A stretch of DNA of 64,000 bases from Thunnus maccoyii. Lineage: Eukaryota; Chordata; Actinopteri; Scombriformes; Scombridae. The notes under the pieces are model-generated. The model did not search any database, had not been told where the DNA came from, and worked only from the letters and a program-made list of their open reading frames with translations. Location: positions 11,710,001 to 11,774,000 of the forward strand of contig NC_056555.1 of the NCBI RefSeq assembly GCF_910596095.1, in the 5' to 3' direction. Both the position numbers and the translations under genes were made by a program. Numbering within the stretch: position 1 is the stretch's first letter; the number at the start of each line of letters is the position of its first letter. Positions 1-64,000 of the stretch are shown one piece after another.

Positions 1-1594
1 GCTGAGCAGATTGATTTTTGCTACATAGCTCGTCACCATGGAGTCCATACTAAGTAGATGGACTTAATGTATTCACAGGTGGCCTCTGATGTGCTGTTTA
101 TTATGGAGACAAGCAGCTGTCATGGATGAATATTGTGAAAGCCTCTATCAAAGTCACTGATCCACCTTTAAAGCAAAGCTGCTCTACATAATTGATGTGG
201 TGTGGTTATCTCATCTGGCTGGTCTGATAGCACACTAAGCCAAAGGCATGAATGAGGAAGAGGTTTTTCAGACAACTGGACAAGGAAGCAGACAAATGTA
301 GAGTAATTACCCTGAAAAAAAATGGCTCTGTTTGTGCCGAGTTACAAATGTGTGGAGAACCCCGGCCACTTCCAGCCAGGATGCCACGGTTTATTGAGGC
401 CTGAGCTGTTGACACAATACAGGACTGTGATTTGACCATCTGCAGATCAGACTGTCTTTATTTTCCAGCACTCACGTGGATCCAGCGATTCTCCACACAG
501 CTAAATGCACCCTCATGTTCCCCCAAAACAGAACCATACTCCCACCACATTGTCTGTTTCTTTCTGTGTCGCTCTTTTTTTTTTTCCCCCCACATCTCAG
601 AAAATTGCAGCCATATGTCCGAGGGGACCCCAGGTTCAAACACACACCTTGAGAAACAACGCTATTATCTACAATTGACTTTAAACTTTGGAGTGTATAA
701 AAAGAGCAAGCAATCGTTCAGAGAGAGAGAAAGAAGGGGAGGAAGGTGGCAGAAGGTGGATGGAGAGATTAAAAAAAGAGAGACAGACGAGGTTAAGAGG
801 GGTGATCTCTCAATGTGTGTTTTTTTATGTGTGTGTATGTGTGTGCACGCTTTGGCCCCCCTGCAGTTGTCTAAATCCCAAGGAAGATTGATTGCCTTCC
901 AAGGATAATCTGTCCCAGACACTTTAAAGCATTTCCTCCCCTCCTCTTTCTCCTCCTCCCATCCTCTTCATACGACTCTCCTCTGTCTCCCCTTTCTCAC
1001 CCTTGTCTACCTTCCTTGCCCTTTGCTCTCCCAGTTGCCGTAACCTCCTCATCCTGTCTGAGCACCCTGAAACCTTCTGCCCTCCCTTTTGCCACTTTTC
1101 TACCTCCCTTATGATTTTGTTTTCCTCATTTGCACACACAGACATTTACAAAAGAAGAGGAAGTGTGAAAAGCACTGTCCAGATCTAACAACGCACCTAA
1201 ATCTTTAAGTGAAACAAAGATTTATTATGTGACAGGTTACATGGCCAAAGGAAATGTATCAACTTCTCTCTTTTTCTCTGCCTCTTCTGCTGTCTCAGAA
1301 GAAAAATATCACACTCTCTCTCCATGGTCAGTGTCTTTATAACCCTTGAATTCCCTTCTCTCCATGCCCAACCCGAACCTATGTCTCAAGAATTTATATG
1401 ACAGGCTGCGTAACAAACCTCTTCCATCTGGCTTTAAGATACAAAATGAATAAAACATCTGACAGACAGAGAGGCACCTCCTCCTTTTCTTGTCCTCTTC
1501 ACCCTACCACCAATAAAGCAGTAAAGAAGAGAAGAGAGCACCTTTGGGTGATACATAAAGTTGAGATAGCAACTGAATATTTGGGGTAAACAAG
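1..1594. other. No gene seen; purine/pyrimidine-biased DNA
   Basis: I see no exon chain, RNA gene or recognisable transposon here. Two strand-asymmetric stretches stand out: a GA-rich tract at about 717-800 and a C/T-rich tract at about 930-1,110. They account for the low-complexity ORFs in this part. The stretch could be intergenic or part of a long intron of a gene outside the window; nothing in the sequence decides this. Confidence 0.5.
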
Positions 1595-2245
1595 ACTAAT
1601 CTACAGCCATGCTAGAGGCTCTGTGAGGCCGTACACAGTGCTTTGAGCTAAATGCTAACGTCAGCATGTTAACATGCTTACAATGACAATATTATCAAGT
1701 CATTTAGCCTGTTCAGTCTTTGTTTAGCATATTAGCTAATTAAGCAGAAGCTGATGTTTTGCAGGTACTTGGTCGTAAACAAAAGCATTTGACATATTGA
1801 TGATGGTGCTGGAGAATAACTTAAGGGATCAGTTATTACAATTCATCCTGAGGAGAGCATGTACCAAGTTTCAGAGCATCAAATTTTATTAGCGTTTTTG
1901 AGACATTTCACTCAAAACCACAAATGTCAGCCTCGCAGTGGCACCAAATGAAAAGTCATGGTATATCAAAGTCAGTAGAATTCATCATCTGAGGACCATG
2001 AATATCTGTACAAAATATTGCACCAATTCATCCAATAGATGTTGAACTTTGACTGGCTGGTGGGGCTAAAGGAAAAGTCAAAGTCAGTAGGATTCATCCA
2101 CTGGGGGACGTGAATGTCTAAACAAAATTTCATGGCAATCTATCCAATAGTTGTTGAGATATTTTACTCTGGGCCAAAGTGGTGGACCAACTAACTGACA
2201 GACATTGTCATTGACATTGTCATCCATATAGCCACAATAGCAGTG
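1595..2245. repeat. Dispersed teleost repeat (DNA-transposon-like)
   Basis: The text matches, from memory, a very common fish interspersed repeat. It opens near 'acagccatgctagaggctct', runs through a palindromic 'agcatgttaacatgct' block, and contains repeated internal units ('caatagttgttgagatattt' and variants near 2,025-2,050 and 2,135-2,165). It closes near 'gccacaatagcag'. The start (gccatgctag) and end are weakly inverted, as in a decayed TIR element. I did not identify the family. Boundaries are approximate. Confidence 0.6.
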
Positions 2246-3040
2246 GGAAAAAATAGAATGATGAAAGCATACTTTCTATGCTTTATCTAATTAAAAATGC
2301 TACAATTTCTGTGTGTAAAACGCCAAACACACAGTCTGTCACAAGTAAACACATGCAGATATGCAAGCACACAAACCACCTGAAGCATAGCTTAGCCTAT
2401 CATTAAGAAATTAAAGAAATTAAGCAACAGGAACTGGTCAAACCAGCTCTGATTCAGTGATAATGGAGCTAATAAACACTGAAGTCAAAACCCAAAGCCT
2501 CAATCATGGCAAGGGCCTCAGTACTTACAGCAAGGCTAATTGTGAAAATGATGCCCTGCTTCCCTTGAACTTCTCCTGAACCTTTCTTACAGCATCCAAA
2601 TGATGCCCCTGTATTTGTGTTTGACCTCTGCGTGGAAATAACCTCCTCAGTTATCCTTGGAAAATTGCAGGGTATGAGCAGAGCTAGCCGGGAGCGCACA
2701 TGGCTATCGGCTGCGGAGGCATCTGCAGGGAGAGAAAACACATTGTTGCTATTAGCGTGTGACTCTGCCTTTTAACAAATGGCTGATCTGTTGTGACATG
2801 CTCTTCCTTTCCCCAGTGGATCTGTGACAGCGTTGTTGCAGAGGTAGGCCATTGTCGGCTTGGCTCGGTGAACCACAAACTGTTGTCATTGAGATTTGTT
2901 AAGGAGGAATTTAAGCTTGGATGATTATCAGTAAGCTTTAGGTTTTGTTTGACAAAATTACAGCCACAAACTCAGTCATATCCACTTTCTTAAGGAAGGA
3001 GTGGAGGAACTGAGTCTTTGTGCCTCTTAGGTTAAGTTTA
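2246..3040. other. No gene seen
   Basis: No supported gene. ORFs on the minus strand near 2,469-2,878 have no recognisable domain. A 27-nt stretch near 2,816-2,842 has acceptor-like and donor-like borders on the plus strand but nothing else supports it (see rejected items). Confidence 0.4.
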
Positions 3041-3048
3041 CTATTGTC
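3041..3048. repeat. Left target-site duplication of the hAT element
   Basis: The sequence ctattgtc is directly repeated at 7,730-7,737 and touches the inverted termini on both sides. Confidence 0.9.
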
Positions 3049-3399
3049 CAGTGGTGTAATGTAACAAATAATACTTTGTTGCAGTACTTTTTTGGAGTAT
3101 CTGTACTTTACTTGAGTTTTTATCTGTCTTTATCTTTCTTTAACTTTTACTCTACTACATTTTCTAAACAAAATGTATGCTGTTACTCCAATACATTTAC
3201 CCTATGCATCTCCGTCACTTCATTACTGCAAAGTAAAATTTGGTAGCCTAATGAAGTTAGAACAAAGACTGCAAGCAAGCAGGTTTGGTGAATCAGTGGT
3301 CTTAGCTTGCAAGTTTGTTCACAGTGGTTAATCACGTCAATGGGAAGTGCAATCAAGTGCTCTCAAAGCCGCGGTTAAGTTTCGATTTCCACTCAAGCC

Positions 3400-4245
3400 C
3401 AGGCATGTCAGATGGTAACAACTACATGAATACAATTCCGCTTGACGATGAGACTAAGCAGGTAGTTTCGGGTCTGAAAAGTGAAGCCAATGCGGAAGTG
3501 CCTTAAACCTGCATTCTCTCAGGGGGCAACTCCACTGGCTCCAAAAAGAAGTTCTATTGTATAGACGTCTATGGGAAAATTACCCTACGTCTCACTTGAT
3601 TAATTACCTCAGTAAACACTTTCCTTACTTATGGTCTCAATTGTTTCAAGTCTTCTCCAATACAGCATGATGTTCATTTTGTAACTTATGGTCCCATTTA
3701 ATTACAAGTTGATGGTAAAACAGGGTATGTTTTAAGGTGTGGCTATATTGTGATTGACAAGTCGCTACCACAGCGATAATGTTGGTTAGGTATGGTAAAC
3801 ATGCCATAACCCCAGATTCAAAGTATAGGCGTAGCTGTTGTTATTTCTGCCTGTTTTTAGTTCATGAAATTAACTGTAACATTTTGGTCGCTTAAAAAGT
3901 CTTGTTCAGCGTTTGGTTGTACTAAAAGACCCTCTAAAGAGTCGGATGTTCTGTTTTTCCGTTAAGTAAGTTTGTTTTGATGGTCTTAAGCCCGCTTTTT
4001 GCCAGTGAAAATTAGCATTAGCATTATCACAGTTAACAATAGACTAAATGCACCGTGCTAACCAAGCCACCAGATAGAGTTCCACCCTCTCATCCAAATA
4101 TAGTCACTTCTCATCACTTCTGGCTCCAAAAATTCAAGATGGTGACAGTCAAAATGACAAACTCAAGGTTCAAAACGCAAGTCCACAAAAATGGGTGATG
4201 TCACGGTGGATACATCCATTATTTTTATACGGTCTGTGGATGAGA
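3400..4245. repeat. Dispersed teleost repeat nested in the hAT element
   Basis: It contains the phrase 'gaagccaatgcggaagtgcc' near 3,482 and ends with 'gggtgatgtcacggtg' followed by 'tttttatacggtctgtgga'. I recognise both from a widespread fish interspersed repeat. Near 3,905-3,965 the plus strand reads CSAFGCTKRPSKESDVLFFR and then a stop. This resembles the C-x4-C start of a THAP zinc finger. Boundaries are approximate and the family was not identified. Confidence 0.5.
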
Positions 4246-4253
4246 CTGATTTC

Positions 4254-4469
4254 ATGATGGAAGCAGAAATAGCAACAGCACCTGCTACCCCAGCAACAAA
4301 TGACGGTGGTGATGAAGACAAACACCAGTGGCCATACTTGCAAGAAATGTTTTCTCATGTTGGAGTGAAAGATTCTTCATACAGGACGAAGTCCCTTTTA
4401 TGCTTACCCAAAGATACAGAAATATTGGCATTTAAAAACTCCCCGTCCAACCTTAAAAAATACATTGAG
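4254..4469 (+). pseudogene. hAT transposase exon 1 (BED-like zinc-finger region)
   Basis: The reading frame from MMEAEI through WPYLQEMFSHVGVKD, SLLCLPKDTEILAFKNSP and SNLKKYIE matches the N-terminal exon of fish hAT transposases. A BED-type finger there binds DNA; only part of its Cys/His set is recognisable (the LCLP cysteine). The exon ends GAG|gtaaat, a good donor site. The ORF continues further upstream but that part belongs to the nested dispersed repeat, so I place the transposase start at one of the two adjacent ATGs at 4,254 and 4,257. It is joined in principle to the central region near 5,540, but that part is broken. Confidence 0.75.
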
Positions 4470-4489
4470 GTAAATTAAGATTAATCCCA

Positions 4490-5500
4490 TGAAGCTACAG
4501 TATTAATGTTTAGTTATAACTAGCATTAAGCCTGGTCAGATATCTGGCTAACGTGATGGCTAGCTAATGTTGCTGATTACATTAAAATCACAGATATAAT
4601 GTGTTCCTCTAAATTTTATCTGAATTAATTCAACTCAGCTTTCCCAGGTTGTTCAAATGTAAACGCCCACTCAGTCGTTAGCAAAAAGCAGTGACGTGGG
4701 GAGCACTGATGCTGCCCATACTAGCTTGCTCTATGTTAGAGCATAAGAAATTGTCCAGATATACTACGAGCGATGTCGCAGTGCTGAGTCTGAGTGTGTG
4801 AGGAGAGAGCCAGGAGCAGAGCCGGAGCTTCAGGACAGATAACACCCACTTCGGCCAAAATTAGAATTTTCAGATTTGAATACATATGGAACACTACTGG
4901 GAAGCTACAGATTGATATAAAAACCTCAAAAATAATGGACCTGTCCTTTTAAATGTACGTCTGTTGCTTTCTTGTACGACTTTTGGACAGTCAGTGTTTT
5001 CTTTTACTGTAATAGCTACATATAGTAGTTGTATAGCACACTGGCTTCCCGCCGGTGTGCTAGAGGAGAAAACGACATCACCTTCATGACTCATGAGCAG
5101 AAATCTAGCTTATCGCAAAAAACAAGGGCCTGAAGTAAGTTTTATTTTAATGATGATATTATTACCTTGAAATTGAATTGATAAAGTCATATTTGCGTCA
5201 CAAGAATACATCTATGATAATATGCTTGGCTTTCAAATGTTCATTATGTGAACACTGTTGCTAGGAAACTAACAACAAAATGGATGTTGCCATGTTTCTT
5301 TTTTCTATCTGTATTTCATTGTTTACGAATGGGAAAAGTACCAACAGCAAAAGCAACTAGCTAACACATTAAGACAGTGGAAAACAAAAGTAACTTTCAA
5401 AAAGCAATGGTAAACAGCATTTGAAGAGAAGAAAGACACTTCAATATACACAATACACAACCTCACCACTGTTTTAAAAATGTAGTAGCTCATTGAAGTT
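4490..5500. other. hAT intron 1 with dispersed-repeat text
   Basis: Intronic part of the hAT element. The stretch around 4,540-4,950 ('tggacctgtccttttaaatg' at its end) resembles another common fish interspersed repeat. No coding potential was recognised. Confidence 0.4.
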
Positions 5501-5519
5501 ACTTTTGTTTAACACCAGA

Positions 5520-6345
5520 ACTGTGTCTCAGAGGTCCATTGACAAAGCTGTCGTGAAGTATGTGATCCAAGAGCTCCAGTCTTTGTGATGGTGAACAAGA
5601 ACCATTTAGAGGTTTTGTGAAGGAACTGCTGCCTAATGCAAAAATTATGTCAGAGCTGACCCTGTGCTTCATGACTGAATCCTCCAATGGAATGAAGAAG
5701 GCAGCGATTGAGGCCATGCGGGCCATATCGCCACCACCACCGACTGCTGGTCTGTTAGAAGGTGGAGCTTCATTGGTTTTACTGCCCATTTGATTGATCC
5801 TGACCGTCTCCAAAGATGCTCAGCAGCCCTAACCTGTAAACAACTAAGAGGTTTGCACACATTTGATGGGTTGGCAAGCACCCTGAATGACATCTATTCT
5901 GAGAACAACAACAGACAGCAGCTCTAACTTCATAAAAGCTATCCATGTTTTTGGTGAAGATGAGAACAACACTGCAGTCGGAAGTGATGGTGATGCATCT
6001 CAACCAGGAGAGGATGAAGTGGATCAAGAGGGGGGTGAAGAAGTGGAGTTTTTTGATTTGTCAATGCTTCTGATTGAAGATGATGGTTTCAAATTCCAGC
6101 TCCCAAAGCACCAGCATTGTGCTCGTCACCAACTCAACCTAATATGTACAGTTGATGCCATGAAAGCAACATCCAATGAAACTTGCTAAAGGTTTACCAT
6201 ACAACATTTGGTAGCAATGCACCCTGGAACAAATGTGGAAGATCCACACTTGCAGCAGAAACTGTTGAAGATGCTTGCTCCTTCCAGCTGCTGTGCCCAA
6301 ATGCTCCCAGGTGGAACTGGTTGTTCCTGGCCATGGAAAGACTAA
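5520..6345 (+). pseudogene. hAT transposase central region, degenerate
   Basis: Read across frames, the plus strand gives pieces such as DKAVVKYVIQELQSL, FVKELLPNAKIMSELTL, RTTTDSSSNFIKAIHVFGED, QLPKHQHCARHQLNLICTVD and LHCTLEQMWKIHTC-like text. These fit the hAT catalytic RNase-H-like core, including the TTDSSSNF stretch, which resembles the acidic catalytic motif, and the C..H region (CARHQLNLI). Stops interrupt it near 5,585, 5,790 and 6,187, so no intact protein can be made. The longest open piece is 5,887-6,189. Confidence 0.75.
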
Positions 6346-6478
6346 TGTAAGTAAGACCACTTATCCACTTATCATTGGGCCATTTTAGTTAATTACTCAT
6401 CCAGCAATTTTTTTTGTTGAATCCAATGAAATGGTTATGTAGTGTTATAAAATGGTGTTGTTTTTGTTTTCATCACAG

Positions 6479-6790
6479 GTTTAATCCAGCTGAACTCTCA
6501 TTCCTCACAGAGTGTGCCACTGCTATGAGCCCAGTCACCCAGGCAGTCAACATCTTGCAAGCAAAAGCAAATGCCCAGATGGGGTGGCTACTTCCAACAA
6601 TCAACTAGGTGACCGGTTTGAAGTACTGCAAGCCTCTGGTGGATGCTCTACATGTGGGAATAAAGAATCGTTTTGGCCACATGTCAGGAGACCCTGAGTT
6701 GATTGCAGCTGCAATTCTTCTTCCACAATTCCAAACAACTTGGACAAAAGATGATGCCACAATCAGAATGAGTAAGACAACATGGAGATA
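6479..6790 (+). pseudogene. hAT transposase penultimate exon, broken
   Basis: An acceptor (ttttcatcacag) precedes RFNPAELSFLTECATAMSP and VTQAVNILQAKANAQMGWL. After a frameshift or stop near 6,606 the frame continues as LKYCKPLVDALHVGIKNRFG and PELIAAAILLPQFQTTWTKD. This is the region of fish hAT transposases between the catalytic core and the dimerisation domain. Confidence 0.75.
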
Positions 6791-6900
6791 GTGAAAAATA
6801 AGTATATGGGAGTACCTTTTGACACTTTTCATAAATTCACCTTTTCACATATAAACCTCAAATTAAAACAATATTTAGTACAAAACCTTAGGTTGGGGTC

Positions 6901-7323
6901 ATGACAGGATTAATACACCTTTCTAACATATTATTTATGTCTTCATCCTTACTATATTTCGGGAATGGACCACATCAGCACATGGAAGAACCCTCCCTGC
7001 AGCTAGGTGATGCCACCAGCTCCAGTTCATTTGATGAAGTTGACTTCTTCTCTGCCCTGCAATTGTCTCAAGCTCAAGACAGCTCCAAACAACTGGACTT
7101 GGCCTGTTCAGCAGATCACATGGACTTTCTGAAATCCTTCCCAGATGTGTGCAAGCTGTCTGTGAAGCTGAACACGCCTCTACCTGCCTCAGTGGCCCGT
7201 GTAAGGCTATTTAGCATTGCAGGACCTGTCTTCAGCCCAAGAGGAGAGAGACTGAATTCTCACAGTTTTGAAAACCCACTTCTTTTGAACATGATCAGCA
7301 AATCTTTCAGTTCCAAGCAATGA
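6901..7323 (+). pseudogene. hAT transposase C-terminal dimerisation exon
   Basis: The 140-codon reading frame contains DFFSALQLSQAQDSSKQLDL, LSVKLNTPLPASVARVRLFS and NSHSFENPLLLN. Intact family members read roughly 'LP.S...ERLFS.AG' followed by 'F...LLL'; this is the hAT C-terminal dimerisation signature (hATC). Here the conserved ER of ERLFS is changed to RVRLFS. It ends in a stop at 7,321-7,323, followed by a GGAA-rich stretch and an AATAAA-type signal (tcgaataaac at 7,494-7,503). Confidence 0.8.
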
Positions 7324-7729
7324 CTGGGTTGTTACTGTTGGGAAGGGAAGGAGGAAGGGAGGGATGGATGAATGAAGGAAGGAATGGGAGGGAAGGAAAA
7401 ACTGGATTTTGTTCTTCAAATCCTTGTTGTGAAGAACTTGTTTTTCTTCAAGTGTAATGTGGGCTAGATTTTTAAGGTGGTGTACATGTTTAATCGAATA
7501 AACTTCATATTTCTCAAAATTCTAACCTGCTGCTTTTTTAAATTGAGATTTACTCTCAATACTTAAGTACACTTAATATCAGAAAATTAGCTTTCATACT
7601 TAAGTACAGTAAATATCAGATACTTCAAGACTTTTACTCATCAAAATATTCTAATAGGTGACCAAAGTCATTTTCTGGTAACGTGTACTTTTACTCAAGT
7701 GTGGCTTTCAGGTACTTCATCCACCACTG

Positions 7730-7737
7730 CTATTGTC
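7730..7737. repeat. Right target-site duplication of the hAT element
   Basis: A perfect copy of the octamer at 3,041-3,048, directly after the right terminus ccaccactg. Confidence 0.9.
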
Positions 7738-8585
7738 TGTATATCCAATTTACTAGTTTTGGACAACATACATTATACTGTATGTCTTAGTCACTCATGA
7801 CTACATAAGCTATGTCAATATCTCATATTGAAAGAGTTGCACACATGCATATATATACATATGTATGAGAGATATATGAGATATATATTTAACTTTCACT
7901 TTACTGTTTGAACATTAAACTCCGCCTACCAGGTGTGCAGGATGAGCCACCTGGAATGCATCTTCTGTCATGAAAAATCCATTTGAGGAAAAAAAAAGTG
8001 ACAGGTGCTCTTTCAACATGATTTACACTGTAGCATAAGTGAAAATACACTGAGGTTACTTAAGTTGACAAACTGGTGGTAATTTTTATAGGTTGATGAT
8101 AAAAGGTTCAACAAAGATTTCCTTAACAGGAATGTTAATGTACACACGTGTTTTCAATCTAAAGGGAAGATGTTGGACATTAACTTTAAAAAATGCGTTC
8201 TTATCTCAAGTGTCAAGTGTCTTCAACCACATCGTTAACTAATTTTACTACAGCAAGCACTTAAATGCCACAAAGTATTTTCAAGTGTAGGTGTCACTTG
8301 TCAGATGGAGGATATCTCGGCTTGGCATGAACCTGGTTTTGTCTAAAGCAGACAGGCTCAGAGGCTTTGAGAGTCAGGAGTCGGATCTCAAGATAAAGCT
8401 TTGTTTTGGCCTCAGTCTGGGAAGCCTGGAGTCTGGATACACTGTAAAAAAATTTAAAAAGTGAAAATACTATGGTGAGGGTAAGGTAATTCCATATCTG
8501 TTCAAGTCAAAACAGATTTTTAAATGAAATTTACGATTATTAAAAACATTATCATCTTTAAAGTGTTATTAATTGATTTTATTTT
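7738..8585. other. No gene seen
   Basis: AT-rich sequence without a recognisable exon or element. A short (TA/ATATG)-rich stretch lies near 7,848-7,890. Confidence 0.4.
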
Positions 8586-8589
8586 ATTT

Positions 8590-9120
8590 TTGACTACTTT
8601 GGGGGCAGCGGGACAAGCTGTAAACCAAACGCTGACATTTTGCCACCCTATGAAGTTGATATGATGTTAGCAAACGATTTCGTACTTACACATCCAGCAG
8701 ACATAGAGCGATGGTAGCATTAATTTGGAGTCGAGTTTCTGACCACCCCAACCAATGTAACTCCTGAGGGACACATCTGACTCTTTAGTTGCTAGATGCT
8801 CAACTATGTTTGGCAGTCTGTTGTTTAGTGCTTGGCAGGTAGTGCACAGTGGGTTTATCAAAGCATTTTTTGTTGAAAACAGCTGCCACCTAGAAACGCA
8901 CTTGATGAGAGTGGTGAAAGGAAACCAAAACAGTAAAGTTGTGGGCTGTAAAACCAAAACAAAGAGCTGAGAGAAGTTAAAAAGCCCAGAGAGCTGAGAG
9001 GAACTGCAGTTGGGTGATAAATTACTGGGTCTTCGTCACTACAAGTGACCTATTTAACATTACACAAAGTTATTTGACTCATTGTTAATATAAAAATTAT
9101 TGACTGGTGCAGCTTTAAAC
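8590..9120. repeat. Dispersed teleost repeat
   Basis: Phrases such as 'gctcaactatgtttggcagt', 'gagagctgagaggaactgca' and 'aaaattattgactggtgcag' match a common fish interspersed repeat known to me by sight, not by name. The minus-strand ORF at 8,667-8,957 is explained by this repeat. Boundaries are approximate. Confidence 0.5.
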
Positions 9121-10418
9121 ATCTGAAGTGATATACTTTTGCTGAAGTATAATCACTGAAACTGAAATGAAACAGTTTTGGGATCAATTTAAATCCCCTC
9201 CATCCCCGGATCCATTACATGATATGCCTAAATACTACTAGACTAAACTACTAAGTAAGAACAAATATTAAAAATATTTTTTTGCAGTGTATGGCAGGTA
9301 TCCTGCAATAAGTTTCTGCCCATCCCAATTCTCTAACACATGATAGAGCTTGGCAGTGAATTCTCATATTACTTAACAATAACATCCATTAGTGACGGAA
9401 CTATCAACCTGATCCAGTTTGTATTGGCTGGCTGCACCTTTCACATGGCCAAGGAGGAAAAGAGCAGGAAAAAAATGGCAAAGAAAAAAATAAGTCAGAG
9501 GCATTAAGGCACTATCACACGCTAATTTAGACGCATTTCACTAAATCCTGTCGTACGGAGTTTAGTCTGAGACATTGCTCAAGCTCTTTAAGGAGGTTTA
9601 ATCCAGGCTAAAGGTGATGGCCTGTGACACTAATGACCAGCCACCCAGTGACACAGACCACCACTTTGAAAAAATGTCCATACACTTTTTCTTAAATTCT
9701 GTCTGATTTTTTTGCGCCAGCAATGTTTGCCAGCAAGTGAGATCATTTCATTTGTTTTCCAGTGCAATTTGACTTTCAAACAATGGTTCCTCTCCATGGA
9801 CAAGAGGCTATTGATAGCCCAAGACCAGACCACCATCTAACTGCTCTGAGATGAAGCCATGGGTGGAGGTGTGCAATCAGGGTAGCAGTCCCTTCGGGTT
9901 GACGAGGGTCTGATGGCCAAAAATATGGAAATTATTGTTTTTCATCACATATATCCCTGAAGTCCTACTTAATGTGGGGAATGTAAAGTTGGGCAAGTAA
10001 GACGGATTCCACGCCTCAGGACTATACAATACAATCAGTGACATATCAGTAACATACAGCCTAACCAGCTCCTTTGCCATATTTCCAACAAAAGCCAAAG
10101 CCCTTGTGCTATTTTAACAACAGTTGGGCTGTCTTTTTTTTTCTTGGATCTTGTCTATTGTTACAAGCAAATCTGTCCTTAATCAGCACTGTGCTCTGAG
10201 GGGTGGTTCAACAGTACTTTTTCATGATGAAATTGTATGCTCAATGCTAAAACCTCAAGCCAGAGACGATAAACATCACAAACACATGTTTGTTTACTCG
10301 CCAGCCAGCGCTGAGCATGTGGATGTGGTGTCGTAAACCGGTGATACTGAGATGTAGAGAGCCTGATGCATGTGGGAAATGGATTAGTTACAGATTTAGT
10401 GTAAGTCCTTTTTTTTTC

Positions 10419-10492
10419 TCTCTCTCTCTGTCTGTCTCTCTCTCTCGCTCACCCACACACACACACACACACACATACACACACACACACAG
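10419..10492. repeat. Compound microsatellite (TC)n(AC)n
   Basis: A CT/TCTG-rich run is followed by interrupted (CA)n. Confidence 0.95.
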
Positions 10493-11298
10493 TGACTAAA
10501 GGCAGCTAAAATCTACCCTCAAAGGTATGTGTGAAGCTGTTCTTTCCGACTGTAAAATGTCAGTCTATTCACGTGACAGTGCTGAACTCTGACGTGTAAT
10601 TCTCACCCGTTACTCCTTCGACCTGAGGAATACGAGTCCCATGGGGGTGTTGTAAAAGCAATAGGGGGGGGATTTTTTTTTACAACGAAGGGTCACAGTG
10701 GGAGCATGAACATCACAAACGCTTCGCAAAACTCAAGGACCTCACAGCAGTGTGATCAGACATGTAGTCCATCACAGCAACCTCAGTGTCTGGGGTTAAA
10801 AGTCAGTCACTGCTTACACTGTCTTGAAGTCTGAGCGTTATATCTTCTCTGGTGCTTTTATCCCCCTCTCTCTCTGCCTAGAAACCTTGTTGCCCATTTT
10901 CTCACAAAGATTTGATAATCATCTTAATCTGGTCGACAGCCTGAGCTTGTCTCGTTTCTTATCTCATTGTACATGTATGTACAGTATGTGTGCGTGCTTT
11001 TCCATTTCTTGCATATTTTGCACGCTGTGTACACGTGAGTGGCACACACGCACAGGGACGTCAATGTGGCTTATCTGTGTAGGTGTCTGCATCCCTGTCT
11101 GCTGTATATGAGCCAGTCCTGACAGAGGCAGTGAGGCACGTGTGAGGCCAGATATTGCCCACCCACCCTACACTCTCTCCCATGCCTGACTGGGAGTGTG
11201 GGAATGTGTCATCCGATATCATACCTCCACCAAGACCTGTGAGGACAGGGAAGGTAATCCAGGGGGAGAGGGGGAAGGAGTCAGAGAGGGGAGTGTCC

Positions 11299-11325
11299 TG
11301 ATCTGATCTGATCTGATCTGATCAG
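11299..11325. repeat. Short tandem repeat, unit TGATC
   Basis: About five head-to-tail copies of a 5-bp unit (tgatc). The last copy folds into a palindrome (tgatcaga). Confidence 0.9.
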
Positions 11326-13306
11326 ATCAACACAGCAATGCAGATGGGAGGGAAGTTAAGGGAGTGATATATGCTGCACTGCAGTGCAATAATTCATAAC
11401 GTTAAAGTGCAGTTAGGTCTTGTTTTAGCAAGCTGAAACAAAATATGCCCAGCAGATGATGTAGGAACTTGGACTATGCGTCAATTTAAATTCTTCACAA
11501 AGGGATAACAGCTGCTCAGGTGCTGCAACCTGCCTTTTTCAGCTGCAATGGAAATACCCTCAACCTAAATGAACACCACTGGGATAATTTAAATTAGTGT
11601 CACACCCTTAATATTGAATCAAGGCCAAAGTATACTGAAGCTGTTTTGCCAGTTTATAATGAGTCATATACACGTATGTAGGTTTTTTCTTTAATTTAGG
11701 GATTTCCTTCAGTCCAAATCAGGATGTAACACCATTAGTTTTTCCATGGTGTAAGTGTTGCATGCTTTACGTGCAGTCTCACGTCAGTCTCTGTATAGTA
11801 TGTTTGTCATCAGAGTGACGGTCAACCATTCTGGTCAAAGTGTAAGTGAAAAACATCCGGCTGAAGACTTTCACATCAAAAACCAACCTGAAATAATTAA
11901 GAACATACACAAAATATACAAAGTATAAGGACAAATCTTCAGAATTGAGACACTCAGACAACTAGATTGAAGTGAAAACCCCATTTTGTGGATTGAATCG
12001 CTGAATTATTCAATATTCAGTATCTACATGAAAAATATTCCATCTGTTCGAGTTTGGTCATTTTATAACTTGGGAACATTTGTGTCATAATGAAGTAAAA
12101 CATTTCTTTTTAGATGTCTTACAAGAGTAATAAAATCCACATTGTAGTTGCATAATGTAGATGTGTGACAGCACCTCAAACGCAGCCTGCCTGACCATCA
12201 CATGGTCTCCAAACCACAGAGGTCTGGCTTTGAAAGCCATTGAAACTCTATTAAGTCATTCGCATAGCAGAGGGGAGAGGAGAAGGGGGAGAGCAATAGG
12301 AAAGACAGACAAACAAGAGAGACAGAAGAAAAAACTAAAGTGGAAAAAAAACAGAGACAAAGAGAATCTATTGTGAGTGAAATTCTACAAGAGAGAAACT
12401 AGAGACAAAAATGTGGAAAATTATGAATAATTCACTATAAAGTTTTGAAGGCATGTTGAGTTCTTTGGCTGTCCCTTATTTTAGTTCATAAACTAAAGTT
12501 TGAAAAGAATCTGTATACTTTTTTTTTTTTGTTCCTCTGAGGCCTTCAGCAGCACTAATTCCAATTGAACTGTTCACAGGAGAGCAAGGGAATTAAAAAA
12601 ATTAAAGAGTTGAGTTATGAAATTGCTCATAAACCTACTGTTTTCTTTTTCTAACCCTTATCGTCCACATCATTTAGATAATGTTTCTTTAACCGGTGAG
12701 TCTAAATATATACCCAAGTAGGGTAATTTCCTTCTCTCTCCTCCTCTGTCTTTGCTCCCAGTGGAGATACAAGAAAACACATGAAAAGGTTGACGTAATA
12801 ATCCAGATGTGACAGAATTAAGGAAAGCTTGTATTATACACAGTCATACTGATTCATGTCAGAATCTGCCTTTCTGTTCCATGAGTGCTGGATATTCCCA
12901 CACAGAAAGTGTTGACTAAAGAATGTTTCCTTGATCTGCTCTGACAGATTGTGCATTAAAAAAGAAAAACAAATACCTAGATGCAATAGATGACTCTACA
13001 CAGCCACTCAGCCCTTATCTTGATAAATTGCACAGACTTCACATCAAATCTGTGTGTCAGAGTCAAGAGCATCAGCCTAGAGTCATTCCTGAAATCCTGG
13101 TGAACACAATATGAGCAGCTTTTTTCCACTGCCATACACATGATTGTACAAAGTAGTACAATCAACTGTGCTTTTGAAATAGTCTGATGAATTTCACACC
13201 GTGTCCTCTTGCTAGTGTGAACACATCTACATAAACAGTCAGACATTGGAGGCATGGATGGAGTTTAAAGAAGCACAGCCATTTTCTTTTTGGGGGGGAG
13301 TCATAG

Positions 13307-14129
13307 GCCCCCTTTACACCTTGCATTAAAATGCGTTTTGGGTCATTGGAGTGCAATCGGATAGTGCTTGACCACATGAAAGTACAGGTGTAAATGCACC
13401 CAAGATGCACTGAGGATGGATTGTGATCCAATAGGCCAAATCACCTCCAGAGGTGGTCAGGGATACATTGTGACCACATTGAACACAAGTGTAAATGCAA
13501 TTGTGTTGTCAATCCATATACAACAACCACGTGGGCAGAAATATGTAATTGCACTAGACTGTTCCAAACCAGTAAGCTAGCAGCCATTAGCAAGTTAGCG
13601 AGCTAAGCTACTAGCAAGAAAGCAGCATGAAAGTTAAGGATATTCAAGACACTCGTGGATGGAGTCAAGACAACACCAAGTGTCTGCTTTCAGTTAGGTC
13701 CCACAAAAGTATACAAGTGAAATTTGGCAATTCATATCGCAACAGAGCCATTTATGAAGCAATCGCTAAGCAAATGGTGGAGAATGGCTACAACCAGTCT
13801 GGCTGCAATGTCGATGAAAAATTAAACACATGAACTTGTTTTATAGAAAAGCCAAGGACGACAACAAGAAAAGTGGCAGGGGCAGGGTAATTTGTGACCT
13901 TTTTAATGAACTGGATGCAGTACTGTGTGATCGACCCATGTTTTGCCCTAGTGAAGGGGATGAGGAGGATGTGACGTTCGGTTGTTTGAGCTGGACAGAG
14001 CGATCGGAGAGCGATCTCAATGTGGACACTAGAGAAACATATAGTACCAGGTGTAAATGTAATCAGGTTAAATCATATCTAGATACAATCTGGATACAAG
14101 ACACATTTGAATGCAAGGTATAAAGGGAC
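13307..14129 (+). mobile_element. PIF/Harbinger-like element carrying only a Myb/SANT gene
   Basis: The ends are inverted: left gcccccttt-acaccttgcatt, right (reverse complement) gtccctttataccttgcatt. Both are flanked by the direct repeat tcatag (13,301-13,306 and 14,130-14,135). Between them is a Myb/SANT-like ORF, and no transposase ORF is seen. In Harbinger elements a Myb/SANT-like protein is the second gene and works with a separate transposase. The assignment is an inference, because Harbinger duplications are usually 3 bp, not 6. Confidence 0.65.
13627..14123 (+). pseudogene. Myb/SANT-like DNA-binding protein, frameshifted
   Basis: The first frame (13,627-13,833) starts MKVKDIQDTRGWSQDNTKCL and includes NRAIYEAIAKQMVENGYNQS. 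A second frame (13,830-14,123) continues YRKAKDDNKKSGRGR, then a DLFNELDAVLCDRP block and an acidic segment. In intact fish relatives the tryptophan-containing first helix, the 'IAKQM..GY' helix and the 'YRK.KD.N..SGR' basic segment form one Myb/SANT-like domain. Here a frameshift lies near 13,825-13,835, exactly where the third helix should be. It is probably non-functional. Confidence 0.7.
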
Positions 14130-14135
14130 TCATAG

Positions 14136-15735
14136 TGTTTCAGCAGTGCCAGCTTGTTTCAGACAACCTACCGGTAAAATCTGGAGCCTCTGCTGCCCTT
14201 TCAGTACAACAGTAAATAAGTAAGTAAATAAAGTTTATTCAAATTCAAATTCAGTATAGTCAAATGCTCTGGGTCACCAGTTAGCCGATTCCAGTGCTAA
14301 CAATTCCAGATTGTATGAGAGGGCTTCATTTCCATTCTGACAGAAAAAAAAAATTGGCCTACTTCAACTAATCATTTAACAATCCTGGAGCACACAGTGT
14401 ATCAGAATCATCTTTTTTTGTCAATTATAGCGAATTTAGTTTTCGGCAATAATAACAGTAAATAGAAATGATCATACCAAAGTAACAAACCTCACAGAAA
14501 TATATTAAATAAATGATAATAGATAAATGTAGAAAGCTACAAAAGTAAAAGACAAAATAAAAATAGATTAGTCAGTTTTACATACTAACCATTTACTATT
14601 TGTAAAAAAAATTAATAGGATTTTATCTGAATAGATGAGTCTTTATAGATATCTTGGATAGAGTCCCTTTCCTCTTGTTTGTTCTTATCTTTGATGTAGT
14701 TCACTTCAGTTCAGTTCATCTAAAAAAAATACATTCATTTAGTCACCTTATCTTTTTGGTATTATACAAACTGTCTTCACTTTGAGGAAACAGTGCTTGT
14801 AGATAAACGGGATAAAGTGTCTTCAGTTTGTGTTAACAATGGAAACGCTGGACATTTTAGTCTCTGAACAACAGGGCAAAACCCTTCAGCTGAGTGGCTT
14901 ATTCAGGCCATGAGTCATCCTCGCGTTTTGTTTAGCAATTCCAGAAATATTTCACCATTCTTAGTCCTGCGATCATGAGCCTTTTTAATGCTGGAGCAGT
15001 GAAAGTTTACCTCCATTAAAACTGCATTTCTCCCCCTCTCATACACACACAAACACAAAGGCATGCGTGACTACTTTAACTCAAACATCCAGTCAAAAGT
15101 CAACCCCGAGTCTTGTACTCTCCCTCAGACGAGACTTCTTCTGACAAGTTGATTGTGTTGACGTAGGAGATTAATCCATTTGGGATAAATTGGCTGCGAC
15201 AGATGTTCTCATTTTTCTATCTGAATGTGTTGAATTCTCATAGGAGATCAGTGAGACATGCAGGCTTTTTGTGTTCTCCCAAAGAGCCATGTCAGTGAAT
15301 AAAAGTGAGAGCATGGTGGTCCATTGAACCTGTGTGTTTACACAAATCATAGCAAGGAGCTGATAACAGAGTTCAACAATAGAAAGAAAATGGTTGAGAT
15401 GTTTTGGATCACTCATGGTATAGTTATGTGGCAACAGAGTGGATACGTTTTATCATTTCAGACATCTACAAAAAGCTATGTTCATATCTCTCTTAATGAC
15501 CTAAACGTATCTCAGACCAACCGCAATGCATGTCATCCAGTCTGTTGTGCTTGGTTGTTTCTACTGCGCTAATTCAGTATTTTCACGTTCATTTAAGATG
15601 ATGACTGATTTTTTTTTAAAAATACAACCATCCTTCCTCGGCTAACCTTATGTCCTTTCAGTTTAACTTTGTCTTCACAATCCTATCTTCTTCTAACTCA
15701 ATCAAAATCATCATTACTGCTGCAATGGTTTTAAA
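14136..15735. other. No gene seen
   Basis: No supported gene. At 14,212-14,255 there is a short (AAGT/AAAT)-rich stretch with repeated 'ttcaaattcaaattc', possibly the tail of an old retroposon. Confidence 0.35.
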
Positions 15736-15739
15736 AGAA

Positions 15740-15740
<1 letters not shown>

Positions 15741-15798
<58 letters not shown>
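15741..15798. repeat. (CA)29 microsatellite
   Basis: An uninterrupted CA dinucleotide run. Confidence 0.98.
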
Positions 15799-15800
<2 letters not shown>

Positions 15801-16099
15801 TGCATGTCAGGTTTTTCCAGATGCCCCAAACAATGGCCCAATTCAAATGGCAAATTCCCCTCATAGTAAATTTGATTTTACATTCTAACTTTATGTCCTT
15901 GCTTCTCAACCCCTTTGCCCTTCGCTGTCCCTCCATCTGTCTCTGAACTCCTCACTGGTAGTTGGTGTCATTTGGGTTTAAGGAAAAGTCAGAGTGCTTG
16001 TTCAGTTTTGTGAATTTAACAGATATATGGAGGCTGACAAGAAAGAAAACTATGAAAGCCTGAGTAAAGTTTCACACTCTGTGGCTTGGGTCTGGTGTA

Positions 16100-16640
16100 A
16101 TTTTATATGTTACAATAAATTGTAGGTCATATATGAGTATCAGTGTCCATACTCTTGCTCTGGAAACAAGCCCTGCTACCTCGGACCGAAGCAAAGCTTA
16201 ATGGCAACACTGAGCGGGGCGCATGGAGTGGTGCCGGCTAACACTCACTACTTCAGCTAAATTGTGCTAACAGGGCAGGTATCATAGTCACATAACAGTA
16301 AACTACAGTCCAACTCAGTGCAAGTCCCGGAGCCAGGGAGAACAAGCAGGTGAGCCAACTGTTGATCACAGCTGTCAATCAATGCCGGCAGGCATCAAAG
16401 TGTTACTGTACTGTACTTACAGTGTTACTGTAAGTCTTCAAATCTTATCAATGGAGCAGTAATTTCCAAAATGACCACCAGCACACTTATTAGAGGGTCT
16501 GAATTTAGCGCTTAAGATCGTAATGACTTGCTGAAAAAAAATGATTGACTTAGTATTTCTAGAGAGAAGTTGATGCTTTTTGAATGGGAGTCAAATGGAG
16601 CCAGCATCTAGCAGCTGTTGGTAGTATTGCAGTTTAAGGT
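16100..16640. repeat. Dispersed teleost repeat, decayed
   Basis: The stretch contains 'gggagtcaaatggagccagc' and 'agtattgcagtttaaggtac', which resemble a common fish interspersed repeat. It also includes a short 'tgttactgtactgtacttacagtgttactgtaa' imperfect palindrome at 16,401-16,434, written here only as a motif. Boundaries are uncertain. Confidence 0.35.
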
Positions 16641-16989
16641 ACTTAAAGCTTCAGCCTCAAGCCGTGGTTGTTGCTGCTTGGTTTCAAATTTTAAGAAAAA
16701 TGGGCTTTGCAAATGTGTTATGAGGAAAGAAATGCATTCAACACATTTGTTAGACCTCAAGGATACACACATTGCCTTTTTGTTGGGTAACCAGAAACTT
16801 TGTTTGTTTAAAGGAAAACTCCACAGGGTACCTTTTTAAAGAGTTCTGATGTAGATTATTCTGGGAAAACAAGTTACAAACTTTGTCTTAAGAAAGGCAG
16901 CTCACACAACTACTTTTTCAGGTAATGACTCAACATTCAATGAAATTTCTGTGTCTCACTACATGGGCAGACTGTTTTAATGTATGTCA

Positions 16990-17345
16990 AGACACTGGAT
17001 ACTGTAATTGTTTGTTAAAAGAATAGTTAAGAATAGCATAAAGACTGGAAGCAGGGGGGACAGCTAGCCTGGTACCAAAAAAACTGTCTGCCAACACCTG
17101 TAAAGCTCACTAATTGACCTATTAATTCAGGTTTGTTTAATCTAAACTCAAGGAAAGTCACTGTACATGTCCAAGAAATACACTAGCAAATAAACCCCTG
17201 CTTGCGATCTGTATGCTATGTTAAACTAACAGTCTCTTGGCTCTATCTTCATATTTAGCATACAGACATGTGGTATTGATCTTCTAACTCTTGACAAGAA
17301 AACGAATAAGCATATTTCCCAAAATGTCAAACTATTCCTGGAAAC
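16990..17345. repeat. Dispersed teleost repeat
   Basis: The sequence 'aagactggaagcagggggga', then 'taaagctcactaattgacct', 'tcatatttagcatacagaca' and 'ttcccaaaatgtcaaactat' occur in the order found in a very common fish interspersed repeat. Boundaries are approximate and the family name is not known to me. Confidence 0.55.
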
Positions 17346-17960
17346 CTTTGCTACAGTGTAGACATGGGACAGAAAAGAAAAAGTAGTGAGAAACAGAGAA
17401 AAAGAAGGAGAAAAATTAGAGTGAATCTGGAGGAGAAAAAAGAGAGGGAGTGGACAAACACAGGCGAGATATACTAAGTGCCATATGCCCAATGCTTGAC
17501 TGTTTGTATGGACAAAGAGAGAATAACAGCAGAAAGTGTATGCCATATCCAACTCTGGCAGGCTATAAGAGTGTCTGTTAGCCCACAACTTTGATAAATA
17601 GTGCTTTTACTTTCCTCAACATATTATCTAATGGTCTAAGCACGACTGGATGTGAGATAGTGTATAGATAATTTGGTGTATGGAGATATCAGCAGTCCGT
17701 ATGTAAACAATATCTGTCATTCCTCTGTAAAACAAGAGGGAGAGTGAGGGGAATGGGGGATCTGTTGAGAGGAGGGTGACGGAGTGAGAAAGTCAAAGCC
17801 GGGGTAGAAGGGAAGGAAGAAAGAGTCGGAACAGGATATTTAGCAAAATCTGTTTGTTTTTTTTAATTTATTTATGTATTTAATCATATATTTCTGCATC
17901 CATTTATTTATTTATGCTCCATGTAGGACAGGAAGCTGCTCCGTCAATCACTATGAGGAC

Positions 17961-17962
<2 letters not shown>

Positions 17963-17993
<31 letters not shown>
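17963..17993. repeat. (CT)n microsatellite
   Basis: About 15 CT units. Confidence 0.95.
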
Positions 17994-17996
<3 letters not shown>

Positions 17997-18083
17997 CTAA
18001 GGCATTGTATCCGACAGACGCACCGGTGCAGCTGCTCCAAAAGTGGCCTGCCTCCCATTTTCATTCCTATCTGTCTATGAACA

Positions 18084-18109
18084 CAGACACACACACACAC
18101 ACACACACA
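18084..18109. repeat. (AC)n microsatellite
   Basis: About 13 AC units. Confidence 0.9.
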
Positions 18110-18240
18110 GCTGGGATTTAGTCAACAAGGTAATTACAGGACTACAGTCAGGCTCCAAACTAGCTACACCACTGAGACACTGATTGATGTGAATAAGAAA
18201 GGTTGATGGCAATGAAAGGATAAAGGGGGACAAACTTCAG

Positions 18241-18243
<3 letters not shown>

Positions 18244-18320
<77 letters not shown>

Positions 18321-18332
18321 CAGAGAGAGAGA
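18244..18332. repeat. Compound microsatellite (TG)21(GA)n
   Basis: About 42 bp of TG is followed directly by about 45 bp of GA with two CAGA interruptions. Confidence 0.97.
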
Positions 18333-18577
18333 AAATAAAAAATCTCCTTTGACACAGTAGACTAATCAGAGAAAAAATAAATAAAAATATATCTGTGAAG
18401 ATATGAAGTGTTTTAGCTGAAATACATGTCATTTATATAAACAAAAAGTAGATGAGATCCAGGCCTTCTTTCAGCCTTTCACACTTTCTTAATCTTTATT
18501 TGCAAGATAGTATTTGGAAATCATGTTAATGTAAGACTACTTTAAAGATAGATAGATTCTTGTACTGGTGTCTTAAC

Positions 18578-19120
18578 CAGTGGTTGAATGTAACTAAATA
18601 CATTTACTGAAGTACTCAAGAACTAAAGTAAAATTTTCATGTAACTGTACTTGTGTATTTCCATTTGTGCTACTTCATACTTCCACTCCACTACATTTCA
18701 GAGGGAACTATTGTACTTTTTACTCCACTACATTTATTTTACAGCTATAGTTAATTTTCAGATCAATATTTTATATGTAAAACATGATCAGTTTGTCATG
18801 CATTGTGATAGATTAGACTATCCAACAGTTATAAGGTGTTAAAATTAGCTCCACCTTGCCAACATTAAAATGCTGCGTACATGTACACATCAATGAATCC
18901 GTATCAAAATTCAAATAATATATATTTTATATATATTGTACATTTTGCATAATGAGTACGTATGCTTTTGATACTTCAAGTACATTTTGGTGGCAATACT
19001 TATATACCTCTACTTAAGATTATTGAATGCAGAACCTTCACTTGTAATAGAGTTTTTTTTTTCATTGTGGTATTGCTACTTTTACTTAACTAAAAGATCT
19101 GAGTACTTCTTCCACCACTG
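18578..19120. mobile_element. hAT-type MITE related to the 3.0-7.7 kb element
   Basis: The left terminus is cagtggttgaatgtaact. The right terminus reads, in reverse complement, cagtggtggaagaagtactc. The flanking octamers gtcttaac (18,570-18,577) and gttttaac (19,121-19,128) match at 7 of 8 positions. The inverted cagtggt(t/g)gaa ends and 8-bp duplication are the same as those of the large hAT element. The internal 'gtacttttactccactacat' text is typical of the same fish repeat family. No ORF for a transposase is present, so it depends on transposase from elsewhere. Confidence 0.85.
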
Positions 19121-19129
19121 GTTTTAACT

Positions 19130-21320
19130 GAATAATATATATATAATTTATGTGAAGTGTAATTCAAGTGAACTAATTGGAAATTTAATCTTAGGCACTA
19201 TTCATTCTGTCAGTAAAGAGATGATGGCAATGGAAACGCATGGCAAGTACATGTTTTTTGTTTTTTGTATAACAGTACAAGCTCGCATAGAACTCACTGT
19301 TGTAGTCTGGACCCAGCTTAGGTAGTATTATGGTCCATCTCTCTCTCGCTTCCTCCTTCTCTCAACCAGGGGAGAGATGCCATTAAAAATAATGAGCTTT
19401 CCTTCACCTCCCTGTGCTTGCAGCCAGTCAACAGATTCTTCCACTCTGGCACAGAGTGCTCACTGTACCCAGGCAGGGTTTAACAGTTTTTTTTCCCCTC
19501 AACTTTTAACAGTGTGAGAAAAAATCCCAGTTGTAGCGAGTAACCCATTAATGGCTTATGCGTAGGCAGTTTTACCGCTATCCCTCTGGTGTTGTGCCTA
19601 AGAGTGTAAAAAGTTGGGGTTTTTTGTTGGGTCACAAACAGGGCAGGAAATTAAGTTTTTCCATTGACTGGACATGGCGCCTGATAGGATCCAAAATACG
19701 ACAGTCACTTCTTATATTTTAGCAGCCAGATGTTTTATGGCTTTTTATTTATTTTATAATAGAAAGGAGCTGTGTTGGATTAGTGCTTCATTCACAGCTA
19801 GCTACAGTTTATGGTTTTAGCATTGGTTTTCCACCACATTGTGCCACAGTTGCTGTTTGGAACAAACTATGTTTGTGATCTAAGACAAAATTTGGGGCAT
19901 CCTAAAGCTTTAATTGGGCTCAGGCACATACCACAAATTAGTCATGTTTTGGTTGATCATGACCTTTCCAGTGAAGGCCGCCTGAGCATGCGCTCTGTTT
20001 TTAACCAGCGTCTGATTCAAACTCATACAGTAAGACATACTCACACCTGGGGGCTTTCAAGTGCAACTACAGTTTTTTAATGAGGGACATGGAGCTGCTT
20101 TATACTGTCTTATCTGAAAAAGTGAAATAAAATGTTCTATATAATGTTGTATAATGTGCTTTAATCTAACAGAGTGGACCAAAATGATATTTTTTTATTT
20201 TGGTACATGAATTTAAATGTATCATTTCACTCCTGACACATGCACATTATGGATTGACATCATGGGAACATCTCATTTCACTTTCACATGCTCTTTTTCT
20301 ATCCTATGGATCCAGCAGCTTTATAGGAACCAGCAATGCTCCAAACGCAATGCAGCACAGACTCAACATTAACTTTATCCATTAATCAATCTCATTTCAC
20401 ACAGACATAGTCTTTTTTTCTCTTTCCGCTTGTCAATAGCTTCCCTGCAGTTATCAGGTCAGTGTATTTTCCACATGCAGGCCTCTCGCATGTGGGACAC
20501 GGACTGGAGTACGCTAAATAGGTGACAGAGCAGCCTCTGGGCAGCAGAGGTCCAGTAGTCCAGTAGTTTTACTGTTGAATGACTATCCCATAATGAAAAG
20601 GTCACATGTCAAGTCTTGGACATGGCTCATGTGTCCACTCATGTGCTTTTCTAGAGTTACAAACACCCTGTCAGCTCATTGTATGACACTTTAGAAAAGC
20701 TTAAAAAATAATAAATGTGTTCCCTTCACAGTGACACACTTCTTTAACACACAAAGTTTATTTTTACCTTATGTTCTTATTGCATTCATTTTTGCATGAA
20801 AGTAAAGTCAATAAGGAGTTACTGCAGTGACAATTCTTACAATCAGTTCAAACAAAAAAAAGTTCTGTTTTCCATGAAAAGAGGCATCTGTGTTAAATGT
20901 GAACAGAGTGTGGTAAAACCATTTCCAAGGTTGACTTCAAACTTTTCCTTTAGTTTCATTCCTTGCAATCAAAAGTAACTGAATCTAATCCAAGTGCCTT
21001 CTTGCACCTACTGGCAAACTCAGAGAATGTCACTTAGGTGTGTCGGTTAGATAAATCACTGAAATAAATGCCAACAAGAGCTCTTAAAAAAACAGGCAGC
21101 TTAAAAGTAAAAAGGCACATACTGTAAAAATAAGTCCACAACAGTGAAGGCAGTTGTTTTCTTTTACCGAGACTAGTCAAAATGCTTTTTGACACTGTAA
21201 CAACAGTATTGCTTATGCTTATTCAACCACTCTTGACCGTGCTCAGCCACCTTGTATACACAGACTGTCACGTCTGGACAATACTCAGTGGTGACTCTTG
21301 CAACAACACGGTTGACAGGG
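19130..21320. other. No gene seen
   Basis: No recognisable exon chain or element. Short ORFs near 19,811-20,080 have no known motif. Confidence 0.35.
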
Positions 21321-21323
21321 CCT

Positions 21324-21328
<5 letters not shown>

Positions 21329-21368
<40 letters not shown>
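21329..21368. repeat. (AC)20 microsatellite
   Basis: An AC run that explains the VCVC-rich minus-strand ORF here. Confidence 0.97.
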
Positions 21369-21374
<6 letters not shown>

Positions 21375-21620
21375 TCTATTTCTCTTTCTCTTTCACAGGC
21401 ACAGACAAGCTCATAAACAGACACATACATTTTCAAAATTTCCACACGCACAGTCCCATATCGGTGTCTGCTCTTGTAAAAACACTGAGCTACTTGCCAA
21501 TCAGATGACAGGAGGAAAGACAGCTTAAAAAAGGTCAAAGGCCGCTGGAATGTTTATATGTCTAATCAGAAACTGTGGGCCGGCATGCATGTGTGTGTGT
21601 ATGAACCTCTTAGTTGGAAA

Positions 21621-21963
21621 CACTTGACTTTAAGTCCTCCTATTTAGCATTTATAATCAATATACAAACTTTCTATCAATGGTTACTCTTTAAACACAGT
21701 ATAATGAAGCTATAAGTAGATATAAGGACATTTTAAATGTTTATTATGTACAGTCTGACAATTATAATTTCTCCTATGAACACACATTTTATATTACAAC
21801 TGTGTTTTACTAAATTGTCATTCATTATCTGATTATACACCAGCCTCCACTATGGAAATACATTAATAAACACTTATATCTGTTATAGTGTGTGTATATA
21901 AACCATTTATTAACTGTTTATGAAGTGCTTATAAATGTTAAGTAGAAAGGTTAAAGTAAAGTG
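21621..21963. mobile_element. MITE with inverted repeats of about 36 bp
   Basis: The left end cacttgactttaagtcctcc continues to an inner 'tagcatttataa'. The right end, read in reverse complement, is cactttactttaacctttct and continues to 'taacatttataa'. The arms match at roughly four of five positions. The core (343 bp in all) is AT-rich and codes for nothing recognisable. No clear target duplication was found, so the superfamily is undecided. Confidence 0.75.
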
Positions 21964-24900
21964 TTACCTCCTAGTTTGCCATAAGCACCAAATAGGCTGG
22001 TTTAATCAAACCAGAACATACTAGTGTGCATTGCAAAAGTCACAACAGTCATCACATTTTTAAAATGAATGAGAATGTAGGAATTTGGTGGTTTGGTCAA
22101 GGATGTTCTGGCTATACAGCCTATTTTGCCTCTTGCATCTCTATCTCCATTTTTATCAGTTTCACACGGTCTATACTTCTCTCTATCCATTGTTTTATCT
22201 TTCCTTTCTTTTCTATTCTTCTCCCTGCCTCCATTTTCTTCTTCCTCAGTATGACAGGTGTTGCATGACTACTGACTGCAAGCTATTATTTACATGCGCT
22301 TTTATGGCTCCCACACAAAGTTGGTGTTGCATTATTCGTTTTTCTCTGTGACGTTAAATATTCATGACTGATAAGCAACAACAAAAAGTTAAAGTTTTGA
22401 AAATAGCCTTCTTAATTATTATTTATCAAGGTTTTAATGTTCAAAAACTCAGATAATCTGCCAACTGAGCACCCCGCCCACTTCAAACTAGCGAGAAAAA
22501 CACAAAGATAGAAATCTTGTAACTGAAACAACCAAAACTGTTCAAACTTTGCCAGAAAACTTTGTCTTCATGTAGGACCCCATCACTCATAGTAAGAAGC
22601 TGATTGAAAAAATATGTTTCTTTAAAGGGCTGAAAAAAAAAACAGGGGCATTTGGCCAGAGAAAGCTATACAGTTCCTCCATTTCATGGTAAGTGTCTTT
22701 CATAACCCTCGGTTTCCTCCTCTTCCTCCGACTCTCTTTCCAAGGAAAATACATATTACGGTACGTGCATGGTGAATATCTTTCATAACCCATGACTTCC
22801 TTTTCATTCTCAAGCCTTTGCTCTGCTTTTCAACTAAGCGAGACATGTAGTAAAGTTGTCATCTTTGCCGCTGAAGTGGGTCAACATTTATCTACAGCCG
22901 GCTGGAACGGGAATCAGCCTAGGGATGCAGAGAAGTCATTCACCCATGTCTGCCTGTGTAGGGGAGTCACAGATGACAAGCCAGCCATTAGGAATTATGG
23001 ACAGGGGGACAAAATTTTCCAAATTAGGCCCCTCATCCACACCCATTCCAGCACCATGCTCTGTTTTGCATACCTATACTCAATATGATTATAAAGCACA
23101 AAGAGTAAAGCCAGTTAATTCAAAACACAGAGAAAAATCAGGTTCTTATAGAGGGTGATATCATAGGAACAGTCTGATTATTTTCTTGCTGACTTTAGGC
23201 CAAACAATTTTTTAAGTCACGCTGCCGTTTGCTTTACATTCGCGACACATGTTCTGCACGTCTGACTGCACAAGTGTTTTGACCACACCGTTTCCAAAAT
23301 AACAGCAGGGGGTGGGGTATCAGATAACAAGCTGAAATCTGTTTTAATGATAACAATACATTTATTTGTCATGTAAATATATATAAATTGTATTGTCAGT
23401 GATATAAGTCAGTAAGTAAACTATTGTACTTGATCCCATTTAAGGGTCAACCATAGACCTTTCCATGGGTCCCCCTTGGGCCTTGGGCCAGGGTCCTCCC
23501 CTTCCCCCCATGGCAGAGCTGATTGCTGAGCAAGATACAGCCCTGTTCTAGATAGATAGATACTTTATTATCGCCACACAAAAATCTTGATGGTAATTAT
23601 TTGGTAGAGCATGGTAGCTCATTTCCAGTGTGAAAGAATCTGCAATGTAGAATCTGACAACTTGAAAGTACCATGTTGTTTCCTCTGCAAATGTACTGGG
23701 CATTTTTTCTGTCTTCTGCTGGGTATACATGATCACTAAAAGTGTGATGTTAATATTCACATCATTCCTACTATCATCAAAGAAGACACTTGATTCAATA
23801 AAACTCCTTACACCAAAATTATGTTACCTGCTGACAAAAATTTTCCCTTGTTTTACAATAAAATTTTAGGACTTCATCCTTGACTTAGTTAAGATAGAGC
23901 TAAAAGTGTGAAGCCAGTTCCTCACTATTGATGCTTCACAAAACATGTAATTGAAAAATAACCGTGAGTGATAGAGAAAAGGTATGAATGTAACCTCGGT
24001 GACAAATTAATTGCGTTTGGTGTGGCTGCTTAACAATAAAAACCATCCTATTTTTCGCTGGTTGAGTGCTGTCAGTGTGAAGCAGCAGTAGAAAATGTTG
24101 GCTTTGCATTAGCAGTAGAGCTGCAGCAACTAGTCAGTTCATTGATTTGTTGCCACTTATTTTAAAAATCGATAAATGGATTTGAGTCATTGATGTGACA
24201 TCTATGAGTTAAAATCAGTACGTAGTTTGATGGGAAAGAAGGCAAATGGAGAACATGAAGGAAGTGCTGTTGGGATGTTTTCCTTAAATTGCGTCAGATT
24301 AACAACTAACTGCCAAACGGACAGAATGACTCAGACACAACATGACAGGCTAAACTGTCGCAGTAACCACATACAAAATTGAGAGAGACCTCTTAATAGA
24401 GGTGCAATTCACACAGAGTCTCATCCTTTTATGGTTAAACATCATGGTTTTCTGGGATAAAAATTGTTGCTTGAGACATTCTGGGAATGTTTTTAGTCAA
24501 AACATCTGTAATGTTCCACCTAAGCGTTGAGGATGTAATGAGACTGTAGAGAGGCCAGAGATGCTCAAAACTACTGTAGATGTTCACCTGGGGGGGGGGG
24601 GGGGGATATGGGGAGATATGTGAGAACTAACAAAAAAAAATCATTATATTATTATGAGTGTAAGAAACTCAAAGCATCATTCTGAACATAAAGAACAAGT
24701 CATCTATCAAGGTTTTAGTTTGATTCCCGAGGCATAAAAACATTAAAACTCCTCTAATATACAGTACGATTCAATCTGTAAGTGTTACAAGGATTTTAAT
24801 TATCCACTCTCCTTTCTAGTGGATAGTATGTCATTTTGTAACAAAACTCTTCAAAAAGTGGAGAAACTCATTATTACTAATGGTTCTCTTTGGCAGACAG

Positions 24901-26660
24901 TTTTGCTTAGAGGCAGGTACTTTATCAAACAGCGCTGATGACAGGTTGCATGTCAGAACCCACCTCCAACCAAAACATCCATACAGTTACTTTTCACTTT
25001 GCTTACAGTAACAGGTATTAAAAACAGCCCAGTGGAATCCAATGCGAGTTATGCATGAGGGAGGAGGTTTTTATATGCTGCTGTCTTTAAACATCCTCAT
25101 CAAAAGTCCATAAATTAGTCACAGGAGGAATAGCTGGCTCAATTTTAATACAGATCGAATGCTGCCTCTCAGCAGTATAATTACACCGTGGTTTTATGCT
25201 TCATTATATTTTATAGTGGTTCTTTAAATGCCTCTCCTTCTGGTGTATAGTTCGTTTTTACACAAGTGTGTCTCATATGAACTGGCATGGTGGATTAAGT
25301 CTCAGATTAGGAGTGTGATCATCGTTAGTCTTTTAGCCATGAGGCGCAGATGTTTTCTCTCTGATAAGGAACTCAATATCGTGCCAACATGACCAAGGGT
25401 AATTTTTGTGGGCATTTACACAAGTAAATAATCACACTTTAACAAATTAGTTAAAACTATCTGTCTATGTGACACTTGGAGCAATGAGTACCTGTGACAT
25501 GTGCTTGACAATCTTTGCCTGTTGTCTCCACCTAGTTGTGATTAGTGGGAAGTACATTAACCAAACACGAGTTGTGTCCAATTTCAACACCACACACACT
25601 TCTTGTATTCTTAACAGGCTTTGTGTATGAGGTGTGTTCACAATGGAAAGTGACTAAATTAAGTATACTGAAAGCAGTCACTAAGCACACGAAATCCATT
25701 GAATTTGTCCCACAATGCAGCACACAAAGGAAATAATCACAGCTGGAAAAAAGGCAGATGATGAAAATTGCAATGATGGCGAAACAACTCCAGGGAGCTA
25801 CTAGGATACCAAAATGTAGCATTTTTTTAAAAAAAGATTTGATTTAATTTTTCTTTAAAAGACACAGAGGGGCACTTACAAACACCACACCTGATTACTT
25901 ATTTTACAAAGTAATGTTTGGTCTTATCTTGGAAGAGAAATGCTCATGGATATTATCAAAATTTTTGCTATGTGAAAAATTTACCATAGATAGACAGTGG
26001 GCATATTTTTGAGGATTTTGGGGTCCTTTTTTTCATATTTGGAAAATTTGCAGTTATGGGGACTTGTAGATTTATCCAAATGTGCAAATTGTTAGGTACC
26101 TTTCATTCTAGTTTAAACAGTTGTTTTGTTTTTGGCTTTTTTTTGCTTAAGGATTTGTATTTTTTATGTGACAATACATACATATTATTAGTAGTATTAC
26201 TAGATAACTAAATGTATGGGTTTTTTCGTTCTTTTCCCTTTTTTATTTGAAAAAAATCTGAATGTTGCTGGACTATTCAGGAACTTTGCGGAAATGCTGA
26301 GTCTTAGTATCAATTATGAAGTTCCTTTTTAAAAAGCAGAGAACATTGATGAAATCTACATCATTTCAGGGGGATGGAGTTCAAACTACTGTTTTGAGTG
26401 GGAAAACTAAAAGTATAGAAAGTTAATTAAAAAGACAGAAAAAGAAAAAACATAGTACATTGATTCCTTACATTCTAAAAGTTTAATTAATGGCACAAAA
26501 CACAAATACAAACTTTGCACACTTGGAAGTAAACAATGGCGATGTAACTTATTGGCCACAATGTAACACAAAGCTAAAATGAAATGTTTCTTACTCAGGA
26601 GTTTTAACCAAATCCAAGCAGCTTCAAGTGCTATCTCATTAAGACTTGTTCACATTTTGT
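21964..26660. other. No gene seen; downstream flank of pus7l
   Basis: AT-rich sequence with no supported gene. A 16-base G run sits at 24,590-24,605 and a short (TAGA)n with 'ctttatta' at about 23,550-23,573 may be the tail of an old retroposon. ORFs here lack known motifs. Confidence 0.4.
24590..24605. repeat. Poly-G run
   Basis: Sixteen consecutive G residues. Confidence 0.95.
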
Positions 26661-26671
26661 AGTGCCGTCTT

Positions 26672-26677
26672 TTTATT
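26672..26677 (-). promoter_or_regulatory. Candidate pus7l polyadenylation signal
   Basis: The plus-strand tttatt reads AATAAA on the minus strand, about 235 nt beyond the pus7l stop codon. It is the nearest canonical hexamer that I found. Confidence 0.5.
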
Positions 26678-26909
26678 ATGAGTTATATCAACTAGACTGT
26701 ATGTTTTCTCCATGCAGGATGAGTCTTGTGCTCAGTACTTTAACGACAAATGCTACTGACACTAAATCACAACCACCATGGGGTCAACTGAGGTACAAAA
26801 CAGTGTCGGTAGATTACAAAAAGCTGTCTCTTTGAAAAAGAGAAGAGATTCTCTTTTCTTTTTTTTTTGAAGTGTATACTAACACAACTGGGAACATGAC
26901 ATCTGACCT

Positions 26910-29900
26910 CTAGGGATCACACTTCATAATCTCTCTGAGGCAGATAGTGGCATAGCAGGAGGTGTCCAGGTCGAAGTTTAAGGTGAGTGTGAGCAAGTCT
27001 GAGTCCTGCTTTCCTTCTACTGCTGTGACATTCAGGTGGTTGTCACTTTTTCTACTGCTGTTTCCTGTCATCTCTCCCCCTCCCTCCCCACCGGCAGCCG
27101 CTCTCTGTAGCTGGTAGCTGAGGTTGTGTAGAAAGGCCAGCAGGGGGCGGTAGCAGCCTGGCAGGTTCAATTTGAGGCTGCTGACTCTGAAGCGACAGTT
27201 CTCCAGTCCGTCTCTGGCCAGTCTTTCCTGGTACCAAGTCCCCATGGCATTTTCTGGATACTTCACTGTGTTTCCTGGCATCGGTAGTAATACCTGATGA
27301 TGAAATAATAAACACTCAGTAGCAACAGTAGTAACAGAGAAAATAGTAGCATTTTTGCACATGTATTTGTCTAAGCTCCATACTTGTCCCAGAGAGTAGA
27401 CTCCCTCTTGTTCCTCTTGGTCTGTCACCACATGTATCTGGAAAAGCAAAGAAAGGAAAGATCAGCAACACTGATAGGATGCTTCCTCTGGTTAACAGCA
27501 GCTAAAACGCCCAATATGAAACTATACTAAATACTGTGTTAGAGTATAAGTAAGTGTTAAACTGTTCCTTTAATCGTTGATGGCTGAAAGATAGTTGATT
27601 GACAGTTTGTATCAATAATCTTGTTTCAACTCCCCTGAAATATGAGTTCAGCTGCTTGTTTTTTTCTATTTTCTATTCTATTTTACCTGAGCGCTGGATT
27701 CCTCGCTGTCCTCCAGTTTGTTTTGCCCTGACTGGATCCACACCAGGTCTCCTTGCCTGGCACTGTGGCCCAGAGTAGCCAACCTGTGTGCCACCGCCTC
27801 GTTCCACACTCTGTCAACCGCAAGCAGATGGATCAAAAGTTGGCAGCTAGCTTTCATTTTTAAAATGAAATGAATTCAATTGATTATGACATATTTAATG
27901 ATAGTTTTTCATGATTACATCTAATCCTTAAGAAAAAGAAAGAAAATCACAAACTCAAGGCAGGATTTATTTATGAATTGAAAGGATGAAAGCAAGTGAT
28001 GCTGGGTTAAACCCCAAAACTGGAACAATCTGATCAAAGTCTTTATCTCCCAGCTGTGTCAGCAAACAAAAGAGAGCCATGTCTGGTATATTCCTGCTGC
28101 TGACCTGCTGCAGTAGGCATGTGGGTAGAAGACTCTCATGCTATGGGGCAGGCTGAGCCAGGCTTGGGCACAACCATCTGGACCAGTACCGTAGCGGTTC
28201 AGGGCCCGCAGCATCAGCCGCTCCCTCGCTTTGGACAAGGGCATCAATGCCAAAGACTCCTTAGCATTATCTGTTATGGAGAAGCAGGAAAGACAATAAA
28301 GAGTGAAAGAGAGATTAAAACTCTTATGTTATGTGAATTCTTACGTCAATAAAATTGCTATTTGTTGTTCTGCAAAACAATGGGGTTTTCAACAAAAATC
28401 TTTGGATTTCAGCAGTTTCTTTGAATCAAATAGAGGAACTGAGTATTAGCAGCAAGGCAGAACAACAGGAAGAAACACATAGTTCCTCCAGTTCCAGACA
28501 AAAAAGTTCATGGGAGGCAACTTTCACATCATCTTTTATCTCTTTCAGAAAAAATGAAGCTGAGACTGTCCATGTTGACCCAGCTCTGACCTGTTTGAAG
28601 GAAATGTCTCTTCGCCTGGCTCTGAGGATCATCGCCATCTTCTGGAGTGAAGAACAGACGCACAGCATTCACCTGACCCACGAAGAAGAACATACATCAC
28701 AACACAGTACTGTACAGCCTGATAGTGTTCCCTCTGGATTTTCAGGAACAATGCAGTGAGCGATGCCAACTTTGAAATGCAAATGGTCTGCAGAACTTAC
28801 CATGTCTTCTTTGAGTAGAGCCAGCCCTACTTGGTCAGACTGAACACTCTGCCCGCTCCCAAACCTCTGAGGCCCATAGTAGTTGACGAAACCTCTGGCC
28901 TGAAAAGAAGAACAACGAAGGTGAACGTAGCAGTGGCTGTCTACTGGTATTGTAGCTACTTTGAACATTAAAAGTGAGACAGAAACAACAGGTATCTACT
29001 ATTTTAAAGATGAGGCTGGTGGTGTTTTATATTTTCCTTACTGTCAACAAATTACATGAAAAGACCAAAACCAGCAATGTGCTTCTACTGAAGATATATA
29101 CATATAATTCAAGTTTTAAACAAGGCTCAACGAAGTCCTCAAACAGCTGGGCACTGTAGTTTTTAGCAAATATTACTCAAAAAAGAGGAAATGGTGCATT
29201 TGTTGGGGACTATTTTCAGTTGTGCATTAATATACATTTGGTGCTCAGGTGAGTATTTCTGGCAGTAGGACAGTGTATGTGGGATTTACTCAAAATAAGC
29301 TACATCATTATGAAGAAACATGTCTCCCTGTGCAGCTGTGTGGCTCATTTATGTGCTTTTAATAACTTTTGGACAACAATGGAGGGCTATGTTACAGAAA
29401 AATGAGTTGTGTCAGGCTTTGGCTACATAGGCAATACTTGTTAGTGGGATCAATTCATTGATGGTTGTGGTCTTTTCATGAAATAAGAAAAATATAAAAT
29501 ATCACATCCTTTAAAATTATTCTCATTACGCTAATATAATGATGTGATATAAATGGTGCCTTGTTCTGATCCTCAAGTTGTTAAGGCTGTACCACTGGCC
29601 TCATCACAACCTTCAAGAGAAGAATTGTAAAGGAAATAACAGATTTCAGCCTCATATGTAATATCCCTTTTATAAATTTATTAGAATTTATTTTTATTTT
29701 AGGATGGGGCCAAATAAATGCAGTACATATAGGGATAGGCAGGACTTAAAAAAGGAGATCCTTTATGGTGGTTTCTATGTAAAGAATTCTCATTTGTATT
29801 ATAGTAACAAGAAAAATAGAGGAGGTAATGTGTCTTGTCCCAAACTACAAAGAAATAAAAATGAGTAGTACCTTGACATTCTCCACTGCTTCCTTTACCA

Positions 29901-31503
29901 GCCCTACCAGGCGAGTGTGTGTGTCTGCACCAGAGGGGTGTGTGTCACCGGCCCCGTGTGGCCTCAGGTGGCGGACCACCAGGTCAAAGTGGTTCCCCTG
30001 CAGTCGTCCAAGCCTCAGAGGCTCGCTGACAGAGCGGACCTGAGAGACACACATCCCTCTCTTCTCGAACTCTGCTGTCTTCTCTTTCAACCTAATGAAA
30101 AGAGACATTAAATGAATGTGTTGGAACAGATATAAAATGGCTTTAAAAGAAACATAAACTGTGAATTTCAGTATATAATTCCCAAACCAGACCCATGAAA
30201 GAAACCCAGCACTACCGTTGAGGTGAGACCTTCTTAACCACCATGGACTGGTAGGTGATGGCTCTCTTATCCTTGATCCCAGCGTAGGTGAAATCTGATG
30301 GTAGGACGCCGAGCGCTGCTGCCATGTAGCTGATGGCCTCCAGAGTCTCCAGGTTCTCCTTACGCAGAGTGAACGCTAAAAGGGAGGACACGTGTGGCAC
30401 AATAATGTTTTTCTTTATAAAAACCCTTACTTCCTACATTATTTCAACAAATAACTTCCTATACCTAATCAGTTGGTGTGTGACTTTGTTTGATGATTTA
30501 TGCTGAGTCATCCTATGAGAGTCAACTGACTGAGGGCCTAAATGAACAGTAAATGTGTTCTCCTGTGTTTACAGAAAGTAGCTTTTCCATTTTTCCAGAT
30601 TTATGCATATCAGAAGTGCCAGCAGAAATGATCAGAGACAGAACAAATTGGCAGATACAGTGATTTTTCTGATATGATTATAACCATACCGGTGTAAACT
30701 TCCTCTTCCTTACGGTCCTCCGCTGTCCTCTTCTTTGGCCTGCCTCTCTCCCTCAGTCTAACCGAGATGGCTGTCCTCTCCTGCTCGTTGAAGCTTTTTG
30801 TCTCCACCAGTTTGCCAAACCGTCGGCTCAGGAAGTGGTGGACAGCAGTCCTGTGCTCCTTATTATCATCAGGTTGAAATGTGTATGATGAGTCTCGCAC
30901 TTTGGCATCTATGAACCTGAAGAAGTCCTCCGCTTCCTCCTCTGTAACCAGCTGGGAGAGCTCTCTGTAATCGGGGTCTTCTCTCACCCTGATCTCAGGT
31001 TGTATGGTGACGGTCATGAGGAAGGGGAAGCGGTGTCTGACAGCACGGTGGACATTAGCTCTCTGGTGTTTGTCGGCAAAGTATCCCAGAGATAGCTCCT
31101 TGTTGGCCGGCTTTTCATCTTCTTCCTTCTCATCTCTGAGACTCACCACAAACTGCTCAAGCTCCTCACTGACTGACTGGCCTAAAATCATGCTCAGGTC
31201 AAAACTGCCTGGGCTAGGTATGGTGACATCCACCCTACAATCAGCTGAGCCATCAGTATCCTGTATGACCTGGAAATCATAGTGCTGCTTCCATTCTGTG
31301 CTGGTTTCACTGGTCTTTTCTGGAAATGCACAGTGTGGTGTCTGAGGAGCGTGTGTTGCTGCTGGTGTATTGACTTGCTGTCCATTTATGTCTATTTCAG
31401 TCACCACAAAGTCTCTGATAAAGTTCTTGATGCTTCCAAGAAAGCCTTCATGGCTGGATATGAAGCATGCAGGGACGTTCACAGCATCACTGTCCTGCTT
31501 CAT
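26910..31503 (-). CDS. pus7l: Pseudouridylate synthase 7-like protein (PUS7L), nine coding exons
   Basis: TruD-family enzyme that would convert uridine to pseudouridine in RNA; PUS7L is a paralogue of PUS7. Minus-strand exons are 31,503-30,690, 30,375-30,216, 30,091-29,872, 28,899-28,801, 28,672-28,591, 28,270-28,105, 27,810-27,687, 27,437-27,384 and 27,293-26,910. All introns are GT-AG and the phases join without a break, giving 700 residues; the human protein is about the same length. The TruD catalytic motif [13 protein letters not shown] is intact, with the nucleophile aspartate at about residue 307. The motif [12 protein letters not shown] lies at about 401-412 and NHFDLVVR is just upstream. 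I start at the ATG at 31,503 because MKQDSD...[10 protein letters not shown] aligns with vertebrate PUS7L N-termini. An earlier in-frame ATG (31,554) appears to lie in a 5'-UTR intron. The exon 9 linker ([10 protein letters not shown]...) looks lineage-variable. Confidence 0.95.
28990..29560. repeat. Dispersed-repeat text in pus7l intron 3
   Basis: About 29,160-29,470 resembles a common fish interspersed repeat ('gctttggctacataggcaat', 'gggatcaattcattgatggt'). No coding content was recognised. Boundaries are approximate. Confidence 0.4.
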
Positions 31504-31528
31504 GGTCACTTCATCCACACACTTAGTC

Positions 31529-31682
31529 CTGTTGCGGAAATGGACACAAATCAAATGTTACTAAGGACAAACGTAACGTTAGGAGGATTAGGAAGATGAC
31601 AAATGCTTATTTCTGCTGCAGAATAGGTATTACATGTAAAGATAGCCCGCACAATAACAACAGCGTCCTACACGTTAACTAC
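31529..31682 (-). other. pus7l: Predicted 5'-UTR intron of pus7l
   Basis: On the minus strand a donor (CTCGAG|gtagtt, exon ending at 31,683) and an acceptor (ttccgcaacag|GACTAAG, exon starting at 31,528) would define a 154-nt intron directly before the coding exon. This would remove the upstream ATG at 31,554 and leave the ATG at 31,503 as first. It is inferred from the sites alone. Confidence 0.5.
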
Positions 31683-31855
31683 CTCGAGTTGGCGACGCAG
31701 AGAGCTGTGCAGAAAAGTAAAGCGCATTTCTCTCTGTAAAAGCGAATATACAGTAGTTGTGAATGAATAATGACAACGTAACTGCTTGTTTTCGTGATGA
31801 ACCCGCCTGTAGCATTTAAAAACAACCACGCTGAAACAATTCAGTTTACTTCCGC

Positions 31856-31869
31856 GTCACGTGACGTAA
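31856..31869. promoter_or_regulatory. Palindromic E-box plus CRE-like site upstream of pus7l
   Basis: gtcacgtgac is a perfect 10-bp palindrome containing the CACGTG E-box bound by USF/TFE3/MYC-type factors. It overlaps tgacgtaa, which resembles a CREB/ATF half site. It lies about 170 bp upstream of the predicted first exon end, in an otherwise CpG-poor area with local CpGs (ttccgcgtcacgtgacgt). A promoter role is inferred. Confidence 0.55.
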
Positions 31870-31947
31870 CCCACCTGAGTGAGTTTTCTTAAAGGGGACG
31901 ACGAGCGTTTTCTTCTTCTTCGGGTCCCTTGAAAGCCTTAAACCCTA

Positions 31948-31975
31948 ATACAGTACAGTACAGTACAGTACAGGA
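31948..31975. repeat. (ACAGT)5 short tandem repeat
   Basis: About five head-to-tail units of acagt. Confidence 0.9.
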
Positions 31976-32723
31976 TATTCTTACAGCTAACAGCAGAATT
32001 CAGTTCAAGTTTTACTGAAGTTGCATAGCCTGATATCACATTCGTTTTAATTTATTCACATTCAATGTCAGTGTGTCAACAGGTTAATACTGTCCACAGT
32101 GGTTAAAAATTGGATAAACTCATAAAGAAATAACAATAACGTCACAATAATAACAAGAAGAAAAAGAGGAAGAAGAAGAACTCTTCATTCATACTCATTC
32201 ATTCATTTTTTGCTGGAAAATCTTTCCAGCAAAAAAGACAAAAAAACAACTTTATTTAAACGAAACAACAACAACAAATGTTTATTATAATTATTATGTT
32301 ATCAATTGTTAACACACAAAATGGCTTTACTCACAGAAGGCTGTTATTGAGAGAAAATATCATGAAACATATCAGAAATTAACCAGATCCCATTCCTTAT
32401 CCACTATTATTTGTACAAACGTGTCCTTCATTTCAAAAGGACAGTTGTTTTAAAGAATTTGAATGTGTCTTGATATTTGTAGAATGGGTAACTTGAGGCA
32501 AAAGAGACACATGGTGAGACATGATGCACCACAGCTCATCTTTCTCTAGAAACAGCTTGAGAAATTTCCATAAATACTTTATCAGTATTTAACAGGATGT
32601 GATGGTGTTGAATCATGTTGAGTCATATCCTTGTATATCACCACACTGCTGTCTGCTACAACGAAGCATCTGTACATAAAGGATTATCTTGGCTACATGT
32701 AAGCCCACTCTTAAATCATGTAC

Positions 32724-33904
32724 AGTTATAAGCAAAAGTTTGGCCACCTCTTGACAAATAACATATTTTGGTGATTTTTTTAATTGAAAAGATGTAAACA
32801 GTGTCTCTAGGATATGGGGAAAAAACATATTATTTTCAGCAAACAATAATGCATAGTTACTTTTTATGCCGTAAATTAAAAAACATCATTGTAGCATTTG
32901 CAAAAGTTTGGGCACCCTACATAGTCAGTAACACCCCCTCTGGCAGGTATCACAGCTGGCAAACGCTTTTTGTAGCCAGTTCAGTTCTTGTATTTGGGAT
33001 TTTCTCCAATTCTTCCTTGCAAAAGACTTCCAGCACTGCAATATTCTTGGGCTGTCTTGCATGCACAGCTCTTTTAAGATCTACCCACAGATTTTCAGTT
33101 ATGTTTAAGTCAGGGGACTGTGGGGGCCATTCCAAAACCCTCAGCTTGTGTCTCTTGAGCTAGTCCATGGTGGATTCCTAGTTATGTTCCTAGTTAGGTT
33201 TCATTATCCTGTTGTAGAAGCCATCCTCTTTTCAGCTTCAGCTTTTTTACAGACAGCGGGATGTCTGCTTCCAGAATTTGTTGGTATTTAATTGAATTCA
33301 TTCTTCCCTTCACCCGTGGTGAAGGCAAGATGTTTTCATGAAATGCTACTCCTTTTTTTCTCTAAAAACCTCTGATTGTGGCCAAAGAGTTCTATTTTAA
33401 TATTATCAGTCCACAGCACTTCTTTCCAAAAAACATCAGGCTTCTGTAGATGTTTCTTTGCATACTTCAGATGTTTGATTTTATGATGAGGACACACGTA
33501 AAGTTATCTTCTACTGACTCTTCCATGAAGGTCTTGTTTGTGCAAACATTGTTGCACAGTGGAACAGTGCACCACCACTCCTGTCTGCAACATCTCCCTG
33601 CAGATTTTTTGCAGTTAAATGGGGGTTTTGATTTGCCTTCCTGACCAGCATACAAGCAGTTCTCTCCGAGAGTTTTCTTGATCTTCCAGATCTCATCTTA
33701 ACCTCCACAGTTCCCTAAACTGCCATCTCTTAATTACATTTCACACAGTGGAAACTGCTGACTGACAACACTTTGCTATCTTTTTGTGGCATTCTTCTGC
33801 ATTGTGGACATCAATAACTTTTATTTTCAGGGTCTTACATAGTTGCTTTGAGGAACCTGTGGTTGCTGAGTGTTCACATAAGGTTTGAGTCAGACTATTG
33901 GTAA
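32724..33904 (-). mobile_element. Tc1/mariner transposon inserted in duplication copy 1
   Basis: The element interrupts the alignment with copy 2 right after 'aaatcatgta', that is at a TA dinucleotide, as expected for Tc1. It begins cagttataagcaaaagtttg. The opposite inverted end is not recognisable, so that side seems truncated before 'atttggtaagccc' resumes homology. Minus-strand transposase pieces are present (next entry). Because copy 2 lacks it, the insertion probably followed the duplication, unless it was lost from copy 2. Confidence 0.8.
32930..33870 (-). pseudogene. Tc1-like transposase, degenerate
   Basis: The minus strand gives, in order, a helix-turn-helix part (KMRSGRSRKLSERTACMLVR, ANQNPHLTAKNLQ) and, near the C-terminus, WPPQSPDLNITENLWVDLKR. 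In the DD34E family the glutamate of that last motif is the third catalytic residue and is present here (ENLW). The pieces lie in different frames with stops between them, so the protein cannot be made. Confidence 0.85.
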
Positions 33905-34605
33905 AGCTTTTATTTGGTAAGCCCTTCTTCCCAGAGGGGGCAGGGTAAAGGGCCCAGATCATTGCATCACAGAAAAGTCAATGAGCAGACTAAAAAGGAC
34001 CCTTCATTCTTAAAAAGGTGACAAAGGTGACAAAAAATGCTTATCCCCAAGATTTTCTCAGAAATACAAAGATCAGAATGACTGAACAAAACATACAAAT
34101 TGTGATTTGTTAGTTGGACTAATAAACAGTTTGTCTGGAGATCACTTACTATCATGAGTGACTGTGGTGGTGTGGTTATGACAGCCAATATCTCAGTTTA
34201 TAAAGTGTGGTGTATTGCAACTGTTTTCCTACACCATTATCACTCTCCTTTTGCATCTACTATAAAGACTTTAAGTGTGCAGATAGAATTTTTGACCAAA
34301 ACATCATTTGACAGTGCAGAAATAGGAGGAGGAGAGGGATTTACAATCATACCAATTATGTGGAAACCTGACTTTTCACTGGTTGATTATTAATGGGAAC
34401 ATGGGGTATATAGAAAAGTAGAGGGAATGCATTGAATATCAAAAAGGTCAAGTGTTTTTTTTCTCATAATCACTTTTAGCCTTTTCACAGTTATGGTTAC
34501 ATCACTTATTAATGTATTCATGACTTTATACATAACATTCACACATGTAGACAAAGTGTTCACTGTCAGTGTAACATATCCCAGTGCCGGCAGGTCAGTG
34601 TTCTC

Positions 34606-34759
34606 GTTTGTGATGGTTTGAAGCCAAGAAACAATGTCATCAACTTGCCAGGAACCTTATTGGACATTAAATGTTATCATCACCTTAAACTAATGCCTGC
34701 AAATATAAACTTGAATATTACAGGCACATTTATAATTCAATGCAAGAACCACTTACAGC
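34606..34759. other. 154-bp block identical between duplication copies
   Basis: From 'gtttgtgatgg' to 'ccacttacagc' I find no difference from 49,162-49,315, while adjacent sequence differs at several percent. No ORF or element explains it. It lies about 1.7 kb upstream of the tetraspanin start in copy 1 and about 2.1 kb in copy 2. Confidence 0.75.
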
Positions 34760-35264
34760 TTTTGCAGATACTTTTAATTACATAGTGATATGATACATTT
34801 CATATATCTGTTTTAACCAACCAGAGATATTATGATTGAGACTAGAAGTTATTTATTTTGTAATTATATTCCATTATAGGTCTGTGCAAGGATAATCTAA
34901 GCCATTCAACAACTTTCTCTCATGACGCTACATTCCTACATTCATTTTTTTATCCTTCATTAATATTTCTTGAAGTATTCCCACATATCCTGAAGATGTT
35001 GCTCCATGAGAATAAAAACCACCGAATATTTATCTCAACAAAAACAGAATTCGTCTTAGCATCTCCAGTAAAGGTTTTTGGCCCCTCACTAGTTCCTTTG
35101 TTCTTTCAAGACGACAACAGACAAAAAGTGCTTTAAAAACACACGCAATCTAAGAATTTGATGTTCCTCCTTCATATTTCTACTTCCTCTGAGCTCAAAT
35201 TAAGCTCAGTCTTCTTTATTATCAGCGCTCCTATCAGTCTCAGTTTCCTCCTTTTCCTTTAGTT

Positions 35265-35620
35265 GGATGTTTGAGCTTCACTGTGCAGAATGATATATGT
35301 GACACATGAAGGCTGTTTTTACATAATTGCATCTGCTGAAAGGGGAAGGTTTCTCTGAGCTCTGAGCTCTGAGCTCTGAGCTCCTGCCAGTGAAGTAGGG
35401 GACATCATGCATCCAGCAGTTAAACTTTCCAAATGAACAATACGTGCATAGTCACAGATTCTGGACTGTTCAATGAGAGAGAGGAGTAGATGTAATTTTA
35501 AGAATTTTTAACAAGGTATTTTTTTGCAGAATAAACACATCAGACACAAATTATTATTCAATGCAGGGTATTGTTTTACTAAAAACATGTCTGGAGGGTA
35601 TCTTTAACACACCTGTGACT
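35265..35620. repeat. Repeat R, upstream of tetraspanin copy 1
   Basis: Homologous to 50,600-51,000 and to 57,900-58,345. Shared phrases are 'tgcagaatgat', 'catccagcagttaaactttc', 'aatacgtgcatagtcacag', 'gagtagatgtaattttaaga' and 'gtctggagggtatctttaa'. A (GAGCTCT)4 stretch at 35,353-35,383 has expanded inside this copy. It does not encode anything recognisable. Confidence 0.75.
35353..35383. repeat. (TCTGAGC)4 tandem repeat
   Basis: Four head-to-tail units of a 7-bp motif containing gagctc. The corresponding part of copy 2 lacks it. Confidence 0.9.
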
Positions 35621-36309
35621 GAGAGCAAAGGCGCTGGAGGTAAGGGGTCCATGGGGCCATTCCATATAGATGGAGACGCATTTGATTTGTGTGACAAATC
35701 AAATGCGTACAGGGTACACTGCAACCAATGAAATTGTTTCAATGATGTGTGTTACATTGTTTAAGTCTGTTTCAGCAGTTAACTTAGCTAGCTGAACTAA
35801 ACTTAGATAGGATCGTATCTGATGTAATTTGACAACATGGAGCAACCACCCAAGCCTATGTCACTGGCACAATCAGATACTTTGTGTAAACTTTACATGT
35901 CAATAGACAGAACGCAGGCTGTGGCAGCTGTGGCAGTAACACTTTACTATAGTAAAATGTAGTTTACTATAGGAAGTTATAGTTTGACTCATATTCACAC
36001 TCTAAACAGGAACAAGAGTTTCACTGAAAATGAATGATGTAATTTTAGACTTAGAAAGAGGTGTCAGTCACAGTGTATAAACCTAAGACTGCTTAGTTTT
36101 CAGCAGCAAGCTTCCCATCTGTGCTCTGTTTATTTGCTGCATTCTGCTCATATTCAAAAAGACAACTTGGAAAATTAAAGTGGCAAGTTGATTTAACCCT
36201 AACCCCCCTCCATCCCCACTAAACATCCATTCATCAACCCACACACCCAGCCCATATTCTCAGATGGGAGGGCCTTTCACCAGCAAAAGCAGGGGTCCTC
36301 CTTCCCACA

Positions 36310-36316
36310 TTTATAA
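36310..36316 (+). promoter_or_regulatory. TATA-like box of tetraspanin copy 1
   Basis: tttataa lies 131 bp before the ATG and is conserved with the same flanks (c-catttataatcatca) in copy 2 at 51,314-51,320. The promoter role is inferred. Confidence 0.5.
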
Positions 36317-36440
36317 TCATCAAGGTGCTGAGTGCAAGAAGAAGGGAAGTTTTTTCTAAAACCAGGATCATCTCTCTCAAAAGAACTTAAGTAAGAAAGC
36401 TTTAAATATAGCCTATTGCTGCGAGTTCAAGCGACACAAA

Positions 36441-39400
36441 ATGGGGAAATTGAACATCTATGTGAAATGGAGTTACATTATTGTGGCGAGTTTGCTGGCG
36501 GTAAGTGATTTCCTTTGCTGCTTCGTAAGACAGAAAGAGTAACAATGAACTCAACCTGGAAGGAAACCCAAGATACCAAAAACATAAGCACAGATGTTAG
36601 CCTACTGTAAAAAAAATACAGTTTTGGGTTGGTAAGTGAGCCGCCAGTGGAGGAAAGCAAGAGGAAAAGGGTACCAAAACAAAACTCTCTACAACATGAT
36701 AAACAAAATGATTATTAATAATAATGCATAAGCAGTAAAAGTCCCTTTTTGTAATAACTCTAACATTTGATATTATCGTGTGATGCAGCAGGAAGTTGGC
36801 ATATGTGTATGTGGTTTCCTGCTCAGTATTATGAATTACCAATAACCCAATTACACTTGTCCTAATTATAATAACCAAAATATTTCACAGTATTTTCAGC
36901 ACACATTTAAATAAGATTCTTATATCAACTCAAAGTTTAATTTTAAAACTAAACAAGAACAAGAAAAGTAGAGTGTTTAAAATCCTATAACTAGTAATAA
37001 ATTCCAACCTCTTCTTCTTCCTCCTCACAATTGCACAATGTAGATGGGAGCTAGATTATGCAACATGTGGTCACTTTTAACAGTTCCTGTTATTCTAAGA
37101 TGGTTGCCATCTTGCTGTTTAGCTCAGTCTGACTTTATGTACATGCTGTGTGAGCAACACAGTTCTCCTCATGATTTGGCCCGAAGCCCTTACAGTAGAA
37201 AAAGACTTTGTGATGCCTCACTAATAGCAACACTGGCACTGAGGTAGACCTGTAACAGCTCAAATGGAGTACATAGTCAGTACAGTGTACAGGAGAATAA
37301 ATAACTTATTTCTCAACAAGGTAAAGCAGTGATGTCTATCATAAACTTTCCCTGTATCAATAGTTAACTGCAGTAAACCCCTTAAATTAGTTTTCCAATT
37401 CCATGTTTTGATGAGCAGTGGTGGGGCTACCCCCTAGTTTATGTTTAGGTTACAGAGTTTAAGGCCTTAAAGTAATGAATAATGCATAATGTGTTGCTGA
37501 TGTTGCAGATCGTCAGTACCGTGATATTGGCAAGGACTCTGTTTTACCACGGATATTTACACAAGCATGAAGAGGTAACACATCTATCTGTCTGTCTGTC
37601 AGTCAGTGTATCTATCTTGGCAGTTGACAAACATCTTCTATCATCATTTTTTTTATCACAATATTGAAATATGTATTGTGAAACAAGCAATTCGAGAAAA
37701 TTCAATTGAGAATCCATTGGATGAAAATATATAAAATAAGCACATGGAAGTGATAACTGGGTGGACACATCAAGGTTCCTCATTCAAGAATCCAATACTG
37801 CTGCAAAGCATTCCTGCGAATTGATATGCTAAACTGTCCACAATGATCTAATACAACCACAGATATTAAAGTATAGCAAAATCTCTCATATTTCTGAAAT
37901 TACTGTTGTCTCATGGTATAGATCTTATATCACCCAACTCTGACCTATCTGTTTGTCCTCTCAACTCATCCATCTATATGGAAATGATCAAATGAAATCA
38001 ATGAGGCATTATCACGGAAAAAATGGAAGATATAATTCCATGTCATACAGTATATTCATTTTGCAAAAGATTTCCTTTCTTAAGATGCCTCATACATGTA
38101 CAGTATACTCATACATGGTGGTAATTGTTGTTCTCAAATGAGTAATTTGGCTGACTTGGCTTTTTTTGTTTGTTTTCTCCACAGATAGACAAGATGCTCC
38201 CAGGTTTCATTGTGATGTATGTTATTTTTATCATAACCCTGCTCTTGCCCATCATTGGTGTGTATGGTGCCCGCAAAGAGAAGAAATGGGCGCTTATTGT
38301 GGTTTGTAAAGAAAAAAAAACATTATTTTATTATTATTATTATTAGTTTTAGTAATCCTTAGTCTTTTTTCCCCAAAACTGATTGCCCATGCCTGTATGT
38401 GTGTTTCAGTTTACAGTTGGAATGATCCTGTGCACTCTGGTCATGCTTAATTCTGAAAGGCAACAACTGACTATACGACCAGAGGTATCACAAAGTTGAC
38501 TTTGAAATGTGTTGGTCTTTTCTGTGATATTTCTCACACACAATATATAAACTTCTTAATCTCAAACTATTCAAAGATAGCAAACTGAACAGAAACATCA
38601 CTCTGGGAAAGGTTTTTATTGTGGTCAAGTAAATCAACATGCTTGTCTGTATGTGTCTTTGAGATAAAGAAAGCAGCTTCCCAGTGTCTAATAGACAACC
38701 TCCTAACCAATGCCAACACCTTCTTCTGTTCCAACAAAGTAACATTTTTAAATTGCTACTTGGCAAATGTTTTAATATGTTGTCATCAGACATTTCTTCA
38801 TTTTGTTGTTCAGATAGCTGAGAGAGTGAAGGCGAATTACCTGGGATTTCTGCCACTGAGTAATGCCACTATGAATGACATAGAAAACCTCAAGTATATA
38901 CAGATGGAAGTAGGTAACTTCATGTGTATGTGTGTGTGTGTGTGTGTGTGTTCGTGTGTTCTGTGTTCAAGTTCATTTGTAGAGCACAATCTCATATAAA
39001 AAACTAAACTAAATGAAACTACTTAAATTGGCTCCCTGTGATGCAGAAAACCCTTCACAGAAGTTTGCCAGATGTGGAGGATAAAACACATGCTCCCCTG
39101 ATAATGTGAGCACGTAAGGCTCATTGTTCAGCTGCTTGAAGGACATCATTGGTTGTCACAAAATGCCCCGCAGCTGAACAAAGGAAAGACTGAAATTCTA
39201 TTGTTATCGCAGTAATTTAGTCTGCAGATGACAAAGGCATGAGTGTATTCTGAGGACAAGATTTGACCAACAAATGTTTGCAATTTTGGTGACCCATTGA
39301 TGGCAACACATATGTGTTGTGACACACATGTTGATAAGAGGCTGAATATATTAGTAATAGGAAGAATACAGAGTCAGCAATCAAAGTCGAAATTTGTTTT

Positions 39401-41232
39401 GATATATTCTAATTATTTCTTCTGGGTTCCTTCTCAGTTGCAGTGTTGTGGACTGGATCAGGGCTACCAGGACTGGGGCTACAACATCTCAGAATCTTGC
39501 CTGTGCCTCCAAGACTCCACAAATCCATGTGTGAGCATCAAAGCTACTCTCGATTTACAAAAAGTCAGAATTAACAGACGCTTTGTGATTTCAACCAAAT
39601 AGCTCAAATCCCAACTCCACACCTCCATCACTGTGACATCTACTCCACTCCAGGTAGAGCAGCACCTGTTACTATTTGTTAGTCATTGAACTAATGATTT
39701 GTGTCTATGTGTATTGTAGGTGGAAGCTCCTAAGAACAGCAGTCTGTCTCATCGGAAGCATGACCAGCCCATCATGATTTATAAAGAGGTAAAAAAAAAT
39801 CTTAAAATTTTCATTCCCAGGTTCACAGGTTGATGTATAAACTGTAACTCAAAAGCTTGCAGCCTTTCATACTCAGTGATTTTGCTTGTCATGTTCATAA
39901 GACAGCAGTGCAATTGTTGAATTTATTTGAGCTGATTATAAAAAAACAACAACAGGTCCAACAAAGTGCTGTTTTTCTCTATGTCTGCATAGGGCAAACC
40001 CTACTATTAAAAAGAAGGGTCATATTTTTTATTTAATCAAGATGTTTCCCAAGTAATATCCCTTCAATAGTCTAAAAGATATTATTATACCAAGCAGCGA
40101 GATCAACCACAGATCTTCCCTGCTTACTGAAGCAGTCTGAGAACTTCCCTACATCGCTTCTAAACTCAGATGTCTTCTGTAAGACATAAAGTATGTGAGT
40201 TATCAACCCAGAGCAGCAGCTGGTTTCACGAAGTTGTTCTCTTCTTCATACCCATATTAACACATTTATTAAATCAGTTATAATTTAACATTAAGGTGTG
40301 ATGACTTAACCCCAGATGTCATAAGAATTCAGTCTTGCGGATGCTTGCGACAGACAAGGCTGGGCATTTACAATATCCCCGCTTTCTCTTCCTGTTTTTC
40401 CTCTGGAAATCATCTGCAAGAACTTTTTTTTACTATGTTTTTGTCATGAAGATGACGTATGAAAATGTGTTCCTAATTACACTAATGTAGTATGAGCTGT
40501 TCATTGTATGATTAATTGCAGTGATTGATCCTCTTCTGTTTCAGCCATGCCTTCGATACTTGATCCAGTTGGCCTTGGCTGCCATAAATTTTGTAATTGG
40601 CATAGAGTGGGGACTCATATTAATCTGGGTATGTGCTCTCTGTCTCTATGTCCATTTTTATTGTGTGCACCTACATGCCTCCATCTTCTATGCTGTATCT
40701 TCACTTACACTTGCTTTTTGTTCATCCTTCCTTTTTCTGCTCTTTCCACACACAATATTCACTGATTGGTCATGACCGTCATTCTTTATGCAAAGCCTAC
40801 ATTCTGCTGTAAACAAAATTGGCCTTTGAAGCTCTTATTAACAATAATTCACAGGTGTTTCTGTTTTTATAAGTCAGAATCATTAAAATAATTTATCTTG
40901 TTATTCTTTATTTAGCAATACTTTCTATCATCTCTGCAACTCAGTGTAACATGTCAATCTGTCACTTCATTTTCATTGTCTTTTCCGCCACCTACAGTCT
41001 CTTTCTAAAATTGCAGCTCAATTTAAAGCAATTTATTGGCTGAAACAACAAAAACACGAATGCAAAGTATATAATTGTCTCTTTCATTTTCCTCTAGACG
41101 TTGTCAGTAGTACTCTGTATTATCATCCTGTGCCAGCTGAGACAGAAGGGAGATACCCCTCCAGTGGTCTACAGTGCAGAGGCAAAAAGTGGCAACTACA
41201 GCATCCTCACAGAGACTGCAGACTACACCTGA
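36441..41232 (+). CDS. Tetraspanin, TSPAN8-like, copy 1 (nine exons, 264 aa)
   Basis: Four-pass membrane organiser protein. Exons are 36,441-36,500, 37,509-37,574, 38,185-38,301, 38,410-38,484, 38,814-38,909, 39,438-39,530, 39,720-39,788, 40,545-40,628 and 41,098-41,232. All introns are phase 0 and GT-AG. TM1 is about residues 11-33, TM2 about 50-69, TM3 about 78-97 and TM4 about 208-231. The large extracellular loop has the CCG signature (C141, C142) plus C159, C161, C169 and C194, a six-cysteine loop. Its pattern CCG..G..DWG...C.CL...PC...YKE.C resembles TSPAN8. N-glycosylation sequons are N123, N154 and N175. The cytoplasmic tail has a YxxPhi sorting motif, YSIL (254-257). The protein is about 75% identical to copy 2. 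Orthology to TSPAN8 itself is inferred; partner proteins are unknown. Confidence 0.93.
38929..38953. repeat. (GT)n in intron 5 of tetraspanin copy 1
   Basis: A short GT run right after the exon 5 donor. Copy 2 has a much longer TG/TATG tract at the same place. Confidence 0.9.
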
Positions 41233-41527
41233 ATTCTTTGTGTTTTTTAACTTTTGGTTGCTCTTCACTATGGTGAAGGTCACCATGTCTAATATCCCCC
41301 TCCACTCAAAAATGTGTTTTGCTTACTGTTACCTCACCTGGAAGTTTGACCTTCACCGTGCAGGATGACGTATGTGCAGAGTTTGATGCTATGGTGCTCC
41401 TTTTGTGTTTTCCGGTCGAATTGGATCATTTTACAAGTTTATACTATGAAAAATGTAGTTCATTTAATTAATTTTGATTGTCATAAGGTTCCATGACTTT
41501 GCTCACACAGGGCATCTGAACACAAAA

Positions 41528-41533
41528 AATAAA
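41528..41533 (+). promoter_or_regulatory. Candidate polyadenylation signal, tetraspanin copy 1
   Basis: AATAAA about 296 nt after the stop codon. Confidence 0.55.
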
Positions 41534-41559
41534 TTTTGATAATTTTCATTACATTTTGG

Positions 41560-42060
41560 GTGTTTTATTTAACTTTTGTACAGCTGTGGTGGTCCTGGTC
41601 AAAAATGACTGGTCATTAAAAATGAATAGGTGAGACTACAATTAGTGTATAAAATTGAGCTTGGGCCATGCCCATTCATCAGATGGACACACTCCCTCTC
41701 CTAAACCCCCACATGCATGTGTGTTTGAACACACACACACACACACACCTCACTCCCCTTCTTGGCTTCCATGGCAACCCCCACGGGAATCTTTCTCCGA
41801 TAGAATCTTTCCCCCACAGGAATCACACCTGTTGGCATTCTCACAAATAATCACCACATTGACTTCATTTACATGCACAAAAAATTCTGGGCTATTCTGA
41901 AAGAGGCAATATTCCTACTGAGCTGTTGACATGGTTCATGAAAATTAATATTCCACTAATATTCCCATTTACATGCAGAGGGTTTTCAGGGTTTCCCTCT
42001 GCTCCAGTGGGAACAGGAATCACAAGATCTTTGTAGTTGATATCATACATTTATAGTTAC
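41560..42060. other. Spacer, no gene seen
   Basis: It contains an (AC)n tract at about 41,729-41,748. No exon was recognised. Confidence 0.4.
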
Positions 42061-42079
42061 AGGCATATCCAGTATCTAA

Positions 42080-42860
42080 GTTGTCCAGTGATGTTAACTA
42101 CACTGCAGAGTGTTTTTGGTGCATCACAGTGAGTCAATCACCGTCAGTCAGGATAGTAACCAAAACCTTCCGTCATTCATTCTGTGGCAGCACAATAACC
42201 AAAAGATATACTGTATGTGGGGTTCTTGACCATATCTTTGATCATGACACTGGTGTGGAGGAGAGAGGCCAGGAAACTGACAATGAAGATGAATTAGAGG
42301 AGGAAGTGTCAGAAGTTGAAGACAACACAGAATATGATCCAGACCAAGAGTCAACTGATGTGGAACAATCCAGTGATGAGAAGAGGGCCCTGCTGAGGTT
42401 GTTGTTACATTCTAGTCAAAGAATGGGGATTTGTCCTGGTCTTCATCACCACCTAAGAGGAGAGGTTGGCTGTCGGCTGAAAATGTAATCAGGATGACCC
42501 TAGGGCCAACGAGATACGCCATATCCTGGGCTGATGACATAAAATCTTGCTTCTGTTCCTGACAGAGTCACTCAAAATCACAGTGATAAACATGACCAAC
42601 TTGGAGGGGAATCACGTTTACAAAGACAACTGGAAGAAGGTAGACTGGACAGACGTCCAAGCATACATGGGTCTCTTGATTTTGTCTGGTGTGTACAGAT
42701 CCAGAAACAAATCTACCATCAGTTTATGGGGTGCAGAGTCTAGACAGGTAATTTTTTGTGCCGCTAAGTCACTCCAGACATTTCACATGTCCCATGAGGA
42801 GATAATTTTAATCTTGTTATATATGATTTTTGTGGTAGGCTATAATCACTAGACGCTCTA
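42080..42860 (+). pseudogene. piggyBac-type transposase fragment
   Basis: A first ORF (42,081-42,488) ends in an acidic segment (EERGQETDNEDELEEEVSEV, DNTEYDPDQES), as found at the N-terminus of piggyBac-derived proteins. A second ORF (42,547-42,852) includes TNLEGNHVYKDNWKKVDWTD, VQAYMGLLILSGVYRSRNKS and SLWGAESRQVIF. This is the conserved start of the piggyBac DDE domain ('TN.....Y......W...D..E..A..G.LI..G'). The two parts are in different frames and the catalytic aspartates downstream are missing. It is therefore a remnant. Confidence 0.8.
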
Positions 42861-42959
42861 AGAATTTTACACCCTCATGAAACCTCTTTACTTTGTTCAA
42901 AGCAGATTTAACACAAAAATCCCATTTAGAGTGGTGGCATATTTCTGACAATTTGGCCT

Positions 42960-43735
42960 GACAATTTGTTATGGTTCTGTTCTAGTCTGGCTCTATGTTC
43001 CTTAGTTGCCATTATCCTACAGTCCACCAGAGGTCCTCAGGCTTTTCTCCCTCTCATTGTCCTCCAGTCCACCAGTGACCCTCAGCTTTTTCTCCCTGTG
43101 ATGTTAAATCTAGAATGAATGGGAGAATTACAAATACTTTGAATATTTAAATGAAATGGCTGTTTGATCCTACGTTGTGTGCTCTTACCATAGATGCCCT
43201 TTGTGTTTATTGATGTGTTCACTATCGATATTCATGGATAGATTGAAGGGGAATCTGTAGGTGGACAGAAGGTGAGTGTTCTATAAATATCTAACATGCT
43301 CAAATGAAGCAACAGTATGTCTGTCAGATTTTACTTGTTCCTTATGTTTGTTTCACTTGTATGTTTGAAAGTTTAAATGTTAGTGTAACATATTGAAGAG
43401 AGGATTTTTGGTTCGCTCTGTGTTTTTCTCCTGGTGTCCCTAGCCTGCTTTTCCCTTCACATTTTCCCTCCACACCTGCCCTGCATTAGTCTCGTTAGTC
43501 CTGCCCTGCTCCCTGTGACTTTCCCAGCCTGTCAGCTCCTTTCCTGCTCTCCTGTTCCACCTGCACCTCATCCCCTCGTCAGTTTAGTTTGTATTTAAGT
43601 CCTGGTTTTCAGTTTAGTGGCGTTGGATCCTTTGTACTGCATATTTCTGTTTTTTTCTGCCAGCTTTGCTTTGCTTTGCTTGTACAAGTCCAGAATAAAG
43701 AAGTTATTCTTCAGCCTTGCTCTGCCTACAGTCTA
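42960..43735. repeat. Dispersed repeat with LTR-like end
   Basis: C/T-rich text ('cctgccctgctccctgtgac', 'gtttgtatttaagtcctggt') is followed by tatttaag and, about 115 bp on, by gaataaag. A TATA-like box and polyA-like signal in this spacing resemble a retroelement end. The text is familiar from other fish genomes. The family was not identified and boundaries are approximate. Confidence 0.4.
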
Positions 43736-43859
43736 CTGTATTTGGGTGGAATAGATGCTGGAATAGATATTTCTTTCTCAAATTCAAATTCTACCCTTCT
43801 CAACAAACCTGGATATTAGAAATTAAATTCTTCTTTCTTCTGCAACAACCAGCTTATTG

Positions 43860-44480
43860 CTTGAGTATTAGGCAAATTATTATTAAATTCCAGTCAATGT
43901 CTGAAGTTATGCCCAGGTTAAATGGGGAGTCATTTAATTATGAATGTCAAAGTTTCTCAATACAATTTGGGAAGCGGCATTTAAAAGATCAAAAGAAGGC
44001 TTATGACAATATAAAAGATTTGAAATATATACTAAAATATCTTTTACAAGCAATGATGATAAAGAGAGGTTACAGTCATTAAGGAAAAAAATAGATCTTT
44101 TTTCCAGACAAAAGCAAAAGGAGCTTTCATAAGATCTCGAACCAGATGGTTAGAACATGGGTAAAATCATCTTTCTTTTTTAATCTGGAGAAAAACACAG
44201 TGATGCAAGGAACACTTCTGCATTATATATTGATAAGTCTTTCTAAGAATGAGAAGGCCTTCTGCTCATTTATCTCTAACTTTTGTCAGAAGTTATACAC
44301 CTCCTCCTTTGACCCTCATGCTTGTTGTTACAAAGTAAACCCATTTATCCCAGTAATCTCCAGAGAAAATTGTGAGCTCTGTGAAAGTCAAATTTCATTA
44401 GAAGAACCAGAATCTATTACAAAAATGCCACTGACGAAAAGTCTCGGTCCAGGTGGTTGCCTTATGAATTCTGTATGACC
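43860..44480 (+). pseudogene. L1/Tx1-type LINE ORF2 fragment
   Basis: After frameshifts and stops the plus strand reads KGAFIRSRTRWLEHG, then KSSFFFNLEKNTVMQ, SNFCQKLYTSSFD and ENCELCESQISLEE. This ends with PLTKSLGPGG, corresponding to the 'K.NKSPGPDG' motif at the start of the reverse-transcriptase domain. The arrangement is that of the linker between endonuclease and reverse transcriptase in L1/Tx1 elements. Both ends are missing. Confidence 0.7.
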
Positions 44481-44733
44481 TTTTTGGGAGGATTAAGAAC
44501 ACATGTTGTTGTTGTTAACACATGTTGTTAATAATAATAATGTTTATTTAGTATAGCACCTTTCACAGAAATGTAATTCATAAAGTGCTTCACAAGAATA
44601 AAAGTCAAAAATAAGACCATAAAACATACAAACAATAAAAACATAAGCCACAAGTTAAACTTAACATACAAACAAAAACACAGGCAACAAGGTGCCCCAA
44701 AAGAAACACACAAAAGAACAATCGCTAGACATA

Positions 44734-45920
44734 TTAAGGTGAGACAAATGCCAATTTGAAAAGATGGGTCTTCAGTTGCCTTTTAAAAGCTTCTACAGAG
44801 ACTGCAGAGCCCTGGTCAGAAGACCTGAGTGACCTTCTGGTGATATAGGGATGGAGAAGGTCACAGATGTACTCAGGTTTCTGTCCAGGCAGGGCACTAT
44901 ATGTGAAAACAAGAACCTTAAAATGAATCCTTAACCTGATTGGAAGCCAATGTAAAGAACTTAAAATGTGTGTGATGGGAGTCATTCTGCTGGATCTGGT
45001 TAACAGCCTTGCCGCAGCATTCTGGACCATTTATAGATGGTTCAGAGATGACTTGCTGAGACACGTGAAAAGGGAATTACAGTAGTCCAGCTGCGATGAT
45101 ATGAAAGCATGAATAATCATCTCTGGCTCCGGTTGTGGTACGACAGACGATATATGATATTCCTTAGCTGGAAAAACATGTACAGGTCAATGATTTAATG
45201 TGCTGACCGAAATTCATTTCCTGATCAAATATAACACCAAGATTTCTTAAATTATACCAAACAGCTTAGGAAAGGGACCCAATACTCTGAACAACCTTGG
45301 GAACTATACTGTCTGTAGCTATGATAAGAACCTCCGTCTTGTCTGTATTAAGCTGTAAAAAGTCCTTAATGGCAGTTGGACAATTGTGCAACACAGACAG
45401 TTTGTCGCAGATATCAGGCTTAAAGACATAGAGCTGAATATCGTCAGCATAACAGTGATAGGATATATCCCTAAATTAGCTAATAAAATGACCTAAGGGA
45501 AGCATATATAAAGCAAATAACATAGGACCCAAGACGGAACCTTGAGGCACACCACAGAAAGGCCCACAGTTTCAGACATGTAAGGACCAAGTGACACAGA
45601 AAAAATCCTATCTAAGAGGTAGGAGGAAAATAAGTCCAGGGCGCTCCCTGAGACACCCACACACTGCCTAAGCCTTTCAATCATTATTCTGTGATCCACA
45701 GTGTCAAAAGCTGTGCTAAGATGCAGCAGCACCAAAACGGAGCACTCACCCACATCAGAAGACGTCATTATGTCATTGGAGACTCTGAGAAGAGCAGTTT
45801 CAGTGGAACGCTTCTGACAGAAACTTGATTAGAACTTCAATCTTCGTCAAGACGGCAGTGAGCTGTTTGGCAACAATTTTCTTTAAATTTTTTGAAATAA
45901 AACGCAGCTTGGATATAGTT
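44734..45920 (-). pseudogene. L2-like LINE reverse transcriptase, degenerate
   Basis: Motif A reads LVLLHLSTAFDTVDH; the usual first aspartate (LLDLSAAFD) is changed to H. The YADD catalytic motif is intact at 45,440-45,451 (minus strand), within CYADDIQLYVFKPD. The C-terminal segment VQNAAARLLTRSSRMTPI, SLHWLPIRLRIHFKVLVFTY and PYITRRSLRSSDQG is typical of this clade. Several frameshifts separate the parts. Confidence 0.85.
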
Positions 45921-46019
45921 CTGTAGTTAATGGGAACGTACAGATCAAGGTTCTTTTTTTTTTCAGGAGAGGCTGAACAACTGCATGTTTGAAGCAAGCT
46001 GGGACACAGCCAGATTACA

Positions 46020-46425
46020 GGGTGCTGTTTATAATAAATTCTGTATTCCACATTGTTGGAAAGCACCTGTATGCCAACTCTGTTTAAATGGAGACCATCT
46101 GCACTGAAGAGATGACCATGTTTCCCGAAAAGGTTGAAATTGTGAACAAAGTGCACGTTGTTGGTGTTGCAGGCAGACGAGAACCAGGTGTTGAGGCTGA
46201 GCAGCTGCGTGAAAAGTCCTATGCCGCAACCATGAGCGGGGGTTGGTTTGGACATGTAGACATTGCTGTGTGACTGTTTGAGGATGTTACAGAGATGGGT
46301 GAAGTCTTGGTATAACAGCTCAGACTGCTGTTTTCTGATGTCATTTGTATCAACATGAACAAGGAACCTGTCAACCTCAGGATAGGAATTTAAAATGCCT
46401 GGGACTTTGTCTTGTACAGTACATA
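46020..46425 (-). pseudogene. SGNH-esterase-like module of the LINE
   Basis: The frame reads VDTNDIRKQQSELLYQDFTH, SLNTWFSSACNTNNVHFV, NFNLFGKHGHLFSADGLHLN. The 'TND' and 'DGLHLN' (D..H) pieces fit blocks III and V of SGNH hydrolases, which several L2/CR1-type fish LINEs carry next to their ORF1 region. It is fused by deletion to the reverse transcriptase. Confidence 0.65.
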
Positions 46426-46830
46426 ATGAGAGTTGATGGGGGAGACAGCACCTGCTGATGGGGGCTGTGGGAGCGGACAGCAGCTATGCAGGTTACTAGA
46501 CTGGTTACTGGCTTGGTATGACAGTGGTTGGATGAAGCCTGGCACTGAGACCTCCATCACTGGACAGCAGCTGGTCCTGGCAGGGCAGCCAACTCCTCCC
46601 CCAGGGCCTCCAGACCAGCAGAGACATGTCGGGATGGAGACAAAGCTGCAACTTTATCCCTGTTGTGAGGCAGACGTGCAGTGAAGATGCCCTGTGCTGG
46701 GCCTCGAAGACTATTGTGTCCAAGAGTTTTTTTAGCCTCTTGGATTATGTAGAGGTTGTGAATTCTTTGCTCCAACTCAGCGATCTTCTCACTGAGACAG
46801 AGACAGTTTTGAAGGTGAGGTAAGTAGAGT

Positions 46831-47566
46831 CATGTTGTTTGCTCAGCCTGTTGTTCTGAATAGCCTAAAAACAGGATGTCCAATGGCTAAAATCCTATTA
46901 TCCAATAAAAGATATTGTTAAAAACAACCAATATCTAAAAACATGAGGTGTAAAAAGTAGCTCAAAGCCTGATAATTCTGTTTAAAAGTCAGTTTTTTTG
47001 AGAGAGCTTTCAGGTGGCCAAACACAACACCAACAAATGCACAGTTCAATCCAAATATGATACCAAAATTAACAAAAAATGATAATAAGTTATTTAATAT
47101 ATAAGCAGAACAAACTTAATGCAAAATTTATATTCTGTTTATCATATTTTCATCATCATGGCTGCCAATTTATTGAAAAGGTTCTTTAGATTTTATGATT
47201 TTTATGACCACATTTTGGCGCAGCAACTTCTACATTTCAGTAGTTGTTGGAAACTTCTCACTTTGACAGCTGCCTCTGTGTCTCTCTGCAAGTTTCTGTC
47301 CAGTGTTGTCTTGTGTTGCAACATCACCTACCGTAGTCTAATATTTTCCTCTAATATCTCTGTGATTGTCACATGACCCCCTCCCATCAGGAAGGGCTTT
47401 TCTGTAGAAAGATGTTTTTGGCTTGACCGCAACAGCTGAGCCAGCCCTATACAGGAATGTCTGTCCGTTACTCACTGACTGACTGACTGACTAAGTTGCT
47501 GACTGATGAAGTTGGACCATTGGTCAGCTGGCCGAGTGTTGGAATTTTCCCATTGGCCCATTGACA
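46831..47566. other. Spacer, no gene seen
   Basis: AT-rich. A short (TGAC)5-like run lies at about 47,474-47,492. No recognisable element. Confidence 0.4.
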
Positions 47567-49161
47567 CATGATGCACAACAGCTCATCTTTATCTAGAAAC
47601 GGCTCCAGCAATTTCTATAAATATTTAACAGCAGAGGGATGTGATGGTGTTAACTGCTACACTGCTGTATCCTACAAAGAAGTATCTGTACATAAAGGAT
47701 TGTCTTGGCTACATGTATGTCCACTCTTGAATCCTGTATATGGTTGCTACAAATCACAAATGAAAGAATGCCACAAACAAACTCATCCACATTCTCTGGC
47801 ATTTTATTTGGTAAGCCCTTCCTCCCAGAGGGGGCAGGGTAAAGGGCCCAGATCATTGCATCACACAAAAGTCAATGAGCAGACTAAAAAAGACCCTTCA
47901 TTCTTAAAAAGACCTGCTGATTTCAGTGATCACAGACAAATAGACTGACCTCTTATCTAAGAGCTTTGAGCAACATACCAAAGATCTAACAAAAAAAACC
48001 TTTTCATAACCCTAAATGTAAAAAAAAAAATAATTCAAAAGTGATACTCTTTCTTCCTCCAATATAAACATAATAACAAGTGGACTAGACAATGTCATTG
48101 CTACCTAGGACGGCAAAAGATTATCTGCAATTTGTACAAAAAAAAACTATAGTAGTATAGTAGTAGTAACTATACTAGTCTTGAATGGAATGAAAAGAGT
48201 GAGACCACATTACTCCAAAGTGGAGGTCCCTTTTCTGCCTGTTGAGACCCAGAGCACTTACATAATTTCCTGCAAAATGTGGACCCAATGACACCACACT
48301 ACATGTTGCTCATATTTATGGTTTTTAGAAATGGTGTTGCTCCCAGCTGCTTTGGACCAAGACCCTGAAAGAGTCGTCCCGGGAACAGGGCAGGAATTAC
48401 ATCTGCTGAGACTTTGGAAGGCCATGTTTAAGGCAGAGAATACCTGTTTTTGACTTTAGTTTTTCACAGATAGGGTGCCGAAAACCCTTGTTTCTACAGT
48501 AGCCATGTAAATACACTTCTGTATAAAAACTTATTTCATAGTAATTGGGAATAAATGAAAAAGAAATGAAAGTTGGTGACATAGTTGGTGACAAAAAATG
48601 CTTATCCCCAAGATTTTCTCAGAAATACAAAGATCAAAATGAATGAACGAAACATACAAATTGTGATTTGTTAGTTAAACTAAAACAATTTGTCTGGAGA
48701 TCACTTACTATCATGAGTGACTGTGGTGGTGTTCATGATACTCTGATTATGACAGCCAATATCTCAGCTTATAAAGTGTGGTGTGTTGCAACTGTTTTCC
48801 TACACCATTATCACTCTCCTTTTGCATCTACTATAAAGACTTTAAGTGTGCAGATAACATTTTTGACCAAAACATCATTTGACAGTGCAGAAATAGGAGG
48901 AGGAGAGGGATTTACAATCATACCAATTATGTGGAAACCTGACTTTACACTGGTTAATTATTAATGGGAACATGGGGTCAAGTGTTTTGGGGGGTTTTTT
49001 TTCTCGGGATAGTGCAACAAAATAATCACTTTGAGCCTTTTCACAATTATGGTTACATCACTTATTAATGTTTTCATGACTTTATACATAACATTCACAC
49101 ATGTAGACAAAGTGTTCACTATCAGTATAACATATTCCAGTGCCGGCAGGTCAGAGTTCTT

Positions 49162-49315
49162 GTTTGTGATGGTTTGAAGCCAAGAAACAATGTCATCAAC
49201 TTGCCAGGAACCTTATTGGACATTAAATGTTATCATCACCTTAAACTAATGCCTGCAAATATAAACTTGAATATTACAGGCACATTTATAATTCAATGCA
49301 AGAACCACTTACAGC
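49162..49315. other. 154-bp identical block, copy 2
   Basis: Partner of 34,606-34,759; no differences seen by eye. Confidence 0.75.
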
Positions 49316-49709
49316 ATTTACAGATACTTTTACTTACTTAATGATATGATACATCAACAACCTATAGCTGTTTTTAACCAAACTAAAACCAGAGATATTA
49401 AGATTGTAGGAGACTCAAAATTATTTATTTTGTAATTATATTCCATTATAGGTCTGCACAAGGATAATCTAAGCCATATAACAACTCTCTCTCTACACTA
49501 CACTACATTCATTTTTATCTTCCTTCACTAATATTTCTAAGTATTCCCACATATCCTGAAGATGTTGCTCCATGAGAATAAAACTATGCAACATTTATCT
49601 CAACAAAACAGAATTTGTCCAAGCATCTCCAGTAAAGGCTTTTGGCCCTCTGCGTCTTTCCACCCACCAACATCCTCTGCACCACAGAACGTCACTGTGC
49701 ATTGATTTC

Positions 49710-49760
49710 CTGTGTGTGTGTGTGTGTGCGTGTGTGTGCGTGTGTGTGTGTGTGTGCGTG
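49710..49760. repeat. (GT)n with GC interruptions
   Basis: GT repeats interrupted by three gcg steps. Confidence 0.9.
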
Positions 49761-49891
49761 CACCAGCTGTGCATATGTACACATATGTGTGACACATTTT
49801 GTGTCAAGGATGTGCACTAAAACATTTGGAAGCATGGAACTAAGAAAGCTGTATAGATATGTGTGTACAGGGATGTCTGCATGAGCGCATG

Positions 49892-50007
<116 letters not shown>

Positions 50008-50130
50008 TCATCCTGCTCACCAGATGTTCGTATGCTCCAACGGGAAATGCTCCACTCTGGATCTGTTTTAACAATTGAACCTTTTTGTTCTTACAGGGAA
50101 CTCTAGGGATCAATAACATTGCAGCAATGT

Positions 50131-50135
50131 TGTGT

Positions 50136-50166
<31 letters not shown>

Positions 50167-50203
50167 GGGGGTGAGATGGATGGATGGATGGATGGATAGA
50201 TGT
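50131..50203. repeat. (TG)10, poly-G and (GGAT)n cluster
   Basis: A 20-bp TG run, a G run of about 22 bp, then about six GGAT/GATA units. Confidence 0.95.
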
Positions 50204-50599
50204 ATGTGTGGAACTCTGAGAGGTCATGTGATGCAGCCCCTCACTAGTTCCTTTGTTCTTTCAAGACAACAACAGACAAAAAGTGCTTTATGGGGACTGA
50301 GCTGAAGGCAAGTTCAGTCATACAAAAACACACACAATCTAAGAATTTGACGCTCCTTCCTCATATTTCTACTTCCTCTGAGCTCAAATTAAGCTCAGTT
50401 TTCTTTATTATCAGCCCTCCTATCAGTCTCTTTCTCTCTTCATTAGCCACATTGTCGGGTTTTGTAAATCAATCTTTCTCGCTCACACACGCTTAAGACA
50501 GCAGCATAGTAAGTGAGCTCATCCATATTAATCTATTCTGGTTGATCCAGAAAAGCTCCCCACCACTCAAAAATCTGTTGTTCTTCCTTTTCCTTTAGT

Positions 50600-51000
50600 T
50601 GGATGTTTGAGCTTCACTATGCAGAATGATGAGCTCACCTTTAATCAGAGTTTGAAGTGTGTACCTACGAGCAGGATTTGTGACATCACAAATATTTTGG
50701 AGTCAATCATGTTCCAGTATGCAACTTACACAAATGTGATGTGGGAAGCTGAAATTTCCAGAGACTTCACAGTGAAGTAAGAGACATGTTGCATCCAGCA
50801 GTTTAACTTTCCAAATGAACAATATGTGCATAGTCACAGATTCTGGATTTTTCAATGAGAGAGAGGAGTAGATGTAATTTTAGGATTTTTTTTAACAAGG
50901 TGATTTTTTGCAGAAGAAACACATCAGACACATTATTATTCAATGCAGGGTATTTTTATGTCTTAAAATATGTCTGGAGGGAATCTTTAACACACCTGTG
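50600..51000. repeat. Repeat R, upstream of tetraspanin copy 2
   Basis: Homologous to 35,265-35,620 and to 57,900-58,345. This copy keeps the 'cagagtttgaagtgtg', 'tgtgatgtgggaagctgaaa' and 'tgtctggagggaatctttaa' blocks. Confidence 0.75.
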
Positions 51001-51313
51001 TGTGGGAGGTTTGCAGTGCTAGACAGAGACAGTCCTTCAGGAAAACTTTTACTGCATATATGACATTTATCTCTCACTTCTTGGATCAAGCCTCAAAATC
51101 TGTCTGTGACCAACAGAAAAAAAATGTAATTACATTTTAAAATCCCTTCTACAGATATTTCTGAACAAACTGTTTTCCCCTCCAAAAACGACACTCATTA
51201 TTCCCTCATCCATTCTCACTACACACCCACCCATCTACCCACACATACTCGGCCAGTCTGCCCAGATGGGTGGGCCTTTACCAGCAGAGCAGCAGGGTTC
51301 CCTCCCTTCCGCA

Positions 51314-51320
51314 TTTATAA
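51314..51320 (+). promoter_or_regulatory. TATA-like box of tetraspanin copy 2
   Basis: tttataa lies 128 bp before the ATG; same context as copy 1. Confidence 0.5.
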
Positions 51321-51441
51321 TCATCAGGCTGCTGATACTTTCTAGCAGGAAAGTTTCTATGTAAAACCAGGATCATCTCTCTCAAAAGATCTATGATTTC
51401 TTAAGCCTGGAAAATATTGCTGCGAGTTTAAGCAAAGGAAA

Positions 51442-54400
51442 ATGGGGAAAGTGAACGTCTGTGTGAAATGGAGTTACATTGTCGTGACAAGTTTGATTGG
51501 GGTAAGTGTTTCTTTTGCTGCTGCTTTAGACAGAAAAAGTTAGAAAGCTGAATATCTACTTGTATTATCAGCCACACTCTAAAAAAATACAGTTTTGGGT
51601 TGTAAAGCAAGAAGAACAGGGTGGTGTTGTAAATTCAAAAACAAACCTCTCGTCAATATAATAAAAACACATTTTTTTAGTAATATTAGTCCCCTTTTGG
51701 CATAACTCTAATGAAAACTCCTCTTGATAACATTTGTTATTATCATGTGATGTAGCAGGTTTCCTGTTCAGTATTATTAGTTACCAATAACCCAGTTACA
51801 CTTGTCCTTATTACAATAACCCCAATATTTCACAGTATTTTCAGCACACATTTAACTGAGATTCTTATATCAACTCAAAGTTTAATTCTAAAACTAAACA
51901 AGAACAAGAAAAGTAGAGTGTTTAAAATCCTATAATTATATAAATCTCAACCTCTTCTTCTTCCTCCTCATAATTGCACAATGTTTATGGGAACTAGATT
52001 ATGCAACCTGTGGTGTTTTTTAAATGTTCCTGTTATTCTAAGATGGTTGCCCTCTTGCTGTTTAGATCATTCTGACTTCATGTACATGCTGTGTGAGCAA
52101 CACGCTCCTCATGATTTGGCCCGAAGCTCTTACAGTAGAAAAAGACTTTGTGATGCCTCACTAATAGCAACACTGGCACTGAGGTAGGCATGTAACAGCT
52201 AGAGTACATAGTCAGTACAATGTACAGGAGAATAAATAACTTATTTCTCAACAAGTTACAGCAGTGATGCTTATCATAAACTTTCCCTGTATCAATAGTG
52301 TTGGGAGTTAACGGCAGTAAACCACTTAAATTAGTTTTCTAATTCCATGTTTTGATGAGCAGTGGTGGGGCTACCCCCTAGTTTATATTTGGATTACAGA
52401 GTTTAAGGCCTAAAAATAATGAGTAATGCATAATGTGTTGCTAATGTTGCAGATCATCAGTGCCCTGCTGTTGGCAGGCACTCTGTTTAGCCATGGATAC
52501 TTCCATGAGGATGAAGAGGTAACACGTCTATCTGTCTGTTTGTCTGTGTATCTATCTTAGAAGTTGACAATATTGATAACATCTTCCATCATGGTATATG
52601 TCATTTTATATCACAATATTGAGATATGTATTGTGAAACAAGCAATTCAAGAAAATTCAACTGAGAATCCATTGGATAAAAATATATAGAATAAGCACAT
52701 GGGAGTGAAAGCTGAGTGGACACATCAAGGTTCCTCATTCAACAATCCAATACTGCTGCAAAGCATTCCTGCGAATTGATATGCTAAACTGTCCACAATG
52801 ATCTAATACAACCACAGATATTAAAGTATAGCAAAATCTCTCATGGTTCTGAAATTACTGTTGTCTCATGGTATAGATCTTATATCACCCAACCATAACC
52901 AAACCCTGACCTGTCTGTCTAGCTTGTTGTCTTCCAATGAGTTATTCAGTATATAAGTTTAACCCGTAAGTACAGTTCTGGCATGCTGACTCAGTGGCAT
53001 TGGACCCAGATTTTCTCCTTTTCCAGCTGAACTCAGCCTGCTGACTTGGCTTTTTTGTTTGTTTTCTCCACAGATAGACAAGATGCTTGCAGGTATACAT
53101 TTGATGTATGCTATTTCCGTCATAACCCTGCTCTTGCCCATCATTGGTGTGTATGGCACCTGCAAAGAGAAGAAATGGGCACTTATTGTGGTCAGTAAAG
53201 AAGAAAACATTACTAGTTTTAGTAATCCTTAGTCTTTTTCCCAGAAACTGATTGCCCATGCCTGTATGTGTGTTTCAGTTTACAGTTGGAATGATCCCGT
53301 GCACTCTGTTCATGTTTGATTTTGAAAGGCGAGGACTGGCTATGCGACCAAAGGTATTACAAAGCTGACTTTTGAAATGTATTGTTCTTTTCTGAGATAT
53401 TTCTTGCACACAATATATAAGCATTTTAACCTCAAACCACCCAAAGATAGCAAACTGAACAGAGACATCGCTTTGGGACAGTTTTTATTGTGGTCAAGTA
53501 AATCAACATGCTTATCTGTATGTGTCTTTGAGATAAAGAAAGCAGCTTCCCAGTGTCTATGATCATTAGTTTTAGTCAAATGAGCCATACAACTGTTGAA
53601 CCTAATAAATAACTTCCTAACCAATGCCTAATCTGTTCCAACAAAGTAATATTTTTAAATCACTAATTCTTCGTTTTGTTGTTCAGGTAGCTGAGGATAT
53701 GAAGGAGCATTACCTGAGTTTGCTGCCGCTGAGTAACGCCAGTGAGCATGAAATAGAAGGCCTCAAAGATGTACAGATGGAAGTAGGTAACATTGTGTGT
53801 GTGTGTTCATGTTCAAGTTCACTTGTATGTATGTGTGTGTGTGTGTGTGTGTGTATGTATATGTTTGTATGTGTGTGTATATGTATATGTGTATATATAT
53901 ATATATAAATTGGCTCCCTATGATGCAGAAAACCCTTCACAGAAGTTTGCCGGATGTGGTGGATAAAACACATGCTCCCCTGATAATGTGAGCACTTAAG
54001 GCTCATTGTTCAGCTGCTTGAAGGACATCATTCGTTGTCACAACTGCCCTGCAGTTGAACAAAGGAAAGACTGAAATTCTATTGTAATCGCAGTAGTTTA
54101 GTCTGCAGATGACAAAGGCATGAGTGTATTCTGAGGACAAGATGTGACCAACAAATGTTTGCAATTTTGGTGACCCATTGATGGCAACTCATATGTGTTG
54201 TGACACACATGTTGATAAGAGGCTGAATATATTAGTAATAGGAAGAATACAGAATCAGCAATCAAAGTCGAAATTTGTTTTGATATATTCTAATTATTTC
54301 TTCTGGGTTCCTTCTCAGTTGCAGTGTTGTGGACTGGATCAAGGCTACCAGGACTGGGGCTACAACATCTCAGAATCCTGCCTGTGCCTCCAAGACTCCA

Positions 54401-57400
54401 CAAATCCATGTGTGAGCGTCAAAGCTACTCTTGGTGTTGTGTGACATGATTTACAAAAAGTCAGAATTAACAGACGCTTTGTGATTTCCACCAAACAGCT
54501 CAAATCCAAACTGCACACCTCCATCACTGTGACATGTACTCCACTGGTAGAGCGGCACCTGTTACTATTTGTTAGTCATTGAACTAATGATTCGTGTCTA
54601 TGTGTATTGTAGGTGGAAGCTCCTAAGAACAGCAGTCTGTCTCATCGGAAGCATGACCAGCCCATCATGATTTATAAAGAGGTAAAAAAAATGTTCATTC
54701 CCAGGTTCACAGGTTGATGCATAAACCTGTAACTAAAAAGCTTGTATCCTTTCATACTCAGTGATTTTGCTCATCATGTACATAAAATAGCAGTGCAATT
54801 GTTAGGCATGGGCTATGTTCCACACAGCCCAGCTGATCTTGCACCTAACCAGGTTGGGGTTTGCAATCAACTGAAAGTAGAGCAGCCCCCAGCCACAGGT
54901 GGAATATCTGGGGGTTGTGCTCAACTCATGCAGACTTCTGTCGAAACTCAGACAGACAGCCCTGTCACAAGGAACACCACTGGGACGAGTGACCTCTTAC
55001 GTCACTGTGTTCATGAATGTGCCCCTGACGGGGTGGGGAAGGACCTGCATGGGGAGAGAGATAGGTGGAGTGTGGCCTCCAATGGAGGTTTGACACATTA
55101 ACCTCCTCAAGCTTCAGGTGGTGTCTTTTGGTCCTCCAACACCTCAAGCCCCGGGCACAGGGGAACCGCGATGGCCTGCATCAATAGGCAAGGTGGAGTT
55201 CGATCCGCTGCTCTGTTGAGGATGGCGAAGAACCTGTGGATGTGAGTGTCAGAGCATCTGTTGTCTCCGAAGGCTCTCTATGTTCCAGGGCTGGAAAACA
55301 GGGGGCTCAACCTCATGTTGAGGGGCGGACACCTGCCAGATGACTGAAGGCTTCACCCCGAGGTGGTGACACAGATTTGGACCCAGTTTGGGGAGGCAGA
55401 AGTGGATCTGTTCGCCAACCGGCCTAACACCCACTGTCCACTGTTGTTCTCTCTGATGCCACAAGATGAACCACCTTTGGAGGTGGACACGTTTGCACGT
55501 GTGCTATGGCCAGGAAAGCTGCTTTATGCCTCTCCACCTCTCCGTCTCATTCCTCTCCTGTAGGAGAGAGTGAGACAGGAGCAGTTGTCAGTCATTCTGC
55601 TGGCCCCAGGTCGCTGCTGGGCACTGTGGTAGGTAGAGATGTCTCAAATGCTGGCAGCCCAGCCCTGGACCATCCCCCGGTTTTGGGGGGCTCTGTCTCA
55701 GGAAGCAGGGGGAAGTGCATTGCCCACTCTGGGCCAACCTCTCCAGGCTTGGCTCCTGAGAGGGACAAGCCGATGTGGGCTGGGCTGCCTGTACAGGTTG
55801 TACAGACTATCCAGGCAGCAAGGGGCACCCCTGCCTGATACAGGGCAAAGTGGTTGGGGTTCCAATGCTGATGCGAGGAAAGGAGGTTAGATCCCCTGAA
55901 CCGTGCAGTCGGTTCTATCGCTCCTTTTTGCAGTGTTTGCTGGATGGGGGCTGTGTCATGCCACTATTAATGTGGCAGCATTAGCAGGAGGAGACCCTCC
56001 CATTGTGGTCCGCGCACACTACACAGACCATGGCAGTGTTGGCGGCCTTACTTAGTGGATTGAGTGTTGAGGACATATGCATGACGGCATCATGGTCTAC
56101 GATAGAACTGTCTGTTCATAGAGTTCAACAGTTCTGTTCCTTGAATATGTCAGACTCCTTTTCATGGTCTGTGGAATGACTCTGGACCGGTGAAAGGGGT
56201 AGGTATGTGTCAGTTGTGTTTCACCTGACCCCCCCTAGGCATGATACAACTGCATATTTCCGTACTCCTTGATGACCCAAGGAATGAGGTTTGCAGGGGG
56301 TCTGTTGCTTGTCATTGAACCCCTGTGAGATTAGGCCATGGCTTTACCCAGTTCAGTTGCATACTACCTGGGTTGGCTGGGACCCCCTATTTCTCTGCTG
56401 AGGCGGCCTAGGTTATAAAAGATAGGTGGGCTGTGGCGACTAACCTTTTGCCAGTCAGGAGATAGAATGAAATAGAGATAGATGATAGATGAGATAGAAT
56501 GAAGGTTACTATTATATATTATATCAGATATTGTAACTCTAGTTCTATAAGCACAGCAGGGCCTTCCACCTACAGGCCCTGTTGCTCCTACACCACTCAA
56601 TAGAAGAGGTTGTGGGATGGCAGACAGTGGTGATGCTGCTGCCTTATATACTGTGGGCTCCACACATATTCAGGTAGGCCTTTCCTGATTGCCCAGCTAC
56701 ATTTCTGCAAATTTCAGTGAGAGTATTACCCATAGAGTCCAATGGAGGGCTCCGCCTGTGCCTATAGAACTAGGTTTACAATATCGTAACCTTCATTATA
56801 ATTTAATGTTAACGCTTGATGACTTAACCCCAGATGTCATAAGAATTCAGTCTTGAGGATGCTTGCAGCAGACAAGGCTTGGTGTTTACAATATCCTTCT
56901 CATCCTGTTTTCCTTTGGAATCATCTGCAAGAACTGTTTTTCTACTACAAATATGTTTTTGCTGTATGAAAAAAAATGTGTTACTAAGTATGCTCATGTA
57001 GTATGAGTTCTCCATTGTATGATAAATTGCTGTGATCCTCTTCTGTTTCAGCCATGCCTTCCATACTTGATCTCACATGCTTCAATGGCCATAAATTTGG
57101 TAATGGGTACAGTATTGGGACTCACATTAATCTGGGTATGTACTGTCTGTCTGTATGTCTATTTTGATTGTATGCACCTACCTGCCTCCCTCATTATCTT
57201 CTATACTATAGTTTCACTTACATTTGTTTTCTTTTGGTCTTTTGTTTATCCTTCTTTCTCTCCAGTTTCTGCCATTTCAACACACAATATGCATTGATTG
57301 GCCATGACCTTCATTCTTAATGCAAAGCCTCCATTCTGCTCTAAACGACATTGGCAAGTGTTTTTACCTGTCCAATGCCTTTGGAGCTCTTATTAACAAT

Positions 57401-57803
57401 AATTCACAGTTGTTTATGTTTTCATAAGTCAGAGTCATTAAAACAATTTTTAAATAACTTCTTTCATCTTGTTATACTTTATTTACCAGTACTTTCTGTT
57501 ATCTCAGCAGCTCAGTCTAACATGTCAATCTGTCACTTCATTTTCTTTGTCTCCTCCACCACCTGCAGTCTCTTTCTAAAATTGCAGCTCAATTTAAAGC
57601 AATTTATTGGCTGAAACAACAAAAACACAAATGAAAAGTATATAATTGTCTCTTTCATTTTCCTCTAGACATTGTCAGTAGTGCTCTGTATTATCATCCT
57701 GTGCCAGCTGAGACGGAATAAAGACACCCCTCCAGTGGTCTACAGTGCAGAGGCAAAAAGTGGCAATTACACCGTCCTCACAGAGACTGCAGAATACACC
57801 TGA
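51442..57803 (+). CDS. Tetraspanin, TSPAN8-like, copy 2 (nine exons, 264 aa)
   Basis: Tandem paralogue of the gene at 36,441. Exons are 51,442-51,501, 52,453-52,518, 53,074-53,190, 53,279-53,353, 53,687-53,782, 54,319-54,411, 54,613-54,681, 57,052-57,135 and 57,669-57,803. Exon lengths and phase 0 junctions are identical to copy 1, and all sites are GT-AG. The CCG motif (141-143), the other four loop cysteines, three sequons (NAS, NIS, NSS) and a YxxPhi tail motif (YTVL, 254-257) are kept. Differences from copy 1 by exon are 7, 9, 9, 10, 14, 0, 0, 11 and 6 residues. The reading frame is intact, so it is probably expressed. A DIRS-like fragment enlarges intron 7 but leaves the splice sites untouched. 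Confidence 0.93.
53794..53907. repeat. TG/TATG-rich tract in intron 5 of tetraspanin copy 2
   Basis: An imperfect GT, GTAT and TA repeat directly downstream of the exon 5 donor. Copy 1 has only about 25 bp of GT there. Confidence 0.9.
54840..55570 (+). pseudogene. DIRS reverse transcriptase/RNase H C-terminal remnant
   Basis: Recognisable pieces are YLGVVLNSCRLLSKLRQTAL near 54,900 and EVDLFANRPNTHCPLLFSLM near 55,390-55,450. The latter is followed by LWPGKLLYASPPLRLIPLL, the stretch that follows RNase H in DIRS elements ('DLFA......CP..FS...P....A....WP...LYAFPP..L'). Stops interrupt the frame. Confidence 0.75.
56030..56179 (+). pseudogene. Tyrosine-recombinase C-terminal remnant (DIRS)
   Basis: The frame from MAVLAALLSGLSVEDICMTA to SWSTIELSVHRVQQFCSLNM matches the C-terminal end of DIRS tyrosine recombinases ('..A..A...G.....I...A.WS....F..FY.LD'). 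The expected tyrosine in the last block is replaced by C (FCSLN). Confidence 0.6.
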
Positions 57804-57899
57804 ATTTTTAATTTTTTTTATTTTTGGTTGCTCTTCACTATGGTGAAGGTCACCATGTCTAGAAGAGTTAAAGCCACCCCTCTAATCAAAAATGTGTTT

Positions 57900-58345
57900 T
57901 GCCTCACTGTGCAGAATGATGTATGTGCAGAGTTTGACACTAGCAGATGGTCCTTAAATCTGAGTTTGATACATGTATGTATGTATGAGATGATATTGTG
58001 ACGTCACAACTAGTTTGGAAAACAATCGTGGTCCAGTTTGCAACTTCCACAAGTGTGATGTGGAAACTTGAAACCTCCAGTGCTGAGAATAGACTTTTCA
58101 GTAAATTACGAGACATCTTGTGTCAAGAAGGTTGAAATGAAAGCTATTTTCCATATTCATAGATTATGTATTTTTCAGTGAGGACAAAGGAGTACATGTC
58201 ATTTTAAGAATGTTCAACACCATAGTTGTAAGGTGACTTTTTGTGCAAAAAACATATCAGACACATTTTAAATTACTTAAAGCAGAGTTTTTTTTAAATT
58301 TGTTGTAATACATTTCTGGAGGGGATCTTTAAGTAAAACATCACT
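57900..58345. repeat. Repeat R, downstream of tetraspanin copy 2
   Basis: Most complete copy of repeat R. It runs from 'tgcagaatgatgtatgtgca' through 'aagtgtgatgtggaaacttg' and 'aggagtacatgtcattttaa' to 'ttctggaggggatctttaag'. A short start of the same repeat is visible after copy 1 at 41,362-41,395. Confidence 0.75.
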
Positions 58346-58416
58346 GAAGGAAACAAAGTGTATTTACAGCACGTCTCTTTACTGTTCATTTCTTAAACAG
58401 TCCACATTGCATCAAC

Positions 58417-58422
58417 AATAAA
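58417..58422 (+). promoter_or_regulatory. Candidate polyadenylation signal, tetraspanin copy 2
   Basis: AATAAA about 615 nt after the stop. The signal position of copy 1 is not conserved, because repeat R occupies that place here. Confidence 0.35.
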
Positions 58423-58429
58423 AACATGG

Positions 58430-61400
58430 CTGCATTTTTATTATTTCTTAAATTATACTTAAAATATACTGTCTTTATATTAGGGTTGGTTCTCTTACAT
58501 CATGAACATCTTTTTGTCATCCGTGCAAATACATTTTTTTGTCTCACAATGGCAAAATTGTGGGCTATGCAAATTGGCCACAATTATTTTGATTATTTCC
58601 CTTACTTTGCGATAATCAAAGAAGATGATGGAAAAACTAAGTTATACAAGTTGCATATTAAATCTGAGACCAGTTAAGGCAGAATGGATAATTATGTAAT
58701 CAATAAATTACATAAAAGTTGCTTCACCCTCACACTCCTGCTGTCTCAAAAAGGTGGGATATAGTATTGTAGAACTGTTGCCTCCACTGTCTTCAATAGG
58801 CAGCAAAAAGCTCAAATAAATGTCATTTTTTCATATGACGTGTCTTAGCTAATAAATACATTTTTAACTTTCTTGTCATATTTTCATCCCAGAGTCTAAT
58901 CATGAGCACATTTGATTCAAGATTGTAAGCACTGATGAGCTGCAAACTGAAGCATAAAGTATGGAAAATAGGCATTAAAAAATGAGATGGTTCAAGAAAC
59001 CGCACTGATGAAGATATGACTGTAGAAATATTTACAATATGTGGATGCAATGCATATTTATTAAGAATGTTTGATATCTGTGAGGGTTTTTTTTTAGCTT
59101 TCTGAAATGTTCTGTATCATATTCAGCCAAATGTTAGGGTAAAAACAAATGATCAATCACTTTTGAATTTAAGAAGCTGCGTGAGTGATTACTTGGGCAC
59201 AGTTTTATCGTCTATCGTATTTCCAGAATCAGGTGCTTGTGTTCATGGCACTGTAGCAACTTAGGAAAAGACACCGGAATACAGATGAGAGGAATGGTGC
59301 GACCAGTGAGCTGACCTCTGTATGTTTTGGATGCAGTTGCCAATCAATACCGGTCTCTTCTTTCTTAAGCATTGCCGTGTCACAGCATCCTGTCACTCCC
59401 TTATCCCTCCCCCTCCCAATCAGGTGTCAACTGTAACCTTCTGTCTGTTGGTACTTGTAGAGACAGTAATGAGAATTCCTGTGGATACTTTGAATTGTGT
59501 AATAAAATGGTTGTATTCATTGTCATAATTTGAAATGCACCACAGAAACTAAACATCAGGACATTTTAAAACAAACAAAATGGACTCAATATACTGTCAT
59601 CAAGACAGGAGAGGACATGTTCAGTCACCCAGTATCCACTGACTGTTTTAAATCATGTTAAGCTTCAAATGAAAACAAGTAGTGATATTTAGATGTTTTC
59701 ATTTTCTGCTCCTGATTTGGTTTCTTCAGAGCTCACTGAGGTTATGACGACAGAAACTGCTCTTTCTGCTGGCCAAATTTTCCAATTAGGGGAAAAAAAG
59801 TTGTCACCTTTAAGTTGCACACTTACACATCTATTGTCAAGATACTTGCTCCGACCCTCACAGCCTATATAAACCAAGGGATCCCTCCTATGTTGCTCTT
59901 TCTTACTTCCTATTTTTCCTCATTAAAGGGATTTATGGTATTTTTTTCTTATCTGAACAGATTGTTAGAGTGTATATGCTTCACACATTGTAGGATAAAA
60001 TTTGTGATTTTGGGCTATTTAAATAAAATTGACATTTACTCTTGTCATCTGTAGCCTCCATACTGTATCACACCATGAATTACAGGGACGCAGCTTTAGT
60101 GAATGCAAAGTTTCTAAGCTCTCGGAAACGACAGTATTTCAAATGAAAAACTACGACATGAAAGGAACAATTATCACATTTTTATTTTTGCTATTTACAA
60201 TATATTACACAAGTTCATTCCACACACTGAAATAACAGTATATGACAGAAAACAAACAAACAAAAAAAAACATACATTGCAAGAACATATTATATTAGGC
60301 ATTAATGGTTAAAGTGCACAGGTAGACATTGGATCTGCCGTTTCAGATGAAATTAATTTGACAATTTAGCCAAGGAGCCATTTCAACTGCTGGCAGCTCA
60401 TGCAGCGAGTCATATTAGAAGTGATGTGGCATAAAGGCTACTTTGGTGAGAGTGGCATTACAGTCAGAATTTCTGTAAGAATATAGATGATCCATTGTCC
60501 TACACAAGCCTCTCACAACCTGTCTGGCCTTGACGAAAGCTCCCCAAACCTTGACATAAAACTATATATGAGAAATGAGACAAAACAAATGAGGTTTTAC
60601 TGCATGTCTACTGTATGTGCAACCAAACAGAATCCCCTTCAGAACAAGTGGAGATGAGCAAACATCGTTTACTCAATGAATGTGCTTTTAAGAAAGTCTG
60701 AATGAGGTTTCAAAATATACAATGTGCATATAACAAGGCATCAAGACATTCTGGTGTCCCAATATGAACTGTGACTCATTCCTTTGTCTAACCTGATTAT
60801 TTACCCATGAAAATCCATTGCTTCATAATAAATAGATATCAGTTTTTTTAATCAAAGTACTTTGTAAACACAGTTTAAGAAAGGTGCTACATAAGAGTTG
60901 TTAATATTATTATTTGCTTGTTCAAAGATTATTAGTTGTTGTAATGCTGAAAAGCTTAAGACAAGTACAAATATTTAAATATGTAAGTTCAGATATTTAA
61001 TTACTTAAACCCATTAATTGAGTAACTTCCAGTGATATTTTGTGTTTTCACTTATGTGGAAATTTTAGCATCAATCGTTCATGTGTTATTGTGATCATTA
61101 CACATGATGCTGTGATGTAATGCAGCTGCTTCTTCACTAATGTCAGAGTTGAATTGGATACTACAGAGTCATAGTACAGATTTTGTGAAACATGATGATG
61201 GAGATATGACTGTAAAACTAAATGCAGCGCTACATTTAACCCAAAAGAAAATAAATAAACTAATAAATAAATTTGTGCGAGTGTCTTAAGTTTTTCTGTA
61301 CAGATTAATTGGATTAATATCTGTCTTTTAAAAGACTCATTGAGGTGTGAAGGAAATGTGGATGAAACATAATAAATAAGACAACACTATACAATAAATA

Positions 61401-61430
61401 ACAAGTGTAAATGGGGCCAGTGTATTTAGC
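58430..61430. other. No coding exon seen; convergent 3' flanks
   Basis: AT-rich sequence between the ends of two convergent tetraspanin genes. On the minus strand a hexamer AATAAA (plus-strand tttatt near 60,181-60,186) could end a long 3' UTR of the third tetraspanin, about 1.7 kb after its stop; this is weak. The tail-like repeat at 61,436 is listed separately. Confidence 0.35.
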
Positions 61431-61435
61431 CCTCA

Positions 61436-61550
61436 AAACAAACTGGCGACCTGTCTGGGCTTTTACCTTGCCTTTTACCCAATGCATGCTGGGATTGGTT
61501 CCAGCCACTAAGACCCTCGACCCCAAACAGGAATATGCAGTTTAAGAAAA
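61436..61550 (+). repeat. Retroposon 3'-tail-like sequence
   Basis: The text 'aactggcgacctgtctgggc', then 'cccaatgcatgctgggattg' and 'ccccaaacaggaatatgcag' matches a conserved tail found at the end of many fish retroposons. I cannot name the family with certainty. Confidence 0.6.
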
Positions 61551-61918
61551 CAAGCAGCTGGTTAATGCTTGGTAAGATATTCATTTTAGATCATAATTTT
61601 TAAGTGAAAAACTGTGAATCAGAGATATGACAAAAGCATGTGAAAATGTGACGATTATTAAAGATTACTTCATTTCATTAATTTGAGTTTTCACAGCAGT
61701 AGGCAAAAAAAGATTAATCTGAAACTGATCTATGCATGTAGAGTACTTTGCAACATCAGTTACATGCATTAACATATTAATAGAAAATAATATTGTCAAC
61801 ATATGTTGCTATAGCACAAAGTATCCAGGTTATGGTATACAGCATCATGTGTGCAAATTTAATCAAGTTACGCCCAATAATAATTTGCAGTGTCTATGAA
61901 AATATATTTTGAAGGTGA

Positions 61919-63626
61919 CTAGAAGGCACCAGGAACATATCTGTTAGATTGAAGAAGAGCCATGAACTCCTGTTTCCTTTCTATCTGGATCATCAGCTTG
62001 ATGCTCATAACAAGTAAAACCACCTGAGAATGAAATCACAAGAGTTACATTTTACAAGTGTGTCATGTTCAGTAATAGTTACAATGATTTTCTGCTGACC
62101 TAGTATCATATCTGATCATATCTGAAGACCGGAGCCCTTTCTCTAGTATCTATAATAATAATATTTCTTCTTAATTTTAACCTTAGCAATTTGGTGTGTA
62201 AATACAATAAACCTGCAAAAAATGTGTTAAGTGCTATATATTGTATGAAATTTGTGTCCAAATTAATAGCTGTATATAGTCCTGTCAAATGTATAGATGG
62301 ATAAAAATGTAACATACAACAAATGTGACATGGAAAAACACATACCCAAAACACTCCACTTCCAAATTTTATACCCATCGCCAGAGAGAATCCACGTTTC
62401 AGTGCGGAAACATAGATCGGTAGGCAAGGCTGTAAATAAACGTAGAGGTTTACTTTATAGGTGGTAGCAAAATAATTACACTGTGAATATATGTAGTAAT
62501 ACTTGATCTAAATATAGTTCATATGGACATTTTGTCATCCTATGTGTCAGACTGTCTACTGGTTCACAAATGCTATGAGTTCTTGAGATCTTTTACCTCT
62601 TGATAAACATACTGGTTCTTTGGAGCCCCAAGTGTTGCGCTGCCCCGCAGTCGAATCTGAAGAAGGATACAAAATCCCATTACATTTTGACAAGTATGCC
62701 ACATGACAATGAAAATGAAGTTGCAATAACATTTTTTAATTTTATCAAAAATCTCACAAGAAGGCATTATAGCCTAATTTTTATGTCAAACGTGTTTTTC
62801 CCATTGTGGAGAAAGGTGGACTATTTTTACATGATTAATATGACAGGCCTAGACCACTCGAGAATTTTGTTTGTACCTTAGAGAAAATTGGTGAATGCTG
62901 CAAGTTCTCTTAAATCGTTCGCACATGCCCCTTCAAAACAAAAGTGTTGGTATAAGTGGTTCTTGCATGAGGCCCAGTGTGTGGCTTTAAGACCAGTAAT
63001 CCTGATGAGTCACCTTCACTGGTTATATTCCATTTATATGCCAGTGAAATTAGATACTTACACATTTTCCTGGATATTGACAGTGACAGGAAGCAGGGAG
63101 TGTGGAGCCCCAGTCTTTGTAGCCTTCAACAAGACCACAGCACTTAAACTGGGGGTGACACACACAGAAACACACATGCAGGCCAAGTGAAAACCTTAAA
63201 GATCTGGTATTATGGCCTTTTTTGACTCATTTGTTCTAAATACTGAGTCTATATTAAACATATCTGTGACATTTTATTCACCAAAGTTGTTTAGATTTCT
63301 CTATATCCATCTTTCCTTACATCCCAGATTCCTCTCTGTCCTCCAGCAGGCTGTTTCGGAAACTATTTACATAAAACCAGTACTATTAATGACAACCTAC
63401 TCCAATTGGCCTGAGATATGGTCCCCACCTTTACCCCAGCCAATCGTAATACTTCCTAATGAATAATACAAGTTCCCTTACGCCTCATCTTTACCTTTGA
63501 GTAATTCCTGCAGCTGTCATTCGAACTGGAGTCTAATCCTGAATGGGAAGGGGAAGAGCCTGCTATTGCAGAGTTGAGATAAAGTTGTTTCAGAACGAGA
63601 AAATCGTGTCTAAGTTTCCTAACAAA
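61919..63626 (-). CDS. Third tetraspanin, 3' exons only (gene runs off the window)
   Basis: Minus-strand exons, numbered as in the tandem copies: 5, 63,626-63,495 (tentative); 6, 63,148-63,062; 7, 62,656-62,597; 8, 62,429-62,346; 9, 62,023-61,919 with stop TAG. All are phase 0 with GT-AG sites. Exon 6 reads FKCCGLVEGYKDWGSTLPAS plus CHCQYPGKC, the six-cysteine TSPAN8-type loop. Exon 7 ends APKNQYVYQE, matching the APKNSS...YKE of the others. Exon 8 starts PCLPIYVSALKRG and enters TM4. The tail ends NRYVPGAF and lacks the YxxPhi motif of the tandem pair. Exons 1-4 would lie beyond 64,000 or were missed. Exon 5 is unusually long (44 codons) and serine-rich; an alternative acceptor at 63,618 would break phase 0. 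Confidence 0.85.
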
Positions 63627-63676
63627 CTAAGTCATTTTTTCAACATAAAGAAACAATGATTACAAGTGTTAAAACT

Positions 63677-63925
63677 TCATCCAAAGATTGAAGATGAAAA
63701 AGTTGAAACTCTTGAGAGGTTCTGAGTCTGGTGAAGCAGACAGTCAACTGTAAAATGCGCGGAACAAACACACAACCACTTGCCAGAGGGAAGATTGTCT
63801 CCAACAATGAATTTCAGCCATTCCTGGAAAAAATTTCCATTCTCTGGAAGGCTGTAAAGACTTTTTAGCGAATGAACAACCAGCAACACTTCCAGTGTCC
63901 TGCTTTGTTTGTCATCCAGCTGCAA
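63677..63925 (-). pseudogene. THAP-domain-like fragment
   Basis: The minus-strand frame contains SLYSLPENGNFFQEWLKFIV and GKWLCVCSAHFTVDCL. In THAP zinc fingers the C-terminal half reads 'W....' then 'CS.HF....F', and CSAHF is intact. The N-terminal C2-C4 cysteines are missing. It lies in the intron upstream of exon 5 of the third tetraspanin, on the same strand. It is probably a piece of a THAP-bearing DNA transposon, not an exon of the host gene. Confidence 0.55.
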
Positions 63926-64000
63926 TGCAAACTCCGACTACAGAAGTTACAGCAAGGGTGGGGTCATGCTAAAGCTTCCTAGCATATTTGATTTGACTTT

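Follow-up and report, generated by a model that had tools for sequence, protein, structure and literature searches.

Two tetraspanin genes are situated in tandem on the forward strand of the window, by which we mean the whole stretch of 64,000 nucleotides of Thunnus maccoyii DNA that was analysed. Copy 1 and copy 2 are each modelled with nine exons and 264 codons, free of internal stops and with GT-AG introns. A third, much more diverged TSPAN8-like gene was located by tblastn and reading of the frames, which found no counterparts of exons 1, 2 and 9. The features are as follows.

36441..36500, + strand: copy 1 exon 1 (MGKLNIYVKW...), N-terminus and start of TM1; open frame, GT donor
37509..37574, + strand: copy 1 exon 2
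38185..38301, + strand: copy 1 exon 3, TM2 and inner loop
38410..38484, + strand: copy 1 exon 4, TM3
38814..38909, + strand: copy 1 exon 5, fast-diverging; encodes the first arm of the large extracellular loop
39080..39800, + strand: probable converted tract of copy 1 (distal intron 5, exon 6, intron 6, exon 7); low divergence
39438-39530, + strand: copy 1 exon 6, CCG core of the large loop
39720-39788, + strand: copy 1 exon 7
40545..40628, + strand: copy 1 exon 8, fast-diverging; encodes the last cysteine of the loop and TM4
41098..41232, + strand: copy 1 exon 9, end of TM4 and C-terminal tail; stop codon included
51442..57803, + strand: copy 2 tetraspanin, intact 264-codon frame, nine exons, GT-AG introns
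51442-51501, 52453-52518, 53074-53190, 53279-53353, 53687-53782, + strand: copy 2 exons 1-5
54319-54411, 54613-54681, 57052-57135, 57669-57803, + strand: copy 2 exons 6-9
62346..63148, - strand: third TSPAN8-like gene, counterparts of exons 6-8
about 66064-65462, past the window end: third TSPAN8-like gene, counterparts of exons 3-5

Both copies are tetraspanins, matched across the whole four-helix fold by Pfam PF00335 (Tetraspanin) with 69.0 and 78.6 bits against a cut-off of 32.1 (profile positions 1-224 and 1-225 of 225). The best solved relative of copy 1 by sequence is Tetraspanin-15 (E=8.5e-5). The available text of Huang et al. 2010 (PMC2965184) describes the large loop of the vertebrate TSPAN8 lineage as CCG--[DN][WY]--xxCxC--C--C, type 6-cys-b1, and the pair has this cysteine pattern in common with it. 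When the pattern is written as CCG--[DN][WY]--[P]XXCXC--C--GC, both copies show all six cysteines with the CxC spacing, and have PC in place of the final GC; in contrast to the lineage as described there, P rather than G precedes the last loop cysteine. The paper also reports that TSPAN8 is under positive selection according to a site-specific model, and its text contains 0 occurrences of the term "gene conversion". A search of the same genome with the copy-1 protein revealed no third close copy among the best candidates scored of 27 matches (E up to 10), and a donor paralogue elsewhere in the genome was rejected on this ground.

Pseudogene decay is ruled out by the stop-free 264 codons of both copies and by the absence of coding indels, of which 9.9 would be expected from the introns (0 in 795 nt versus 40 in 3227 intron columns; Poisson P=5e-5). 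The residue changes are not confined to a single copy. When two distant paralogues are taken as outgroup, copy 1 keeps the outgroup residue at 4 of the 9 differences in exon 3, copy 2 at 0, and 5 are undecided; for the 14 differences in exon 5 the corresponding numbers are 2, 6 and 6. With the third paralogue of the window, each copy keeps the outgroup residue at 5 of 43 differences and 33 are undecided. These outgroups are too distant for branch dN/dS.

Divergence of the exons

The first-pass annotation had singled out exons 5 and 8, and its counts by eye are exact: 22/96 nt and 14/32 residues differ in exon 5 (38814-38909 versus 53687-53782), and 21/84 nt and 11/28 residues in exon 8 (40545-40628 versus 57052-57135). 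Its estimate of about 3 synonymous changes in exon 5 lies near the NG86 value of about 3.7, whereas that of about 2 in exon 8 falls well short of about 6.4. Contrary to what had been supposed, fast divergence is not special to these two exons. Exon 2 differs at 15/66 nt (22.7%) and 9/22 residues, and exon 4, at 14.7% of its nucleotides, carries 11 replacement and 0 synonymous changes; exon 1 differs at 10/60 nt (16.7%) and 7/20 residues, exon 3 at 15/117 nt (12.8%) and 9/39 residues, and exon 9 at 11/135 nt (8.1%). The near-identical exceptions are exons 6-7, which include the CCG core, with 2/162 nt (2/93 in exon 6, 0/69 in exon 7) and 0/54 residues different.

The claim that coding sequence diverges faster than its own introns, mostly by replacement, holds. 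Replacement divergence over intron divergence (dN/dI) is 2.2 for exons 1-5 and 8 against introns 1-4, 7 and 8 (P=1.6e-7), 3.0 for exon 5 alone (P=2e-4), 2.7 for exon 8 alone (P=0.003) and 0.72 for exon 9. The corresponding synonymous ratio (dS/dI) of exon 8 is 3.3 (P=0.03), and that of exons 1-5 and 8 is 1.46 (P=0.16), or 1.74 under a stricter filter (P=0.046). CpG hypermutation is ruled out as the cause of the exon excess, which persists at non-CpG sites (76/453 in exons 1-5 and 8 versus 194/1735 in introns 1, 3, 4 and 8).

A dN/dS well above 1 in exons 5 and 8 had been named as the support for diversifying selection. By likelihood, the ratio is 2.31 in exon 5 (P=0.18 for a difference from 1), 0.82 in exon 8 (P=0.74) and 1.35 in the two together (P=0.48), none significantly different from 1. 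For exons 1-5 and 8, pairwise dN/dS ranges from 0.97 (NG86; dN 0.216, dS 0.222) to 1.7 (likelihood), not significantly above 1 (P=0.13), and the 5-95% range of a codon bootstrap is 1.01-2.20 (60 replicates). Exons 4 and 5 together give 4.8 (P=0.004), this pair having been picked after seeing the data; likewise the dN=dS test of exon 4 (P=0.005) is one among several exons tested. Diversifying selection, as proposed by the first-pass annotation, thus keeps part of its basis, namely that in two intact genes the coding sequence outpaces the introns, chiefly through replacements; it loses the expected dN/dS and, as discussed below, the introns as a clean clock.

Introns and the probable converted tract

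The divergence of intron 4, earlier put at 10-12%, is 9.7-10.1% with careful gap flanks (29/287, 25/257), compared with 65/324 (20.1%) in a looser blastn alignment. Forced global alignment of introns 2 and 7 yields 21% and 39%, values that include parts without counterpart; the trimmed parts are used in the later figures. Differences are spread along the introns more unevenly than in any of 3000 permutations (over-dispersion index 7.4), partly owing to poorly aligned repeat blocks of introns 1 and 5. Copy 1 39080-39800 differs from copy 2 53961-54694 at 22/717 columns (3.1%), and the 300 intron columns between 39175 and 39567 contain 7 differences, below 3000/3000 permutations. This two-sequence mosaic from one genome indicates that the distal introns and exons 6-7 have probably been homogenised by gene conversion.

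Intron divergence decays with distance from the accelerated exons, from 79/685 (11.5%) at 11-120 bp to 86/1425 (6.0%) beyond 200 bp (stratified P=4e-4, circular-shift P=6e-4). The trend is present in introns 2, 5, 7 and 8 and is not seen in intron 1 (12/148 near, 37/504 far). The exon borders are sharp, with the first 10 intron bases differing at 8/94. The synonymous sites of exons 1-5 and 8 are neither slow nor fast against exon-proximal introns (dS/dI 0.86-1.20) and are faster than far introns (2.6, P=0.0016). Because divergence drops with distance and the synonymous sites match near rather than far introns, the introns are an unsafe neutral clock. Replacement sites exceed even the near introns, with dN/dI of 1.37-2.03 (P=0.049 to 5.6e-5). 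The slowness of the far introns could instead come from regulatory constraint.

Proposed conversion and selection, and the alternatives

We lean towards the explanation that this TSPAN8-like tandem pair has undergone patchy gene conversion while selection has kept, and probably driven, differences between the proteins. A tandem duplication would have given two intact TSPAN8-like tetraspanin genes; conversion between the neighbours since then would have homogenised the distal introns and the exon 6-7 block with the CCG core of the large loop, leaving exons 1-5 and 8 (transmembrane helices, small loop and large-loop stem) as islands of divergence. Selection probably acted against conversions running through these exons, and positive selection is the probable cause of part of their amino-acid difference. 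We infer that conversion rather than constraint slowed the introns, and that selection barred conversion from the exons. Counted against this explanation are the sharp exon borders and trendless intron 1, the weak synonymous excess over all non-converted introns, the lack of a significant rise of dN/dS above 1 in the islands, and dN/dI of 1.32 (P=0.13) when only codons with at most one difference are used.

An old duplication under relaxed constraint would explain the data without positive selection: exons 1-5 and 8 would drift approximately neutrally, the true neutral divergence being 15-20% or more, and conversion would slow the introns. The near equality of dN and dS by NG86 agrees with this, as do the 20-35% divergence of the 5' region 36200-36800 (partly poor alignment) and another TSPAN8-like pair in which 12/32 residues of exon 5 are identical, compared with 29/39 in exon 3 and 27/32 in exon 6. 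Free drift would, however, leave 0 frameshifts in the 498 nt of exons 1-5 and 8 with P=0.002 and keep them stop-free in 4.5% of simulations; taken with a dN/dI that stays above 1 when near introns are the reference, and with the bootstrap range of dN/dS, this makes relaxed constraint rather unlikely.

Distinctly unlikely is a young duplication with neutral introns, little gene conversion and strong diversifying selection on the exons. It would account for the high dN/dI overall and in exon 5, the all-replacement changes of exon 4 (one of several exons tested) and the sharp borders, but not for the elevated synonymous sites of exon 8, whose dN/dS is not above 1, the decay of intron divergence with distance, or the near identity of exons 6-7 and their introns. 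That a small number of events altering several bases each (compensated frameshifts or segment switches), rather than many selected point changes, lie behind much of the apparent residue divergence is very improbable: adjacent differences cluster in exons 1-5 and 8 (25 pairs versus 17.8 expected, P=0.027) and not in introns 3, 4 and 8 (9 versus 8.1), and significance is lost once all multi-change codons are dropped, but the shift alignments at exon 3 FIV/IHL (+1/-1, fewer mismatches, P=0.065) and exon 8 (gaps, P=0.18) are both non-significant, dN/dI is still 1.89 (P=6.9e-5) with suspect codons removed, and runs of differences, counted once each, remain denser in exons than in introns (69/498 versus 187/2322, P=1e-4).

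Conversion combined with selection is a known kind of pattern, here in another gene pair. The available text of PMC3213168 reports that exon divergence exceeds intron divergence in gibbon L/M opsins because the introns were converted, and that selection acts against conversion in the exons of primate L/M opsins. Like the present pair, these are tandem duplicates with exons more diverged than introns, and by analogy they provide a precedent. In contrast to our pair, which has a dN/dS of 0.97-1.7 and is known from one genome, the opsins as described there have dN not significantly above dS, synonymous sites clearly above introns, and population data in support. Accelerated segment switch in exons (ASSET) in snake-venom genes, as presented in the accessible part of PMC2711939, likewise involves accelerated coding change in duplicates, with some clustered changes; it differs in that segment switching is non-significant here and in that secreted toxins rather than a membrane protein are concerned.

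Under conversion with selection, the pattern suggests that the twin proteins are kept different for some purpose. They may by now have different partners or a different membrane site, with one loop core in common, and binding to partners or pathogens, proposed by the first-pass annotation, may be the cause. It is possible, if doubtful, that conservation is reversed, the CCG core of the outer loop being kept identical by conversion and the membrane helices and loop stem being driven apart by selection; both twins would then present the same outer recognition surface coupled to different membrane partners. Should orthologues bear out the remaining amino-acid excess, this pair would offer a natural test of which tetraspanin segments set partner choice (the helices in the membrane and the stem, as opposed to the loop core). 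A comparison of exons with introns in tandem duplicates can falsely prove positive selection when the introns undergo conversion. This pair may show both effects together, and distance-resolved intron divergence may separate them.

Two other pairs of the genome served as controls. A very recent tetraspanin tandem pair on contig C18 (3/303 nt in two exons; flanking 200-base windows 0-3.5%) has no exon excess in the two exons examined and is too young to say much. We also note that a TSPAN8-like pair of greater age on C23, at about 23.36 and 23.38 Mb, aligns in short pieces including exons 3 and 6 with its introns mostly unaligned, and shows the ordinary order, in which exons are more conserved than introns.

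Structure and family of the tetraspanin pair

The window, a part of contig C23 (genome size 782 Mb), carries two tandem tetraspanin genes, together with part of a third gene of the same kind.

36441-41232, + strand: tetraspanin copy 1; nine exons, GT-AG introns, intact 264-codon frame
51442-57803, + strand: tetraspanin copy 2; nine exons, GT-AG introns, intact 264-codon frame
Spanning the window end, in the window and beyond, - strand: third TSPAN8-like gene, far more diverged

Both copies score well over the cut-off of the Pfam Tetraspanin profile, and their proteins are unlike at 66 of 264 residues. Six loop cysteines are present in both, ordered as Huang et al. 2010 give for TSPAN8; the final one is preceded by P in both copies, in contrast to the G of the TSPAN8 pattern in that paper (PMC2965184). 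Because of this arrangement the copies are provisionally labelled TSPAN8-like, a name taken from the loop cysteines and not from a tree. For vertebrate TSPAN8, Huang et al. report positive selection by a site model (PMC2965184).

Intron 7 of copy 2 is ~1.6 kb longer than that of copy 1 (2370 vs 756 bases). It includes a stretch with no copy 1 counterpart (54803-56793), possibly a mobile-element remnant; two ORFs in or at the edge of this stretch have no Pfam match at a cut-off of E 0.01.

Divergence of exons and introns

The first-pass annotation had claimed fast evolution specific to exons 5 and 8, outpacing the introns and pointing to diversifying selection. Its counts are real, while its scope was too narrow and its intron clock biased. 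The base and residue differences of exon 5 (22/96 nt, 14/32 aa) and exon 8 (21/84 nt, 11/28 aa) are exact; the ~2 synonymous changes given for exon 8 become ~6.4, beside 14.6 replacement changes, by NG86. Nucleotide divergence between the copies is 16.7, 22.7, 12.8, 14.7, 22.9, 2.2, 0, 25.0 and 8.1% for exons 1-9, respectively. Exons 5 and 8 thus head a larger set of diverged exons; the ones that really stand apart are exons 6 and 7.

With one alignment filter, intron differences amount to 79/685 at 11-120 bp from the accelerated exons (1-5 and 8) and 86/1425 beyond 200 bp. This contrast persists within introns (CMH P=4e-4, five introns with both distance classes), and it exceeds what circularly shifted difference patterns give (P=6e-4). 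The trend comes from introns 2, 5, 7 and 8; intron 1 has none (12/148 near, 37/504 far). Constraint close to splice sites would predict the reverse. A 717-column block comprising distal intron 5, exon 6, intron 6 and exon 7 holds 22 differences, and 39175-39567 holds 7 in 300 intron columns, lower than all 3000 permutations. The distance trend and the low-divergence block form the mosaic that would be expected from gene conversion. The introns are an unsafe neutral clock for this pair.

Selection and gene integrity

A codon model was fitted jointly with introns (2322 columns from introns 1-4, 7 and 8), and synonymous (dS) and replacement (dN) divergence were scaled to intron divergence (dI).

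Table. Divergence ratios under the joint model
Exons; dN/dI; dS/dI; dN/dS
1-5 and 8; 2.22 (P=1.6e-7); 1.46 (P=0.16); 1.52 (P=0.13)
1-5 and 8, stricter intron filter; 2.73; 1.74 (P=0.046); 1.57 (P=0.11)
5; 3.01 (P=2e-4);; 2.31 (P=0.18)
8; 2.73 (P=0.003); 3.34 (P=0.03); 0.82 (P=0.74)
6 and 7; 0;;

For exons 1-5 and 8, dN/dS ranges over 1.01-2.20 (5-95%, codon bootstrap, 60 replicates) and is 0.97 by NG86. Exon 4, one among several exons tested, has zero synonymous changes (P=0.005 for dN=dS). Against near introns, dS/dI is 1.20, 0.86 and 0.99 in three filterings, so synonymous sites fit near introns; with far introns as the reference it rises to 2.6 (P=0.0016). Even near introns are outpaced by replacement sites: across those three filterings, dN/dI is 2.03 (P=5.6e-5), 1.37 (P=0.049) and 1.64 (P=0.0034).

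The data reject a dead copy that drifts freely. Coding indels number 0 in 795 nt vs 9.9 predicted from the introns (40 in 3227 columns; P=5e-5; P=0.002 for exons 1-5 and 8 alone), and only 4.5% of random placements of the 94 substitutions of exons 1-5 and 8 are stop-free. Given this lack of indels and rarity of stop-free outcomes, both proteins are, judged from their reading frames, maintained. Outgroup comparison with two distant paralogues places changes on both copies.

Some observations weaken the case for selection. Exon differences are clustered (P=0.027). In exon 8, a gapped alignment of QLALA/SHASM keeps the overall frame (not significant, P=0.18). In exon 3, a +1 and a -1 shift some seven bases from each other can account for FIV in copy 1 (38206-38214) against IHL in copy 2 (53095-53103), again with gaps that preserve the frame (not significant, P=0.065); the two outgroup paralogues read LIV and HIV, which would make copy 2 the altered one. 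Leaving out the suspect codons of exons 3 and 8 gives dN/dI of 1.89 (P=6.9e-5); codons with at most one difference give 1.32 (P=0.13), a conservative value that drops true changes too.

Interpretation, relatives and neighbouring features

The pair is best read as a product of patchy gene conversion together with selection that keeps protein divergence and probably promotes it. Membrane helices and loop of tetraspanins touch different partners. In CD9, according to PMC7105497, EWI-2 is bound mainly via small residues in the membrane region, and fertilisation needs the loop. By analogy with CD9, the two copies may have a loop core in common, with different membrane partners for each. The same excess of exon over intron divergence is described for gibbon L/M opsins, where it is attributed to intron conversion and selection against exon conversion (PMC3213168), and sped-up coding change with segment switching in exons for snake-venom genes (PMC2711939). 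Titles and abstracts of open-licence literature on teleost/fish tetraspanin selection, tandem duplication and tspan8 paralogs describe no converted tetraspanin pair of this kind.

Among the best candidates of an own-genome search with the copy 1 protein are the two copies and otherwise distant paralogues only. Elsewhere on C23, at about 23.36 and 23.38 Mb, lies a TSPAN8-like pair with mostly unaligned introns; its identical residues are 29/39 in exon 3, 12/32 in exon 5 and 27/32 in exon 6. In that pair as well, exon 5 is thus the least conserved of the three, and part of the high exon 5 divergence between copies 1 and 2 is expected. The exon excess was not found in a very recent tandem pair on contig C18, whose longest aligned pieces are 95.9% and 99.7% identical.

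C18, 268001-278000: region L015 of this tetraspanin pair
C18, 284001-294000: region L016 of this tetraspanin pair

A Pfam scan of the window covered 10 of 28 ORFs, and one further gene was annotated.

26913-31554, - strand: probable PUS7L (pseudouridine synthase), with PUS7L N-terminal, R3H and TruD domains

Between the tetraspanins, a 227-aa ORF (45803-46483, - strand) has a match to a GDSL-like lipase family that falls short of the Pfam cut-off (E=0.0011).
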